Below are positions 1 through 64,000 of a stretch of 64,000 nucleotides of DNA, piece by piece. Source of the DNA: Micrococcales bacterium 73-13. GTDB taxonomy: Bacteria; Actinomycetota; Actinomycetes; Actinomycetales; Microbacteriaceae. Under the pieces are notes generated by a model that was not told where the DNA came from, made no database searches, and worked only from the letters and a program-made list of their open reading frames with translations. A program made the position numbers and the translations under genes. Position 1 is the first letter of the stretch. The number at the start of each line of letters is the position of its first letter. The stretch lies in the NCBI GenBank assembly GCA_001898855.1, contig MKVN01000029.1:1451-65450 (forward strand). The letters are read 5' to 3'.

Positions 1-525
1 CAGCGCATCGCGTTCCACATCCTGCAGACGCAGTCCTTCGACGTGAGCCGGCTCGCGCAGCTGCTCACCGAGGTGCGCGAGCGGGTCCGCTTCTGCGAGG
101 TGTGCGGGAACGTCGGCGAGGAGGACCGCTGCGCCATCTGCCGCGACCCGCGGCGCGACCAGGGCGTCGTTTGCGTCGTCGAGGAGCCGAAGGACGTCGC
201 CGCGATCGAGCGCACCCGCGAGTTCAGGGGCCTCTACCACGTGCTCGGCGGCGCCATCAATCCGATCAACGGCATCGGCCCGGACAGCCTGCGCATCGCC
301 CAGCTCGTCTCGCGGCTCGGCGACGGCACCGTGCGCGAGGTCATCATCGCGACGAATCCGAACGTCGAGGGCGAGGCGACCGCCGTCTACCTCTCCCGCC
401 TGCTGCAGTTCCCGGGGCTCGCGGTCTCCCGCCTCGCCTCCGGCCTGCCGGTCGGCGGCGACCTCGAGTACGCCGACGAGGTGACGCTCGGCCGGGCGTT
501 CGAGGGGCGCCGGCTCGTCGGCTGA
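1..525 (+). CDS. recR: Recombination mediator RecR, 5'-truncated by the window edge
   Basis: The last 174 residues of RecR are present; the start lies upstream of base 1. RecR works with RecO (and RecF) to load RecA onto gapped DNA. Visible in order are the end of the helix-hairpin-helix region (QRIAFHIL), a four-cysteine zinc finger (CEVC and CAIC pairs) and a Toprim domain running from [10 protein letters not shown] to [12 protein letters not shown], then the conserved ending with [18 protein letters not shown]. The family is about 200 residues, so only some 25 residues are missing. The next gene follows 40 nt downstream but has its own promoter-like box. Confidence 0.96.
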
Positions 526-565
526 GCCATAGGGCATTCATCCCGAGCGGGTAGGCTGTCCGACC

Positions 566-1411
566 GTGCTCACCCCGGAGATCCCCGTCGACGCGCGGCT
601 GGTCGCCTTCGATCTCGATGACACGCTGGCGCCGAGCAAGTCCCCGCTCGACCCCCGGATGGGCGAGACGCTCGCCCGGCTGCTCGCCGTCGTGCCGGTG
701 TGCGTCATCTCCGGGGGGCAGTTCGCGCAGTTCGAGTCGCAGCTCGTCACAGGGCTCGAGGCGGCGGCCTCGGCGCAGCAGGCGGCGTTCGGCTTCGGCC
801 GGCTGCACCTGATGCCGACCTGCGGCACGCAGTACTACCGCTGGGAGGACGCCGAGTGGCGCCGTCAGTATGCCGAGGAGCTGACGCCCGAGGAGTCCGC
901 CGCCGCGGTCGCGGCGGTCGAGGAGGAGGCGCGCCGACTCGGGCTGTGGGAGCCGGCGAACCCCGGCGTCACGGTCTGGGGCCCGGTGATCGAGGACCGC
1001 GGGACGCAGATCACGTTCTCCGCGCTCGGCCAGGCGGCGCCGGTCGACGCGAAGCGGGCGTGGGACCCGACGAACGAGAAGAAGAACGCGCTCGCCGCCG
1101 CGGTCGCGGCGCGGCTCCCCGGCCTCGAGGTGCGCTCCGGGGGGAGCACCTCGATCGACATCACCGCGAAGGGGATCGACAAGGCCTACGGCATGCGACG
1201 TCTGACCGAGCTGTCCGGCATCCCGCTCGAGCAGATGGCGTTCGTCGGCGACCGCCTCGACCCGGACGGGAACGACTATCCGGTGCTCGCGCTCGGCGTG
1301 CGCTCGGTCGCCGTCGAGGGCTGGGAGGACACCGCGGCGGCGGTCGAGCGGTTCCTGGTGGGCCGCGGCACCGGGCCGATGTCTGCGATCCGGGAGTCGG
1401 ACCGCGGCTGA
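566..1411 (+). CDS. HAD-superfamily IIB hydrolase, phosphomannomutase-like
   Basis: A 281-residue HAD phosphatase of the Cof/phosphomannomutase-like subfamily (IIB). Motif I is FDLDDT at residues 15-20 with nucleophile Asp16; motif II is VISGG; a GGSTSIDIT stretch and GVDKAYG-like Lys (GIDKAYG) form motif III; FVGDRLDPDGND is motif IV. The GGSTSIDIT block resembles eukaryotic-type phosphomannomutases, so a sugar-phosphate substrate is likely but unproven. The GTG start was chosen because TAGGCT at 552-557 lies 8 nt upstream and no Shine-Dalgarno sequence is visible, which suggests a leaderless message. Confidence 0.85.
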   Translation: MLTPEIPVDARLVAFDLDDTLAPSKSPLDPRMGETLARLLAVVPVCVISGGQFAQFESQLVTGLEAAASAQQAAFGFGRLHLMPTCGTQYYRWEDAEWRRQYAEELTPEESAAAVAAVEEEARRLGLWEPANPGVTVWGPVIEDRGTQITFSALGQAAPVDAKRAWDPTNEKKNALAAAVAARLPGLEVRSGGSTSIDITAKGIDKAYGMRRLTELSGIPLEQMAFVGDRLDPDGNDYPVLALGVRSVAVEGWEDTAAAVERFLVGRGTGPMSAIRESDRG

Positions 1412-3892
<2,481 letters not shown>

Positions 3893-3933
3893 GCCGCGAG
3901 GAGCCCGAGGAACGCCCGGGTAGGATCGAGGGC

Positions 3934-5403
3934 GTGAGTTCGCACGTCGATGTCGCCCTGATCGGCGGCGGGATCATGAGCGCGACCCTCGGCACCTTCA
4001 TCCAGCAGCTCGAGCCGACCTGGACGATCGCGATCTACGAGCGCCTGTCGGACCTCGCCCAGGAGTCGAGCAACCCGTGGAACAACGCGGGCACCGGCCA
4101 CGCCGCGTTCTGCGAGCTGAACTACACGCCGGAGCAGCCCGACGGCACCATCACGGTGACGAACGCGATCAAGGTGAACGAGCAGTTCCAGGTCTCCCGT
4201 CAGTTCTGGTCCTACCTCGTCGAGCAGGGGATCCTGCCGGAGCCGAAGCAGTTCATCAACCCGGTCCCGCACATGACGTTCGTCTGGGGCGCGGAGAACG
4301 TCGAGTTCCTGCGCCGCCGGCACGCGGCGATGGTCGCCCACCCGCTGTTCGCCTCGATGGAGTTCACCGAGGACCCCGCCGTCATCCACAGCTGGGCGCC
4401 GCTGCTCGTCCTCGGCCGGGCGAAGTCGCAGCCGATCGCCGCGACCCGCATCGTCGGCGGCACCGACGTCGACTTCGGCGCGCAGACCCACGATCTCGTC
4501 CGCGGGCTCACCGCGCGCGGGGCGACCGTGCACACGGAGCAGCGCGTCACGCGGCTCAAGCGCCAGAAGAACGGCAACTGGCAGCTGCGGATCCGCAACG
4601 AGGTCGGCGGGACGCCGAGCGTCACGACGGCGAGGTTCGTCTTCGTCGGCGCCGGCGGCGCGGCGCTGACGCTCCTGCAGAGCTCCGGCATCAAGGAGAT
4701 CAAGGGCTACGGCGGCTTCCCGATCGCGGGCGAGTTCCTCCGCACGAGCGACCCGGAGATCGTCGGCCGGCACCACGCGAAGGTCTACGGCAAGGCCGCC
4801 GTCGGCGCCCCGCCGATGTCGGTGCCGCACCTCGACCTGCGGATCGTCGACGGCGAGGCGAGCCTCATGTTCGGCCCCTACGCGGGCTTCTCGACGAAGT
4901 TCCTGAAGCACGGCTCGCTCCTCGACCTGTTCGCGAGCCTGCGCCTGCACAACGTGTTCGTCATGCTCGGCGTCGCGTTCAAGAACTTCGGGCTGCTCAA
5001 GTACCTCGTCTCCGAGGTGCTCGCGACCCGGAAGAAGCAGAACCGGGCCCTGCTCGAGTTCGCGCCGGACGTCGACGCGGACAAGTTCGAGAAGATCGTC
5101 GCGGGTCAGCGCGTGCAGATCATGAAGAAGGACGCGAACGGCAAGGCGACGCTCCAGTTCGGCACCGAGGTCGTCGCCGCCGCCGACGGCTCGATCGCCG
5201 GCCTGCTCGGTGCCTCGCCCGGCGCGTCGACCGCGGTGCCGATCATGCTCGACGTGCTCGAGCGCTGCTTCCCGGACCGGATCGCCGACTGGCAGCCGAA
5301 GCTGCAGGCGATGGTCCCGACCTACGGCAAGCACCTCGCCTCCGACGAGGCGCTCATCGCCTCGACGATCGCCGAGACGTCGAAGGCCCTGCAGCTGACC
5401 TGA
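3934..5403 (+). CDS. mqo: Malate:quinone oxidoreductase
   Basis: A 489-residue FAD-dependent malate:quinone oxidoreductase, a peripheral membrane enzyme that oxidises malate to oxaloacetate and passes electrons to menaquinone. The N-terminal Rossmann motif is LIGGGIMSATLG (residues 8-19); NNAGTGHAAFCELNYTPE and VPHLDLRIVDG are family blocks, and the FAD-binding end GLLGASPGASTAVPIML is present. Length is normal. TAGGAT at 3921-3926 lies 7 nt before the GTG start with no clear Shine-Dalgarno, another candidate leaderless gene. Confidence 0.96.
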   Translation: MSSHVDVALIGGGIMSATLGTFIQQLEPTWTIAIYERLSDLAQESSNPWNNAGTGHAAFCELNYTPEQPDGTITVTNAIKVNEQFQVSRQFWSYLVEQGILPEPKQFINPVPHMTFVWGAENVEFLRRRHAAMVAHPLFASMEFTEDPAVIHSWAPLLVLGRAKSQPIAATRIVGGTDVDFGAQTHDLVRGLTARGATVHTEQRVTRLKRQKNGNWQLRIRNEVGGTPSVTTARFVFVGAGGAALTLLQSSGIKEIKGYGGFPIAGEFLRTSDPEIVGRHHAKVYGKAAVGAPPMSVPHLDLRIVDGEASLMFGPYAGFSTKFLKHGSLLDLFASLRLHNVFVMLGVAFKNFGLLKYLVSEVLATRKKQNRALLEFAPDVDADKFEKIVAGQRVQIMKKDANGKATLQFGTEVVAAADGSIAGLLGASPGASTAVPIMLDVLERCFPDRIADWQPKLQAMVPTYGKHLASDEALIASTIAETSKALQLT

Positions 5404-5474
5404 GCCGTCGGCTTCCCTCGCGGCGGCTCGGCCAGCCGCTAGCATCGTCGGAACGCCGACGAGACAGGAACTTC

Positions 5475-6338
5475 ATGACCGGTGTCCTCTCCGAGCCCGC
5501 CGACGAGCTCGATCTCCCCGCCGCCGTCGTCCCGAAGGGACGGTCGCTCGCCCAGCCGGACAAGGTCGTCCCGGCGACGCGTGCCGGCTTCACCTGGCGG
5601 AAGTCGGCCTCGGCGGCCCGCGTCGAGAACTTCCTCCGGCTGTTCACGCCGGAAGTGATCGACCAGCCGCTCATCCGCGTCGGCTCGAAGCACGACGGCG
5701 GCTACCTCATCCCGGATGACCTCGACGGCATCGGCTACGTCATCTCGCCCGGCGTCGGCCCCGTCGTCGACTTCGACGCGGACATGGCCGCGCGCGGCAT
5801 CGACGTCGTCATGCTCGACGCGTCGGTGAAGGGCCCGCCGCTGCAGCACCAGCGGTTCCACTTCAAGCCGCTCTTCCTCGACTCCTATGTGTCGGCGACG
5901 ACGACGACGATCGATGCCGAGGTCGCGGCGCTCCCGCCGGACGTCGACCTGCTGCTCGAGATGGACATCGAGGGCTCCGAGTGGAAGGTCATCCACTCGA
6001 TGTCCGAGGCGGCGCAGCGCCGATTCCGGATCATGGCGATCGAGTTCCACCCGCTCACCGAGGCGGCGCACAAGTGGCGCCTGCCCGACTTCGAGTCCGG
6101 CATCCGCAAGCTGCTGACGACGCACCGGATCGTCCACGTGCACCTGAACAACGCCTCGAGCGCCGTCCGCCTCGGCGGGCACCGCGTCGCCGACGCGATC
6201 GAGGTGACGCTGCACCGCCGCGACCGCTCGGCCGCCCACCCGGGCGAGCAGGTCACCCTGCCGCATCCGCTCGACACCGCGAACCTCCCGATCCTGCTCG
6301 ACCACAAGCCGCCGCGGATCTGGGGCGGGGCGCGCTGA
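5475..6338 (+). CDS. FkbM-family methyltransferase
   Basis: A 287-residue class I SAM methyltransferase of the FkbM type. The SAM-binding core starts at GYVISPGVGPVVDFD, and LLEMDIEGSEWKVIHSM is the characteristic FkbM block. Such enzymes often methylate sugars in exopolysaccharide or antibiotic clusters; its position just ahead of the polysaccharide locus fits that. The ATG at 5475 was preferred although the frame is open far upstream, because the upstream stretch is antisense-like noise inside mqo and TAGCAT at 5443 offers a promoter. Its stop overlaps the next gene. Confidence 0.85.
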   Translation: MTGVLSEPADELDLPAAVVPKGRSLAQPDKVVPATRAGFTWRKSASAARVENFLRLFTPEVIDQPLIRVGSKHDGGYLIPDDLDGIGYVISPGVGPVVDFDADMAARGIDVVMLDASVKGPPLQHQRFHFKPLFLDSYVSATTTTIDAEVAALPPDVDLLLEMDIEGSEWKVIHSMSEAAQRRFRIMAIEFHPLTEAAHKWRLPDFESGIRKLLTTHRIVHVHLNNASSAVRLGGHRVADAIEVTLHRRDRSAAHPGEQVTLPHPLDTANLPILLDHKPPRIWGGAR

Positions 6339-6793
6339 CCGTCCGATTCCTGCTCGCCGCGTGGACCGGCGTCATCCTCTGGATCACGCTGAGCCCAGGC
6401 CAGCCGACTGACGGCGGCTGGGTCGTCGACTCACTCGCGTGGCTGCACGAGCGGGGGCTGCCGGGCTGGGTCGACTACGACCTCGTCGAGTTCGTCGCGA
6501 ACGTCGTGCTGTTCGTGCCGTTCGGTCTGTTGCTCTCAGTGCTGTTCCGGCATTCGAGTCGCGGCACCGCGTATCGGGATCCCGTCGCCGGGATCGTGTT
6601 CCCGACGGTCTGTTCGCTCGCCCTTTCACTGACCGTCGAATTCGCGCAGGCCGTCTTCCTGCCGGCGAGGTTCGCGACCGTCTCGGACCTGGTGGCGAAC
6701 ACGCTCGGCGGGCTGCTCGGCGCCATCGTCGCGGCGCCGATTCGCCCCGGGACCCGGTCCTCCCCGCGTCCGGTCCGCGGCGCGCTACCCTAG
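6335..6793 (+). CDS. VanZ-like membrane protein (start uncertain, CTG)
   Basis: About 152 residues with four predicted membrane helices (near residues 2-17, 49-66, 85-103 and 117-132). The pattern WITLSP ... NVVLFVPFGLLLS ... TVEFAQ ... SDLVANTLGGLLGA is that of VanZ-like proteins, a family of unclear function linked to teicoplanin resistance and often found in envelope loci. There is no ATG, GTG or TTG in frame before the first helix; the only near-cognate codon is CTG at 6335, which overlaps the TGA of the methyltransferase (CTGA). That points to translational coupling through a CTG start, or to a sequence error. Confidence 0.72.
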   Translation: MTVRFLLAAWTGVILWITLSPGQPTDGGWVVDSLAWLHERGLPGWVDYDLVEFVANVVLFVPFGLLLSVLFRHSSRGTAYRDPVAGIVFPTVCSLALSLTVEFAQAVFLPARFATVSDLVANTLGGLLGAIVAAPIRPGTRSSPRPVRGALP

Positions 6794-6812
6794 CCCGCGG
6801 GGGTCGGGGCGC

Positions 6813-8297
6813 ATGACGGGTGTGCAGGTGGACCAGGAGCATCGGAGCGGTACGCCGCGCCGGCGCGACTGGGCGCGCGCCTACGCAGGCCGGGTCGCGG
6901 TCACCGACCTGCTCGTGGTGGTCTGGGCTGTCGTCGCGGCTCAGTTGCTCCGGTTCGGTGTCAGCATCGACGACGAGGCTCGACTCATCCAGGGCGGCAC
7001 GATCACGATCAGCTATGTCGCCATCTCGATCGTGCTCGCGCTCGGCTGGATGCTCACGCTCGCCGTGTTCCGGACCCGTGACGCGCGCGTCATCGGTGTC
7101 GGCGCGACGGAGTACCGGCTCGTCATCCAGTCGACGCTCTGGCTGTTCGGCCTCGGGGCGATCGTACTGTTCCTGTTCAAGATCGACATCGCGCGGGCGT
7201 ATGTGCTCATCGCCCTGCCGCTCGGGCTTCTCGTCCTGCTCTTCAGCCGGTGGCTCTGGCGGCAGTGGCTCAATGCGAAGCGCCGTTCCGGGGCGTACAG
7301 CTATCGCGTCCTGCTCGTCGGTTCGCTGGATTCGGTGGAACGGCTCGCCCAGGAGCTGTCCCGCGCCCGGTTCGCCGGATATCGGGTGGTGGGCGCGGTA
7401 GTGCCTGGCGCCCTTCGCGACGAGGGCCGCCTCCCGGGCACCGACATCCCGATGCGGGCCGACATCGACGCGATTCAGGCCACCATGGGCGAGCTCGACG
7501 CCGACACGCTCGTGATCGCGAGCAGCGACCGGCTCTCCGCCGACAAGGTGCGGGAGCTGTCCTGGGGGCTCGAGCCCGGGCGCCAGCACCTCGTCATGGC
7601 GCCGAGCCTGACCGACGTCGGAGGCCCGAGGATCCATGTGCGACCGGTCGCCGGATTGCCCCTCCTGCACGTGGAGACGCCGACCTTCATCGGCCCGCAG
7701 CTGTTCCTCAAGCGCGGGTTCGATCTCGTCGGATCGTTCCTGCTGGTCGTCATCCTCTCCCCGCTGCTCATCGTCATCGCATTCTGGGTCCGGCTCTCGA
7801 CGCCGGGCCCGGTGCTGTTCCGTCAGGAGCGTGTCGGGTTCCGCGGTCGGCCCTTCCTGATGCTGAAGTTCCGATCGATGGTCGCCGACGCGGAGGCGCG
7901 GCTTCCCGGCCTGCTGGACCGGCACGACGCCGGCAACGAGGTGCTCTTCAAGCTGCAGGACGACCCCCGAGTGACCCCGATCGGTCGGTGGCTGCGGCGG
8001 TACAGCCTGGACGAGCTGCCGCAGCTCTTCAATGTCCTGGGCGGGTCGATGTCGCTCGTTGGCCCCCGGCCCCCGCTCGCGCGAGAGGTCGAGTCCTACG
8101 AGCAGCATGTCCACCGCAAGTTCCTCGTCAAGCCGGGCGTGACCGGGCTCTGGCAGGTTTCGGGCCGGTCGAGCCTCTCCTGGGAGGAATCGGTGCGGCT
8201 GGACCTCTACTACGTCGAGAACTGGTCGATCACCGGCGATCTGCTCATCCTGTGGCGGACGGCGAAGGCGGTGCTCGGGAGGCAGGGCGCGTACTGA
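6813..8297 (+). CDS. Exopolysaccharide polyprenyl glycosylphosphotransferase (initiating sugar transferase)
   Basis: A 494-residue integral membrane enzyme of the WbaP/CpsE type, which transfers a hexose-1-phosphate from a UDP-sugar to undecaprenyl phosphate and so starts repeat-unit synthesis. Four N-terminal membrane helices (about 25-145) are followed by a Rossmann-like cytoplasmic domain (YRVLLVGSLDSVERL onward) and the C-terminal catalytic domain from FLKRGFDLVGS, with LFRQERVGFRGRPF, MLKFRSM, LDELPQLFNVLGG, SLVGPRPP and KPGVTGLWQVSGR. It is the first committed gene of the locus and reads toward the convergent glycosyltransferase operon. Confidence 0.95.
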   Translation: MTGVQVDQEHRSGTPRRRDWARAYAGRVAVTDLLVVVWAVVAAQLLRFGVSIDDEARLIQGGTITISYVAISIVLALGWMLTLAVFRTRDARVIGVGATEYRLVIQSTLWLFGLGAIVLFLFKIDIARAYVLIALPLGLLVLLFSRWLWRQWLNAKRRSGAYSYRVLLVGSLDSVERLAQELSRARFAGYRVVGAVVPGALRDEGRLPGTDIPMRADIDAIQATMGELDADTLVIASSDRLSADKVRELSWGLEPGRQHLVMAPSLTDVGGPRIHVRPVAGLPLLHVETPTFIGPQLFLKRGFDLVGSFLLVVILSPLLIVIAFWVRLSTPGPVLFRQERVGFRGRPFLMLKFRSMVADAEARLPGLLDRHDAGNEVLFKLQDDPRVTPIGRWLRRYSLDELPQLFNVLGGSMSLVGPRPPLAREVESYEQHVHRKFLVKPGVTGLWQVSGRSSLSWEESVRLDLYYVENWSITGDLLILWRTAKAVLGRQGAY

Positions 8298-8611
8298 GCG
8301 ATCGGCCCGGCAGCGCCCCTCCCGACTCCGGCAACACTACGGCTAATCGCGATGGCTTCCCCTAAGACTCCGGCGTGGAATCGCGAGATTGCTCTCGAAG
8401 ACGCGCTCGGGCGGGAGTGGGATTGCAATCCTGCAACCCACCAGACGGCTATCTCGCGATCAATGGACGACGCGGAGGGTGCCGGCCGCGCCTCCCGACA
8501 CGCGAACGGGCACCTGGCAGTTCGATGTACTCGCCTGGGCTGCGAGGAGGCTCGCAGGCCAGGCGCTGCTGACTCCGCTCGTGGTCGCGTGGTCCTCGAC
8601 GCCGGCCTGGC
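8298..8611. other. Convergent intergenic region with small palindromes
   Basis: These 314 bases separate the sugar-transferase gene (+) from the glycosyltransferase operon (-) and are visibly less GC-rich. I see no convincing gene. There is a perfect 12-bp palindrome GGATTGCAATCC at 8420-8431, inside a 10-bp inverted repeat, ATCGCGAGAT at 8380-8389 and ATCTCGCGAT at 8451-8460. They could shape convergent termination, but no T-run follows. Confidence 0.4.
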
Positions 8612-9703
8612 TCAAGCTCGCGCGGAGACGGCCATCGCCAGTTCGGCCGCATACGCGTCGCAAACGGCTTCCCAGCTATAAACCTCCGACGCCCGCTGCC
8701 GTGCGGACCAGCTCAATGACTCACGCGCATCCGGTTGGTTCATCAGGCGGAGCACATTTGCGGCGATCGTGTCGGAATCAGTGAAGGCACCACCCGGGCC
8801 CAGAACCTCGCGGTTGAATATCGTGTCCCGCGCGAGTATGGGGGCACCCGCGGCCATGGCCTGAACAAGCGACGGATTCGTCCCGCCGACACTGTGGCCG
8901 TGAAAGTAAAGACCGGCATGCTGCCAGAGGGAATGCAGCAAGGCGTCGTCGCGGAGGTGACCAAGCCAGGTCACGTTCTCGTGGGTGTGGGTGAGGTCGG
9001 CGGCGCGGTGCTCCAGTTCGCCCCCATATCCTTCCGAGCCGACGATGACCACCGGATGGCGGCTGGCAATCTCAGGGACGGCGGCGAAGAACTCGGGGAT
9101 CGAGTTCTCCGGCACGAAACGCGCCACAACCAGGACGTAGCCGCGAGGTACGAGTCCATCGGGGACCGGCATCTCGGGGACCGGCTCGCCGCCGTAGGGG
9201 ATGAACGCGCCGTCTCTGCCGAATTCGCTCTGCCAGCGCTCCTCGATCCGCTCCGAGTCGAACACGAGTCGGTCACCCCAGCGCGCAGTCAGACGGGCAC
9301 CAGTGCGGAATACCGTGCGAGCGAGCCTGCCCCACTTCGCGCGCTCCCATTCGATTCCATCGACATTGACCACGGTCGGAATGTTCGCGCCGCGAAGGAG
9401 AGGGAGGAAGTAGCCGTTCGCGACGTTCATGACGAGAGCGACATCTGGTCGAAGCCGACGTGCTGCCAACGTCGAGGTGTATCCGAAACTCAAGGTACTC
9501 AGAGATCTCCGCTCCCACCCGCCGGTGCGCACGGCGTGGATACGCGGGTCTCCATCAGGGGGAGTTGCCCCTGGACGGTCACGCCCGTAGACCGTCACGT
9601 CCCAACCGCGGTCGGCGAGCGAGGGGGCTATGTGTCGAACAGCGGTCTCGAAGCCGCCGTAGTAGCTCGGGTATCCACGGGTGCCGATGATGGCGACCTT
9701 CAC
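8612..9703 (-). CDS. GT4 glycosyltransferase with DUF1972 N-terminus (rhamnosyltransferase-like)
   Basis: A 363-residue retaining glycosyltransferase. The N-terminus KVAIIGTRGYPSYYGGFET is the hallmark of the DUF1972 family, often rhamnosyltransferases in capsule or O-antigen clusters; the GT4 nucleotide-sugar region follows (LVVARFVPENSIPEFF, GHSVGGTNPSLVQAMA). The GTG start overlaps the stop of the upstream gene by 4 nt (GTGA), so translation is coupled. It is the last gene of the minus-strand operon. Acceptor and donor sugars cannot be read from sequence. Confidence 0.9.
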   Translation of the reverse strand: MKVAIIGTRGYPSYYGGFETAVRHIAPSLADRGWDVTVYGRDRPGATPPDGDPRIHAVRTGGWERRSLSTLSFGYTSTLAARRLRPDVALVMNVANGYFLPLLRGANIPTVVNVDGIEWERAKWGRLARTVFRTGARLTARWGDRLVFDSERIEERWQSEFGRDGAFIPYGGEPVPEMPVPDGLVPRGYVLVVARFVPENSIPEFFAAVPEIASRHPVVIVGSEGYGGELEHRAADLTHTHENVTWLGHLRDDALLHSLWQHAGLYFHGHSVGGTNPSLVQAMAAGAPILARDTIFNREVLGPGGAFTDSDTIAANVLRLMNQPDARESLSWSARQRASEVYSWEAVCDAYAAELAMAVSARA

Positions 9704-10893
9704 TCGCGCGGTCCGTTGCTCAGCGCTTCCGCGTAGACGTCCTCGATGCGGTCGACCATGTTGCGCGATGAGTACGCAGACAGATCGCGTTCAGCGAGCT
9801 CCGAGCGGTAACGGCCCGCCTCGCCGCGCAACATCAGGTGGTCGATGGCGTCGAAAAGGGACTCGCTGTCTGCGGCCGGGAGCGTCCATACGCCAGGGCC
9901 GACCAGGTCAACGAGCGCTCCTCGGCCGGTGGTAACCAGTGGAGTACCGGCGCGCAGTGCTTCGAGCGCGGAGAGCCCCATAGTTTCCGGAACGAGTGAG
10001 GGGGCGATTGCAATCGTCGCAGCTTGCAGCTCCGCCTGGACCTCATCAGGCGTCATGAGTCCAAGGTACTTCACCGACGAATCGGCACTGGCCGCCTCTT
10101 CCACAAGCGTCTGCAACTCCCCGGATCCGGCGATCCGGAGCGTGAGACCGTGATCCTGGGGGAGGCGGTGCCAGGCCTCAAGCAGGAGCAAGAGCCCCTT
10201 CGTCGGATGGAGACGACCGGCGAAGAGAACGGTGTTTGGGCTCCGATCTACGAAGCGCAGCCCTGCGGAGTCGGTGCCCCACGGAATGACGCGAATCGAC
10301 GATTCGGCGATCCCGGCAGTCATCATCACCCGCTGGCTATAGGTCGACGGCACGATGAAGAGGTTGACGGCCGCGACGTAGCGTCTCCGGAAGAGCAGGT
10401 CCTCAACGGTGCAAAGGGTCGAGGCGAGGCGGCTGTCACGAATGCACCTGTACTTAATCGCGGGAGTCGTCACCCGCCGGCCAACGCAGTCCATGCAGAC
10501 CTCGCCATCCCGGTAGAGCGAGTAGCAGGGCGCGGCGAGCTTGAAGTCGTGCAGGGTCATGACGGTCGGCCCGTCGAAGACTCCGAGCACGGACGGCGAC
10601 AGCTGATGGTAGATGGAGTGGAGGTGGACGATGTCGGGTGCGAAATCTGCGACGACATCGCGGAGCGCACGTCGCGCCGACGCATTCCAAAGCAACGCTC
10701 CCGCAGAACGAATGCGGTCGAGGCCGCCGTCGGCGGCCGCAAAGACGTGGCCGCCCGCTTCCGCGACGTCCTCGCTCGCAAAGAGTTGCACGTCATGGCC
10801 GCGGTCGGAGAGTTCCGCAGTCAGCTCGGTGACGTGCCGTTCAACCCCGCCGAGGAAACGTCGGAACTTCGAGACCATAAGGATTCGTGACAC
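9700..10893 (-). CDS. GT4 glycosyltransferase with cysteine-rich insert
   Basis: A 397-residue GT-B glycosyltransferase. The N-terminal motif FLGGVERHVTELTAELSDRGH marks the acceptor-side domain; TVLFAGRLHPTKGLLLLLEAW and the E-x7-E-like PETMGLSALEALRAGTPLV form the donor-binding domain. A four-cysteine stretch in the middle (CYSLYRDGEVCMDC ... KYRC) is typical of a subgroup in actinobacterial and cyanobacterial polysaccharide clusters. The start could be GTG at 10893 or ATG at 10878; either overlaps the end of the polymerase gene (by 53 or 38 nt). Confidence 0.9.
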   Translation of the reverse strand: MSRILMVSKFRRFLGGVERHVTELTAELSDRGHDVQLFASEDVAEAGGHVFAAADGGLDRIRSAGALLWNASARRALRDVVADFAPDIVHLHSIYHQLSPSVLGVFDGPTVMTLHDFKLAAPCYSLYRDGEVCMDCVGRRVTTPAIKYRCIRDSRLASTLCTVEDLLFRRRYVAAVNLFIVPSTYSQRVMMTAGIAESSIRVIPWGTDSAGLRFVDRSPNTVLFAGRLHPTKGLLLLLEAWHRLPQDHGLTLRIAGSGELQTLVEEAASADSSVKYLGLMTPDEVQAELQAATIAIAPSLVPETMGLSALEALRAGTPLVTTGRGALVDLVGPGVWTLPAADSESLFDAIDHLMLRGEAGRYRSELAERDLSAYSSRNMVDRIEDVYAEALSNGPRE

Positions 10894-12211
10894 CGGGCGC
10901 CTCCTTCCGCGAATTCAGGAGCGAGACGGCCATCGACACCGCGAGCACGACTAGCCAAGAGGGCCGGATCGACACGTAGCTGTAAACGGACACCAGGGCA
11001 TAGGCCGCCAGATAGCCGAACCAAACCGTTGTGGCGATGCTCAGCGTCCTGAACATGAGTCGTCGCGAGACTGTAAGCGCGACACCGAAGATTACCGAGG
11101 AGAGCACCAGACCCACCCAGCCAAAGTCGAGAAAGAAGCCCCCGAACAGAGTGGGCGGAAGGCCACCTAGAACGTCGGGGTCGCGGCCTAGCAGCTGGGT
11201 CACGAGGCGGTCGGATCGCTCGACGCTTGAGTTGAAGAAGTTCCCGATGTCGCCGAGCAGGATCTGGCCACCGAGCGGCTGTCCATTGGTCGCATCGATG
11301 GCGAGCGCGGCGACCCGGGGACCGGTCTGCAGGGCCAGGTCGGTCGATCCGCCCCAGCCTTCAAGGTTGCGCTCCGTCAAGAACGCCGTCGCAACATCGG
11401 CACCGCCGGATGCGAGCGTCCGTATCGAGCCGAATGCGCCAAGTGCAACGAGGCCGGCGGCGGCGACCACGAGGATCCAGACGAGCCTCGGCCTCCGGAG
11501 TTCGATGTACAGGATTGCTCCGGCGACCACGCCCATAAGCAGTAAGGAGCGACTGCCGGTCAGGAGCAGACAGAAGGTGGCCAAGAGTGCGAGCAGGAAC
11601 CAGCGTCGACGGATGGTGCCGCTGATCCACTTGATGAGAGTGACGATGATCGTTACCTGGAGCACGGGCAGTATCAATGGCCAGATGCGCCCGAGCGCGC
11701 CGTAGTTCCCGTTGATGCGAGCGCCATTGACATCGCCCGAGAGCAGCGGGATGTCACCCGTGACATAGTTCACGGCGCTGAGCAGCACTGCGAGCAAGCC
11801 GAGCGCGAACAGGAGGCTGTCTCCGGCGTCCCGAACGCTGTGACGACGCTCGGGACTCCGACTCGCTCCGAGCGACCCGAGCAGGAGCCCGAGCAGCAGG
11901 GCGAAGGTGCCGACCAGCAACACCATCCAAGTCGCGGCCGTCGGATTGACGTCAAAGACCGGGTACTGGCGAGGGACCATCCCGTAGACGTAGAGCAGAA
12001 CGACGGTAGCGAACACGATCGCCAAGCCGCCCGCAAAGCCTCGTGAGCTGTTCGAGTATCCCGCCAGGGCCGCCAGGGCGACCGCGAGCAGGAGTAGTGG
12101 TGGGGCGCCTGTCGGTGCCAGCATCGCCGCAACCGCCGCAGCGATCAGCGCCGACAGGCTCAGGACCGCGAAGGCTATCACCGAGAATGAACCACTCCTG
12201 GCAGGTATCAC
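10841..12211 (-). CDS. Wzy-like oligosaccharide repeat-unit polymerase
   Basis: A 456-residue polytopic protein with about eleven membrane helices and a large loop in the C-terminal half that carries the charged repeat-unit contact region (NRLEGWGGSTDLALQTGPRVA; SSVERSDRLVTQLLGRDPD). This is the layout of Wzy-type polymerases, which join lipid-linked repeat units at the outer face of the membrane. It lies between glycosyltransferases and shares 4-nt and longer overlaps with both neighbours. Sequence divergence in this family is high, so the call rests on topology and context. Confidence 0.8.
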   Translation of the reverse strand: MIPARSGSFSVIAFAVLSLSALIAAAVAAMLAPTGAPPLLLLAVALAALAGYSNSSRGFAGGLAIVFATVVLLYVYGMVPRQYPVFDVNPTAATWMVLLVGTFALLLGLLLGSLGASRSPERRHSVRDAGDSLLFALGLLAVLLSAVNYVTGDIPLLSGDVNGARINGNYGALGRIWPLILPVLQVTIIVTLIKWISGTIRRRWFLLALLATFCLLLTGSRSLLLMGVVAGAILYIELRRPRLVWILVVAAAGLVALGAFGSIRTLASGGADVATAFLTERNLEGWGGSTDLALQTGPRVAALAIDATNGQPLGGQILLGDIGNFFNSSVERSDRLVTQLLGRDPDVLGGLPPTLFGGFFLDFGWVGLVLSSVIFGVALTVSRRLMFRTLSIATTVWFGYLAAYALVSVYSYVSIRPSWLVVLAVSMAVSLLNSRKEAPGVTNPYGLEVPTFPRRG

Positions 12212-13371
12212 GACTCGCCGCCTAGGTAGATCCGCTCATAGACACCCGCCACACTCTCAATCCCCAGGGTGTCCACCTTCGAGAGGTATGCGCCGGGGCG
12301 GCCGGCCAGACCGTCGCGGAGCCGCGCTGCCAAAGTCGGCACGTCCCCCGGAGTTATGAGCTGGTCGAGGTTCTCATCAATCAGGTCGACGATACCGGGG
12401 ATCTTTGTGGCTACGACCTGGCAGCCCGCCACGAGTGCCTCAGCGAGTGCGTTCGGCATTCCCTCTGCGTAGCTCGGTAGTGCGAAGACATCCGCGGCGA
12501 AGTAGTAGTCCGGCAAGGTGTCGGCAGGCTGATGACCGAGCGTGCGGACAGCGAAGCCATCATCGATCAGCCCTTGGAGTTGGCTGGGGAGGTCGCCGTC
12601 GAGCTCCCGGTAGAAGCCGTCGAGCGGTCCGACGAGCCAGAGCTGAGCAGCGCGGTCGTCAAGCAGCCGCCAGGCTTCGAGCAGATCCACGATGCCCTTG
12701 TGCCGCACGAGATACCCGACGAACAGAACCATCCGAGTTCCGGAGCGCAGGCCAAGCTTCGCCCGAGCGTCGCGCCGTCTGGCAGGAGTGCGAGTGAATC
12801 TAGCCTCATCGACGCCATTGGGGATGAGGCGGACCTTCGCCTCGAGACCGGCCTCGATGGCGCGACGGCGCGATTGCTCGCTAAGTGTGACAACGACATG
12901 CGCGAGACGGAGCGACAGTCCGTACAGCCAGCCGAGCGGCAAGAGTCCGACCCGTCGGCTGTACACCGTCTGGGGGTCGTCCTCGCCATCGCGAGTCGTC
13001 TTGACGATGACCCGCGCCCTTACCAACCTCCCGGCGAGCACCGGTGGGATGGACCACCAGTAGGCGCCGTGTACGTGAACGGCCCTTGGTCTGGCGAAGA
13101 GGATATGCGCGAACGCGGCGGACCCAAGCGCGAGCGAGGAGAGACCGCGAGAGATCGCGCCGGCGGGCTGCCAGCCTCGGAGAATTCGGCGAACGCGGAC
13201 TCGACCATCACACGAACTACCGACCCCGGCCTGGTCCAGGGTGAGCGCCGTAACCAGCCAACCGCGGCCCGCCAATCTGCTCGCCAGCAGCGTGGCTTGG
13301 GCCCCTGCGCCGCCGTAGACGGGGGGCATCTGGGAGCAGACCATCACGACGGTCCGTTGGCGAGCCTTCAT
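12208..13371 (-). CDS. GT4-family glycosyltransferase
   Basis: A 387-residue GT-B glycosyltransferase. Its N-terminus MVCSQMPPVYGGAGAQATLL is the glycine-rich acceptor-side loop of GT4 enzymes; RMVLFVGYLVRHKGIVDLLEAW and PSYAEGMPNALAEALVAGCQVVAT give the donor-binding fold with its conserved E-x7-E pair. It presumably adds one sugar of the repeat unit at the cytoplasmic face. ATG at 13371 overlaps the stop of the preceding gene by 4 nt, and its own stop overlaps the polymerase start by 4 nt. Confidence 0.92.
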   Translation of the reverse strand: MKARQRTVVMVCSQMPPVYGGAGAQATLLASRLAGRGWLVTALTLDQAGVGSSCDGRVRVRRILRGWQPAGAISRGLSSLALGSAAFAHILFARPRAVHVHGAYWWSIPPVLAGRLVRARVIVKTTRDGEDDPQTVYSRRVGLLPLGWLYGLSLRLAHVVVTLSEQSRRRAIEAGLEAKVRLIPNGVDEARFTRTPARRRDARAKLGLRSGTRMVLFVGYLVRHKGIVDLLEAWRLLDDRAAQLWLVGPLDGFYRELDGDLPSQLQGLIDDGFAVRTLGHQPADTLPDYYFAADVFALPSYAEGMPNALAEALVAGCQVVATKIPGIVDLIDENLDQLITPGDVPTLAARLRDGLAGRPGAYLSKVDTLGIESVAGVYERIYLGGES

Positions 13372-14357
13372 GCTTCAAGCACCGTTGCCGCTAGACGCGG
13401 TGCGCTCCAGCGCTCGAACACCCGATCACGGGCGCCGATCCATGCCTCATCCACCACCCGACGGATTGCCACGTCGATCGCCCGAGCCCAGTCGGCCGGG
13501 GAGTGCCCGTCCACGACGCTGGCGATCAGGTCGAGGTCCTCCCCGAGCAGAGTCTGCACCGCAGGCAGCCGCGGAACGACCGGAATGACATCGTGCGCGA
13601 GGTACTCGAACACCTTGTAGAACGCCTTGCGTCGACTCCATTCGGAATCCACCTGGGGAGCCAGACCCACGAGTGCCGCTTCCAACTCTGAGTTCTCAGC
13701 TTCCGGCGACCAGACCATCTCCCGGACCCGACCGGCCGTCCTGTTCACAGCGGCTCCCACGACGGCCAGTGACATAGCGCGGTCGGTAAGCAGGTCAAGC
13801 GCCGGGTAGACCTCCGTCCGGACGCTCTCGTACGTCGAGGGGCTGCCAACCCAGACAAGCCCGGTGCGAGCGCCGCGGGACGCCGGCTTGGGCCCGACTC
13901 GGGGGGCTGGACCTGGAAACACCTCAACATCTTGCGCGCCGAGCGCGCGGAAGTCGTCGGCCAAGAGGTCGTTGGTCACGACGACGCGTTCACAAACCGG
14001 AAGCAGACGGCTAAGGCGGCGCGACGTTCGCCTCGCTTCATCCGGCCGCTGGGACGGGTATCCCAAGTGAATCGCGTCATCACACTCGAATACGATGCGC
14101 GTGCCGCGGCGACGAAGGGCGGTGACGAACCATCCAGGCGGTGCCACTTTTTGCAGGAGGACGACATCCGGGGCTTCCACGAGGACTCGCGAGAGGAGGC
14201 TCGCCGGCCAGAGACGGTGACCGTGCGCGATGAGGCGCGATGTGCGCCAGCCCGCATTCGACGCGACTCGAAGCACCGACGCCACACGGATCCGCGAGCT
14301 CGCTACCGAGTCGTCGCCGACCGTCAACGCGACAATCGACCTCCTAGAGTCGGCCAT
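13368..14357 (-). CDS. Glycosyltransferase-like protein of the polysaccharide operon
   Basis: A 329-residue protein with GT-B features but a divergent sequence: ASSRIRVASVLR at the N-terminus, FECDDAIHLGYPS in the middle (a common acidic motif of GT4-like proteins that modify capsules) and a C-terminal KVFEYLAHDVIPVVPRLPAV block equivalent to the nucleotide-sugar pocket. The usual second glutamate motif is weak, so donor use is uncertain. It overlaps both neighbours (14 nt and 4 nt) in the operon. A role as the most divergent sugar transferase of the repeat unit is inferred. Confidence 0.8.
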   Translation of the reverse strand: MADSRRSIVALTVGDDSVASSRIRVASVLRVASNAGWRTSRLIAHGHRLWPASLLSRVLVEAPDVVLLQKVAPPGWFVTALRRRGTRIVFECDDAIHLGYPSQRPDEARRTSRRLSRLLPVCERVVVTNDLLADDFRALGAQDVEVFPGPAPRVGPKPASRGARTGLVWVGSPSTYESVRTEVYPALDLLTDRAMSLAVVGAAVNRTAGRVREMVWSPEAENSELEAALVGLAPQVDSEWSRRKAFYKVFEYLAHDVIPVVPRLPAVQTLLGEDLDLIASVVDGHSPADWARAIDVAIRRVVDEAWIGARDRVFERWSAPRLAATVLEA

Positions 14358-15879
14358 TCAGCGTCTCCCGGATCTGGGTGCGCGTGGACGGGCTCAGGAG
14401 CAGCACGCCAGAACTCAGCAGCACAATCAACGTTCCGCCAATGACTGACGGCCAGAATTCGTAGGAAAGGCCGAGCGCGACCAAGATCGCATAGATCAAG
14501 ATCGAGATTCCGACGAGCGTGGCGCACTTCCAGAGCAACCCTGCGTGAGTCCGGATCGCGCGCCGGAACTCATTCCAGACGGCGGTCCGCCGAGAGATCC
14601 AGAGGATAACGCTCAGGCTCGATATCGCGCCGATGCTGCTCGCGCTCGCGACAGCGAGACCCGGAATCCAGATCGCCAGCAGAAAGGTGGCCCCAATCGT
14701 CGCGACGAGCCCTGCGCAGGAGGCGAGAAGCAGGCGAGCGTAGTGGCCGTGCGTGTAGATGTGGGCGGTGAACACGCCTGCGATCGAATTCGCGGCGACC
14801 CAGGGAAGCTGCAGGAGGAGGACATCGGTCACGTAGCGACTATCGGCGGCACTGAACTCGCCCCGCTCAAAGAGGATTACCACGGCAGGGAATGCCAGCG
14901 GCACTGCGACAGCGACGACCACCGAAGTCAGGAGGGTCGTGGCCGCGGTCGTCTTGCCAAGCAGTTGAGCCGCTTCCATCCATCTCTTGCCCGAAACGTG
15001 GCGGGCGAGGGCGGCCGTCGCGGTCACGGCGAGCCCGAAGGCGCTGAAGAGCAGGAGACCTTGCGCTGTCTTCTGTCCGAAACCGAGGGCTGCTGTTGCG
15101 CCGGCCGCGACGGCCAGGCTTAGGACCCGCTCCAGCAGCGGCTGCAACTTCGAAACCAAGGTGAATCCCACGACGCCGATGAAGAGCCGAGAACCGATGG
15201 GTCGGCCCTCCGCCCAACGAACTGCGCCGCGTGACCCGACGGCCGTCGCCATCCACTGCGCGGCGTACCCCGCGCTCACCGCCACTCCGAGGAGGAGGGG
15301 GCCGAGCCCTGCAAAGCCGAGCAAGGTGATCGCGAGCAGCGCGATCCCGTTCGACACAGGGCCGATCCCGGCAACGAAATAGCGTCGACCGATGTATGCC
15401 CTGGCCTGCGGCAGCCCGGTGGCTCCCGCGAACAACTGCGACGGGGCGGAAACGAGCAGGAGAATCTGGAGATCTCCGCTGGTCAGGGCGAATGCAGCGA
15501 CGACCTGCAGGACCGCTGCCAAAGCGCCGAGAAGGAGCGGGAGGCGCGTGCGAGCGATTGCCTCGCCATGAATGCCAGCGATCTGAAGCCGCGGGACGAG
15601 GAGGGAGGTCACGAGGGTGAACTGGACCACAGTCCCGAAAGTGACAACGGCCCAGGCGGCCTGGAAGTCGTCTGCGAGGGGGCCAAGGCCGAGTTTGCCG
15701 GCGATCAGGGCCTGAAAAGCGAAGCCGACGACCACATTCGCCAGTGAGAGGCTCGTGGTGATCCCGCCGGCAGCAACTGCGGAACCTCCCGTGGTGGTGG
15801 CTGGCCCACCCGCGCGATCTAGAGTCGCGTCGTCCGACGAGGTCGTCTCCTCAGGATCGGTCACGGCGCCGCTCGGCAA
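14344..15879 (-). CDS. MurJ/Wzx-like lipid-linked oligosaccharide flippase
   Basis: About 511 residues with some thirteen to fourteen membrane helices in the MOP exporter fold. The sequence resembles MviN/MurJ more than classical Wzx (KLGLGPLADDFQAAWAVVTFG, GFGQKTAQGLLLFSAFGLAVTATAALARH, VILFERGEFSAADSRYV). In this operon it most likely flips the undecaprenyl-linked repeat unit to the outer face. The start is TTG at 15879, with GAGGGAG about 10 nt upstream, or GTG at 15864; both overlap the epimerase stop. Confidence 0.85.
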   Translation of the reverse strand: MPSGAVTDPEETTSSDDATLDRAGGPATTTGGSAVAAGGITTSLSLANVVVGFAFQALIAGKLGLGPLADDFQAAWAVVTFGTVVQFTLVTSLLVPRLQIAGIHGEAIARTRLPLLLGALAAVLQVVAAFALTSGDLQILLLVSAPSQLFAGATGLPQARAYIGRRYFVAGIGPVSNGIALLAITLLGFAGLGPLLLGVAVSAGYAAQWMATAVGSRGAVRWAEGRPIGSRLFIGVVGFTLVSKLQPLLERVLSLAVAAGATAALGFGQKTAQGLLLFSAFGLAVTATAALARHVSGKRWMEAAQLLGKTTAATTLLTSVVVAVAVPLAFPAVVILFERGEFSAADSRYVTDVLLLQLPWVAANSIAGVFTAHIYTHGHYARLLLASCAGLVATIGATFLLAIWIPGLAVASASSIGAISSLSVILWISRRTAVWNEFRRAIRTHAGLLWKCATLVGISILIYAILVALGLSYEFWPSVIGGTLIVLLSSGVLLLSPSTRTQIRETLNGRL

Positions 15880-16804
15880 AGTAGGCGTACTCCCTCGAGA
15901 GTCCCTCCGCGATTGAGACCGTCGGGCGCCAGCCGAGCGAGGCCTTGGCTCGCTCGTTTGAGCCGCCGGTTCGTTGTGCGTCGCCGACTACTCGGGGTTC
16001 GAAGCGGACGGGCACAGGGGCCCCATGGATCTCCTCGAGGAGCCTGATCGTGTCCCGCACGGTGACGCTGCTGCCGCCGGATATGTTCATGACCTCACCG
16101 GGAGACAGTGAAGCGGAGGCGGCGAGAAGATTCGCCTGGACGACGTCATCGACATAGGTAAAATCGCGGACTTGCTTCCCGTCCCCGTAGACGGTGATCG
16201 GTTGCTGGTTCAGAGCGGCATCGATGAACCGCGAGAAGGCCATGTCGGGTCGCTGCCGCGGCCCGTAGACAGTGAAGTACCTCAGCGAGACCGTCTGGAT
16301 TCCGAACTGCAGCCCGTAGAGAGTAACCAAATGCTCCGCGGCCAGCTTGGAGACGCCGTAGGGGCTTACCGGACGGGGGAGATCGTTCTCTCGCGTCGGA
16401 TACTGAGGTGCATCTCCGTATACCGACGAGGACGATGCGTAGACGACACGCGGGGGAGAAGCTTGCGCCCTGACGGCTTCGAGCAAGGTCTGGGTGGCCA
16501 GGACGTTTCGCTCCGTGTAGCGCTCGAAGTCATTGCCCCACGAAGCGCGAACGCCCGGCTGGCCGGCGAGATGAAAGACGACGTCGATCCCCTCGAGCAG
16601 AGGTTTCAGGTCGAGACGCAGAAGGTCTTCGGCAAGGAAGAGCAAACCCCTTGCCTGCATATCGGTCGCATTACGCCGCTTGAGGGCCCGATCGTAATAG
16701 TCGGTCAGCGAGTCGACCCCAACGACGCTGGCGCCTTCCTCGAGGAGCCGCCGGGCAAGCGTGCTCCCTATGAAACCGGCCACACCTGTGACCAGTGCGC
16801 GCAT
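15851..16804 (-). CDS. NAD-dependent sugar epimerase (UDP-glucose/glucuronate 4-epimerase type)
   Basis: A 317-residue extended short-chain dehydrogenase. TGVAGFIGS near the N-terminus binds NAD; the catalytic triad appears as SSSVYGD and YGVSKLAAE (Tyr-x3-Lys); SLRYFTVYGPRQRPDMAFSRF is the substrate-side block typical of UDP-glucuronate or UDP-glucose 4-epimerases. It supplies a nucleotide sugar to the locus. The frame is open 57 nt further upstream, but MRALVTGVAGFIGS from ATG 16804 is the natural start, with GAGGGAG just before it. It is the first gene of the minus-strand operon and faces the Wzz/kinase gene across 135 bases. Confidence 0.92.
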   Translation of the reverse strand: MRALVTGVAGFIGSTLARRLLEEGASVVGVDSLTDYYDRALKRRNATDMQARGLLFLAEDLLRLDLKPLLEGIDVVFHLAGQPGVRASWGNDFERYTERNVLATQTLLEAVRAQASPPRVVYASSSSVYGDAPQYPTRENDLPRPVSPYGVSKLAAEHLVTLYGLQFGIQTVSLRYFTVYGPRQRPDMAFSRFIDAALNQQPITVYGDGKQVRDFTYVDDVVQANLLAASASLSPGEVMNISGGSSVTVRDTIRLLEEIHGAPVPVRFEPRVVGDAQRTGGSNERAKASLGWRPTVSIAEGLSREYAYFAERRRDRS

Positions 16805-16939
16805 TGGCTCCCTCTCGCTCCTCGACCGAATGCAAGCCCAGCGTACGGTGCGCAGAAGCATGCGGTCTTTCGGGCGCGGGGAATCGATGGCTTGGTATGG
16901 GATGCTGTAGCCGGCCGAAGCAAAGGAGTTGCTGGGGAG

Positions 16940-18448
16940 ATGGAACTGCGGGACTATCTTCGCGTCCTCCGCAAGCGGTGGTTTCTGGTGCTCGGAGCTG
17001 CATTGCTTGGCGTTGGTATCGCCGCAGTGACGTCCCTTCTAATCACGCCGAAGTACCAAGCTTCGACACTGTCGTTCGTCTCGGTTCAGAACGGCGGGAC
17101 TGTCCAAGAGTTCGCGCAGGGCACGACTTACGCGCAGAACATCATCAAGTCGTTCACCGACGCCATCACGTCACCGAGGGTGCTCGACGCGGTGGTGAAC
17201 GATCCTGACCTGCATCTCGACGAGACAGCCTCACAACTCGCGCTCGATGTGTCCGCCTCGGCCACCTTGAATACCGTGAACATGCAGATCAGCGTCACTC
17301 GGACCGACCCCGTCGAGGCGGCGAATATTGCGAACGCTATCACCGCGTCATTCCGCGAGCAGGCATCGATCCTCACCGAGCCTTCGACTGGCGAGGCGTC
17401 GCCGGTAGTTGTGACAATCCTCACCCCAGCAGAGGTGCCGCAGGAGCCCATCTCCCCCAACACGCGGCTGTACCTGAGCTTGGGGCTGCTGATTGGCCTG
17501 ATCGTCGGCCTCGCCGTCGCCATCCTCATCGAAGTCCTCGACACCCGGATCCGCGGCGAGGCCAACGTCCGACAGATCACCGACGCCCCGATCCTCGGCG
17601 GCATCGCGTTCGACAAGCTCGCGCCGAAGCGGCCGCTCATCGTCCAGTCGGAGCCGAACAGCCCGCGCGCCGAGGCGTTCCGGAGCCTGCGGACGAATCT
17701 GCAGTTCCTCGACGTCGAGGGCGGACCGCGCAGCTTCGTCGTGACGTCGTCCGTCCCGTCGGAGGGCAAGTCGACGACATCGGCGAATCTCGCGATCGTC
17801 ATGGCGCAGTCCGGTGCGCGAGTCCTGCTCATCGACGGGGATCTGCGCAGCCCGAGCGTCGCCGATCTCTTCGGCATCGAGGGCGGGGTCGGGCTCACCG
17901 ATGTACTCATCGGGCGGGCGCGGCTCTCGGACGTCACGCAGGCCTGGGGCCTGCGGAACCTGTCGCTGCTACCGGCCGGCGCGATGCCGCCGAATCCGAG
18001 CGAGCTGCTCGGCTCGCAGGCGATGGTGAACCTGCTTCGCCACGTCGAGAAGGAGTACGACGTCGTGCTCATTGACGGGCCGCCGCTGCTGCCGGTGACC
18101 GACTCGGCGCTGCTGTCGAAGCAGGTCCGTGGGGCGCTCCTCATCGTCGCCGCAGGCCGGACGCACCGGGGCCAGGTGCACGGCTCCGTCGAGGCGCTGC
18201 AGAACGTCGGGGCGCACGTCGCCGGCGTGGTGCTCACGATGCTGCCGACCCGGGGTCCCGACGCGTACGGGTATGGCCGCTACGGCTACGGCGCCTACGG
18301 CTACGGCTACGGCTACGGCCGGACGGCGCAGGCCGGCTTCAGCCAGATCATCTCGCCCGCCGAGTCGCCGGGTCGCCGGCAGAGCTCGGCGGTGCCGCCT
18401 TCGGGGCCGGCGCGCACCACGGCGCAGGCCCGCCAGGAGTCCGTCTGA
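16940..18448 (+). CDS. Wzz-type chain-length regulator fused to a BY-kinase
   Basis: A 502-residue bacterial tyrosine kinase that controls polysaccharide chain length and export. The N-terminal Wzz domain starts MELRDYLRVLRKRWFLVLG with one membrane helix (about 17-37); a second helix is near 177-200. The cytoplasmic kinase has Walker A SVPSEGKSTT (Lys277), Walker A' LLIDGDLRSPS and Walker B VLIDGPPLL. Eight tyrosines occur as Tyr-Gly repeats at residues 443-459, followed by about 43 more residues, so the cluster is not at the very end as in most BY-kinases. ATG at 16940 was chosen because the open frame upstream is antisense to the epimerase. The partner phosphatase is next. Confidence 0.95.
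   Translation: MELRDYLRVLRKRWFLVLGAALLGVGIAAVTSLLITPKYQASTLSFVSVQNGGTVQEFAQGTTYAQNIIKSFTDAITSPRVLDAVVNDPDLHLDETASQLALDVSASATLNTVNMQISVTRTDPVEAANIANAITASFREQASILTEPSTGEASPVVVTILTPAEVPQEPISPNTRLYLSLGLLIGLIVGLAVAILIEVLDTRIRGEANVRQITDAPILGGIAFDKLAPKRPLIVQSEPNSPRAEAFRSLRTNLQFLDVEGGPRSFVVTSSVPSEGKSTTSANLAIVMAQSGARVLLIDGDLRSPSVADLFGIEGGVGLTDVLIGRARLSDVTQAWGLRNLSLLPAGAMPPNPSELLGSQAMVNLLRHVEKEYDVVLIDGPPLLPVTDSALLSKQVRGALLIVAAGRTHRGQVHGSVEALQNVGAHVAGVVLTMLPTRGPDAYGYGRYGYGAYGYGYGYGRTAQAGFSQIISPAESPGRRQSSAVPPSGPARTTAQARQESV
18266..18319 (+). repeat. Tyr-Gly codon repeat (TACGGC units) in the BY-kinase tail
   Basis: Hexamer units TACGGC, with one TATGGC and two spacer codons, encode the alternating Tyr-Gly cluster that is the expected autophosphorylation site. 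The tandem array could change length by slippage, altering the number of tyrosines (eight here). Confidence 0.9.
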
Positions 18449-18502
18449 CCCCGACCACCGACCGGCTGAACCCTGAGCCGCCCGCCCCGACCAGGACCTG
18501 AC

Positions 18503-19135
18503 GTGAGCGCTGACACTCCGGCCGAGCCGTTCCGGATCCTCGTCGTGTGCACCGGGAACATCTGCCGGTCGCCGGTCGCCGAAGCGCTGCTGCGGTCCGC
18601 GCTCGGGCGCGTCGCGGCCGCCAGCGGTGACTCCGGCTGGCTCGCCATCGAGGTCTCGAGCGGCGGGACGATGGCGATGGTCGGCCGTCCGATCGAGCCG
18701 GCGATGGCGGCGGCGCTCGGCGCCACCGAGCTCGAGGCGTCCGGCCACGTCGCGAGCCAGGTCGACCGCGACCGAATCGCGGGCGCGGATCTCGTGCTCG
18801 GGCTCGCGCGCGAGCACCGCCGCGACCTCGTCGCCATGCTGCCGAGCGCGAGCCGCCGGATCTTCACGCTCGGCGAGTTCGCCCGCCTGCTCGAGGATGC
18901 GGCCGACGCCGGGACGATCGAGCTCGCCGACGGTGCGACCTCGGTCATCGCGGCCGCGGCCGACGCGGCCGCGATGCGGCGGGGCTTCGCGATCGCGCCG
19001 GACGACCCGACCGTCGACGACGTCATCGACCCGTACGGGCGCTCCCCGGACGTGTACGCGTCCTCGGCGAGCACGATCCAGGAGCTCGTCCACCGCATCG
19101 AGCGGGTGCTGCTGACGCAGGTGGTGGCGGCATGA
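18503..19135 (+). CDS. Low-molecular-weight protein-tyrosine phosphatase
   Basis: A 210-residue Wzb-type phosphatase. The P-loop is CTGNICRS with nucleophile Cys16 and Arg22; the general acid is in VIDPYGRSPDVY near residue 175. It is expected to dephosphorylate the neighbouring BY-kinase tail and so tune polysaccharide assembly. It is longer than classical enzymes (about 150 residues) because of an insert around residues 115-165. GTG start at 18503; its stop overlaps the next gene by 4 nt (ATGA). Confidence 0.93.
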   Translation: MSADTPAEPFRILVVCTGNICRSPVAEALLRSALGRVAAASGDSGWLAIEVSSGGTMAMVGRPIEPAMAAALGATELEASGHVASQVDRDRIAGADLVLGLAREHRRDLVAMLPSASRRIFTLGEFARLLEDAADAGTIELADGATSVIAAAADAAAMRRGFAIAPDDPTVDDVIDPYGRSPDVYASSASTIQELVHRIERVLLTQVVAA

Positions 19136-20097
19136 CGCGGCGGCGCGCCCAGTCGGACGGGCGCAGGACCTGGTGGATCGTCGGCATCACCGCGTTCGTG
19201 CTCGTCGACATCGGGCTCGTGTGGTGGGCCGTCGGCGGCGTCGGTCGCGGCGTCGACACGTCCGCCGAGGCCCTGCCGCTCAGCTCCTTCGCGCCGGCAC
19301 CGACCCCGCGTCCCGCATCGGCCCGCGCGACGCCGACGCCGACCCCCACACCTGACCCGATCGTGCTCGCGGCGATGGCTCGCCGGATCGTCCCGATCGA
19401 CGCGACCCGGGCATGGCGGACGGCGAGCGTCGGCTGTCCCGGCGGCGCGTCGATCGAGTGGAGCGAGGACGCCGGCGCGAGCTGGACCGCCTGGTCGGCC
19501 GGCGACGATGTCGCCGGTGTCGGCGACATCGTCGCGTTCGGCGACGGGAACACGGTCGGCATCATCGCCGCGCTCGCCGGCGACTGCCGCCAGGAGTATC
19601 GGATGAGCTTCACCGGCGGCGAGTTCTGGGCGGCCTACCCCGGCGAGCAGCCGGACACGCCGATCATCGAGCCGACGGCGGGCACGGCGCTGGTCGTCGC
19701 GGCCGGCGCGGTCGCGTCGCCGTGCGGGCCGATCTCCGAGTACGCCGTGGGCAGCGGCGTCGCCGTGCTCTGCACCTCGACCGCACTCGCGATCGCGGCG
19801 GCGGACCTGAGCGGCTGGACCACGGCCCGCCCGGACGGCGCCGCCGTCGCCGTGACGAATCTCGGCGACGGCTACCTCGTCGCCTCCCGCCGGGCAGCCG
19901 GCTGCGTCGACGGCCTCCGGTTCGCGACGGTCGACGCCGCCGGCGCCGTGAGCGAGGGGCCGTGCCTCGCCGCCGCGGGGGACGAGGCGACCTCGGTCGA
20001 GCTCGGCACCGCACCCGACGGGTCGGTCTGGATGTGGCTCGGCGACCGAGTCGCCGTCTCCGGCGACGGCGGCGCGAGCTGGGCAGGACTCGGATGA
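19132..20097 (+). CDS. Hypothetical membrane-anchored extracytoplasmic protein
   Basis: A 321-residue protein of unknown function. One N-terminal membrane helix (about residues 14-36) is preceded by arginines, giving an N-in, C-out anchor; a Pro/Thr/Ala-rich linker (about 50-75) leads to an extracellular domain with short repeats such as WSEDAGASWTAWS and SGDGGASWAGLG, which look like BNR/Asp-box (sialidase-type beta-propeller) strands. Translational coupling to the phosphatase and to the DUF4012 gene (4-nt overlaps on both sides) places it in the envelope polysaccharide pathway. No catalytic residues can be named. Confidence 0.75.
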   Translation: MTRRRAQSDGRRTWWIVGITAFVLVDIGLVWWAVGGVGRGVDTSAEALPLSSFAPAPTPRPASARATPTPTPTPDPIVLAAMARRIVPIDATRAWRTASVGCPGGASIEWSEDAGASWTAWSAGDDVAGVGDIVAFGDGNTVGIIAALAGDCRQEYRMSFTGGEFWAAYPGEQPDTPIIEPTAGTALVVAAGAVASPCGPISEYAVGSGVAVLCTSTALAIAAADLSGWTTARPDGAAVAVTNLGDGYLVASRRAAGCVDGLRFATVDAAGAVSEGPCLAAAGDEATSVELGTAPDGSVWMWLGDRVAVSGDGGASWAGLG

Positions 20098-21980
20098 GCG
20101 CCGAGACCGCCGCGCCGATGCGCCGCCGCCGACCCCGCCAGCATCGCCGGCACGTCTGGCGCTGGGTGCTGCTCGGCATCCTCGGGCTCCTCCTGCTCGT
20201 CGTCCTCTGGATCGTTGCCAGGGGCCTGATCGCGCGGGACCAGCTGACCGGCGCAGTGCCGATCGTCGAGCGGGTGCAGACGCAGATCGCCTCCGGCGGA
20301 GACGCCGACCTCGACGCGACGGCGAGCGAGCTGCAAGCCCGCGCCGACACGGCCGCCGCGCTCACCTCCGATCCCATCTGGCGGGCCGTCGAGCTCGTGC
20401 CATGGATCGGCCCGAACCTCACGGCGTTCCGGGAGGCCGCCGCCGCCGTGCAGACGATCACCGACGAGGCACTGCCCCCGCTCGTCGACCTTGCGGGGCG
20501 GATCGATCTCCGCGACTTCGTCCCGAAGGACGGCATCGTCGACCTCGCGCCGATCCAGGCGCTCCAGCCCGCACTCGCGGACGCCGGTGCGGCGGTCGCG
20601 CTCGCCGCCGAGCAGGCGGGAGCGATTCAGACGGCCGGCACGATCCCGCAGATCGGCGAGGCCGTCGGCCAGCTCGTCGACGTCGTGAATCAGGCCGACG
20701 CGCTGATCGGCGGGACGAACGGCCTCGTCCAGACGCTCCCGGCGATGCTCGGCGCCGACGGCCCCCGAACCACCCTCCTCATGGTCCAGAACAACGCGGA
20801 GCTCCGGGCGACCGGCGGCATCCCGGGCGCCGTCATCGAGCTGCGCACCGACGGGGGCCGCATCGAGCTCGGCCGGTTCTCCTCCTCGACGACGATGGGG
20901 GAGTTCGCGCAGCCGGTGCTGGCGCCCACCGACGTCGAGACGCAGCTCTACGGCGACCGCTTCGCCCGCTTCATGCAGAACGTGACGGTCACGCCCGACT
21001 TCGCCCGCTCGGGCGAGCTCGCCGCAGCGATGTGGCACGAGGCATACGGCCAGGACGTCGATGCGGTCGTCTCCATCGACCCCATCGTGCTGTCCTACCT
21101 GCTGCGCGCCACGGGCCCGCTCGAGCTCGCCGACGGGACGCCGCTCACGTCCGACAACGCGGTCGAGCTGCTGCTCAACGAGGTCTACTTCCGGTTCGCC
21201 GACCCCGTCGCGCAGGACGCGTTCTTCGCCGATGCCGCCGGCACCGTGTTCCAAGCGGTCACGCACTTCGCGGGAGATCCGACGGCGTTCATCGAGGCCG
21301 TCGGCGAGGGGGTCGCCGACCGCCGCGTCTACGTCTGGAGCGCGCACCCCGACGAGCAGGCGGTCATCGCCGGCTCGCCGCTCGCCGGCCTGCTGCCGAC
21401 CAGCGACGGCACCGCGAGCGGGTTCGGGATCTATCTCGCCGACCTCACCATGTCGAAGATCGACTGGTACCTCGACACGGCGATCGCCGTCGGCGGGGCG
21501 CAATGCCCGGAGTGGGGCTCGCACTCCTACTACGAGGTGCGCCTGACGCTCGACTCCGCGATGCCGCCGGGCGGCGACGGCGTGCCGGACTACGTCGTCG
21601 GGCCCGCGGTCGGGGCGGACGCCCGAGGCACCGCGGTGACCCAGGCGTATCTGACGATGCCGGCAGGCTTCCGGGTCTTCCAGACGGTCGTCGACGGCGG
21701 CGACGCCGCGATCGGTGTCGTCGACGCCGGCGACGGCTATGCGCGGTACTCGATCACGCTCGTCACGCCGCCGCAGGCGACGACCGAGGTGCTGCTGCGG
21801 ATCTGGGGCAATGTCGACGCGCCGTCGAAGGTGCGCCTCGTCCACACGCCGACCGCGCACCGGTTCGAGACGACGACGACCTCGGTCGCGTGCCCGACGC
21901 CGGACGAGATCCCGACGGACGACCCCGGCATCATCGCCCTCGCTGACATCGGGGCGGCGAGCCCAGGGCGCGGATCGTAA
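20094..21980 (+). CDS. DUF4012-domain membrane protein
   Basis: A 628-residue protein with a basic N-terminus, a single membrane helix (about 24-45) and a long extracytoplasmic DUF4012 region containing NNAELRATGGIPGAVIEL, which is the conserved core of the family. DUF4012 proteins are frequent in actinobacterial exopolysaccharide loci; their biochemical role is unknown. The middle (residues 60-230) is rich in alpha-helical Ala/Gln/Asp segments; the C-terminal part (from about 470) looks beta-rich. ATG at 20094 overlaps the preceding stop by 4 nt. It closes a four-gene coupled unit that starts with the BY-kinase. Confidence 0.88.
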   Translation: MSAETAAPMRRRRPRQHRRHVWRWVLLGILGLLLLVVLWIVARGLIARDQLTGAVPIVERVQTQIASGGDADLDATASELQARADTAAALTSDPIWRAVELVPWIGPNLTAFREAAAAVQTITDEALPPLVDLAGRIDLRDFVPKDGIVDLAPIQALQPALADAGAAVALAAEQAGAIQTAGTIPQIGEAVGQLVDVVNQADALIGGTNGLVQTLPAMLGADGPRTTLLMVQNNAELRATGGIPGAVIELRTDGGRIELGRFSSSTTMGEFAQPVLAPTDVETQLYGDRFARFMQNVTVTPDFARSGELAAAMWHEAYGQDVDAVVSIDPIVLSYLLRATGPLELADGTPLTSDNAVELLLNEVYFRFADPVAQDAFFADAAGTVFQAVTHFAGDPTAFIEAVGEGVADRRVYVWSAHPDEQAVIAGSPLAGLLPTSDGTASGFGIYLADLTMSKIDWYLDTAIAVGGAQCPEWGSHSYYEVRLTLDSAMPPGGDGVPDYVVGPAVGADARGTAVTQAYLTMPAGFRVFQTVVDGGDAAIGVVDAGDGYARYSITLVTPPQATTEVLLRIWGNVDAPSKVRLVHTPTAHRFETTTTSVACPTPDEIPTDDPGIIALADIGAASPGRGS

Positions 21981-22129
21981 CCCGACGTTTACGTGAGGAA
22001 GTTGCGAGTCCCCCCGAACGTGGGTTAGCTTCGACTACGCCGGGACCGGACTGTTCGTCATTTCCTCGTTCGGATCCAGCGATTGCTCGACACCATCCGA
22101 CCATGGCGGGAATGACGGAAGAGACGAAC

Positions 22130-22618
22130 ATGCTGAAGAAGGCTTCGATCATCGCGGGCGCCGCGCTCGCGCTCGGCCTCGCCCTCGGAGCGCCGGCGGC
22201 GGCGATGGCGGACCCCTACGCCCCCGTTCCCGGCGAGCAGACGCAGTCGGTGGCCCCTGGCGCGACGGTGACGCTCACGACGGCCGGCTGGCTTCCGGGT
22301 GAGCTCATCACGATCACCTACCCCGACTCGTTCACGCTCGCGGCGTCGACCACGACGACGGCGAGCGGTTCCGGCACCTCCGCGGTCTCGTTCGCGACTG
22401 GCTCGTCCTCCGGGACGTTCAGCGTCGTCTTCACCGGCGCGACGAGCGGCACCGTGTCCTTCTCGGTCACGGTCGACCCCGCGCTCGCCTACACCGGCAC
22501 CCCGGACCCGACCCCGTACCTTTGGCTGGGCGGCGGCCTCGCGGTCCTCGGCGCCGCCGCGATCGTGACGGTCGTAGCGGTCCGCCGGCAGAACGCCAAG
22601 GAGTCCGCGGGCGTCTGA
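22130..22618 (+). CDS. Small LAYTG-anchored surface protein
   Basis: A 162-residue secreted protein. A signal peptide (about 1-27, ending APAAAMA) is followed by a Thr/Ser-rich beta domain (YAPVPGEQTQSVAPGATVTL) and a sortase-type tail: LAYTG at 119-123, a membrane helix (about 128-150) and RRQNAKE. LAxTG is the motif of class E sortases of high-GC Gram-positives. The start at 22130 is preferred over an ATG 27 nt upstream because GGAAGAG at 22117-22123 is correctly spaced and the signal peptide begins there. The ligand or function of the ectodomain is unknown; no sortase gene is in the window. Confidence 0.85.
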   Translation: MLKKASIIAGAALALGLALGAPAAAMADPYAPVPGEQTQSVAPGATVTLTTAGWLPGELITITYPDSFTLAASTTTTASGSGTSAVSFATGSSSGTFSVVFTGATSGTVSFSVTVDPALAYTGTPDPTPYLWLGGGLAVLGAAAIVTVVAVRRQNAKESAGV

Positions 22619-22631
22619 CCCACGATTCGAT

Positions 22632-22663
22632 CGAAGGCCCGGTCCGCCAGGATCGGGCCTTCG
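22632..22663 (+). terminator. Stem-loop terminator after the LAYTG gene
   Basis: A 10-bp perfect stem (CGAAGGCCCG paired with CGGGCCTTCG, 12-nt loop) begins 14 nt after the stop codon and is followed by a weak pyrimidine run (TCGTTTC). Confidence 0.8.
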
Positions 22664-22687
22664 TCGTTTCCGCGGCTTGTACTGGCA

Positions 22688-22703
22688 TCGAACATATGTT
22701 CGA
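22688..22703 (+). promoter_or_regulatory. Perfect actinobacterial SOS (LexA) box
   Basis: TCGAACATATGTTCGA is a perfect 16-bp palindrome matching the LexA box of actinobacteria and Gram-positives (CGAAC-N4-GTTCG). It contains a TAnnnT -10 candidate, TATGTT at 22695-22700, so LexA bound here would block the promoter directly. The radical-SAM start codon follows 8 nt after the palindrome. Confidence 0.9.
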
Positions 22704-22711
22704 ATGTCGGC

Positions 22712-23668
22712 ATGCGATGGAACGGCCAGCGACTGGGGGCGGCGGACGACGGAGCCCTGCCGGGCCTCGAGCGCGACCGCCTCGCCGGCCTCGTCCGCAC
22801 GGTCGAGACACCGGAGTTCGCCGGCATGCGCTTCCACGAGGTGCTCACCCGGACCGCCCTGAACCACGTGCCGGGCACCTCGAGCCGGATGCCGCTCGCC
22901 TGGACGATCAACCCGTATCGCGGCTGCAGCCATGCGTGCTCGTACTGCTTCGCCCGCCCCACGCACCGCTATCTCGACCTCGACATCGGCGAGGGCTTCG
23001 ACCGCGACATCGTCGTGAAGGTCAACGTCGCCGAGGTGCTGCGCCGCGAGCTCGCCCGGCCGACCTGGGCCCACGAGCACGTCTCGCTCGGCACGAACAC
23101 CGACCCGTACCAGCGCGCCGAGGGTCGGTATCGGCTGATGCCGGACATCATCGACGCGCTCGCCGACAGCGGCACGCCGTTCTCGATCCTGACGAAGGGC
23201 ACGCTGCTGCGCCGGGACCTGCCGCGGCTCGTCCGAGCCCGGGCGCAGGTCGACGTCGACGTGAGCCTCTCCATCGCCGTCTACGACGACGCGCTCGCCG
23301 CCGAGCTCGAGCCCGGGGCGCCGAGCCCCAAGGCGCGGCTGGACACCGTCCGCGCCGCCGCCGACGCCGGGTTCGCCGTCCAGGTGTTCCTGATGCCGGT
23401 GCTGCCCTACCTCACCGACACCCGGGAGCACCTCGAGCGCGCCGCCGCCTCGGCGAAGGCCGCCGGCGCCGCGAGCGCGATCTATACGGCGCTGCACCTG
23501 CGCCCCGGCGTCAAGGAGCTGTTCATGGACTGGCTCGCCCGAACCCGGCCCGAGCTCGTGCCGCGGTACCGGGTGGTCTACGAGCGCGGCGCGTACGCGC
23601 GGAAGGACTACCGCGAATGGCTCGGCGCAAAGGTCCGACCGATCCTGCGCGCGCACGGACTCGCGTAG
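22712..23668 (+). CDS. Radical SAM protein, SPL/Rv2578c-like, SOS-linked
   Basis: A 318-residue radical-SAM protein of the spore-photoproduct-lyase-like family that includes mycobacterial Rv2578c. The iron-sulfur motif is C72-x3-C76-x2-C79 in YRGCSHACSYCFARPTH; SLGTNTDPYQRAEGRYRLMP is the family signature and SILTKGTLLRRDLP follows. The reaction is unknown; DNA repair is suggested by the SOS box immediately upstream. ATG 22712 gives the family's MRW N-terminus. There is no Shine-Dalgarno, so the message is nearly leaderless. Confidence 0.92.
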   Translation: MRWNGQRLGAADDGALPGLERDRLAGLVRTVETPEFAGMRFHEVLTRTALNHVPGTSSRMPLAWTINPYRGCSHACSYCFARPTHRYLDLDIGEGFDRDIVVKVNVAEVLRRELARPTWAHEHVSLGTNTDPYQRAEGRYRLMPDIIDALADSGTPFSILTKGTLLRRDLPRLVRARAQVDVDVSLSIAVYDDALAAELEPGAPSPKARLDTVRAAADAGFAVQVFLMPVLPYLTDTREHLERAAASAKAAGAASAIYTALHLRPGVKELFMDWLARTRPELVPRYRVVYERGAYARKDYREWLGAKVRPILRAHGLA

Positions 23669-23679
23669 CGTTGGGGCCG

Positions 23680-24327
23680 ATGAGCAAGCTCTACTTCCGC
23701 TACGGCGCGATGAACTCGGGGAAGTCGACCGCGCTGCTGCAGGCCGCCTACAACTACGAGGAGCGCGGCCAGCGGGTGCTGCTCGCGAAGCCGCTCATCG
23801 ACACGAAGGGCGACCGCTCGATCGTCTCCCGCCTCGGGGTCACCCGGAAGGTCGACTTCACGCTGACCCACGACGACGACGCGCACGCCGTCTTCGAGGC
23901 GGAGCGGGTCCGGGTGCGCGCCGAGTCGGGTGCCGACGTCGCCTGCCTGCTCATCGACGAGGCCCAGTTCCTCACGACGGCCCAGGTCGACGATCTGCTG
24001 CGGATCGCGACGATCGAGGACGTGCCGGTCATCGCCTACGGCATCCGCACCGACTTCCAGACCGTCGCCTTCCCCGGCAGCCGGCGGCTGCTCGAGATCG
24101 CCCACTCGCTCGAGGAGCTGAAGACGATCTGCCGCTGCGGCCGGAAGGCCCTGTTCAACGCCCGCAAGGTCGACGGCCGGTTCGTCTTCGACGGCGACCA
24201 GGTCGCGATCGAGATCGGCGAGGTCGTCTACGAGTCGCTCTGCGCCGCCTGCTACCTGCAGGAGTCGGAGGGGCTGCTCGCCGGCGACTGGTGGCCGCGC
24301 GGCGGCTACGCGGTCGAGCCGGATTGA
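23680..24327 (+). CDS. tdk: Thymidine kinase, type II zinc-binding
   Basis: A 215-residue thymidine kinase (ATP + thymidine to TMP). Walker A is GAMNSGKST near the N-terminus; LLIDEAQF is the Walker B/catalytic block; a zinc ribbon is formed by CRCGRKA and a second cysteine pair CAAC. The lasso region near LEELKTICRCG and the C-terminal Tyr-Arg-type end are normal for the family. It starts 11 nt after the radical-SAM stop, so both may share the SOS promoter; TAGCGT at 23666-23671 could also drive a leaderless message. Confidence 0.95.
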   Translation: MSKLYFRYGAMNSGKSTALLQAAYNYEERGQRVLLAKPLIDTKGDRSIVSRLGVTRKVDFTLTHDDDAHAVFEAERVRVRAESGADVACLLIDEAQFLTTAQVDDLLRIATIEDVPVIAYGIRTDFQTVAFPGSRRLLEIAHSLEELKTICRCGRKALFNARKVDGRFVFDGDQVAIEIGEVVYESLCAACYLQESEGLLAGDWWPRGGYAVEPD

Positions 24328-24361
24328 GCCGACTCCCCCGTTCGGGGGGTAGGTTCTCCCC

Positions 24362-24694
24362 ATGGGAACGATCTACTACGCGGGCACGCCGATCGAGATC
24401 GAGGACCGGGCGCTCGCGCACCTCAAGGTCGTGATCGCGACGAAGCTGCGACGCGACGAGAGCTTCACGCTCTCCTGGCAGCACCCGGACGACCAGCCCC
24501 ATGGCCGATCGACTCTCTGGCTGCACCCGTCGATCCCGCTCCGCTTCGTCTTCGACGACCCCGAGCCGGTCGAGCTCAACCGCCTCTGGCTCGAGGAGCT
24601 CTCGAACTCCGCGAACTCCTCGGGCGGCATCCAGCTGATCGCGGAGCAGGTCGGCGCCGTGACGGAGCCGACGCCTACCGTGGACGAGGGCTGA
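24362..24694 (+). CDS. Small conserved protein, DUF7882-like (paralogue 1)
   Basis: A 110-residue cytoplasmic protein of unknown function. It begins MGTIYYAGTPIEIEDRALAHL and has the core TKLRRDESF ... LWLHPSIPLRF. A second copy of identical length lies at 25712-26044 on the other strand and shares RALAHL, TKLRR, WIHPSVPI and an ending helix. Relatives are common in Microbacteriaceae, where they are sometimes mislabelled as DNA-ligase-like. TAGGTT at 24350-24355 lies 6 nt before the ATG, so the transcript is probably leaderless. Confidence 0.75.
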   Translation: MGTIYYAGTPIEIEDRALAHLKVVIATKLRRDESFTLSWQHPDDQPHGRSTLWLHPSIPLRFVFDDPEPVELNRLWLEELSNSANSSGGIQLIAEQVGAVTEPTPTVDEG

Positions 24695-24697
24695 GCG

Positions 24698-24735
24698 TCA
24701 AGCCCCTGGGCGGCGCCCGGCGCCCGGGGCAGGCT
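24698..24735 (+). promoter_or_regulatory. Shared-motif promoter (copy 1): TCAAGCCCC ... CAGGCT
   Basis: TCAAGCCCCT at 24698-24707 and a -10-like CAGGCT at 24730-24735, 32 nt apart start to start. The same spacing recurs in five other promoters between 26 and 29.5 kb. It serves the 24766-25695 pair of genes. Confidence 0.7.
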
Positions 24736-24765
24736 GATGCCCACATCGCGAAACGGAGGTGCGTA

Positions 24766-24984
24766 ATGCCTGCCGACGGCGACGGGCTGCCGCCGATCGA
24801 GGAGTGGTGGCCGGGCCTGACGATCGGTGCGAAGCACGCTGTGCTGAGCCGCATCGACGGTCCGCTCGACGAGCGCGTGCGCGAGGAGATCGAGCGCATC
24901 ACGGGGCGGCACGTCCCCGAGGGCGCGATCCTCGACCACGTCGAGATCGGCTTCGTCGAGACGCAGCAGCAGCCGGTCGACTGA
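24766..24984 (+). CDS. Small hypothetical acidic protein (72 aa)
   Basis: A 72-residue soluble, acidic protein with no recognised domain; it has a WWPGLTIGAKHAVLSRIDGPLD segment followed by a charged helix (ERVREEIERITG). The Shine-Dalgarno GGAGGT is well placed before ATG 24766, and the promoter motif ends 30 nt upstream. It is followed after 9 nt by a membrane protein gene and is probably cotranscribed with it. Function unknown. Confidence 0.75.
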   Translation: MPADGDGLPPIEEWWPGLTIGAKHAVLSRIDGPLDERVREEIERITGRHVPEGAILDHVEIGFVETQQQPVD

Positions 24985-24993
24985 GGTGCGCCG

Positions 24994-25695
24994 ATGGCCG
25001 CCGCGGTGGAGCCCCGAGCCCGCGCAGACCGGGCCGAGCACCGCTGGCCGGCCGTCGCCGCCGTGCTCTTCTCCCTGGTGATCTACGCGCTGCTGCCGAG
25101 CGAGTTCACCCCGTGGCTGCGGATCTCGGTCGTCGCGGTCTGCGTGCTGCTGCTGGTCCCGCTCGTGCTGCTCAACCCGCTGCGGCTGCGCCGCCAGACC
25201 CGCTGGTCGCGCTGGGCGTCGATCGCGCTCGTCGCCGTCCTCGCGGCGGCCAACCACGTCGCGCTCGTGCAGCTCATCATGGCGATGCTCGCGACGCGCC
25301 AGGACTCGGACGGCACGCTGCTGCTCGCGGCGACGCAGGTCTGGGTGCTGCACGTCGTCGTGTACGCCCTGCTCTACTGGGAGATCGACCGAGGGGGACC
25401 GGTGGTGCGCGCCCTCGCGAGACGGCAGGACATCCCGCGCGCCGACATCCGCTTCCCGCAGGACGAGGACGCCACGACGGTCTCCGAGGTCGCCCGCCGG
25501 TCCTCGGAGCGCTCCGGCTGGACGGCGAACTTCATCGACTACCTCTACTTCTCGCTCTCGAACTGCATGGCGTTCAGCCCGCCCGACGCGGTGCCGCTCA
25601 GCTCGCGGCTCAAGGTCCTGGTCGCCCTGCAGGCCTTCGCGGCGTTCGTCGTGCTCGTGCTGGTGATCGCCCGGGCCGTCGCACTGCTCGGCTGA
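24994..25695 (+). CDS. Membrane protein with channel-like C-terminal half
   Basis: A 233-residue protein with about five membrane helices (near 18-34, 42-62, 72-97, 109-125 and 202-226). The last part, FIDYLYFSLSNCMAFSPPDAVPLSSRLKVL followed by a long helix, resembles the pore loop and second helix of two-helix ion-channel modules (a Ser/Thr-rich filter followed by PxD). No K+-filter GYG is present, so ion conduction is only a possibility. It belongs to the shared-motif promoter group through its upstream partner. Confidence 0.72.
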   Translation: MAAAVEPRARADRAEHRWPAVAAVLFSLVIYALLPSEFTPWLRISVVAVCVLLLVPLVLLNPLRLRRQTRWSRWASIALVAVLAAANHVALVQLIMAMLATRQDSDGTLLLAATQVWVLHVVVYALLYWEIDRGGPVVRALARRQDIPRADIRFPQDEDATTVSEVARRSSERSGWTANFIDYLYFSLSNCMAFSPPDAVPLSSRLKVLVALQAFAAFVVLVLVIARAVALLG

Positions 25696-25711
25696 CGCCG
25701 CGCCCGCCGGC

Positions 25712-26044
25712 TCAGGCGGTGCTCGAGGTCTCCGCCTCGTCCTCCTTCGGAGCCTTCGGCTCCGGCGGGATGATGAGCCCGGCGGGGCTGCTCGCCAGCA
25801 GGATCATCTCCTCGACCCAGGCGCGGTTCAGTCGCGGCGCCCGGCCGCCGAAGAACTGGAACTGGATCGGGACGGACGGATGGATCCAGAACGTGCGGCG
25901 GCCGTTGCCGCCGCCGGCCTCCACGTCGAACATGAAGGCCTCGTTGCGCCGCAGCTTCGTCATGACCGCGACTCGCAGATGCGCCAGCGCGCGATCGTCG
26001 AGCTCGACGGACGTGGCGGTCGCGCCATAGATGAACTTGCCCAC
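25712..26044 (-). CDS. Small conserved protein, DUF7882-like (paralogue 2)
   Basis: A 110-residue paralogue of 24362-24694, starting GKFIYGATATSVELDDRALAHL and containing TKLRRNEAFMF and FWIHPSVPIQFQFF. The C-terminus is an acidic Glu/Ala/Ser tail. GTG at 26044 was chosen over an upstream ATG because it aligns with the start of paralogue 1 and has TAGGCT at 26055-26050, 5 nt away, so the message is likely leaderless. It is transcribed divergently from the SAP-like gene. Function unknown. Confidence 0.75.
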   Translation of the reverse strand: MGKFIYGATATSVELDDRALAHLRVAVMTKLRRNEAFMFDVEAGGGNGRRTFWIHPSVPIQFQFFGGRAPRLNRAWVEEMILLASSPAGLIIPPEPKAPKEDEAETSSTA

Positions 26045-26093
26045 GTCGGAGCCTAACCACGCCCGGTTGGGAAAACACACCGAGTTCCGGAAA

Positions 26094-26131
26094 TCAAGCC
26101 CCTCCTCGGGGGACGACCGTCGGCCTAGCGT
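26094..26131 (+). promoter_or_regulatory. Shared-motif promoter (copy 2): TCAAGCCCC ... TAGCGT
   Basis: TCAAGCCCCT at 26094-26103 and TAGCGT at 26126-26131, again 32 nt apart, driving the gene at 26176. Confidence 0.72.
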
Positions 26132-26175
26132 CGCAGCGGGGCGCCGACCGGGCGCCCGAAGGGGAGAGACGCACC

Positions 26176-26445
26176 ATGCCGCACGGACGCGGGGCGAACA
26201 GCCTCAAGGACAAGGAGCTCTACGAGCGGATGCGCGACGAGGGCGCATCGAAGGAGAAGGCCGCCAGGGTGTCGAACGCCGCGGCGCGCGAGGGCCGCAG
26301 GACGGTCGGCCGGCGCGGCGGCGAGTCGGGCAGCTACGAGGACTGGAGCGTCGAGCGGCTCCGCGGCCGGGCGAAGCAGCTCGGCCTCCACGGCTACTCG
26401 GGCAAGCGCAAGTCCGAGCTCATCGACCTGCTGCGGCATCACTGA
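26176..26445 (+). CDS. Small basic protein with SAP/Rho-N-like C-terminus
   Basis: An 89-residue basic protein. The first half (GRGANSLKDKELYERMRDEGASKEKAARVSN) resembles a DUF7218-type helical module; the second (SVERLRGRAKQLGLHGYSGKRKSELIDLLR) is a SAP/Rho N-terminal-like DNA- or RNA-binding fold. It is likely a nucleoid- or stress-associated protein. A strong purine-rich ribosome site (GAAGGGGAGAG) precedes ATG 26176. Confidence 0.82.
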   Translation: MPHGRGANSLKDKELYERMRDEGASKEKAARVSNAAAREGRRTVGRRGGESGSYEDWSVERLRGRAKQLGLHGYSGKRKSELIDLLRHH

Positions 26446-26485
26446 TCGCCGGGCCGTCCCCCGGCCGTAACACCGGCGGGCGGCG

Positions 26486-26821
26486 TCAGCGCCCCTGCGC
26501 CTCGCCGATCGTGATGAGCACGAGCGCGAGGATCGGGACCAGCGCCATGCCGCCCATCAGCCAGGCGAACGCGACGTTGCGCGGATGCGTCTCCCGCATC
26601 CCGATCGCGCAGGCGAGCATCGTCAGGTAGAGCAGCGTCTCGAGCCCGATGCCGGCCCACGGGATCAGGATCTGGAGCGTCAGGGTCGCCGTGAGCATGA
26701 GCACGGCGACCAGCCACAGCACGCCGGCGGGGATCAGCCACTGCCGCCGGCGCCCGGTCCACAGGGCCGGCTGGTTGCGGATCGCGAGGGGGTCCCGCCG
26801 AGCGGCGTCGCGCGCGGCCAT
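26486..26821 (-). CDS. Three-helix membrane protein, unknown
   Basis: A 111-residue protein with three predicted membrane helices (about 25-48, 52-70 and 85-106). The N-terminal stretch is basic and cytoplasmic (RNQPALWTGRRRQW). It starts 2 nt after the stop of the 31-residue small protein gene and must be translationally linked to it. No family is recognised. ATG 26821 is the natural start; the open frame extends further up only in the antisense of the small gene's leader. Confidence 0.75.
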   Translation of the reverse strand: MAARDAARRDPLAIRNQPALWTGRRRQWLIPAGVLWLVAVLMLTATLTLQILIPWAGIGLETLLYLTMLACAIGMRETHPRNVAFAWLMGGMALVPILALVLITIGEAQGR

Positions 26822-26823
26822 CG

Positions 26824-26919
26824 TCAGGCCTTCGGGATGCGGGTGACGAAGAACGCGATGCCGACCGCGGCGGCGAGGCCGCCGACCGCGAGCATCAGGA
26901 TCAGGGTCGTCATCTCCAT
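26824..26919 (-). CDS. 31-residue single-helix membrane peptide
   Basis: ATG at 26919 opens a 31-codon gene with a textbook Shine-Dalgarno (GAGGAGGT, about 5 nt upstream). The product is almost entirely one membrane helix (LILMLAVGGLAAAVGIAFFV) ending TRIPKA. It sits directly upstream of the three-helix protein gene, like the small subunit of a two-part membrane complex (compare MetS- or KdpF-type peptides), though no family match is claimed. The shared-motif promoter lies 50 nt upstream, which supports it being real. Confidence 0.75.
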   Translation of the reverse strand: MEMTTLILMLAVGGLAAAVGIAFFVTRIPKA

Positions 26920-26968
26920 CGGGCACCTCCTCGGTCTGCGCCGGGTCGCCGGCGCGTCGTCCGAGACG

Positions 26969-27006
26969 AGGCTACGACCGGCGGGTCCCGGGCGCAGCGG
27001 GGTTGA
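26969..27006 (-). promoter_or_regulatory. Shared-motif promoter (copy 3): TCAACCCC ... TAGCCT
   Basis: On the minus strand TCAACCCC starts at 27006 and TAGCCT occupies 26974-26969, with the invariant 32-nt offset. It drives the 31-residue peptide and three-helix protein genes. Confidence 0.7.
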
Positions 27007-27070
27007 CATCGCGCCGGGAGCGGGTTCACCCTCGGAGCCGCGGAGGGCTAGCACGACCCGCCCCCGCTCG

Positions 27071-27108
27071 GCAAGCCCGTTCCGGCCCGCTCCCTCCGGG
27101 CATATCGT
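27071..27108 (+). promoter_or_regulatory. Shared-motif promoter (copy 4): GCAAGCCC ... TATCGT, ctaD
   Basis: GCAAGCCCGT at 27071-27080 and TATCGT at 27103-27108, 32 nt apart. The -10 box ends 6 nt before the ctaD ATG, so the message should be leaderless. Confidence 0.62.
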
Positions 27109-27114
27109 CGCGTC

Positions 27115-28848
27115 ATGACGACGACGCGGGCTGCGCAGACGACGTCGACGACGAGGGCGGCCGAGCGCCGGCTGCGCAAGGGCAGCACGGTGGTGCGCTG
27201 GATCACCACCACCGACCACAAGGTCATCGGCCATCTGTACCTCATCACATCGTTCGTGTTCTTCCTGATCGGCGGCGTGATGGCGCTGCTCATCCGCGCG
27301 CAGCTCGCGGCGCCCGGCCTGGACCTCATCCAGACCGGGGAGCAGTACAACCAGCTGTTCACGATGCACGGCACGATCATGCTGCTGATGTTCGCGACCC
27401 CGCTGTTCGCCGGCTTCGCGAACGCGATCATGCCGCTGCAGATCGGGGCGCCGGACGTCGCGTTCCCCCGGCTGAACGCGCTGGCCTACTGGCTGTTCCT
27501 GTTCGGCTCGCTGATCGCGGTCGGCGGCTTCCTGACGCCGCAGGGTGCCGCCTCGTTCGGCTGGACCGCCTACGTCCCGCTCTCCGACGGCGTCTCGGCG
27601 CCCGGTCTCGGCGGCAACCTCTGGGTGTTCGGCCTCGGCCTCTCCGGCTTCGGCACGATCCTCGGCGCGGTGAACTTCATCACGACGATCATCACGCTGC
27701 GAGCGCCGGGGATGACGATGTGGCGGCTGCCGATCTTCGTCTGGAACACGCTGATCACCTCGCTGCTGGTACTGCTCGCGTTCCCCGTCCTCGCCGCGGC
27801 GCTGCTCGCGCTCGGCGTCGACCGCGTGTTCGGCGGCCAGATCTACAACGCCGACGCGGGCGGGCCCATCCTGTTCCAGCACCTGTTCTGGTTCTTCGGC
27901 CATCCCGAGGTGTACATCATCGCGCTGCCGTTCTTCGGCATCGTCTCCGAGATCCTGCCGGTCTTCAGCAGGAAGCCGATCTTCGGCTACAAGTCGCTCG
28001 TCTTCGCCACGATCGCGATCGCCGCGCTCTCCACGACGGTGTGGGCGCATCACATGTACGTCACCGGCTCCGTCCTGCTGCCGTTCTTCGCCCTGATGAC
28101 GATGCTCATCGCCGTGCCCACCGGCGTGAAGATCTTCAACTGGGTGGCGACGATGTGGAGGGGGTCGGTGACCTTCGAAGCTCCCCTGGTCTGGGTCATC
28201 GGCTTCCTCGTGACGTTCGTCTTCGGGGGACTGACTGGGGTCATCCTCGCCTCGCCGCCCCTGGACTTCCACATCTCGGACACCTACTTCGTGGTGGCGC
28301 ACTTCCACTACGTGGTGTTCGGCACCGTGGTGTTCGCGATGTTCGCCGGCTTCTACTTCTGGTGGCCGAAGCTGACCGGCCGGATGCTCGACGACCGGCT
28401 GGGCAAGGTGCACTTCTGGCTGCTGTTCATCGGCTTCCACATGACCTTCCTGATCCAGCACTGGGCCGGGGTGATGGGCATGCCTCGGCGCTACCGCTCG
28501 TACCTGGAGACGGACGGGCTGGGCTGGATGAACGCGCTGTCGACCGCGGGCGCCGCGATCCTCGCGATCTCGATGCTGCCGTTCTTCTACAACGTGTGGA
28601 TCACCTGGCGCCGCGCGCCCAGGGTCACGGTCGACGACCCGTGGGGCACCGGCCGCTCGCTGGAGTGGGCGACGAGCTGCCCGCCGCCGCGGCACAACTT
28701 CACCTCGATCCCGCGGATCCGGTCCGAGTCCCCGGCGTGGGACCTGCACCATCCCCTCCCGTCCGCGCAGGTCCAGTTCGGGCTCGGCCCGGGCAAGGAC
28801 GCTCCGGATCGGCCGGTGGTGGACGTCGCGGACGACGAGGTGCGCTGA
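27115..28848 (+). CDS. ctaD: Cytochrome c oxidase (aa3-type) subunit I, orphan copy
   Basis: A 577-residue haem-copper oxidase subunit I with twelve membrane helices. Haem a, haem a3 and CuB ligands are visible: [31 protein letters not shown] (His-Pro-Glu-Val-Tyr with the cross-link Tyr), WAHHMYVTG and [11 protein letters not shown]. It is therefore catalytically intact. No genes for subunits II, III, cytochrome c or haem A synthesis are nearby; instead it sits among small proteins that share its promoter motif. It may replace the housekeeping subunit under stress or starvation; that role is inferred. Confidence 0.95.
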
Positions 28849-28854
28849 GGGCCC

Positions 28855-29094
28855 TCAGAGGCCGCCCGGGTCGAGGGCGTCGAGGACGTCGTCCTCCTCG
28901 ACGACCTGCTCGTCGTCCTCGTCGTCGTCCGCGAGGACCCAGTCGGTCTCCATGTCGTCGACCTCGGTCTCGTCGTGGTCGGGACCCTCGACCGGCTGAT
29001 CCTGGCGGTGGTGCTGCCGGTCCGCGTCGAGGCTCGGCCCTCCGCCGCCGGGCTCGAGCTCCGGTTCGGTCGGGGTGGGCATGCGGTCGTCCAT
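28855..29094 (-). CDS. Small highly acidic protein, unknown
   Basis: A 79-residue, very acidic protein beginning MDDRMPTPTEPELEPGGGG, with the second half dominated by Asp and Glu runs (WVLADDDEDDEQVVEEDDVLDALD). It is probably disordered. ATG 29094 has GAGGAG correctly spaced; an ATG 33 nt upstream lacks a ribosome site. It converges with ctaD, with only 6 nt between stops. Function unknown; the shared-motif promoter lies 37 nt upstream. Confidence 0.7.
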   Translation of the reverse strand: MDDRMPTPTEPELEPGGGGPSLDADRQHHRQDQPVEGPDHDETEVDDMETDWVLADDDEDDEQVVEEDDVLDALDPGGL

Positions 29095-29130
29095 GGTTCG
29101 TCTCCTCGGTGCTCGATGTGCGTCCATACG

Positions 29131-29168
29131 AGCCTGACGGCCGGCGGCCCGGCCGGGCAGGGGCTTGA
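29131..29168 (-). promoter_or_regulatory. Shared-motif promoter (copy 5): TCAAGCCCC ... CAGGCT
   Basis: Minus-strand TCAAGCCCCT begins at 29168 and CAGGCT occupies 29136-29131, offset 32 nt, upstream of the acidic protein gene. Confidence 0.7.
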
Positions 29169-29225
29169 CATCCCCGGTCCCGGGGGCTCCCCTCCCTCGC
29201 CCGGCTCGCGGAGCGGGTCCGCGGC

Positions 29226-29393
29226 TCAGGTGGTGGTGCGGCGCCCGGTGATGAGCCGGAGCAGGAACATGATGATCGCGATGACGCCGAGGACGATCGC
29301 GACCCAGATGAGCCAGTTCGCGGCGGCCCAGAGTCCGCCGGTGATCGCGAGCCCGATCGCGATGATGAAGATGATGATCGCAGCGAGGGTCAT
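29226..29393 (-). CDS. 55-residue two-helix membrane protein
   Basis: ATG at 29393 opens a 55-codon gene with an AAAGGGA ribosome site 6 nt upstream. The product has two membrane helices (TLAAIIIFIIAIGLAITGGL and NWLIWVAIVLGVIAIIMFLL) and a basic end RRTTT. Small two-helix proteins of this kind often accompany stress-resistance membrane genes in actinobacteria. The shared-motif promoter lies 43 nt upstream, which supports the call. Function unknown. Confidence 0.75.
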   Translation of the reverse strand: MTLAAIIIFIIAIGLAITGGLWAAANWLIWVAIVLGVIAIIMFLLRLITGRRTTT

Positions 29394-29435
29394 GACATCC
29401 CTTTCCGCCCCCGGTCCCGGCCGACGGCGCCCGTC

Positions 29436-29473
29436 ACGCTACCGATGCCGGTGGCGCCGGCGCAGGGGGTTGA
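29436..29473 (-). promoter_or_regulatory. Shared-motif promoter (copy 6): TCAACCCCC ... TAGCGT
   Basis: Minus-strand TCAACCCCCT begins at 29473 and TAGCGT occupies 29441-29436, offset 32 nt, upstream of the two-helix protein gene. Confidence 0.7.
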
Positions 29474-29500
29474 CGCCCGGCTCGCGGGGGTGGTACCCGG

Positions 29501-30019
29501 CTACTCGCCGTCGCGGCCGGCGCGGCGCAGCCGCCGCTGCACCCGCGCCGGCAGCAGCACCCAGAGCGCCGCGATGACGAGGACCGCGGCGATCGCGGCG
29601 AGCACCCCGGCGAGCAGTCCGCTGACCAGCTCGACGACGAGCAGCATGATCCCCGCGAGCGTGACGCCGACGCCGATGAGCGCCGCCGTGGCGAACCGGC
29701 CGCCCAGGGCCACGAGCGACTCCTTCGCCTTCATGCGGAAGAGCCGGCGGTGCAGCAGGACGGGCGTGAGGCCGACGATGGTGGTCGCGACGGCGACCGC
29801 GACCAGCGAGAGGTAGATCCCGTGCGCGACCGGGGGCAGATCCTCGAACCTCGGCTGGAAGGCGGCGGCGAGGAGGAAGCCGGTGATGATCTGGCTGCCG
29901 GCCTGGATGACGCGGAGCTCCTGCAGGATGTCCGTCCATTCCCGGTTCCGGCGCTCGCGCACGGTCTCCGACGGCTCGGTCGACTGCTCCGGCTCGGCGG
30001 CGTGCTTCGCTTCGCTCAC
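29501..30019 (-). CDS. DUF6328-family membrane protein
   Basis: A 172-residue protein with a charged cytoplasmic N-terminus (about 1-35) and four membrane helices. The block RNREWTDILQELRVIQAGSQIITGFLL followed by FQPRFEDLP is characteristic of DUF6328 proteins; function unknown. GTG start at 30019 with a TAGACC box 6 nt upstream and no Shine-Dalgarno. Confidence 0.85.
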   Translation of the reverse strand: MSEAKHAAEPEQSTEPSETVRERRNREWTDILQELRVIQAGSQIITGFLLAAAFQPRFEDLPPVAHGIYLSLVAVAVATTIVGLTPVLLHRRLFRMKAKESLVALGGRFATAALIGVGVTLAGIMLLVVELVSGLLAGVLAAIAAVLVIAALWVLLPARVQRRLRRAGRDGE

Positions 30020-30025
30020 AGCAGG

Positions 30026-30054
30026 GGTCTAGCACGGGCCTCGGGGGGTGGCAA
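30026..30054 (-). promoter_or_regulatory. Vegetative-type promoter of the DUF6328 gene
   Basis: TTGCCA at 30054-30049, a 17-nt spacer and TAGACC at 30031-30026. The -10 ends 6 nt before the GTG, so transcription should begin at the start codon. It lacks the TCAAGCCC motif of its neighbours. Confidence 0.65.
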
Positions 30055-30132
30055 GCCCGTGCCGCGGCGCACTCGCTACGGCCGGAGGAGATCAACGAGG
30101 ACAGCTGCTCCGGCTGCTCGGCTGACGCCCGC

Positions 30133-30163
30133 TTGACCTTGACGTAGCGTCAACCCGTACCGT
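30133..30163 (+). promoter_or_regulatory. MerR-type promoter/operator with 19-bp spacer
   Basis: TTGACC (30133-30138) and TACCGT (30158-30163) are separated by exactly 19 bp, the overlong spacer that MerR proteins untwist. The perfect dyad TTGACG-TAG-CGTCAA at 30139-30153 lies inside the spacer. This is the expected autoregulatory site of the following gene. Confidence 0.85.
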
Positions 30164-30194
30164 CGATCCCGGCGGCGGAGGAAGCGAGGCGGGC

Positions 30195-32391
<2,197 letters not shown>

Positions 32392-32610
32392 GCCGGAGAC
32401 CGAGGCTTGCGCGGCCGGGCTCGACCGCAGGTCAGGGTCGAGCAGCCGGCGCAGCCGGCGTGTCGAGATCCGGGCGCCGCCGGACCGACGAGGGTCCCTG
32501 ATCAGGCCAGGAGCCTGCCGACGATCACGATGCGCGGATCGGGCGGGGAATGTTATTCTCGAAAACAGACGGTCGTCAAAATATCGCCGTATCTGTTCGG
32601 GAGGTTCATC
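32392..32610. other. Intergenic region with hairpin and AT-rich promoter stretch; left edge of the catabolic locus
   Basis: A GC-rich hairpin, GCTCGACC at 32419-32426 pairing with GGTCGAGC at 32436-32443, lies 28 nt after gdhA and may end its transcript. From about 32548 the sequence turns AT-rich (TGTTATTCTCGAAAAC, then GTCAAAATATC), unlike the surrounding core, and probably contains the cupin promoter (TTATTCT as -10). No gene, integrase fragment or tRNA remnant is seen. Confidence 0.55.
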
Positions 32611-33060
32611 ATGGTCGCCGGAAGCCAGCCGCAGGGCAGCGATCTCAAGCGGATCAGCGTGCAGCGCGGAGATGCGTTGCCGCTGGCCCCCGGTCAGACC
32701 TCGAAAGCGCTGCGCTACTCGGGCGTCGCGGTCGAGAACACCGACGTCGTCGGCCTGTGGTTCGGCCGGGTGCACACCGCGGTCGGCGAGCACTCCGATC
32801 CGCACCACCACGGGGAGGCGGAGACCGGCGGCTTCGTGCTGCAGGGCCGCGGCTACATCCGCTTCGGCGAGCGCTACGGCGAGATCATCTACTTCGAAGA
32901 GGGCGACTTCGTCTATGTGCCGCCCTTCGTGCCGCATATCGAGGGTAATGCGAGCCGCTCCGAGGAGCTGATCTGGCTGACGACGCGCACCCCGGACAAC
33001 ATCGTCGTCAACCTCGCGGATCAGGATGTGGTCGAGCTCGAGCTCGACTACGTCGACTGA
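32611..33060 (+). CDS. Cupin-domain protein
   Basis: A 149-residue single-domain cupin. Metal-binding motif 1 is GEHSDPHHHGEAETGGFVL and motif 2 is FEEGDFVYVPPFVPHIEGN, so all usual His/Glu ligands are present. It could be a small dioxygenase, isomerase or binding protein acting on a pathway intermediate. ATG 32611 has GGGAGG upstream. It converges with ridA, overlapping its 3' end by 13 nt. First gene of the accessory locus. Confidence 0.82.
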   Translation: MVAGSQPQGSDLKRISVQRGDALPLAPGQTSKALRYSGVAVENTDVVGLWFGRVHTAVGEHSDPHHHGEAETGGFVLQGRGYIRFGERYGEIIYFEEGDFVYVPPFVPHIEGNASRSEELIWLTTRTPDNIVVNLADQDVVELELDYVD

Positions 33061-33446
33061 AGGCAGGCGACCGCCTGGATCTCGATCAGGGCCTCCGGCT
33101 GCCATAGCCGTGTGACGCCGATGCCGGCCATCGCCGGATACTCGGTGCCGGCGAGCTCGCGCCAGATGCGCCCGATCTCGCGACCGTGGCGTCGGTAGTC
33201 ATCGACGTCGGTGAGGTAGATGGTGACGTCGACGAGATCGGCGGGTGCTCCTCCGGCGGCGCGCAGCGTCGTCAGGACGTTGCCGAAGGCGCGCGCGAAC
33301 TGCTCGACGATGCCCCCTGGCACGATCTCGCCGTGCTGGTCCAGCGCGGTCTGGCCGCCGAGGTACACGAAGGAGTCCGCCACGACGCCGTGGGCGAAGC
33401 CGATCGGCTCGGCGAGCTCCGGTGGGTTGACGATCCTCCGCGGCAC
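33048..33446 (-). CDS. RidA-family enamine/imine deaminase (catabolic copy)
   Basis: A 132-residue RidA/YjgF protein. Typical blocks are RIVNPPELAEPIGFAHGVV, YLGGQTALDQHGEIVPG, and YPAMAGIGVTRLWQPEALIEIQAVA with the conserved Arg. RidA enzymes hydrolyse reactive enamines and imines. GTG 33446 has GGAGGA 5 nt upstream; the longer open frame crosses the divergent promoter and is rejected. In this locus it could hydrolyse the enamine formed by an aminoaryl-CoA monooxygenase/reductase. A second, unrelated RidA sits at 54062. Confidence 0.88.
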   Translation of the reverse strand: MPRRIVNPPELAEPIGFAHGVVADSFVYLGGQTALDQHGEIVPGGIVEQFARAFGNVLTTLRAAGGAPADLVDVTIYLTDVDDYRRHGREIGRIWRELAGTEYPAMAGIGVTRLWQPEALIEIQAVACLQST

Positions 33447-33473
33447 GGCGTCCTCCGTAGTATTTATGTTGAT

Positions 33474-33493
33474 CTTGTGACGAACGTCGCAAG
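33474..33493. promoter_or_regulatory. Operator-like dyad between divergent ridA and tesB
   Basis: CTTGTGACG-AA-CGTCGCAAG is a near-perfect 20-bp palindrome (8 of 9 pairs) centred in the 94-base divergent promoter region. AGTATT at 33459-33464 and AATACT at 33499-33504 flank it. It is a candidate binding site for the PaaX-family regulator or another repressor. Confidence 0.5.
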
Positions 33494-33540
33494 ACTGTAA
33501 TACTGATTCTATCGCGTCGGATCGTCGGATAGGAGACCGC

Positions 33541-34422
33541 ATGACAGGGGAGCGTCTGCGCTCCGGGCCGACCTCCGAGATGCTCCTGGACGCTCTCGAG
33601 CTCGCCGAGGTCGATCCGCTGCTCCTTGATCGCGCCTACACGGCGGTGCCGCAATACGTCCCGTGGCCCAAGGCCTACGGCGGCGACACCGTGGCGCAGG
33701 CGGCCGCGGCCGCGATGCGCACGGTCGGCGAGGACCGGAGCCTGCACTCCCTGCACGGCTCGTTCCTGCGCCCCGTCGAGGTCGGCGTGCCGGTGCGCTA
33801 CGAGGTCGAGCTGCTGCGCGACGGCCGCGGCTTCTCGACGCGGAGCGTGCGCGGCATCCAGACGGAGCAGTGCGTCTTCGTCGGCACCGCCTCCTTCCAG
33901 GTCCCCGAGGAGGGGCCGGGCTATGCGCCAGAGATGCCGCGAGTCCCCGGGCCCGAGGAGCTGCCCTCTGCTGCCGAGCGGCTCGCCGGGGTCGAAGGAG
34001 CGGCGGCGGCCTACTGGTCCTCCGGCCGCAGCTTCGACCACCGGCACCTCCCCGGTCCGCTCTACATCCGGATCGAAGGGGGCGTCCAACCGCATCAGGC
34101 CGTGTGGATCCGCGCCTTCGAGGCGCTCCCGGACGAGCCGCGATTGCATCAGGCCGCACTCGCCTATGTCTGCGACTACACGATCCTCGAGCCCTCGCTG
34201 CGGGCGCTGGGCCTGCATTGGTCCTCGCCGGGGCTCATGACGGCGAGTCTTGATCACGGGATGTGGTTCCACCGTGCCGCCAGAGTCGACGACTGGCTGC
34301 TGTACGCCCAGGAGTCGGCCGGCGTGCAGTCGGCCCGTGGGCTGAGCATCGGCCGCTTCTTCAGCCGCGGCGGCGAGCTGGTCGCGACGGTGGCCCAGGA
34401 GGGCCTCCTACGCCTGCGGTGA
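33541..34422 (+). CDS. Acyl-CoA thioesterase II (TesB-like)
   Basis: A 293-residue double-hotdog thioesterase. The first hotdog carries YGGDTVAQAAAAAMRTV and SLHGSFLRPVEVGVPVRYEV; the second has CDYTILEPSLRALG, SLDHGMWFHRAARVDDWLLYAQES with the catalytic Asp region, and GRFFSRGGELVATVAQEGLLR. It hydrolyses acyl- or aryl-CoA, here perhaps releasing CoA from dead-end intermediates. It is the first gene of the long operon that continues through the ligase, monooxygenase and ABC transporter. Confidence 0.9.
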   Translation: MTGERLRSGPTSEMLLDALELAEVDPLLLDRAYTAVPQYVPWPKAYGGDTVAQAAAAAMRTVGEDRSLHSLHGSFLRPVEVGVPVRYEVELLRDGRGFSTRSVRGIQTEQCVFVGTASFQVPEEGPGYAPEMPRVPGPEELPSAAERLAGVEGAAAAYWSSGRSFDHRHLPGPLYIRIEGGVQPHQAVWIRAFEALPDEPRLHQAALAYVCDYTILEPSLRALGLHWSSPGLMTASLDHGMWFHRAARVDDWLLYAQESAGVQSARGLSIGRFFSRGGELVATVAQEGLLRLR

Positions 34423-34450
34423 TCTCGCCTCGATCGAAAGGATGCCCCCG

Positions 34451-36131
34451 ATGTCACTGACGCCATCGGCGCACGCCGACACCTTCGCACGCGACAACCT
34501 GCCCCCGAAGGAGCTCTGGCCGAAGCTGGAGTTCCCGCTGCCCGAGCTCCGATATCCGGAGCGCCTGAACGCCGCGGCGGCACTGCTCGACGAGACGATC
34601 GAGCGCCTGGGCGCCGATCGCATCGCGATCCGGATGCTCTCGCCCGGCTCTGACGACGGCCCGGCGCGCGACGGCGAGACCTGGACCTACGGCGAGCTGC
34701 GGCGGCGGGTCGACCGTCTCGCCCGGCTGCTCGTCGAAGACCACGGACTGCTGCCCGGCAACCGGGTCCTGTTGCGGATCCCCAACAACCCCTGGGTCAT
34801 CGCCTGCTGGCTCGCCGTCGTGAAGGCGGGCGGCGTGGTGGTGACGACGATGGTCGCCTGGCGCGGTGCCGAGCTGCAGAAGGTGGCCGATCGCGTCCGG
34901 CCCCGCATCGTGATCGTCGACCACCGATTCCGGGAGGAGCTGAAGGGGCTCGCTGAGCCGGGGACGCGCGTGCTGGTCCTCGGCGGAGCGGACGACGAGG
35001 TGATCGGCGCCTCCGCTGCGAAGCGGGACGGGTTCGAGGCCGTAGGCACGGCGGCCGACGATGTCGCCCTGCTCGGCCCCACCTCCGGCACCACCGGCCA
35101 GCCGAAGATCACTATGCACTTCCATCGCGATGTCCTCGCGCTGGCCGACACCTTCGCGCGCCATGTGCTGCGTTTCGAGCCCGACGACGTCGTGGCGGGA
35201 TCGCCGCCCATCGCCTTCACCTTCGGCCTCGGCGGGCTCATGGTCTTTCCCCTCCGCTTCGGCGCTTCGGTGGTCCTCATGGAGCGGTCCAGCCCCGCCG
35301 CGCTCGCGGACGCGGTGGAGAGGTTCGGCGTCACGGTGCTCTTCACCGCGCCCACCGGATACCGGGCGATGCTGAGCGAGGGGCGGGCCGAGTCGCTGCG
35401 CCGGCTTCGGATCGGCGTCTCCGCCGGCGAGCATCTGCCTGCCTCGACCTGGCGGGCGGTCGAGCAGGCGAGCGGTCTCCGGCTGGTGGACGGGATCGGC
35501 GCCACCGAGATGCTGCACGTCTTCATCTCCGCGAGCGGGGAGGAGATCCGTCCCGGATCCACGGGTCGAGCGGTCCCCGGCTTCCGCGCCGCGATCCTCG
35601 ACGAGGAGGGCAGGCGACTGCCCCCGGGCACGCCGGGGCGCCTCGCCGTGGTGGGCCCCGTCGGCTGTCGCTATCTCGACGACGAGCGCCAGTCGTCGTA
35701 TGTGCAGCACGGCTGGAACATCACCGGTGACACCTATCACATGGACGAGGACGGGTATTTCCATTACCACGCCCGCTCGGACGACATGATCGTCGCCTCG
35801 GGATACAACGTCGCCGGCCCGGAGGTCGAGGCGGCGATCGACGCGCATCCCGCCGTGGCGGAGTCCTGCGTGGTCGGTCGGCCGGACCCCGAGAAGGGCG
35901 CCATCGTCAACGCCTTCGTGGTGCTGCACGACGGGACTTCCGCGGACGACGCGACACGCGAGTCGATCCTCGGCCACCTCCGCACGGTCCTGGCCTCCTA
36001 CAAGCTGCCCCGGCGCATCGACTTCGTCGCCTCGCTGCCGCGGAATGCGAGCGGCAAGCTCATGCGCTTCCTGCTGCGCGAGCGCGCCGAGGCCGAAGCG
36101 GCGGCGCAGTACCGGCAGATCGAGCAGCGGC

Positions 36132-36139
<8 letters not shown>
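34451..36139 (+). CDS. Aryl-CoA ligase, 2-aminobenzoate/benzoate-CoA ligase type
   Basis: A 562-residue ANL-superfamily ligase that activates an aromatic acid with ATP and CoA. The AMP motif is GPTSGTTGQPKITMHFHRD; IAFTFGLGGLMVFPLRFG and GIGATEMLHVFISA fit the benzoate/2-aminobenzoate-CoA ligase subgroup; HGWNITGDTYHMDEDG and the C-terminal catalytic NASGKLMRF lysine are intact. ATG 34451 is preferred over 34442 because AAAGGA ends just before the latter. It overlaps the monooxygenase start by 8 nt. Substrate choice (anthranilate, salicylate or benzoate) cannot be fixed by eye. Confidence 0.88.
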
Positions 36140-38557
<2,418 letters not shown>

Positions 38558-38558
<1 letters not shown>

Positions 38559-39559
38559 TGAGGACGGCGACACGCACCTCCGAGGTGGCGACGACCGACG
38601 CCGGACGTCGTCGCCGTCGCCGCGGCCGCTTCCTGCTGCTGCGGCTCCTGCAGGGCGTGCTGACCCTGCTGGTCGTCTCGATCCTGATCTTCGTCGCCAC
38701 GCAGCTCCTGCCGGGCGACGTCGCGCGCGTGATCCTCGGCGACGCCGCGACGCCGGAGCGGCTCGCCGCGCTGCGCGTCCAGCTCGGACTCGACCTGCCC
38801 GTCCATCAGCAGTATCTGAACTGGCTCGGAGGCGTGCTGCGGGGCGACCCGGGCCAGTCGCTCGTCACGGGTCGTCCGGTCCTCGACATGGTCGGCGTGC
38901 GCCTGGTCAACTCGCTGACGCTCGCCGGCGTGGCGATGCTGGTCATGCTGCCGCTCGCGCTGCTGGCAGGCGTGAGCGCGGCGCGGCGGCGGGGCAAGCT
39001 CCTCGACCGGCTCTTCCTCGGCACCTCGATGATCGCGAACGCCACCCCGGAGTTCGTGATCGGCTCGGTGCTCGTCGTGCTGCTCGGCACGACGGTCTGG
39101 CCGATCCTCCCGCCCGTCGCGCTCCTGCCGACCGGACAGAGTCCGCTCATGCACCTGCCCTCGATCGCGCTGCCGGTCCTCACGCTCGTGATCGCCGGCG
39201 GCGCGTACCTCGCGCGGCTGGTCCGGGTGTCATTCATCGATGTGATGAGCAGCGAGTACATCCAGATGGCGAAGCTGAAAGGGCTCTCGGAGCGTCGGAT
39301 CGTCTATCGACACGCCCTCCCGAACGCACTCGGCGCGGTCATCCCCGCGGCCAGCCTCGTCGCCGCGATCACGATCGGCGGGATCGTCGTCGTCGAGTAC
39401 CTCTTCGCCTACCCGGGGATCGGCTCGCTTCTGCTCGAATCGATCAGGTCCCGGGACCTGCCGGTCATCCAGGCGGTCGTGCTCATCATCGCGGCCTCCT
39501 ACTTCATCCTCAACTTCCTCGCGGACACACTCGCGGGGGGACGGGATCGCAGGGCGTGA
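38558..39559 (+). CDS. Peptide/nickel-type ABC transporter permease (DppB-like)
   Basis: A 333-residue inner permease with six membrane helices after a basic N-terminus ([19 protein letters not shown]). The EAA-type coupling loop is LVRVSFIDVMSSEYIQMAKLKG, and GLPVHQQYLNWLGG-like LDLPVHQQYLNWLGG is the family's N-terminal loop. ATG overlaps the monooxygenase TGA by one base. Together with the following permease, ATPase and binding protein it forms an importer for oligopeptides or peptide-like amides. Confidence 0.93.
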
Positions 39560-40446
39560 GCGCCGACATGGACATCCCCTCCGGCTCGCCGACGGCCGGG
39601 CGCGCATCCCGGGCACCCGGCATGGCCCGCCGGTTCCTGCGATCCGGCCAGGTCCGGCTGGGCGTCGGCCTCGTCCTCGCGACGACGGCCTTCGCCCTGC
39701 TCGGCCCGCTGCTGACCCCGTTCGACCCGCTCAGATCCGTCTCGATGGCCTATGCGCCGCCGGATGCGGCGCACCCGCTCGGCACCGACAATCTGGGCCG
39801 GGACGTCCTCTCCCGCCTGATGGCCGGCGGGATCCACCTCGCCTGGATGGCGCCGGCCGCCGCCATCCTCGGCGTCGGCAGCGGCGCGGCCATCGGGATG
39901 ATCGCAGCCTTCCGCGGCGGGATCGTCGACGCCGTGCTGATGCGGACGATGGACGTCCTGCTGGCCTTCCCCGGCATCCTCTTCGCGCTGCTCTTCGTCT
40001 CGATCGTCGGGCCGCAGCCCTGGCTGCTCATCCTGATCACCGCGATCGCGCTGATGCCCGGCTGCGCGCGGGTCATCCGCGGCGCCACCCTTCCCTTCAC
40101 GGCGAGCGAGTTCGTGCTCTGGGGGCGAGCCGTCGGCCTCGCCCCCCGGAGGATCCTCGTCGGCGAGATCCTGCCGAACGTGACCTCGCCTCTGATGGTC
40201 GAGTTCGGGATCCGGCTCATGCTCGCCGTCGGCCTGCTCGCCTCCTTGAGCTTCATCGGCTACGGCATCCAGGCGCCGACGCCGGACTGGGGCCTGATGG
40301 TCAGCGAGAACCGGTCCGGACTGTCGATCCAGCCCCTCGCCGTCGTCGCACCCATCATCTTCATCGTGCTCTACACGGTCGGCGGGAACCTCATCGCCGA
40401 GGGCGCCGCTCGAGTGATCGGCCGCACCGAGGGGAAGGTCCGATGA
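39556..40446 (+). CDS. Peptide/nickel-type ABC transporter permease (DppC-like)
   Basis: A 296-residue permease. An N-terminal helix (about 35-55) is followed by the conserved HPLGTDNLGRDVLSRLMAGG and five further helices; the coupling loop is ASEFVLWGRAVGLAPRRILVGEILPN. GTG at 39556 overlaps the previous stop by 4 nt; ATG 39568 is an alternative. It is expected to pair with the DppB-like subunit. Confidence 0.93.
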   Translation: MSADMDIPSGSPTAGRASRAPGMARRFLRSGQVRLGVGLVLATTAFALLGPLLTPFDPLRSVSMAYAPPDAAHPLGTDNLGRDVLSRLMAGGIHLAWMAPAAAILGVGSGAAIGMIAAFRGGIVDAVLMRTMDVLLAFPGILFALLFVSIVGPQPWLLILITAIALMPGCARVIRGATLPFTASEFVLWGRAVGLAPRRILVGEILPNVTSPLMVEFGIRLMLAVGLLASLSFIGYGIQAPTPDWGLMVSENRSGLSIQPLAVVAPIIFIVLYTVGGNLIAEGAARVIGRTEGKVR

Positions 40447-42215
40447 CCGGCAGCGAGGTCGAGGTCTCCGGCCTGGAGGTCGCCGTGGAGGCGACCGGGG
40501 CCCTGATCGTGGACGACGTCTCCCTTCGTCTCGCCAGCGGCCACGTGATGGGCGTCGTCGGCGAGTCGGGATCCGGCAAGAGCACGCTCGCGCTGGCCAT
40601 GCTCGGATACGCCAAGCAGGGGGCGCGGATCTCCGCCGGCCACGTCGTCGTCGACGGTGTCGACCTGCTCTCGCTCTCCGAGCGCGAGCTGCGCGCGGTT
40701 CGAGGGCGGAAGGTCGCCTATGTCCCGCAGGACCCGGCCACGGCGCTGAACCCCGCCCTCAGCATCCGGACGCAGCTCACCGAGGGGCTCGGCCGTCGAC
40801 GGGAGGTCTCGCTGCCGGCGCTCCGCGAGCTGCTCCGCGCGGTCGGGCTGCCGGACGACGACGGCTTCCTGAAGCGCCGGCCGCGAGAGCTGTCCGGCGG
40901 CCAGCAGCAGCGGATCGCGATCGCGATGGCGATCGCGGCGGATCCTCGGCTGGTCGTCTTCGACGAGCCGACGACCGGGCTCGACGTCTCGACGCAGGCC
41001 CGCGTGCTCGAGCTCGTGCGCCGGCTGTGCCGCGAGCGGAGCATGGCCGCGGTCTACGTCTCGCACGACCTCGCGGTCGTCGCCGACGTCGCGGACACGG
41101 TCATCGTCATGTACGCCGGCCAGGTCGTCGAGGCGGGCCCGACGCGGGATGTCATCACCCGGCCCAACCACCCCTACACCCGGGCCCTGCTGGCCGCGGT
41201 GCCCTCGGTGGGCGAGCGCCACCGGCTCATCCCGATCCGCGGGCGGGCGCCGGCGGTCGGCGACGCGACGCCGGGCTGCAGCTACGCGCCCCGCTGCGGC
41301 TTCGCGATCGACGCCTGCCGCACCGCTGATCCGCCCCTGGCTGCGACCTCGGGCGGGAGACTCGTGCGGTGCATCCGTCATGAGGAGCTGGCGGCGAAGC
41401 CCTCGGTCACCGACCGGGTCCCCGACCTCCGCGCGGCGGCGGCGGGTGATGGCGACTTCCTCCGAGTCTCGGGGCTGAGCGCCTACTACGCCGGCCGGCA
41501 GGTGCTGTCCGACGTGTCCTTCGGGCTCGCCCGCGGCGAGTGCCTCGCCGTCGTCGGGGAGTCCGGCAGCGGGAAGACGACGATGTCGCGCTGCCTGATC
41601 GGCCTGCACGGCGAGCAGGAGGGGGACTACCGCTTCGACGGAGCCGCGATGCCGGCGAGGGCGGAACGACGGTCCGCTTCGACCCGCCGGCAGCTGCAGT
41701 ACGTCTTCCAGAACCCCTACGGTTCGCTGAACCCGCGGCGCAGCATCGAGCAGAACCTCACCGCGCCGACCCGCGACCTCCTCGGGATGGACGCCGAGGC
41801 CTCCAGGCGGCGCGCACGCGAGGTGCTCGACCGGGTCGAGATCCCCGCCGCGCTCCTGGCAAGGTATCCGGGGGAGCTCTCCGGCGGGCAGCTGCAGCGC
41901 GTCGCGATCGCCAGGGCGCTCGCCTGCGAGCCGAAGCTGCTGCTGTGCGACGAGGTCACCTCGGCGCTCGACGTCTCGGTGCAGGCCTCGGTGGTCGAGC
42001 TGCTGCGATCGCTGCTGGACGACGGGCTGTCGATGATCTTCGTGACGCACAACCTCGCGGTCGTGCGCAGCATCGCCGACCGGGTGATCGTGCTGAACGG
42101 GGGTCGGATCGTCGAGTCAGGGGGCACCGAGGAGGTGCTGTCCGCGCCCACCCACCCCTACACGCAGGCCTTGATGACCGACACGCTCGACGTGCCGAAG
42201 TCGACATCGATCTAG
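40443..42215 (+). CDS. ABC transporter ATPase with two nucleotide-binding domains (DppDF fusion)
   Basis: A 590-residue fused ATPase. The first domain has GESGSGKST, LSGGQQQRIAIAMAIA and LVVFDEPTTGLD; the second has GESGSGKTT, LSGGQLQRVAIARAL and LLLCDEVTSALD. Between them lies the oligopeptide-type cysteine cluster (GCSYAPRCGFAIDACRT and CIRHEE), which binds an iron-sulfur centre in OppD/DppD relatives. It powers the importer encoded just upstream. ATG overlaps the permease stop by 4 nt. The last gene of the first operon; 154 bases with an AT-rich promoter-like stretch (TATCGATA at 42224-42231, TATATGCT) follow. Confidence 0.95.
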   Translation: MTGSEVEVSGLEVAVEATGALIVDDVSLRLASGHVMGVVGESGSGKSTLALAMLGYAKQGARISAGHVVVDGVDLLSLSERELRAVRGRKVAYVPQDPATALNPALSIRTQLTEGLGRRREVSLPALRELLRAVGLPDDDGFLKRRPRELSGGQQQRIAIAMAIAADPRLVVFDEPTTGLDVSTQARVLELVRRLCRERSMAAVYVSHDLAVVADVADTVIVMYAGQVVEAGPTRDVITRPNHPYTRALLAAVPSVGERHRLIPIRGRAPAVGDATPGCSYAPRCGFAIDACRTADPPLAATSGGRLVRCIRHEELAAKPSVTDRVPDLRAAAAGDGDFLRVSGLSAYYAGRQVLSDVSFGLARGECLAVVGESGSGKTTMSRCLIGLHGEQEGDYRFDGAAMPARAERRSASTRRQLQYVFQNPYGSLNPRRSIEQNLTAPTRDLLGMDAEASRRRAREVLDRVEIPAALLARYPGELSGGQLQRVAIARALACEPKLLLCDEVTSALDVSVQASVVELLRSLLDDGLSMIFVTHNLAVVRSIADRVIVLNGGRIVESGGTEEVLSAPTHPYTQALMTDTLDVPKSTSI

Positions 42216-42369
42216 TGTTGTTGTATCGATAGACACAAAAAGGATATATGCTGAATGCGCCGGCCGTCGCAGGGACGTGTGACTCGTACCCCGCGGCGAT
42301 TCGATGAGGAACCGGTGATCGCCCTCCCGGCGGTGCGCGCGGCGCAGAAGGCGGAAGAAGGAGGAAGGC

Positions 42370-42750
42370 ATGCATGACGAGGTCGTCGCCGCCGTGCAGC
42401 GCTACGTCGACGGCGTGCGCTCGGGCGATCCCGGACTCGTGAAGGACGCCTTCCGCTCAGATGCGGTCATGTGGGGATACCTCGGCGAGCAGTTCGTGAC
42501 CATGTCCGGCACCGCGTTCGCCGAGCAGGTCGTGGCCGGCTCGCCGGCCCAGGACGGGCGCTACGTCGCCGAGATCCACAGTGTGCGGGTCGCCGGCGGC
42601 GTCGCGACCGCGATCCTCGACGAGCACGCCTATCTCGGCGCGGACTTCCGGAACCATCTCGGTCTGATCCAGGCCGACGGCGCCTGGCGGATCGCCAGCA
42701 AGATCTTCTCCACCACCGAGCACCTCTCCACTACCGAGAACGGGGATTGA
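42370..42750 (+). CDS. NTF2-like / SnoaL-type small protein
   Basis: A 126-residue protein with the cone-like NTF2 fold pattern: VVAAVQRYVDGVRSGDPGLVKDAFRSDAVMWGYLG at the N-terminus, then strands ending AWRIASKIFSTTEH. Such proteins are either small enzymes (isomerases, aldol-type cyclases, dehydratases) or ligand-binding proteins. A strong AAGGAGGAAGG ribosome site precedes ATG. It heads the second short operon with the binding protein and MoaF-like gene, so a role on a pathway intermediate is likely but unassigned. Confidence 0.78.
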   Translation: MHDEVVAAVQRYVDGVRSGDPGLVKDAFRSDAVMWGYLGEQFVTMSGTAFAEQVVAGSPAQDGRYVAEIHSVRVAGGVATAILDEHAYLGADFRNHLGLIQADGAWRIASKIFSTTEHLSTTENGD

Positions 42751-42751
42751 C

Positions 42752-44329
42752 ATGCAACGCATCGCACACTCTGTCGGAGCCGTCGGCGGTCGCCGTCGGC
42801 TGACGACCCGTTTCATCGCGGCCGCCGCCGGGGTCTCCCTTGCGGCGACCATGGCGGCCTGCTCCGCGCCGACGGACCCGGGACAGCAGCCGAGCGACGA
42901 CCCGGCCACCGTCAGCACCCTGGTCTACGGCGCCATCGGCGGGGCCAACGACACCGCCCAGCCGTATCTGAGCGACCTGTCGACCATGTCGGTCGCGATC
43001 CAGAACCAGCTGTACGAGGGCCTGACCCGGCTCGGCACCGACGGCGCCGTCGAGATGGCGCTCGCGGAGTCCCTGGAGCCGAACGACACCCTCGACGTCT
43101 GGACGGTGCATCTGCGTCCGAATGTGAAGAAGCACGACGGCACGCCCTTCACCTCGGACGACGCGCTGTGGAGTCTGGACTACATCCTCGACCCGGCCAA
43201 CGCCTACAGCGCCGCCGCCGAGCTCGCCTTCGTGGACCCCGCCGGCCTCAAGAAGATCGACGACCTGACCTTCGAGATCCACCTCAACAAGCCGTACGGG
43301 CCCTTCGCGGCGACGCTCGCCTCGTTCCGCCTGCCGATGGCGGGCAAGGGCGCCTCGGCCGACAACCCGATCGGGACCGGCCCCTTCAAGCTGGAGTCGG
43401 CCGACAGCACCGGGCAGCGCTACGAGCTCACCCGCTTCGACGACTACTGGGACCAGAAGCCGGGCTTCGAGCACCTCACGATGGTGGCATTCAACGATCA
43501 GGCGGCGCTGGTCAACGCGCTGCGCGGCGGGCAGGTCGACGTGGTGGGCGCGGTCCCCTTCACCGAGGTCAAGGCGCTGGAGGCCACGCCGGGCCTCGAT
43601 GTCCTGGTCAGCGAGAACGCGCAGAAGGTGTTCCTCTCCTTCCGGGTGGACCTCCCGCCGTTCGACGACGTCCGGGTCCGCGAGGCGATGCGACTGATCG
43701 TCGATCGGCAGCAGATGGTCGACGTCGCCTTCGGCGGCTTCGCCTCGATCGCCAACGACATCAACGGGAACAACACCTCCTGCCCGCCCCCCGATGTGCC
43801 TCAGCGCAAGCAGGACATCGCCAAGGCGAAGCAGCTGCTGGCGGATGCGGGCGTCTCCGATCTGACGGTCGAGATCTCCACCGACAACGGCTTCTCCGGC
43901 ATGATGGAGATGATCCAGGTCTTCGCACAGAACGCGGCCGACGCCGGTGTCACGGTGATCCCGAACCAGCTCGACACGGCCACCTTCCTGAACAAGTGGA
44001 CGGAGTGGCCGGCGGTTGCCAGCGTCGCGCAGAACATCTACTTCGCGATCCCGACCAGGTACTACCTGGCCGGCGGCGGCAACAACACCAGCCACTGGGC
44101 CGACCCGGAGTACGCCGAGATCGCCGCGAAGCTGTATGCGACTGCGGACCCCGACGAGCAGTGCGAGTACATCACCGAGCTGCAGCGCATCGAGTACGAG
44201 CGCGGCGGTGACGTGATCCCGGTCTACCCGCAGGCGATCACGGTGCACTCCGAGAAGGTCAAGGGGCTGCAGCAGGATCTGTACAACCGCTCGTCCTACC
44301 GGTTCAACGGCGTCACGATCGAGTCGTAA
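42752..44329 (+). CDS. ABC transporter substrate-binding lipoprotein (family 5)
   Basis: A 525-residue peptide-type (SBP_bac_5) binding protein. A basic N-terminus and signal peptide end in the lipobox LAATMAAC (Cys at about 37). NQLYEGLTRLGTDGAVEMALAESLEPNDTLDVWTVHLRPN is the family start; shown in part, FEIHLNKPYGPFAATLA and NPIGTGPFKL follow, and VRVREAMRLIVDRQQ-like VRVREAMRLIVDRQ is present. It sits one base after the NTF2-like gene and delivers substrate to the transporter of the previous operon. Affinity for peptides, amides or glycosides cannot be told from sequence. Confidence 0.93.
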   Translation: MQRIAHSVGAVGGRRRLTTRFIAAAAGVSLAATMAACSAPTDPGQQPSDDPATVSTLVYGAIGGANDTAQPYLSDLSTMSVAIQNQLYEGLTRLGTDGAVEMALAESLEPNDTLDVWTVHLRPNVKKHDGTPFTSDDALWSLDYILDPANAYSAAAELAFVDPAGLKKIDDLTFEIHLNKPYGPFAATLASFRLPMAGKGASADNPIGTGPFKLESADSTGQRYELTRFDDYWDQKPGFEHLTMVAFNDQAALVNALRGGQVDVVGAVPFTEVKALEATPGLDVLVSENAQKVFLSFRVDLPPFDDVRVREAMRLIVDRQQMVDVAFGGFASIANDINGNNTSCPPPDVPQRKQDIAKAKQLLADAGVSDLTVEISTDNGFSGMMEMIQVFAQNAADAGVTVIPNQLDTATFLNKWTEWPAVASVAQNIYFAIPTRYYLAGGGNNTSHWADPEYAEIAAKLYATADPDEQCEYITELQRIEYERGGDVIPVYPQAITVHSEKVKGLQQDLYNRSSYRFNGVTIES

Positions 44330-44349
44330 CGACATCGGATCATCCCTCG

Positions 44350-44397
44350 GCACCGCGCCGGGGATCCCGGTATCCACCGGGATCCCCGGCGCGGTGC
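44350..44397 (+). terminator. Very stable hairpin after the binding-protein gene
   Basis: A 21-bp perfect stem (44350-44370 with 44377-44397) and a 6-base loop TATCCA, starting 20 nt after the stop codon. No T-run follows. It may protect the 3' end of the binding-protein message and lower expression of the MoaF-like gene 50 nt further on. Confidence 0.8.
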
Positions 44398-44447
44398 ATC
44401 GGCTAGCCGCCCGCGCCGTCCGGGCGCATTTCAACGAAGGAGCAAGC

Positions 44448-45251
44448 ATGCACGAGATCGTCGACTTCCGGACTCCGGACACCTGGCCGAACCTGTCCGA
44501 GTTCGAGGCGGGGATGGACCAGAACTCGCCCGACGCCACGAGCGCGCTCGCCGGCAGGACGATCGCCCTGCACTACGAGAACGGCCGGGTCGCTGAGTAT
44601 CAGCTCGGCGAGCGCGAGCTGAGCTGGACGGTGCGCTCCGGCGAGCCGCCGCGGCCGGGCTGGGGGCCCTACTCGGCGCCGTATGTCGCCACCGAGTTCG
44701 CGCCGGAGCTGTTCTACGTGCTGTCGAGGGACGACCGGGCCGGGGCCCCGAAATTCGTCATCAGCGTGCTGGACCTGGCCGCGGGGATCGCCACCACGAT
44801 CTTCGGCGAGGTGACCTCGACGGAGGGGCGCGGATCGCTGGAGGTCCACTTCGAGCACGCGGGCATCGGCAGCCCGAGCGAGCGCCGGCACGAGCGCACC
44901 GGCGTCATGGACGGCAAGCGCACGCTCTGGCGCTACAGCGACACGCATCTCTACGAGCACATCTACGTCAACGCCGGCACCTTCGGATGGCACGCCGTGA
45001 CCGGACCGGAGCAAGGCGCGGCGGAGATCGTGCCGTTCCGCGCCTATCAGATCCGCGAGGACATCATCCTGATGTGGTTCCGCGAGGGCTATTGGACGCT
45101 GACGGCCAGCGGCCTCATGGATCTGAGCGATATGCGGCTGGCGATCAGCGGCTGGGGCTGGGACTTCCGCGGCCGGAAGCCCCGCGGGGCGCTGACGCTG
45201 CTCGGCGCCAGAGGCGTCCTCCTCGGCGAGGTGACCTACCCCCAGGTCTGA
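44448..45251 (+). CDS. MoaF-like calycin-fold protein
   Basis: A 267-residue protein resembling MoaF, known from the nicotine plasmid pAO1 of Paenarthrobacter, with an N-terminal MoaF_N-like half (ALAGRTIALHYENGRVAEYQLG; WTVRSGEPPRPGWGPYSAPYVATE) and a C-terminal half (FGWHAVTGPEQGAAEIVPFRAY and MRLAISGWGWDFRGRKPRGALTLLGA). The beta-rich pattern suggests a calycin/lipocalin barrel that binds a small aromatic. A link to molybdenum cofactor is only by name. GAAGGAGC precedes ATG 44448. Its presence in another aromatic-catabolic locus suggests a pathway role. Confidence 0.7.
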   Translation: MHEIVDFRTPDTWPNLSEFEAGMDQNSPDATSALAGRTIALHYENGRVAEYQLGERELSWTVRSGEPPRPGWGPYSAPYVATEFAPELFYVLSRDDRAGAPKFVISVLDLAAGIATTIFGEVTSTEGRGSLEVHFEHAGIGSPSERRHERTGVMDGKRTLWRYSDTHLYEHIYVNAGTFGWHAVTGPEQGAAEIVPFRAYQIREDIILMWFREGYWTLTASGLMDLSDMRLAISGWGWDFRGRKPRGALTLLGARGVLLGEVTYPQV

Positions 45252-45253
45252 CC

Positions 45254-45306
45254 ACGGCACGGGGGAGGGCGGCGGTGCGGTGCGCCGCCGCCCTCCCCCG
45301 TGCCGT
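45254..45306. terminator. Bidirectional terminator between moaF-like and aldehyde dehydrogenase genes
   Basis: A 22-bp perfect stem (45254-45275 with 45285-45306) and 9-base loop fill the whole gap between the two converging stop codons. Confidence 0.88.
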
Positions 45307-46749
45307 TCAGTGCTTGCGACCGGGACCGCTGACCACCTGCGGCGCCGCGACCGACTTCAGCCCCTCGACGCCGAACTCCAGCCCGTAGCCGGAGCCTTTC
45401 ACGCCACCGAAGGGCACCATCGGGTGCAGCCCGCCGTGCGCGTTGATCCAGACCGTGCCGGACTGCATCCGGGTCGCGTAGGCGCGGGCCTCCGTCGGGT
45501 CGCTCGACCACACCGAGGCGCCGAGGCCCACCTCGGCCGCGTTGGCCCTGGCGAAGGCGTCCTCGACGTCGGTGTAGCGGATGATCGGCAGCACCGGCCC
45601 GAACTGCTCCTCGTCGACGAGGGCGACGCCGTCGGTCACATCCGCCACGAGCGTCACGGGGTAGAAGAGCTCGCCCAGCTCCGTGGCCGGCGCCCCGCCG
45701 GTGACCACCCGGCCGCCGTGCGCCTTCGCATCCTCCACGAGGCGTTCGACCGTGTCGAACTGCGCCTTGTTCTGCAACGGCCCGAGGACGTTGCCCTCGT
45801 CGAGGCCGGGTCCCATCGGCGTCTGCCGCGCTACCTCGGCGAGCGCCTGCACGACGTCCTCGTAGACCGAGTCGTGCACGTAGAGCCGTTTCATCGCCGC
45901 GCAGGTCTGCCCGGTGTTGATGAAGGCGCCCCAGAAGAGGTCCTGGGCGATGGCGCTCGCGTCGGTGCCGGGCAGCACGATCCCGGCGTCGTTGCCGCCG
46001 AGCTCGAGCGTCACCCTGGCGAGGTTGCCGGCGGTGCTCTCGACGATACGGCGCCCGACCTCGGTGGAGCCGGTGAACATGACCTTGGCGACGTCGGGGT
46101 GAGAGGCCAGCCGTGCGCCGAGCTCGCCGGGGCCGGGGACCGCGATCAGCACATCGGGCGGCAGCACCTCGTTCATGACGGACACCAGTGCCAGCACGCT
46201 CAGCGGGGTGTTGCTGCTCGGCTTGATGACGACCGTGTCGCCCATCCGCAGCGCCGGGCCGATCTGCCAGACCGAGATCATCATGGGCCAGTTCCACGGA
46301 CTGATGGCGCCCACGACGCCCAGCGCCTTGTAGACGAGCTCGGCGTGCAGGTGCTCGTCGTCGATGAGCACCTGGGGCTCCAGCGCGGTGGCGGCATTGG
46401 ATCGCAGCCACGCGGAGCAGCCGCCCACCTCGAATCGCGCGTTGGGGCCGTTCAGCGGCTTGCCCTGCTCCCGAGAGAGGAGTCGGGCGAGCGCCTCGGC
46501 GTTCGCATCGATGGCGTCGGCCGCCTTCCGGAGATACTCGCAGCGCTGCTCATGCCCGAGCGCCTCCCAGGCGGGCTGCGCCGCCTTGGCCCGCGCCACG
46601 GCGTCGTCGAGGTCCTCGCAGGACCGAACGGGTGCCCGACCGATCACCTCGCGGGTGGCCGCATCGAGGATCTCGCGGCCCTCGCCGTCGGCCGCCTGCA
46701 CACGCTCGATCAGGGCGGCCTCGGCCGGGAACTGGATGGGATCGGACAT
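45307..46749 (-). CDS. NAD(P)-dependent aldehyde dehydrogenase
   Basis: A 480-residue aldehyde dehydrogenase. SPWNWPMM and KPSSNTP are cofactor contacts, FTGSTEVGR the glycine motif, LELGGNDAGIVLPGTD the catalytic Glu and NTGQTCAAMKRLYV the catalytic Cys. It is closest in appearance to the broad betaine/benzaldehyde-type group. It may oxidise an aldehyde released from the acyl half of the amide or from ring degradation. Divergent from the amidase gene; TATAAT-type promoter upstream. Confidence 0.93.
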   Translation of the reverse strand: MSDPIQFPAEAALIERVQAADGEGREILDAATREVIGRAPVRSCEDLDDAVARAKAAQPAWEALGHEQRCEYLRKAADAIDANAEALARLLSREQGKPLNGPNARFEVGGCSAWLRSNAATALEPQVLIDDEHLHAELVYKALGVVGAISPWNWPMMISVWQIGPALRMGDTVVIKPSSNTPLSVLALVSVMNEVLPPDVLIAVPGPGELGARLASHPDVAKVMFTGSTEVGRRIVESTAGNLARVTLELGGNDAGIVLPGTDASAIAQDLFWGAFINTGQTCAAMKRLYVHDSVYEDVVQALAEVARQTPMGPGLDEGNVLGPLQNKAQFDTVERLVEDAKAHGGRVVTGGAPATELGELFYPVTLVADVTDGVALVDEEQFGPVLPIIRYTDVEDAFARANAAEVGLGASVWSSDPTEARAYATRMQSGTVWINAHGGLHPMVPFGGVKGSGYGLEFGVEGLKSVAAPQVVSGPGRKH

Positions 46750-46777
46750 CGGCGTCTCCTTCGGCTCCGTGTCGCCG

Positions 46778-46805
46778 ATTATAGCGTAGATGAGTCGGTC
46801 GTAAA
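46778..46805 (-). promoter_or_regulatory. Promoter of the aldehyde dehydrogenase gene
   Basis: Minus-strand TTTACG at 46805-46800, a 16-nt spacer and a perfect TATAAT at 46783-46778. Such a consensus -10 box is rare in this GC-rich window. The divergent amidase gene starts at 46815, so one regulator could control both. Confidence 0.65.
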
Positions 46806-46814
46806 CTGGACGTT

Positions 46815-49106
46815 ATGGGAATCGGCTCGCAGCTCATCGTCGAGGGGCTGACCGCCCCGGCGGAGATCCGAATCGACGAATACGGGATCGCGCACCTGCG
46901 CGCGCAGTCCGAGCCGGACCTGTTCCTCGCCCAGGGCTTCAACGCGGCCAGGGACCGCCTCTTCCAGATCGACCTCTGGCGCCGCCAGGGGCTCGGGCGG
47001 CTGGCCGCGGTCTTCGGGGACGAGTTCCTTGAGCGGGATGCCGCTGCCCGGCTGCTGCTGTATCGCGGCGATCTCCGGCTCGAGTGGCTCGCCTACGCGG
47101 ACTCGACCAGGCGCGTGTGCACCTCCTTCGTCGCGGGGATCAACGCCTACATCCGAATGGCACTCGAGGATCCGGAGCTGCTGCCGCCGGAGTTCGGCGC
47201 CATCGGCTACCTCCCCGAGGTCTGGGATCCCGCCGACATCGTGCGCATCCGCAACACCGGGGTCTACACCAACGCGATCGACGAGGTCGTCCGCGCCATG
47301 ACCGTCGCGAGGTACGGCGCCGCCGCCGACGACCTGCGGCAGCGGCGGATCCCGGCCGATCCGCTGAGCCCGCCGGAGGGACTCGACCTGGCTGCTGTGT
47401 CGTTCGAGGACCTCGGGCCCTACCTCGCCGCGATGCTGCCCCCGGCCTTCGCGCCCCATCAGGAGGGGCTGCCGACCGAGGCTCCCGACGGCAGCAACAA
47501 CTGGGCCGTGCACGGCTCTCGGACGGCCACCGGGCGTCCCATCCTGGCGAGCGACCCGCACCGCGACGCCGCCTCGCTGCCGGGACTCCGGTATCTGGTG
47601 CATCTGAGCTGCCCGGGGCTCGACGTCATCGGCGGCGGCGAACCGCATCTGCCGGGGATCTCCGTGGGCCACAACGGCCATGCCGCCTTCGGCTACACGA
47701 TCTTCTTCGCCGATCAGGAGGACCTCTACGTCTACGAGCTCGACCCCGAGGATCCCGAGCGCTATCGGTACGGTGACGGCTGGGAGGCGTTCCGGCTCGT
47801 GCAGGAGGAGATCCCGACTCGGACCGGCGACCAGCCGGTCACGCTGCGCTTCACGCGACACGGGCCGGTGCTCCGTCACGACCCGGCCTCCCGACGCGCC
47901 ACCGCCCTGCGCGCCGCATGGCTCGAGCCGGGCATGGCGCCCTACCTCGGCTCCCTCGGCTACATGCGCGCGCGGAGCTGGCAGGCATTCCTGGACGGAC
48001 TGAACGGCTGGGGCGGACCGGGGGAGTACCTCATGTACGCCGATGCGGACGGCCGCCTCGGTTGGCGGGCAGCCGGGCTCGTCCCGCATCGTCCGAACTG
48101 GGACGGCACGTTCCCCGTCCCCGGCGACGGGCGCTACGAATGGGACGGCTGGTGCGCGCCCGAGGAGCTGCCGGGCGAGGTCGATCCGGAACGAGGCTTC
48201 ACCTCGACCGCGAACCAGTACCCCTTCGCGCCGGAGGATCCGCTCGCGGGGCGAGTAGGTCGGGTGTGGCCCTCGGGTATCCGCAAGCACCGCATCGACG
48301 CGGTGCTCGCGCAGCGATCCGCCGTGACCGTCGCGGAGATGTTCGCCCTGCAGGACGATGTCGTGGACGTCCTGGCGCCGCGCGTCATCGCGGCGGCGGC
48401 CGCCATCGCCGACGCGCACCCGCTGCTGACCGAGCTGCGGGGCTGGGACGGACGGTTGGAGGCCGACTCGCATCAGGCGCTCGTCTACGAGCTCTGGGTG
48501 CGCGAGCATCTCACCCCGGCGCTACGCCGTCACGCGATCGCCGCATTGCTCCCGCCTGCGTCGCGCGGGGACTTCGAGGCCTACCTCGCCACCGTCCCCC
48601 CGCCGAAGCGTGACGACGAGCTACTCGCGGCCCTTCTCGAGACCGGCGCGGATCATCTCGCCGCGATCGTGACGGACTCCCTGGAGCGCACGAGACAGGA
48701 CCTCCTGACACGGTTCGGGCTGCGCGATGCGACGGCGGTCTGGGGGGACCTGCATCGCGCCCGAGCCGATCACCCGCTGCGGCGGCTCCTGCCGGGCCTC
48801 GAGGACGAGCTCCTGACCACCGGCGATCGGCCGACCGGTGGCAGTCCGAACACCCTTCGGCTGAGCATGTCCGACGCTGCCTACCGGAAGATGGTCGGCG
48901 CGACCTTCCGCGTGGTCGTCGACGTCGGCGGATGGGACGGTTCCCTCGCCATGAACTCCCCGGGACAGTCCGGCGATCCGCGGAGCAGGCACTACCGGGA
49001 TCTGGTGACCCGCTGGATCGACGGCGATCCGCTACCGCTTCGATACACGCGTGCGGCGGTGGACGCGAGCACCGTCGGGCTGATCCGGCTGCTTCCGGCG
49101 GGGTAG
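46815..49106 (+). CDS. Penicillin-acylase-family Ntn amidase without signal peptide
   Basis: A 763-residue member of the penicillin G acylase/acyl-homoserine lactone acylase family (Ntn hydrolases that cut amide bonds). After autocleavage Ser227 in DGSNNWAVHGSRTATG becomes the nucleophile; SDPHRD, GHNGHAAFGYT and STANQYPF-type blocks follow. Classical members are exported, but here residue 1 starts directly with the mature alpha-chain pattern (LIVEGLTAPAEIRIDEYGIAHLRA) and no signal peptide is seen, so it should act in the cytoplasm after uptake. Substrate unknown; an N-acyl aminoaromatic is proposed. Confidence 0.9.
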   Translation: MGIGSQLIVEGLTAPAEIRIDEYGIAHLRAQSEPDLFLAQGFNAARDRLFQIDLWRRQGLGRLAAVFGDEFLERDAAARLLLYRGDLRLEWLAYADSTRRVCTSFVAGINAYIRMALEDPELLPPEFGAIGYLPEVWDPADIVRIRNTGVYTNAIDEVVRAMTVARYGAAADDLRQRRIPADPLSPPEGLDLAAVSFEDLGPYLAAMLPPAFAPHQEGLPTEAPDGSNNWAVHGSRTATGRPILASDPHRDAASLPGLRYLVHLSCPGLDVIGGGEPHLPGISVGHNGHAAFGYTIFFADQEDLYVYELDPEDPERYRYGDGWEAFRLVQEEIPTRTGDQPVTLRFTRHGPVLRHDPASRRATALRAAWLEPGMAPYLGSLGYMRARSWQAFLDGLNGWGGPGEYLMYADADGRLGWRAAGLVPHRPNWDGTFPVPGDGRYEWDGWCAPEELPGEVDPERGFTSTANQYPFAPEDPLAGRVGRVWPSGIRKHRIDAVLAQRSAVTVAEMFALQDDVVDVLAPRVIAAAAAIADAHPLLTELRGWDGRLEADSHQALVYELWVREHLTPALRRHAIAALLPPASRGDFEAYLATVPPPKRDDELLAALLETGADHLAAIVTDSLERTRQDLLTRFGLRDATAVWGDLHRARADHPLRRLLPGLEDELLTTGDRPTGGSPNTLRLSMSDAAYRKMVGATFRVVVDVGGWDGSLAMNSPGQSGDPRSRHYRDLVTRWIDGDPLPLRYTRAAVDASTVGLIRLLPAG

Positions 49107-49144
49107 CGGCGGCACCATCGTGGCCGTCTCGGCTCGACTGCGCC

Positions 49145-49990
49145 CTAGCGTTCACGGTGGATCAGAGCGAGCGCGTGCTCTCGGGCGAGCGGGCGCAGCT
49201 GACTGTCGAGCTCGTCGAAGAGGGTCGCCGCCGACTCCCCCTTCCAGGCGGGAGGCAGCAACGACAGCGGCAGCCCGGGGTCACGGTAGGGGAGACGTCG
49301 CCACTCGGTGAGCATGGGCAGATAGAGCTGGAACGCGCGCTGCGGCGCGAGACCCGATCGTCGCGCTTCGGCCAGCGCCGGCTGGTAGCTGGCGAGGAAA
49401 CTGGTGTAGAGGGCTGCGAGCTCATCCAGGTTCCACCAGGAGCGGACCTCCTCGCTCAGCTCGCGTGCCGTGACGTAGCGGCCGGCGAAGAGGTCGATAT
49501 AGGAGTCCAGGCCACGGCGTTCCAGAGTGTGCTTGGCCTCCGCGGCGATCGTGGCCGGCGCGATCCATACACCGGGGTTGAGCGTGCCGAAGCCGAGCCT
49601 CGTCAGGCTCGTGCGGATCTCATGCCGTTTGTCGCGCTGCGACTCCGGGACGGAGAATGCCGCGAGCAGCCAGCCGTCCTCCAGCGTCGCCCGATTCCGC
49701 TCGAAGATGCGCACATCGCCCTCGGCGAGCACGTCCTGCGTCGCGGGGGCGAGCGCGTAACCGGCAGCGCCCCCTCGCTTCTCGCTGACGAGCACCCCCC
49801 GACGCTTCAGCCGGGAGATCGAGGAGCGCACGGCTTGGTGGTCGGCGCCGAGGTCTCCCATCAGCGCGACGACGGTGGCGATGGACAACCAGTTGCCCTC
49901 GGGCCGGGCGTACAGCGCAAAGACGGAGATGATGAGGGGCGCCATCCGGGAGTCACGCTCCACGCCCCTCCGTGAGGGCGTCGTGGTCAC
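49145..49990 (-). CDS. PaaX-family transcriptional regulator
   Basis: A 281-residue PaaX-type repressor. A winged helix at the N-terminus (LIISVFALYARPEGNWLSIA; VRSSISRLKRRGVLVSEKRGG) is followed by the PaaX core (WLLAAFSVPESQRDKRHEIRTSLTRLGFGTLNPGVWIAP) and C-terminal helices. PaaX represses phenylacetate genes and is released by phenylacetyl-CoA; here an aryl-CoA from the locus's ligase is the likely inducer. TATCGT at 50002-49997 lies 6 nt before the GTG, suggesting leaderless expression. Converges with the amidase gene. Confidence 0.92.
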   Translation of the reverse strand: MTTTPSRRGVERDSRMAPLIISVFALYARPEGNWLSIATVVALMGDLGADHQAVRSSISRLKRRGVLVSEKRGGAAGYALAPATQDVLAEGDVRIFERNRATLEDGWLLAAFSVPESQRDKRHEIRTSLTRLGFGTLNPGVWIAPATIAAEAKHTLERRGLDSYIDLFAGRYVTARELSEEVRSWWNLDELAALYTSFLASYQPALAEARRSGLAPQRAFQLYLPMLTEWRRLPYRDPGLPLSLLPPAWKGESAATLFDELDSQLRPLAREHALALIHRER

Positions 49991-50043
49991 AGCATCACGA
50001 TAGCGCAGCGTGTCCCCCGAAGACGCCCGCCTGGATCACCAGG

Positions 50044-50088
50044 GTTATGAGAAAGAGCCCGTCCGAAGGACGGGCTCTTTCTCATAAC
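50044..50088 (-). terminator. Terminator of tRNA-Pro with UUCG tetraloop
   Basis: A perfect 21-bp stem (50044-50064 with 50068-50088) begins one base past the tRNA. Read on the minus strand the loop is C-UUCG-G, an extra-stable tetraloop, and the arm contains CTCTTTCTC as pyrimidine tract, so it serves the tRNA; the paaX gene starts 53 bases beyond. Confidence 0.9.
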
Positions 50089-50089
50089 G

Positions 50090-50163
<74 letters not shown>

Positions 50164-50218
50164 AAGGACTCAGCGAGTCTACCGGATCGTGGAGGCCGGC
50201 TCGTGCCCTGCCGACCGG

Positions 50219-51184
50219 TCAGCGGCCGCCGACCAGGGTGACGACCACCGCCTCCGGCGGGCAGGCGAAGCGCACCGGCGCGTAGATCGAGGTGCCGACC
50301 CCGGCCGACACCTCCAGCCAGGCCGAGCGGCGGGCGTGCCGCCAGGTGGAGAGGCCCTGGGCCTGCTCCCGGGGGATGTCGCAGTTGGTGACGAGGGCCG
50401 GCAGGCCGGGGACGCGCACCTGGCCGCCGTGCGTGTGGCCGGCGAGGATCAGGTCGGCGCCCTGGGTGGTGAACGCGTCGAGCACCCGCCGGTACGGTGC
50501 GTGGGCGACCGCGACGGTGACGGCGCGCTCCGGCGGCGGCTCCTGCTCCGCCAGCTGCTCGCGCATCTCCTCGACGAGCCCCGGGAGCAGGTCCAGCCGG
50601 TCGCGTCCGATGTGCGGGTCGTCGACGCCGATGAGCTCGAGCCGCGAGCCGCGCAGGTCGATCGCGCGCGCCCGGTTGCCGAGGTCGAGCCAGCCGAGCT
50701 CTCCGGTCAGGTAGCGCTCGAGCGCCGCGGTGTCGAGCCGCTCCGGCGGGCGCCGGTCCCGGCTCGGGCCGAGGAAGTAGGCGAACGGGTTCCGCGCCGA
50801 CGGCGCGACGTAGTCGTTCGAGCCGTGCACGAAGGCGCCGGGCGTGCCCCGCTCGCGGAACGGCGCGAACGCGCGGCGCAGTCCCTCGAGCCCGCGCTCG
50901 TGGCCGAGCAGGTCGCCCGTGGACACGACCAGGTCGGGCTCGGTGATCGAGGCGATCCGCGCCAGCCAGTCCTGCTTCTCCCGCTGCCACGGGGCCATGT
51001 GCAGGTCGCTCAGGTGCAGCACCGTGATCGGCCGGGCGCCCGGGGCGAGCACCGGGACGATCTCCTGGCGCAGCTGGAAGCGGTTCCGCTCGATGAGCGC
51101 GCCCCAGGCCAGCGCCGCGGCGCCGGCCGCCGCGACCACGCCGAGCGCGGTGCCGACCGCGCCGACGCTCCGCCTTCCGATCAC
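50219..51184 (-). CDS. Membrane-anchored calcineurin-like metallophosphoesterase
   Basis: A 321-residue phosphoesterase with an N-terminal membrane helix (about 9-29). Metal ligands are in HLSDLHM, VSTGDLLG, VHGSNDY (GNHD-like), AHAP and AGHTHGGQV. It probably acts outside or at the membrane on envelope-derived phosphates. GTG 51184 overlaps the stop of the PBP gene by 4 nt. The pair metallophosphoesterase-class A PBP is conserved in actinobacteria (Rv3683-ponA2 in mycobacteria). Confidence 0.92.
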   Translation of the reverse strand: MIGRRSVGAVGTALGVVAAAGAAALAWGALIERNRFQLRQEIVPVLAPGARPITVLHLSDLHMAPWQREKQDWLARIASITEPDLVVSTGDLLGHERGLEGLRRAFAPFRERGTPGAFVHGSNDYVAPSARNPFAYFLGPSRDRRPPERLDTAALERYLTGELGWLDLGNRARAIDLRGSRLELIGVDDPHIGRDRLDLLPGLVEEMREQLAEQEPPPERAVTVAVAHAPYRRVLDAFTTQGADLILAGHTHGGQVRVPGLPALVTNCDIPREQAQGLSTWRHARRSAWLEVSAGVGTSIYAPVRFACPPEAVVVTLVGGR

Positions 51185-53829
51185 GTGGGCGGCGGCGTCG
51201 GGACGCACTGGCTCGGGTTCGAGCTGCTCAGCGTGACGGTCAGGGTGACCTTGGTGGTGTGCGTCACCTGGAGGCTCGCCCCGGCCGGTGTCATGGCGTT
51301 CACCGGCAGGCCGCTCACCGTCGGGTCGGTCGGCGTGTAGGACGCCGGCGCGCCCGGCGCGGGCTGGTACCCCGAGGGGCAGACGCCGACGACGGAGACC
51401 AGCGGGAAGTCCGCGGTGACGAGCGTGTTGTTCGCCGCGCTGACAGGGCTGCCAGTGACGTCGGGGAGGACGGTCATGTTCTGCAGGCTCTTGGAGAGCG
51501 TGATCGTCGAGCCCGCGCCGACGCCCTCGCCGGCCGCCGGGTTCTGGGCGGCGATCGTGCCCTTCGGCTGGTCGGAGTTCGCGTCGCCGCCGTCCTCGAC
51601 CACGAAGCCGACGTCCTCGAGCACCTTCTTCGCCTGCTCGAAGGTCAGGCCGAGGTTCGACACGTTCGGGACGACGACCTTGCCGCCGGTCTCGTACTTG
51701 CCGCTCGGGGCGGGGAACGCCCCGCCGCCGAAGCGCGCGTTGAGGAAGCCCATCAGCTCGCGCGTGATGTCGTGCCGGACGAGCCGGATGGCCGAGGGGA
51801 TGCCGTCGACCCAGAAGCCGTACATGCTGAAGTGGCCGGTGATGTTGCCGGTCCAGACGATCGTCGCGTTCGTCGTCGTCGAGGAGGCGACCCAGGTCTG
51901 CTCCGACTCGCCGCTGGTGCCCGTCTTCGAGAGCATCGGGACGCCGTCGCCCGGGTCGGAGAGCTGGCCGGTGCCGTTCGCGGTGTTCCCGACGAGCACG
52001 TCCGCGACCGTCGCCGCGATGTCCGGGTCGACGGTCTGGGAGCACTTCGGGCTCTGGCCCGGCTGCATCACGCCGTCGGTGCCCGCCCAGGCGTCGATGA
52101 TGATCGGCACGCAGGTGCGGCCGCCGCCGGCGATCGTCGCGTAGGCCGTGGCCAGCGACAGCGGCGCGATCTCGTTCGTCCCGATGACGCTCGTCGGGTT
52201 CGTCTGCAGCGGGGTCCCGTCGGCCCGCTGGCTGGCCATCATCTTGCCGGCCAGCTCGTTGATGTCGCAGAGGTCGAGCTTCGTCGCCATCCGCAGGAAG
52301 ACGCCGTTGATGGAGCCCCAGGTGCCGGAGCGGACCGTGTAGTTCCCCGACTCGTGCGCGTCGTTGACGACCTTGGTGTCGACGCCGGCGCCGTTGCAGC
52401 GGTCGTGCCACGCGCTCGCGGGGATCATCCCCTCGCCGCCGTTGATCACCTCGTTGACGCCGTGGCCGGTGACGAGCCACTGCGTCAGCGTGAAGAGCTT
52501 GTAGGTCGAGCCGGCCGGGAACCCGGTGGAGGTGCCGTAGTCCTTGTTCGTGTTGAAGTTGACGGCGGTGGACGTGAGGGCGTCGTCCGGCTGGTAGGCG
52601 TCGTCGAAGACCTTGTTCTGCACCATCAGGCGGACGCGCCCGGTGTCCGGCTCGACGGTGACCGCCGAGGCGCCGAAGTCGAAGTCGGTGATCCAGTTCG
52701 GCGCCCAGGACCACACGATGTTCTGGGCGGTGACCTGCGACGGGTAGTCCATCGTGGTGTAGAGCGTGTAGCCGCCGCGGCGCCAGTTCTCCTGGCGCTC
52801 GGCGACGGTGTTGCCGAGGAACTCGAAGTCCTTGACCGACTTGACCACGTAGTCGCAGAACCAGCGCACCTCGGCCTGCGCCGTCCGGCAGCCCTGCTGC
52901 GGCACGACGCCGTTCGCGACGAACTCCGGGGTGACCTCGACGGCCATCGCCTCGTCGTACTGGGCCTGGGTGATGTAGCCCTCCTGGAGCATCGCGCTCA
53001 GCACGTAGTCGCGGCGCGCCTGGTTCGCCTCGAGCCGCTCGGCCGTGCCCTCGGGGTCGTCCGCGTCGACGTAGAGATTGCGCAGCTCGGGGTACTGCAC
53101 GATCGCGATCAGCGAGGCCGCCTGCGCGAGGTCGAGCTGCGAGGCGTGCACGCCGAAGTAGCGCTGCGCGGCCGCCTCGATGCCGTAGGTCTGGGCGCCG
53201 AAGTACGCGATGTTCAGGTAGGCGGTGAGGATCTCCTTCTTCGTGTACCGCTTCTCGAGGGCGATCGCGATCTTCATCTCCTTGAGCTTGCGATCGAAGG
53301 TGGTCGCGGTCGCCTCGTTGTAGGCGGCGGTTCGCTCCTCGTCGGTCGGCATCTCGTAGGCCTGCTGCACGAAGGTCTGCTTCACGAGCTGCATGGTCAG
53401 CGTCGAGGCGCCGGACTCGATGCCGCCGGAGGTGACGTTGCCGATCATGGCGCGGATCACGCCGGGCAGGTCGACGCCGCCGTGCTCGTAGAACCGGCGG
53501 TCCTCCGCCGCGATGAGCGCGTCGACGACATTGGTGGAGATCTGGTCGTAGGCGACCTGCTCGCGGTTCTGGTCGAAGATCGTGGCGACCTGGACCCACT
53601 CGCCGTTGTCGCCGTGCGCCATGATGACGTTGCGCTCGGGGAGGGCGTCGAGCTCGAAGTAGTCGGGGATCGAATCGAAGACGCCGATCGCGCTGGAGGC
53701 CGCGACGCCGGTCAGCGCGACGGCGGGCGCGACGGTGATCGTGAGCAGGACGCCGGCGGCCGCGCTGAATCCGACCAGCCCGAGTACCCCGGCGACCCAG
53801 TTCCGGCGCGGAGCGTCCTGAGCGGCCAT
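51181..53829 (-). CDS. Class A penicillin-binding protein with PASTA domain
   Basis: An 882-residue bifunctional peptidoglycan synthase. Short cytoplasmic tail and one membrane helix (about 12-42); glycosyltransferase domain with EDRRFYEHGGVD (catalytic Glu109) and ASTLTMQLVKQ; transpeptidase domain with Ser441-Thr-Tyr-Lys, SIN near 506 and KTGTS near 635. PASTA follows (VVVPNVSNLGLTFEQAKKVLEDVGF, here given in part as NVSNLGLTFEQAKKVL) plus a second, weaker PASTA-like stretch and a Pro-rich end. This is the PonA2-type architecture. Divergent from the DUF4177 gene across 53 bases. Confidence 0.95.
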   Translation of the reverse strand: MAAQDAPRRNWVAGVLGLVGFSAAAGVLLTITVAPAVALTGVAASSAIGVFDSIPDYFELDALPERNVIMAHGDNGEWVQVATIFDQNREQVAYDQISTNVVDALIAAEDRRFYEHGGVDLPGVIRAMIGNVTSGGIESGASTLTMQLVKQTFVQQAYEMPTDEERTAAYNEATATTFDRKLKEMKIAIALEKRYTKKEILTAYLNIAYFGAQTYGIEAAAQRYFGVHASQLDLAQAASLIAIVQYPELRNLYVDADDPEGTAERLEANQARRDYVLSAMLQEGYITQAQYDEAMAVEVTPEFVANGVVPQQGCRTAQAEVRWFCDYVVKSVKDFEFLGNTVAERQENWRRGGYTLYTTMDYPSQVTAQNIVWSWAPNWITDFDFGASAVTVEPDTGRVRLMVQNKVFDDAYQPDDALTSTAVNFNTNKDYGTSTGFPAGSTYKLFTLTQWLVTGHGVNEVINGGEGMIPASAWHDRCNGAGVDTKVVNDAHESGNYTVRSGTWGSINGVFLRMATKLDLCDINELAGKMMASQRADGTPLQTNPTSVIGTNEIAPLSLATAYATIAGGGRTCVPIIIDAWAGTDGVMQPGQSPKCSQTVDPDIAATVADVLVGNTANGTGQLSDPGDGVPMLSKTGTSGESEQTWVASSTTTNATIVWTGNITGHFSMYGFWVDGIPSAIRLVRHDITRELMGFLNARFGGGAFPAPSGKYETGGKVVVPNVSNLGLTFEQAKKVLEDVGFVVEDGGDANSDQPKGTIAAQNPAAGEGVGAGSTITLSKSLQNMTVLPDVTGSPVSAANNTLVTADFPLVSVVGVCPSGYQPAPGAPASYTPTDPTVSGLPVNAMTPAGASLQVTHTTKVTLTVTLSSSNPSQCVPTPPPT

Positions 53830-53882
53830 AGAATCCAGGGTACGGGATGCGCTGACGCGCCTAGCTGAACGGACGCCGCGAG

Positions 53883-54053
53883 ATGACTGCCTGGGAGTAC
53901 ACGGTCACGCCGCTCCTGCTCCACCAGGAGGCCAGGATCCTCGACAACTGGGGCGCCGACGGCTGGGAGCTCGTGACGGTCCAGCAGGGCCCGCAGGGCG
54001 GCCTGATCGCGTTCCTCAAGCGACCCGCGGCGTCCGCGTCGCCGAACCAGTAA
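53883..54053 (+). CDS. DUF4177-type small protein
   Basis: A 56-residue protein: WEYTVTPLLLHQEARILDNWGADGWELVTV with an ending FLKRP. This is the DUF4177 pattern (a short alpha/beta fold of unknown function). In many actinobacteria it sits between the class A PBP gene and ridA, as here; the gap to ridA is 8 nt. It is short enough to be missed by gene callers. Confidence 0.88.
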   Translation: MTAWEYTVTPLLLHQEARILDNWGADGWELVTVQQGPQGGLIAFLKRPAASASPNQ

Positions 54054-54061
54054 GGACTCAC

Positions 54062-54523
54062 ATGGGTGCCATCGCCGACCGTATCGCCGAGCTCGGGCTC
54101 GAGCTCCCGCCCGTCGCCGCGCCGGCGGGCGCCTACGTCCCGGCGCTCGTGACCGGCAGCCTGGTCTACACCTCGGGCCAGCTCCCGGTCGTCGACGGCG
54201 CGCTGCTGGCGACCGGCAAGGTCGGCGCGGAGGTCGCGCCCGAGGACGCGGCCGGCTGCGCGCGCACCGCGGTCCTCAACGCGCTCGCGGCGGCGGGCGC
54301 CGCGATCGGCTCGCTCGACCGCGTCACGCGGGTGGTCAAGGTCGTCGTCTTCATCGCCTCCGCCCCGGACTTCACCGCGCAGGCGACCGTCGCGAACGGC
54401 GCGTCGGGCGTCCTGCTCGAGGTCTTCGGCGAGGCCGGCCGGCACGCGCGCTCCTCCGTCGGGGTCGCGGTGCTCCCGCTCGATGCGCCGGTGGAGGTCG
54501 AGCTGGTCCTCGAGTTCGCGTGA
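54062..54523 (+). CDS. RidA-family protein (housekeeping copy)
   Basis: A 153-residue RidA-like protein of the longer Rv3678c type. LVTGSLVYTSGQLPVVDGALLATGKVG and VVKVVVFIASAPDFTAQ are family blocks; GRHARSSVGVAVLPLDAPVEVELVLEF ends the protein with the conserved Arg. It probably removes reactive enamines from amino-acid metabolism. ATG follows the DUF4177 stop by 8 nt; its TGA overlaps the Mur ligase GTG by 4 nt. Confidence 0.9.
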   Translation: MGAIADRIAELGLELPPVAAPAGAYVPALVTGSLVYTSGQLPVVDGALLATGKVGAEVAPEDAAGCARTAVLNALAAAGAAIGSLDRVTRVVKVVVFIASAPDFTAQATVANGASGVLLEVFGEAGRHARSSVGVAVLPLDAPVEVELVLEFA

Positions 54524-55950
54524 GCCGAGGCAGGCTGCGACAGGACAGCCGGCTCGTCGAGCCCGGCGACGTGTTCGTCGCGCTCGACGGCGTCGTGCCC
54601 GCTCGCGGCGAGTGGGTCGCCGACGCCCTCGCGCGCGGCGCCGTCGAGGCCTGGGTGGACGCGGGGCTCGCCGGGGTGCCGGACGACGCCAGGGTGCGCG
54701 CGTTCTCGCCGCTCGTCGACGCGGTCGGCGAGCTCGCATCCCACTGGTACGGCCGGCCGTCGGAGGCGCTCACCGTCTTCGGCGCGACCGGGACCAACGG
54801 GAAGACCTCGACGGTGCAGCTGCTCGCCCAGGCCTGGGCCGCGCTCGGCCGGCGGGCCGCGACGGTCGGCACGCTCGGGGCCGCGATGCACGGCGACCCG
54901 CTGACGCTGAACGGGTACACCACGCCGCCGGTCACGCGGCTGCACGAGCTGCTCGCGGACTTCCGCGACCGCAGCGCGACGCACGTCGCGATCGAGGTGT
55001 CCTCGCACGCACTGGAGGAGCGCCGGGTCGACGGCGTGGCGTTCGACGCGGTGCACTTCTCGAACCTCACCCGCGACCACCTCGACTACCACGGCTCGAT
55101 GGAGCACTACGCCGCCCAGAAGGCCAAGATCTACCGGCTCCGCGGCGAGCCCGAGGCGGTCGCGATCGGGAACCTCGACGACCCGTTCGTACGCGCGACC
55201 TGGGAGGGGCTGCCCGCGGGACGGGAGCGGGTCGGGCTGACCTCGGCCGGCGCGCCGGGTGCGACGATCCGGGCCGAGCGTCTGCGGTACGAGCGGGACG
55301 CCACGCGATTCGAGCTGGTGACCCCCGAGGGCGCGGTCGAGGTCGCCACCGGGCTGATCGGCCGGTTCAACGTCGACAACCTGCTCGCCGTCGTCGCGGA
55401 GCTGCGGCGCGAGGGCGTCCCGCTGGCCGAGATCGCCGCGATCGTGCCGCTGCTGCTGCCGCCGAACGGCCGCATGTGGCGGATCCAGCCGGACCCGGCG
55501 CTGCCGCTGGTCGTCGTGGACGCGGGCCACACGCCGGACGCGATGCGTCAGGCGCTCACGGCGATCGGCGAGGTCGGCTACGACCGGGTGATCTCCGTGT
55601 TCGGCGCGACCGGCTCGCGGGACGCGGGCAAGCGGCCGGAGATGGCGCGGGCGGTCGAGGCGCTGTCGGACGTCGTGATCGTCACCGACGACGACGTGCA
55701 CGACGAGGACGGCGACGAGATCGTCGCCCAGCTGCTCGCGGCGATGGCGCGCCCGGACGCCCCGACCGTGATCCGTGACCGGGGCGGCGCCGTCGAGCAC
55801 GCGATCCGGCTCGCCGCGCCGGGGGACGTCGTCATGCTGCTCGGCAAGGGGCACGAGCCGATGCAGATCGTCGCGGACCACGTCGAGGTCCCGTACTCGG
55901 ACATCGAGACCGCCGAGCGGGTGCTCGCGACGATCATCGCCGAGCGATGA
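54520..55950 (+). CDS. MurE-like Mur ligase with altered substrate motif
   Basis: A 476-residue Mur ligase. The N-terminal UDP-MurNAc domain (VEPGDVFVALDG) is followed by the ATP site FGATGTNGKTSTVQLL, NLTRDHLDYHGSMEHYAAQKAKIY with the carbamylated Lys, and the C-terminal domain from GRFNVDNLLAVVAEL. The canonical DNPR/DNPx motif that reads the third amino acid is replaced by TDDDVHDEDGDEI, and DYAHTPD is DAGHTPD. Thus it may add an unusual residue or be a non-mur paralogue. Translationally coupled to ridA, far from a dcw cluster as far as can be seen. Confidence 0.85.
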   Translation: MSRGRLRQDSRLVEPGDVFVALDGVVPARGEWVADALARGAVEAWVDAGLAGVPDDARVRAFSPLVDAVGELASHWYGRPSEALTVFGATGTNGKTSTVQLLAQAWAALGRRAATVGTLGAAMHGDPLTLNGYTTPPVTRLHELLADFRDRSATHVAIEVSSHALEERRVDGVAFDAVHFSNLTRDHLDYHGSMEHYAAQKAKIYRLRGEPEAVAIGNLDDPFVRATWEGLPAGRERVGLTSAGAPGATIRAERLRYERDATRFELVTPEGAVEVATGLIGRFNVDNLLAVVAELRREGVPLAEIAAIVPLLLPPNGRMWRIQPDPALPLVVVDAGHTPDAMRQALTAIGEVGYDRVISVFGATGSRDAGKRPEMARAVEALSDVVIVTDDDVHDEDGDEIVAQLLAAMARPDAPTVIRDRGGAVEHAIRLAAPGDVVMLLGKGHEPMQIVADHVEVPYSDIETAERVLATIIAER

Positions 55951-56152
55951 GGGCCGTCGGTCCTCGGGCGGGGGAAGGCGCCGGAGGAGATCTCCGGGTC
56001 GATCTCGTCCTGACTGGTGACGTGCGTGCGCCGGCGTCGGCGCCGTCGATGATCGATCGGCCGCGACTCGGGAGGGGACCGGAGTGCCCATGGATCCGCC
56101 GCCGCCCGCCCCCGGGGCCGGCGGGTCGCGCCGGGGGAGGGCGTGAGGTGCG

Positions 56153-57715
56153 GTGCCCACCGGATCGCATGACGCGCCCACCCCGCTCGAGCTGCAGGTG
56201 GTGCTCGGCGCGATGAGCATGATCGGGGCGGGGGCCGCCGAGGAGGCCGACTCGGACCATGCGCTGATCGCCGCTGCGCGGGCCGGCAGCGCGGCGGCGG
56301 CCGGGACCGTCATCTCCCGGTACGCCCCGTACCTCCTCGCCCGCGCCCGGTCGATCGCGAGCGGCACGCGCCTGGATCCGGAGGACCTGCTCTCGGCGGC
56401 GATCGTCCGGCTGCTCGAGCTCTGGCGCGCCGGTGAGGGTCCCGACGGGGGCGTCGCAGCCTATGTCGTCCGCGCGATGACCAACTCGGCGATCGATGCC
56501 TCGCGCTCGCCCCGATCGCGCGTGCTCTCGCTCGAGGCCGCGATCGACGCCTCGCCCGCGGAGGAGCTGGCGCTCGCCCGCGAGGACTCGAACGTGCGCC
56601 GGATCGACCTGTACCAGGAGTTCCGGATCATCCGGTTGGCGCTCGCGACGCTCGACCAGGACCATCAGGCAGTCCTGACCGAGATCGTCATCCACGGCCG
56701 CAAGCCCGGCGACGTGGCGGCGGAGCTGGGTCGCAGCCCGGCCGCGGTCTCCCGCGAGCTCTATCGCGCGAAGCAGGGCCTGCGCCGGGCCGTGCTCGTG
56801 CAGCTGCTCGACGAGGGCGACGCCGAGTGCCGGGCGAACGCCCCGTCGATCCCGCTCGCGGTCCAGCTCGACCCCGGCGATCACCGGGCGGACGACCGCG
56901 GCATGCGGCACGTGCTCGAATGCGAGGCCTGTCGCCGGAACTGGCGGCGGTTCGCCGGGCTCGTCGGCGGGCTCGGTCTGCTGCCGGCGGCCGTGCTGGC
57001 CCAGGCGGTCGGGACCCCTTCGGCCGCATCGGCATCCACCGGCGGCGACGCGCCGTCGTCGCGCCCGGATTCCGAGCCGTCGAGCGCGCCGATCGCGAGC
57101 GCGCCGGCTTCGGGGACGTCGGCTGCGGGAGCGCCGGCCGCGGGCGCGCCAGTCGGCCCCGCACCGCCGGCCGCGGGCACGCCGTCGGCCATCGGGCCAT
57201 CGGGCCGGTCCGCCGCGCCCGCCGTCGGGGCGGGCCGAGTCGCCGCGCGGCTCGCGAGCCGCCGGGTGCTGGTCGCCGGTGCCGTGGCGCTCGCGGCCGC
57301 CGCGGTCGTCGGCGCGGCGGCGCTGCTCGTCCCCGCGCACGAGCAGCCCGGGTTCGCGGCCGGCGGGCAGGTCCCGGTCGTCCTCGCGCCGGAGGCGGAC
57401 TTCACCGCGTCCGTCGCGCCGGGGTCGATCGATCTCGCCTTCGACGTCCCGGGGGAGGACTGGTGGCGCTTCGAGTCGGTCGGCCTCGTCCTGCCGGAGG
57501 GCGTGCGGCTGGTCGCGGTCCCGGCGGGCTGGACCTGCGACGGAGGCGGTCCGTGGACCTGTGCCGTCGCCGAGGATCGGCCCACGGGCGGTCGGCTGCG
57601 GCTCGCGGCGGCGGACGGCTCGACGCTCGACGGACGCCCGTTCGGCCTCGGCATCCGGGCGATCACGGACGGCGGCGTCCGGGTCGACGCGAGCGCGGAG
57701 GGGTACCTGCGATGA
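56153..57715 (+). CDS. Sigma factor fused to a zinc-finger anti-sigma and transmembrane/extracellular domain
   Basis: A 520-residue fusion. Residues about 30-220 form an ECF-like sigma factor: region 2 around DPEDLLSAAIVRLLELW and VVRAMTNSAIDASRSPRSR, region 4 around LATLDQDHQAVLTEIVIHG and AAELGRSPAAVSRELYRAK. A zinc anti-sigma motif His253-x3-Cys257-x2-Cys260 (HVLECEAC) follows, then an Ala/Pro/Ser linker (about 285-365), a membrane helix (about 372-395) and a C-terminal extracellular beta domain with a cysteine pair (WTCDGGGPWTC). Sigma release would need proteolysis. GTG start with GAGGTG close by; 115 bases separate it from the LAFTG gene. Confidence 0.88.
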   Translation: MPTGSHDAPTPLELQVVLGAMSMIGAGAAEEADSDHALIAAARAGSAAAAGTVISRYAPYLLARARSIASGTRLDPEDLLSAAIVRLLELWRAGEGPDGGVAAYVVRAMTNSAIDASRSPRSRVLSLEAAIDASPAEELALAREDSNVRRIDLYQEFRIIRLALATLDQDHQAVLTEIVIHGRKPGDVAAELGRSPAAVSRELYRAKQGLRRAVLVQLLDEGDAECRANAPSIPLAVQLDPGDHRADDRGMRHVLECEACRRNWRRFAGLVGGLGLLPAAVLAQAVGTPSAASASTGGDAPSSRPDSEPSSAPIASAPASGTSAAGAPAAGAPVGPAPPAAGTPSAIGPSGRSAAPAVGAGRVAARLASRRVLVAGAVALAAAAVVGAAALLVPAHEQPGFAAGGQVPVVLAPEADFTASVAPGSIDLAFDVPGEDWWRFESVGLVLPEGVRLVAVPAGWTCDGGGPWTCAVAEDRPTGGRLRLAAADGSTLDGRPFGLGIRAITDGGVRVDASAEGYLR

Positions 57716-57830
57716 GCCGCGGGGGCCGGCCCGAGTCGTGAGCCGGAGATTCGCGCACCTGCCTCGTTCCTTGTGGATGGAGTCGTGCTGCGGCACGCCC
57801 CGGATCGTCCGCAGAGGGGAGCCCATCGGC

Positions 57831-59804
57831 ATGACCACCGCAACGTCGCGTCGCGCGAGGCGCCGCGCCTCCCTGCTCGCGAGCGCCGCCGCCGCGGTCG
57901 CCTTCGGGTCGCTCCTCCTCGCCAGCTCGGCCCTGGCGGCCGGGACGCCGGGCTCCGGGCCGACCGCGGGCGGCACGACGGTGAGCTTCACCCTGCCGGG
58001 CGTCGTGTTCGCCCCGACGCAGATCTCGGTCGCCGACGACTACGCGCTCGCGATCGACGGCGACGGCACGGTGGTCGGCTGGGGGAGCAACGCGGACGGG
58101 CAGCTCGGCGCGGGCGTTCCGAACCCGGCGACCGCGCCCACGGCGATTCCCGGCCTGCCGGCCGCCCCGTGGGCGGACGTCGTCGTCGCGAGCAGCGGCT
58201 TCAGCCTGGCGCTCGGCACCGATGGGCGGCTCTGGACCTGGGGGAACAACGCCCAGGGCCAGCTCGGGCACGGCACCGTCGGCGGGACCGGTCCGCCGGC
58301 CGTCGTCAACCCGGTCGGGGTGAGCTTCACGGCGGTCGCCGCCGGCACCACCGGATCGCACACGCTCGCGCTCGCCTCCGACGGCACGATCTGGGCCTGG
58401 GGCGCCAACTCGCACGGCCAGCTCGGCGACGGCACCACGATCGACCGCAGCGCCCCCGTCCAGGTCGACGCGTCCGGCGTCGGCAGCCCGGTGTTCACGG
58501 CGGTCTCGAACGGCGGCAGCGTCAGCATGGCCCTCGACGCGGTCGGCACGCTGTACCACTGGGGCGCGATCTGGGTCGACGACGGCCTCGGCGGCGTCGT
58601 GCCCGCCGACGCGCCCACGCCGGTGCCGGTCGACATGACGGGCCTTCCGGGCGTCGGCTGGAGCTCCGTCTCGGTCAACCGGGCCCACGCGGTCGCTGTC
58701 TCCACGACCGGCGAGGTCCACGCGTTCGGCATCGCGGCGAGCGACAGCGGCGTCGAGAGCTCGAGCTCCATCCCGACGCCGATCGACGTGTCCGGGCTGC
58801 CGGTCGGCACGACCTTCACCCAGGTGCTCGCCGCGAGCGACTTCAACCTCGGGCTCGCGGCGAGCGGCGCCCTCTACGCCTGGGGCCACAACGGCGCCGG
58901 CCAGCTCGGCGACGGCACGACGACGACGAGCTGGGCCCCGGTAGGGGTCGTCGGCATCCCGGCCGGCAGCGTCGTCTCGTTCGGGGCGAGCTTCCGCCAG
59001 GGCAGCGCGGTGCTCTCCGACGGCTCGCTCCTCCAGTGGGGGATCGTCCACGGGCCGACCCCGGTGGACACGCTCCCGATCGCGACGCTGACGATGCTCG
59101 GCGCGGGTTTCGACGGCGTCGTCGCCTCGGCGCCGATCCTCGTCTCCGGCACCACCTGGAGCGTGCAGACGCCGCCGCATGCCGCCGGGGTCGTCGACGT
59201 CGTCGTCGCCTACCGGGTCTCGACGAAGGCCGGCATGACGATCGAGACCTACCCCGCGAGCTTCGAGTATCGCGACGCGCCACCGGCGATCGCGACCACG
59301 ACGCTGGTCGCGGTGACCTCGCCGTCCACCGCCCCGATCGTCGGCCCGGCGGACGTCACGCTCACCGCGGTGGTCACGGCGGCGGACGCCTCTGACCCGA
59401 CCGGCAGCGTGCTGCTCTGCGTCGCGGTGTCGACCTGCCGGAGCGTCGCCGTCTCGGACGACGGCGCGGGGCACGTCACCGCCGCGGCGACCTTCGCCGC
59501 CGTCGCCGTCGGGACCTATACGCCGTCCGCCGTGTTCACCGCGACCGGGTCGTACTCGGACTCGGCCGGCACGACTACCCTCGCCGTCCTCGCGACGGGC
59601 TCCGGCGGTGGCGGTGGCGGTGGCGGCACGACCGGCTCCAGCGGCGTCACGACCAGCCTCGCCTTCACCGGCAACCGGTTCCTCCCGGTGCTCGGCGCGA
59701 CCGCGGCGGGGCTCGGCCTCGTCGGGGCCCTGATCGTCGCCGCGAACGCGATCGCCAGGTCGCGCGTCGCCCGCGCGGGAGCCCGCACGACGACCACGGA
59801 CTGA
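57831..59804 (+). CDS. RCC1-repeat surface protein with LAFTG anchor
   Basis: A 657-residue secreted protein. Signal peptide (about 1-37, ending SSALAA), then an RCC1/ATS1-type beta-propeller with five or six recognisable repeats (GWGSNADGQLGAG, TWGNNAQGQLGHG, AWGANSHGQLGDG, AWGHNGAGQLGDG), a Thr-rich Ig-like domain (about 480-590, TLVAVTSPSTAPIVGPADVT), a Gly linker, LAFTG at 610-614, a membrane helix and a basic tail. It should be attached to the wall by a class E sortase. ATG 57831 was chosen over upstream options because the signal peptide starts there. Probably controlled by the upstream sigma/anti-sigma fusion. Confidence 0.9.
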   Translation: MTTATSRRARRRASLLASAAAAVAFGSLLLASSALAAGTPGSGPTAGGTTVSFTLPGVVFAPTQISVADDYALAIDGDGTVVGWGSNADGQLGAGVPNPATAPTAIPGLPAAPWADVVVASSGFSLALGTDGRLWTWGNNAQGQLGHGTVGGTGPPAVVNPVGVSFTAVAAGTTGSHTLALASDGTIWAWGANSHGQLGDGTTIDRSAPVQVDASGVGSPVFTAVSNGGSVSMALDAVGTLYHWGAIWVDDGLGGVVPADAPTPVPVDMTGLPGVGWSSVSVNRAHAVAVSTTGEVHAFGIAASDSGVESSSSIPTPIDVSGLPVGTTFTQVLAASDFNLGLAASGALYAWGHNGAGQLGDGTTTTSWAPVGVVGIPAGSVVSFGASFRQGSAVLSDGSLLQWGIVHGPTPVDTLPIATLTMLGAGFDGVVASAPILVSGTTWSVQTPPHAAGVVDVVVAYRVSTKAGMTIETYPASFEYRDAPPAIATTTLVAVTSPSTAPIVGPADVTLTAVVTAADASDPTGSVLLCVAVSTCRSVAVSDDGAGHVTAAATFAAVAVGTYTPSAVFTATGSYSDSAGTTTLAVLATGSGGGGGGGGTTGSSGVTTSLAFTGNRFLPVLGATAAGLGLVGALIVAANAIARSRVARAGARTTTTD

Positions 59805-59810
59805 GCGCGG

Positions 59811-59831
59811 GCGACGGCCTCAGGCCGTCGC
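59811..59831 (+). terminator. Small stem-loop between converging genes
   Basis: GCGACGGCC and GGCCGTCGC form a 9-bp stem with a TCA loop 6 nt after the RCC1 gene. Converging acsA ends 87 bases further. Confidence 0.65.
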
Positions 59832-59917
59832 GTCCCACGGCAGCGACCCCGCACGGCGCCGTCCTGGCGGTCGTCGCGCGTCGCAGGTGCCCGAGGTGCC
59901 GTGGGCCTCCGCCCCGG

Positions 59918-61948
<2,031 letters not shown>

Positions 61949-62054
61949 ATCCTAGGTCTGGGCGGCGCGATCGGGCATCCGGAGTCCTTCGCCGCCTGCT
62001 CCCACCTTGCCGCGGACCCACAGCGGTTTTCAAGCGGCCGTTCAGGTCGCGCCC

Positions 62055-62083
62055 TGGCCACGGCTCGGCCGGCGGCGTAGCAT
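62055..62083 (+). promoter_or_regulatory. Promoter of the 6C RNA
   Basis: TGGCCA at 62055-62060, a 17-nt spacer and TAGCAT at 62078-62083, placing the 5' end near 62090. Confidence 0.6.
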
Positions 62084-62089
62084 CGAAGC

Positions 62090-62187
62090 GCCGGTCCCCC
62101 CGGTACGCGGCTCGGACGTCCCCCCGCACCGAGTCGCGCAGGCGGCGCCTCCGACATCCCCCGTCTGGAGGCGCCGCCCCTCTTTTC
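62090..62187 (+). ncRNA. 6C small RNA (B11-like)
   Basis: A free-standing RNA of about 98 nt. Six-cytosine runs occur at 62096-62101 and in the loop (62120-62125) of a 10-bp stem (62106-62115 with 62129-62138). A 12-bp stem (62141-62152 with 62167-62178) whose loop has five Cs is followed by CCTCTTTTCC, an intrinsic terminator. This C-loop pair is the defining layout of the 6C RNA class of actinobacteria (B11 in M. tuberculosis), which pairs with G-rich ribosome-binding sites. As in mycobacteria it is near Tad-like genes. Confidence 0.85.
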
Positions 62188-62234
62188 CCTCGCGGGCCGC
62201 CGACGCTGCGTAGTCTGGAGGAGGAGGTGGTTCG

Positions 62235-62681
62235 ATGCCGCTCGAAGGGGAGTACGGTCCGAGCACGTCGGATTGGGCGCGGGCCCAGGCCGAGGCGTAC
62301 GAGGCGTCCGGGGGTCGCGAGGCCACCACGCTGGCCGACACCGGGATGCCGGTCGTCGTGCTGACGACCGTCGGCGCGAAGTCCGGCCTGCTGCGCAAGA
62401 CCGCGCTGATGCGCGTCGAGGACCACGGGCGCTATGCCGTCGTCGCGTCCCGCGGCGGCGCCCCGGAGCATCCCCAGTGGTACTGGAACCTCCTGGCGAA
62501 CCCGCACGTCGAGCTCCAGGACGGCCCGGTGCGGCGCGACTACCAGGCGCGGCAGCTGGACGGCGTCGAGCGGGACGAGTGGTGGGCGCGCGCCGTCGCG
62601 GCCTACCCGCCGTACGCGGACTACCAGGAGCGCACCGATCGGGTGATCCCGGTGCTGCTGCTGGAGCCGATCGAGGGCTGA
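62235..62681 (+). CDS. Deazaflavin (F420)-dependent nitroreductase-family protein
   Basis: A 148-residue split-barrel protein of the Ddn/DUF385 family, which uses F420H2 to reduce quinones and nitro compounds. [21 protein letters not shown] and [29 protein letters not shown] are the family signatures, including the F420-phosphate-binding loop. The ATG is preceded by AGGAGGAGGT. Membrane association is usual for such proteins; substrate unknown. Stands alone between the 6C RNA and the tad genes. Confidence 0.92.
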
Positions 62682-62816
62682 GCTCTGCCGCGCCGCGCGC
62701 CGCTCGTCGGTGCGCGGCGTTGCGCCGTCCCTCACAGCGGTCCGGGGAGCTGGTCGCTCCACCGATCGACTCGCGGCGCCGGCTGTCGCGTCCGCGGTCG
62801 CGGCTACCGTGCCCGC

Positions 62817-63803
62817 ATGAGCGCGATCACCCCGTTCGTGGCCGGAGCGCCGCCCGTCGCGGCGACCGCACGGCGTGCGGGCGCGCACGCGTTCGGCCCC
62901 CTCGCGCCGCTCGTCGGCGACCCTCGGGTGACCGACGTTTTCGTCAACGGCGGCGAGGTCTGGGCCGATCGCGGTCGCGGTCCCGAACGGCTGCCGGCGT
63001 CCGGGATGGACGCCGAGGCGGCGCGGGCGCTCGCGGTCCGGTTGATCGGGCTCGCCGGTCGGCACGTCGACGAGGCCGCGCCGTGCGTGGACGCGCGCCT
63101 GGGCGACGGCGTGCGGGTGCACGTGGTCCTGCCGCCGATCGCGCCGGCCGGACCGCTGGTCTCGATCCGGCTGCCGGCGCTCGAGCCCTGGAGCCTCGAG
63201 CGGCTCGACGCGGCCGGGTTCCTCCCGGGGCGCACGAGGGCGCGGATCGAGGCGCTCGTCGCCGAGCGGCGGAACGTCCTGGTCAGCGGCGCGGCCGGCT
63301 CGGGGAAGACGACGCTGCTGTCCGCGATGCTCGGCCTCGCCCGCCCCTCCGAGCGGATCGTCGTGATCGAGGACGTCGGCGAGCTCCGGGTCGACCATCC
63401 GCACGTCGTCGCCCTCGAGACGCGGCAGGCGAACCTCGAGGGCGCCGGCGCGATCGGGCTCCCGCGGCTGGTGCGCGAGGCGCTCCGCATGCGGCCCGAC
63501 CGGCTCGTGCTCGGCGAGTGCCGCGGGGAGGAGATCCGCGACCTGCTCGCCGCGCTCAACACCGGCCACGACGGCGGAGCGGGGACGATCCACGCCAACT
63601 CGCTCGTCGACGTCGCGGCGCGGCTCGAGGCGCTCGGCGCGCTCGCCGGGCTCTCGCCGGACGCCGTGGCGCGGCAGGCGGTGAGCGCGCTGCACGCGGT
63701 GATCCACGTCGAGCTCGGCCCCGCCGGCCGTCGTGTGGCCGCGATCGGGCGGCCGCGCCTGGACGCCGGCGGACGGTTCTCGATCGTCGAGGATCCGGGA
63801 TGA
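62817..63803 (+). CDS. TadA/CpaF-type secretion ATPase
   Basis: A 328-residue ATPase of the type II/IV secretion (Tad/Flp pilus) family. After an N-terminal domain (VGDPRVTDVFVNGGEVWADRG), Walker A is GAAGSGKTT (Lys164), the Asp box VVIEDVGELRVDHPHVV, Walker B LVLGECRGEE and His box GGAGTIHANS. It is shorter than typical CpaF (about 420), lacking the N-terminal extension, as in actinobacterial Rv3659c-like copies. The next gene overlaps by 4 nt. Confidence 0.93.
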   Translation: MSAITPFVAGAPPVAATARRAGAHAFGPLAPLVGDPRVTDVFVNGGEVWADRGRGPERLPASGMDAEAARALAVRLIGLAGRHVDEAAPCVDARLGDGVRVHVVLPPIAPAGPLVSIRLPALEPWSLERLDAAGFLPGRTRARIEALVAERRNVLVSGAAGSGKTTLLSAMLGLARPSERIVVIEDVGELRVDHPHVVALETRQANLEGAGAIGLPRLVREALRMRPDRLVLGECRGEEIRDLLAALNTGHDGGAGTIHANSLVDVAARLEALGALAGLSPDAVARQAVSALHAVIHVELGPAGRRVAAIGRPRLDAGGRFSIVEDPG

Positions 63804-64000
63804 CGGCGCGCCCGTCCGAGGAGGCGCGGGGGCTGCGCGGTCGGCGGCGGTCGTCGGCCGGCGACGTCGCGCTCGCCGAGGTTGCCGCGCTCGTGCACCG
63901 GCTCGCGGTGCTGCTCGCCGCCGGAGTGGCGCCGGCGGCGGCCTGGCGGCATCTCGCTCGCGCCCCCGACGCCGGCGCGATCGCGGACGCGGCGGCACGG
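63800..64000 (+). CDS. Type II secretion F-family (TadB-like) protein, start only
   Basis: Only the first 67 codons are in the window. After a basic stretch (RGLRGRRRSSAGDV) a segment VAALVHRLAVLLAAGVAPAAAWRHLA resembles the start of the T2SSF/TadB membrane platform domain. The ATGA overlap with the tadA-like stop supports it being the next tad gene. Product beyond position 64000 is unknown. Confidence 0.75.
   Translation, partial: MTARPSEEARGLRGRRRSSAGDVALAEVAALVHRLAVLLAAGVAPAAAWRHLARAPDAGAIADAAAR

Follow-up and report, generated by a model that had tools for sequence, protein, structure and literature searches.

The core SOS regulon of Gram-positive bacteria includes a radical SAM protein, and Leifsonia xyli, which belongs to the same family as the organism studied here, and M. 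tuberculosis are among the species compared (PMC7739468). SplB (COG1533) is SOS-regulated in several groups, Bacteroidetes among them (PMC8565304), and SplB-like radical SAM genes have been linked to ImuB-C and SOS operons (PMC3765255). A DNA repair photolyase gene of M. tuberculosis, its locus not named, is induced by mitomycin C via RecA (PMC8151990), and the radical SAM gene vnz_31145 of S. venezuelae is induced 20-fold and bound by LexA (PMC9380542). Neither induction study names Rv2578c in its text; the orthology of vnz_31145 to Rv2578c is not confirmed, and the box published for it is unlike the one that Streptomyces-like genomes show in this analysis. A search for literature joining Rv2578c with LexA found none. 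In broad terms, a radical-SAM protein under LexA was known before, and the new part is the clamp motif described below; the available part of PMC7739468 describes no promoter geometry, leaderless start or clamp motif.

Here we analysed a radical-SAM gene in the window, by which is meant the whole stretch of 64,000 nucleotides from Micrococcales bacterium 73-13 (Table 1). The encoded protein resembles the Rv2578c family (NF038135) in full-length match, motifs and position of the LexA box. Nearly all other members carry a clamp-like tail of about 30 residues, whereas the window protein and that of a sister genome are without it. The PA0069 family (NF033668) shares a homologous core (220 bits), a loop of the GTNTDPYQ type, an upstream LexA operator and a clamp-like C-terminus as in the Rv2578c orthologues, but has a longer N-terminus and different operators, GTTCN7GTTC in alphaproteobacteria and CTGTN8ACAG in Aeromonas. 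SplB (PDB 4FHC, 4K9R) is the closest solved fold and has the radical SAM chemistry with CxxxCxxC in common with the window protein, although identity over the fold match is 16–18%, the catalytic C140 is without conserved counterpart and the window gene is no spore gene. ImuB and Pol II, IV and V combine LexA control with a clamp-binding peptide, as do the relatives of the window gene, but these are polymerases or polymerase-like whereas the window gene encodes a radical-SAM enzyme.

We put at roughly 70% the probability that the window gene is a single-gene SOS target in which LexA covers the −10 element, the message starts without a leader and the product, with the fold of spore photoproduct lyase, probably acts on a DNA lesion, a clamp tether being present in the wider family.

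Table 1. Features of the radical-SAM locus and its neighbours, in window coordinates.
Feature	Coordinates	Strand	Basis
Strong hairpin between upstream surface-protein-like gene and radical-SAM promoter	22628..22666	+	−32.7 kcal/mol, z = −6.8
−35-like hexamer TTGTAC	22677..22682	+	Orthologue alignment: T 88%, T 66%, G 82%, followed by A/C and C
LexA/SOS box TCGAACATATGTTCGA	22688..22703	.	Perfect palindrome; position kept in 141/166 orthologues
Predicted −10 hexamer TCGAAT, overlapping right box half	22700..22705	+	Conserved A 85%/T 99% outside palindrome; 17-nt spacer; 6 nt to start in 106/140
Rv2578c-family radical SAM protein, 318 aa; predicted leaderless	22712..23668	+	NF038135, Pfam PF04055; Shine-Dalgarno in 0/140 same-geometry orthologues
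CxxxCxxC [4Fe-4S]/SAM motif (C72, C76, C79)	22925..22948	+	Only invariant cysteines in 77 aligned orthologues
GTNTDPYQ loop, common to PA0069 family	23090..23113	+	Largely invariant in alignment A1
TAGCGT (TANNNT), candidate −10 of a separate tk promoter; tk starts 8 nt farther on	23666..23671	+	Suggested by sequence
Thymidine kinase (tk), 11 nt downstream; possible read-through partner	23680..24327	+	NF003300 260 bits, Pfam PF00265; synteny

The operator and promoter of the radical-SAM gene

A sequence-only reading of this DNA had placed a perfect SOS box ahead of the radical-SAM gene, and this was confirmed. The palindrome TCGAACATATGTTCGA, which is the actinobacterial LexA/SOS box, begins 24 nt and ends 8 nt before the ATG at 22712. 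It is the single match to a perfect TCGAACN4GTTCGA within the 64-kb window and one of four in the genome, which measures 2.40 Mb and is 98% complete. The remaining three are found at recA, imuA′-imuB and a DUF222/HNH-type (HNH-nuclease-like) gene, all recognised by eye from neighbouring frames without a profile scan. LexA is encoded in the genome (231 bits), with upstream boxes of its own at −181 and −108 that carry two mismatches.

Conservation of the box was examined across Microbacteriaceae and other Actinomycetes in 166 orthologue loci, that of the window among them. When up to three mismatches are allowed, a box starts 23–25 nt before the start codon in 141 loci, and when no more than one is allowed, in 110, compared with backgrounds of 0.003 (0.3%) and 2.2e-5 (0.002%) per equivalent window from the same positional test elsewhere in the same loci, the genomes being related to one another and the counts therefore non-independent events. 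This constancy of position makes LexA control of the window gene, as supposed earlier, close to certain. Most remaining loci have the box farther upstream, mainly at −46 to −49 and in some cases up to −84. The co-occurrence of the radical-SAM gene with ImuB is significant (70/13 versus 15/21, p = 5e-6) but weak as evidence, because both are lost in small genomes. Joint absence of the radical-SAM gene and LexA was discarded as a test, since LexA was found in 118 of 120 Microbacteriaceae and co-absence thus gives no information.

Alignment of 140 loci on the box disclosed a conserved TTG(A/C)C block 11 nt before it. Directly 3′ of the box an AT is kept (A 85%, T 99%) while the mirrored flank reaches only T 51% and A 32%, and being unmirrored the AT appears to lie outside any longer palindrome. 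The right end of the box together with this AT reads TC(G/T)A(A/C)T. This hexamer is spaced 17 nt from the TTG block, and it is separated from the start codon by 6 nt in 106 of the 140 loci, 7 nt in 26 and 5 nt in 8. In the window it takes the form TCGAAT, with C at the second position where the standard −10 has A, as in most actinobacterial promoters; this C may be a concession to the LexA half-site, and accordingly a sigma-70 promoter scan of the region upstream of the gene found no promoter. The TTG block is kept in 93 of 104 loci with GTTCGAAT boxes versus 6 of 32 with GTTCTAAT boxes, which contain the better hexamer (p = 7e-14, relatedness not corrected), and the distance to the start codon is unchanged between the two. 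Such a trade-off, in which the −35 block is lost where the −10 is better, supports TC(G/T)A(A/C)T as the probable −10 element.

Other candidates for the −10 were rejected. The sequence-only reading had chosen TATGTT, which does lie within the box (22695–22700), but its second base is A in 49% and G in 44% of orthologues, and conservation favours TCGAAT instead. A −10 at GAATGT/TAATGG was discarded since its last base is seldom T (18% of the whole set, 0% of the T subset). A PafBC-type promoter (TTGTC...TANNNT), suggested by the TTGTAC upstream, was set aside because a spacing of 17 nt to TCGAAT is more in line with a normal promoter and the centre of the box is not TA-conserved.

No Shine-Dalgarno sequence was found in any of the 140 close-box loci, compared with 22 of the 26 loci outside this aligned set. 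The family therefore seems to employ two promoter designs, leaderless in most families and leadered in one large group, which is probably Streptomyces-like. For the window gene we predict a leaderless message with +1 at or next to the ATG; a nearly leaderless message had been proposed before, and of this the very short leader stands, with the difference that no leader at all is now predicted. Leaderless starts are common in actinobacteria and account for a quarter of M. tuberculosis genes (PMC3898074). In the mechanism we propose, LexA dimers on the box would cover the −10 hexamer and block RNA polymerase. Damaged DNA would activate RecA, LexA would cleave itself, and transcription would proceed from or next to the ATG, giving a leaderless message. 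One and the same stretch of DNA would thus bind the repressor, supply the −10 element and mark where a leaderless message begins.

The hairpin upstream of the promoter is probably the terminator of the preceding gene; a pattern scan found no T-rich tail after it. That gene (22103–22618) encodes a small exported, Ala/Thr/Ser-rich protein of surface type with a C-terminal membrane anchor and has no Pfam match. Second LexA-like half or full boxes, possibly double operators, occur farther upstream of the radical-SAM gene in some genera (loci L042, L035, L043 and L083; for example ATTCGAACACATATTCGC before the proximal box). Elsewhere in the window genome, the DUF222/HNH-type endonuclease gene with a perfect SOS box (L003, G000:C25:37854; 13E12-like by eye) has TTGAC upstream and resembles mitomycin C-induced HNH genes of M. 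tuberculosis (PMC8151990). SOS boxes with one mismatch and AT-rich centres stand ahead of unrecognised genes at L009 (G000:C8:171866) and L006 (G000:C7:5126) and are candidates for further SOS targets.

The enzyme and the C-terminal tails of its relatives

The description of the gene as Rv2578c-like, made earlier from the letters, agrees with a full-length match to NF038135 (484 bits, cut-off 430; residues 1–317), and the match to PF04055 (57 bits) places the product in the radical SAM superfamily. Beyond the cluster no fourth cysteine is invariant or nearly so in the 77 aligned sequences. The AlphaFold model of the window protein (pLDDT 91.6) finds spore photoproduct lyase in all six of its best PDB fold matches (TM 0.63), the next unrelated ones reaching at most 0.49. 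A profile search of solved structures gave nothing significant (best E = 0.03), and a viral fold search returned only remote radical-SAM proteins. Judged by its predicted fold the window enzyme resembles spore photoproduct lyase but should not be called one, since a counterpart of C140 is not conserved.

An intein sits directly before the third cluster cysteine, C79, in 24 of 164 orthologues (L061, L056, L095, L109, L158 and others), in the arrangement ...CVY-intein(C...HN)-CFAR. The intein family is known (NF038136). Its +1 residue is a cluster ligand, and the [4Fe-4S] site cannot be completed before splicing; a redox or damage gate at this position is possible.

Almost all orthologues extend 20–60 residues further at the C-terminus, in variable sequence that closes with a short conserved peptide, most often QPTLF (39), followed by QLTLL (14), QLSLL (8), QPMLF (7), QATLF (6) and others. 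A Q-x-x-L-hydrophobic pattern is found at the C-terminus of 108 of 164 orthologues, compared with 2.3 in shuffles, and another sizeable group has xPTLF at its end but no Q. The published beta-clamp consensus is QL[S/D]LF (PMC3716654), and QLPLWG is the motif on which ImuB of the mycobacterial mutasome depends (PMC10421592). We infer from this likeness that the end peptide of the relatives is a beta-clamp-binding motif. The window protein, which ends in HGLA, and that of the sister genome, which ends in GADR, have no such tail, and the tail-less core is under purifying selection (dN 0.107, dS 0.619 between the two genomes of the genus).

The same type of C-terminus recurs in the PA0069 family, where nearly all proteins read, in a small sample taken from large plasmids of Proteobacteria, have QLSLL, QLRLL, QLSLF, QLTLF, QLTMF, QLRLF, QYSLF or QLDLF at or near the end. 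The alpha-type LexA operator GTTCN7GTTC stands upstream of the gene in 8 of 10 alphaproteobacteria, where 0.05 would be expected, and in Aeromonas the gamma-type CTGTN8ACAG takes its place. A Legionella copy has neither operator type, and Legionella is not known to encode LexA. The Firmicutes relatives read have neither the clamp-like motif nor a LexA operator. In searches of the open library no paper connected radical SAM or SplB proteins to clamp binding, which does not prove absence; the clamp-docking tail of the Rv2578c and PA0069 families appears to be undescribed so far. Individual PA0069 genes include one in Aeromonas caviae (L186) with a near-ideal CTGTATATATAAACAG operator and one in Sphingomonas (L191) that has a dnaE gene nearby on the other strand.

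A link of the gene to DNA damage, suggested earlier, is supported by these comparisons. The product would be a radical-SAM enzyme that shares its fold with spore photoproduct lyase and whose target is probably a DNA lesion. Across the family at large, a flexible tail at the C-terminus with its beta-clamp-binding peptide would bring the enzyme to sites of replication or repair. The tail is gone in the window genus, so that here the enzyme would need to reach DNA unaided. The window protein itself lacks the very trait that speaks most for activity at the replication fork. In most orthologues and the PA0069 family the tail would place the enzyme at replicating or repaired DNA and narrow the choice of substrate, and it makes the long-open assignment of the reaction testable. 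The broader proposition has about even odds in our estimate: that Rv2578c and PA0069 form an SOS-induced class of radical-SAM enzymes, recruited by the clamp to a lesion reaction unlike that of spore photoproduct lyase and kept across Actinomycetota and Proteobacteria despite changes of LexA operator, from which the window genus has dropped the tether.

Alternative readings and the thymidine kinase neighbour

A LexA-controlled radical-SAM enzyme with a substrate other than DNA, such as a tRNA, a protein or a nucleotide in the damage response, is unlikely, even though the fold match is to a catalytic core common to many radical-SAM enzymes, the hydrogen-donor cysteine of spore photoproduct lyase is not conserved and no solved relative reaches a significant sequence E-value. 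The six best fold matches are all to one DNA-lesion enzyme, the clamp-binding tails of the relatives point to DNA work, and LexA control is retained across three operator types, all of which speaks for DNA. A true spore photoproduct lyase, directly reversing spore photoproduct or a similar thymine dimer, is very unlikely here. Spore photoproduct is a lesion that arises in spores, and the Microbacteriaceae are not known to make endospores. Being the best fold match counts in its favour, as does the thymine-crosslink role assumed by the S. venezuelae authors (PMC9380542), but the sequence match is weak, and the fourth cysteine is not conserved while the solved lyase series, by the titles of its PDB entries, centres on the catalytic C140. 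The terminal motif of the relatives might also be a C-degron by which an SOS protein is quickly cleared, instead of a clamp-binding peptide, in keeping with its place at the extreme C-terminus, where 113 of 164 orthologues end in LF. Several, however, continue for 1–8 residues after the motif (QLSLFDQHPR, QQALFEPPA, QLDLFAGIV), and a spectrum that includes QLSLF, QLSLL and QDALF fits the clamp consensus (PMC3716654), so that we give the degron little credence.

The sequence-only reading had held that tk may be co-induced with the radical-SAM gene, with TATGTT as the −10 within the box; spelled out, this would be a co-induced damage operon supplying dTTP. The position of that hexamer inside the box agrees with it, as do the 11 nt to tk on the same strand in the window and the sister genome and the orientation of tk, which lies downstream on the strand of the radical-SAM gene in each of the 26 loci whose retrieved sequence contained it. 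Such an operon is nevertheless very unlikely given the poorly conserved A of TATGTT and the 530–920 nt that separate the two genes in 17 of the 26 loci. The gap holds a response regulator of the receiver/LuxR (NarL) type in all five translated (L017, L021, L022, L080 and L086, by eye), and several of these regulators have a TANNNT-N6-ATG start of their own. A conserved LexA operon was rejected on the ground that another gene stands between in most relatives with tk nearby, and the single-gene SOS target is the reading we retain.

The short distance to tk thus holds for the window but is no conserved feature. In the window and sister genome the response regulator and the 3′ end of the radical-SAM gene are both missing. 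Elsewhere in the genome the best match to the tk-adjacent regulator reaches only 36% identity, so its ortholog has probably been lost, and one may suppose that a regulator stood between the two genes ancestrally. Five other loci have tk 9–25 nt away and still retain the radical-SAM tail, which makes the absence of the regulator and the absence of the tail separable. In several relatives a TANNNT element similar to the candidate in Table 1 stands ahead of tk or of the response regulator. Co-induction of tk by read-through is possible in this genus. Beyond tk the window encodes a DUF7882 protein (24362–24694, PF25355), and about 1 kb away on the minus strand lies an ORF (25712–26080) that by sequence looks like a DUF7882 paralogue.
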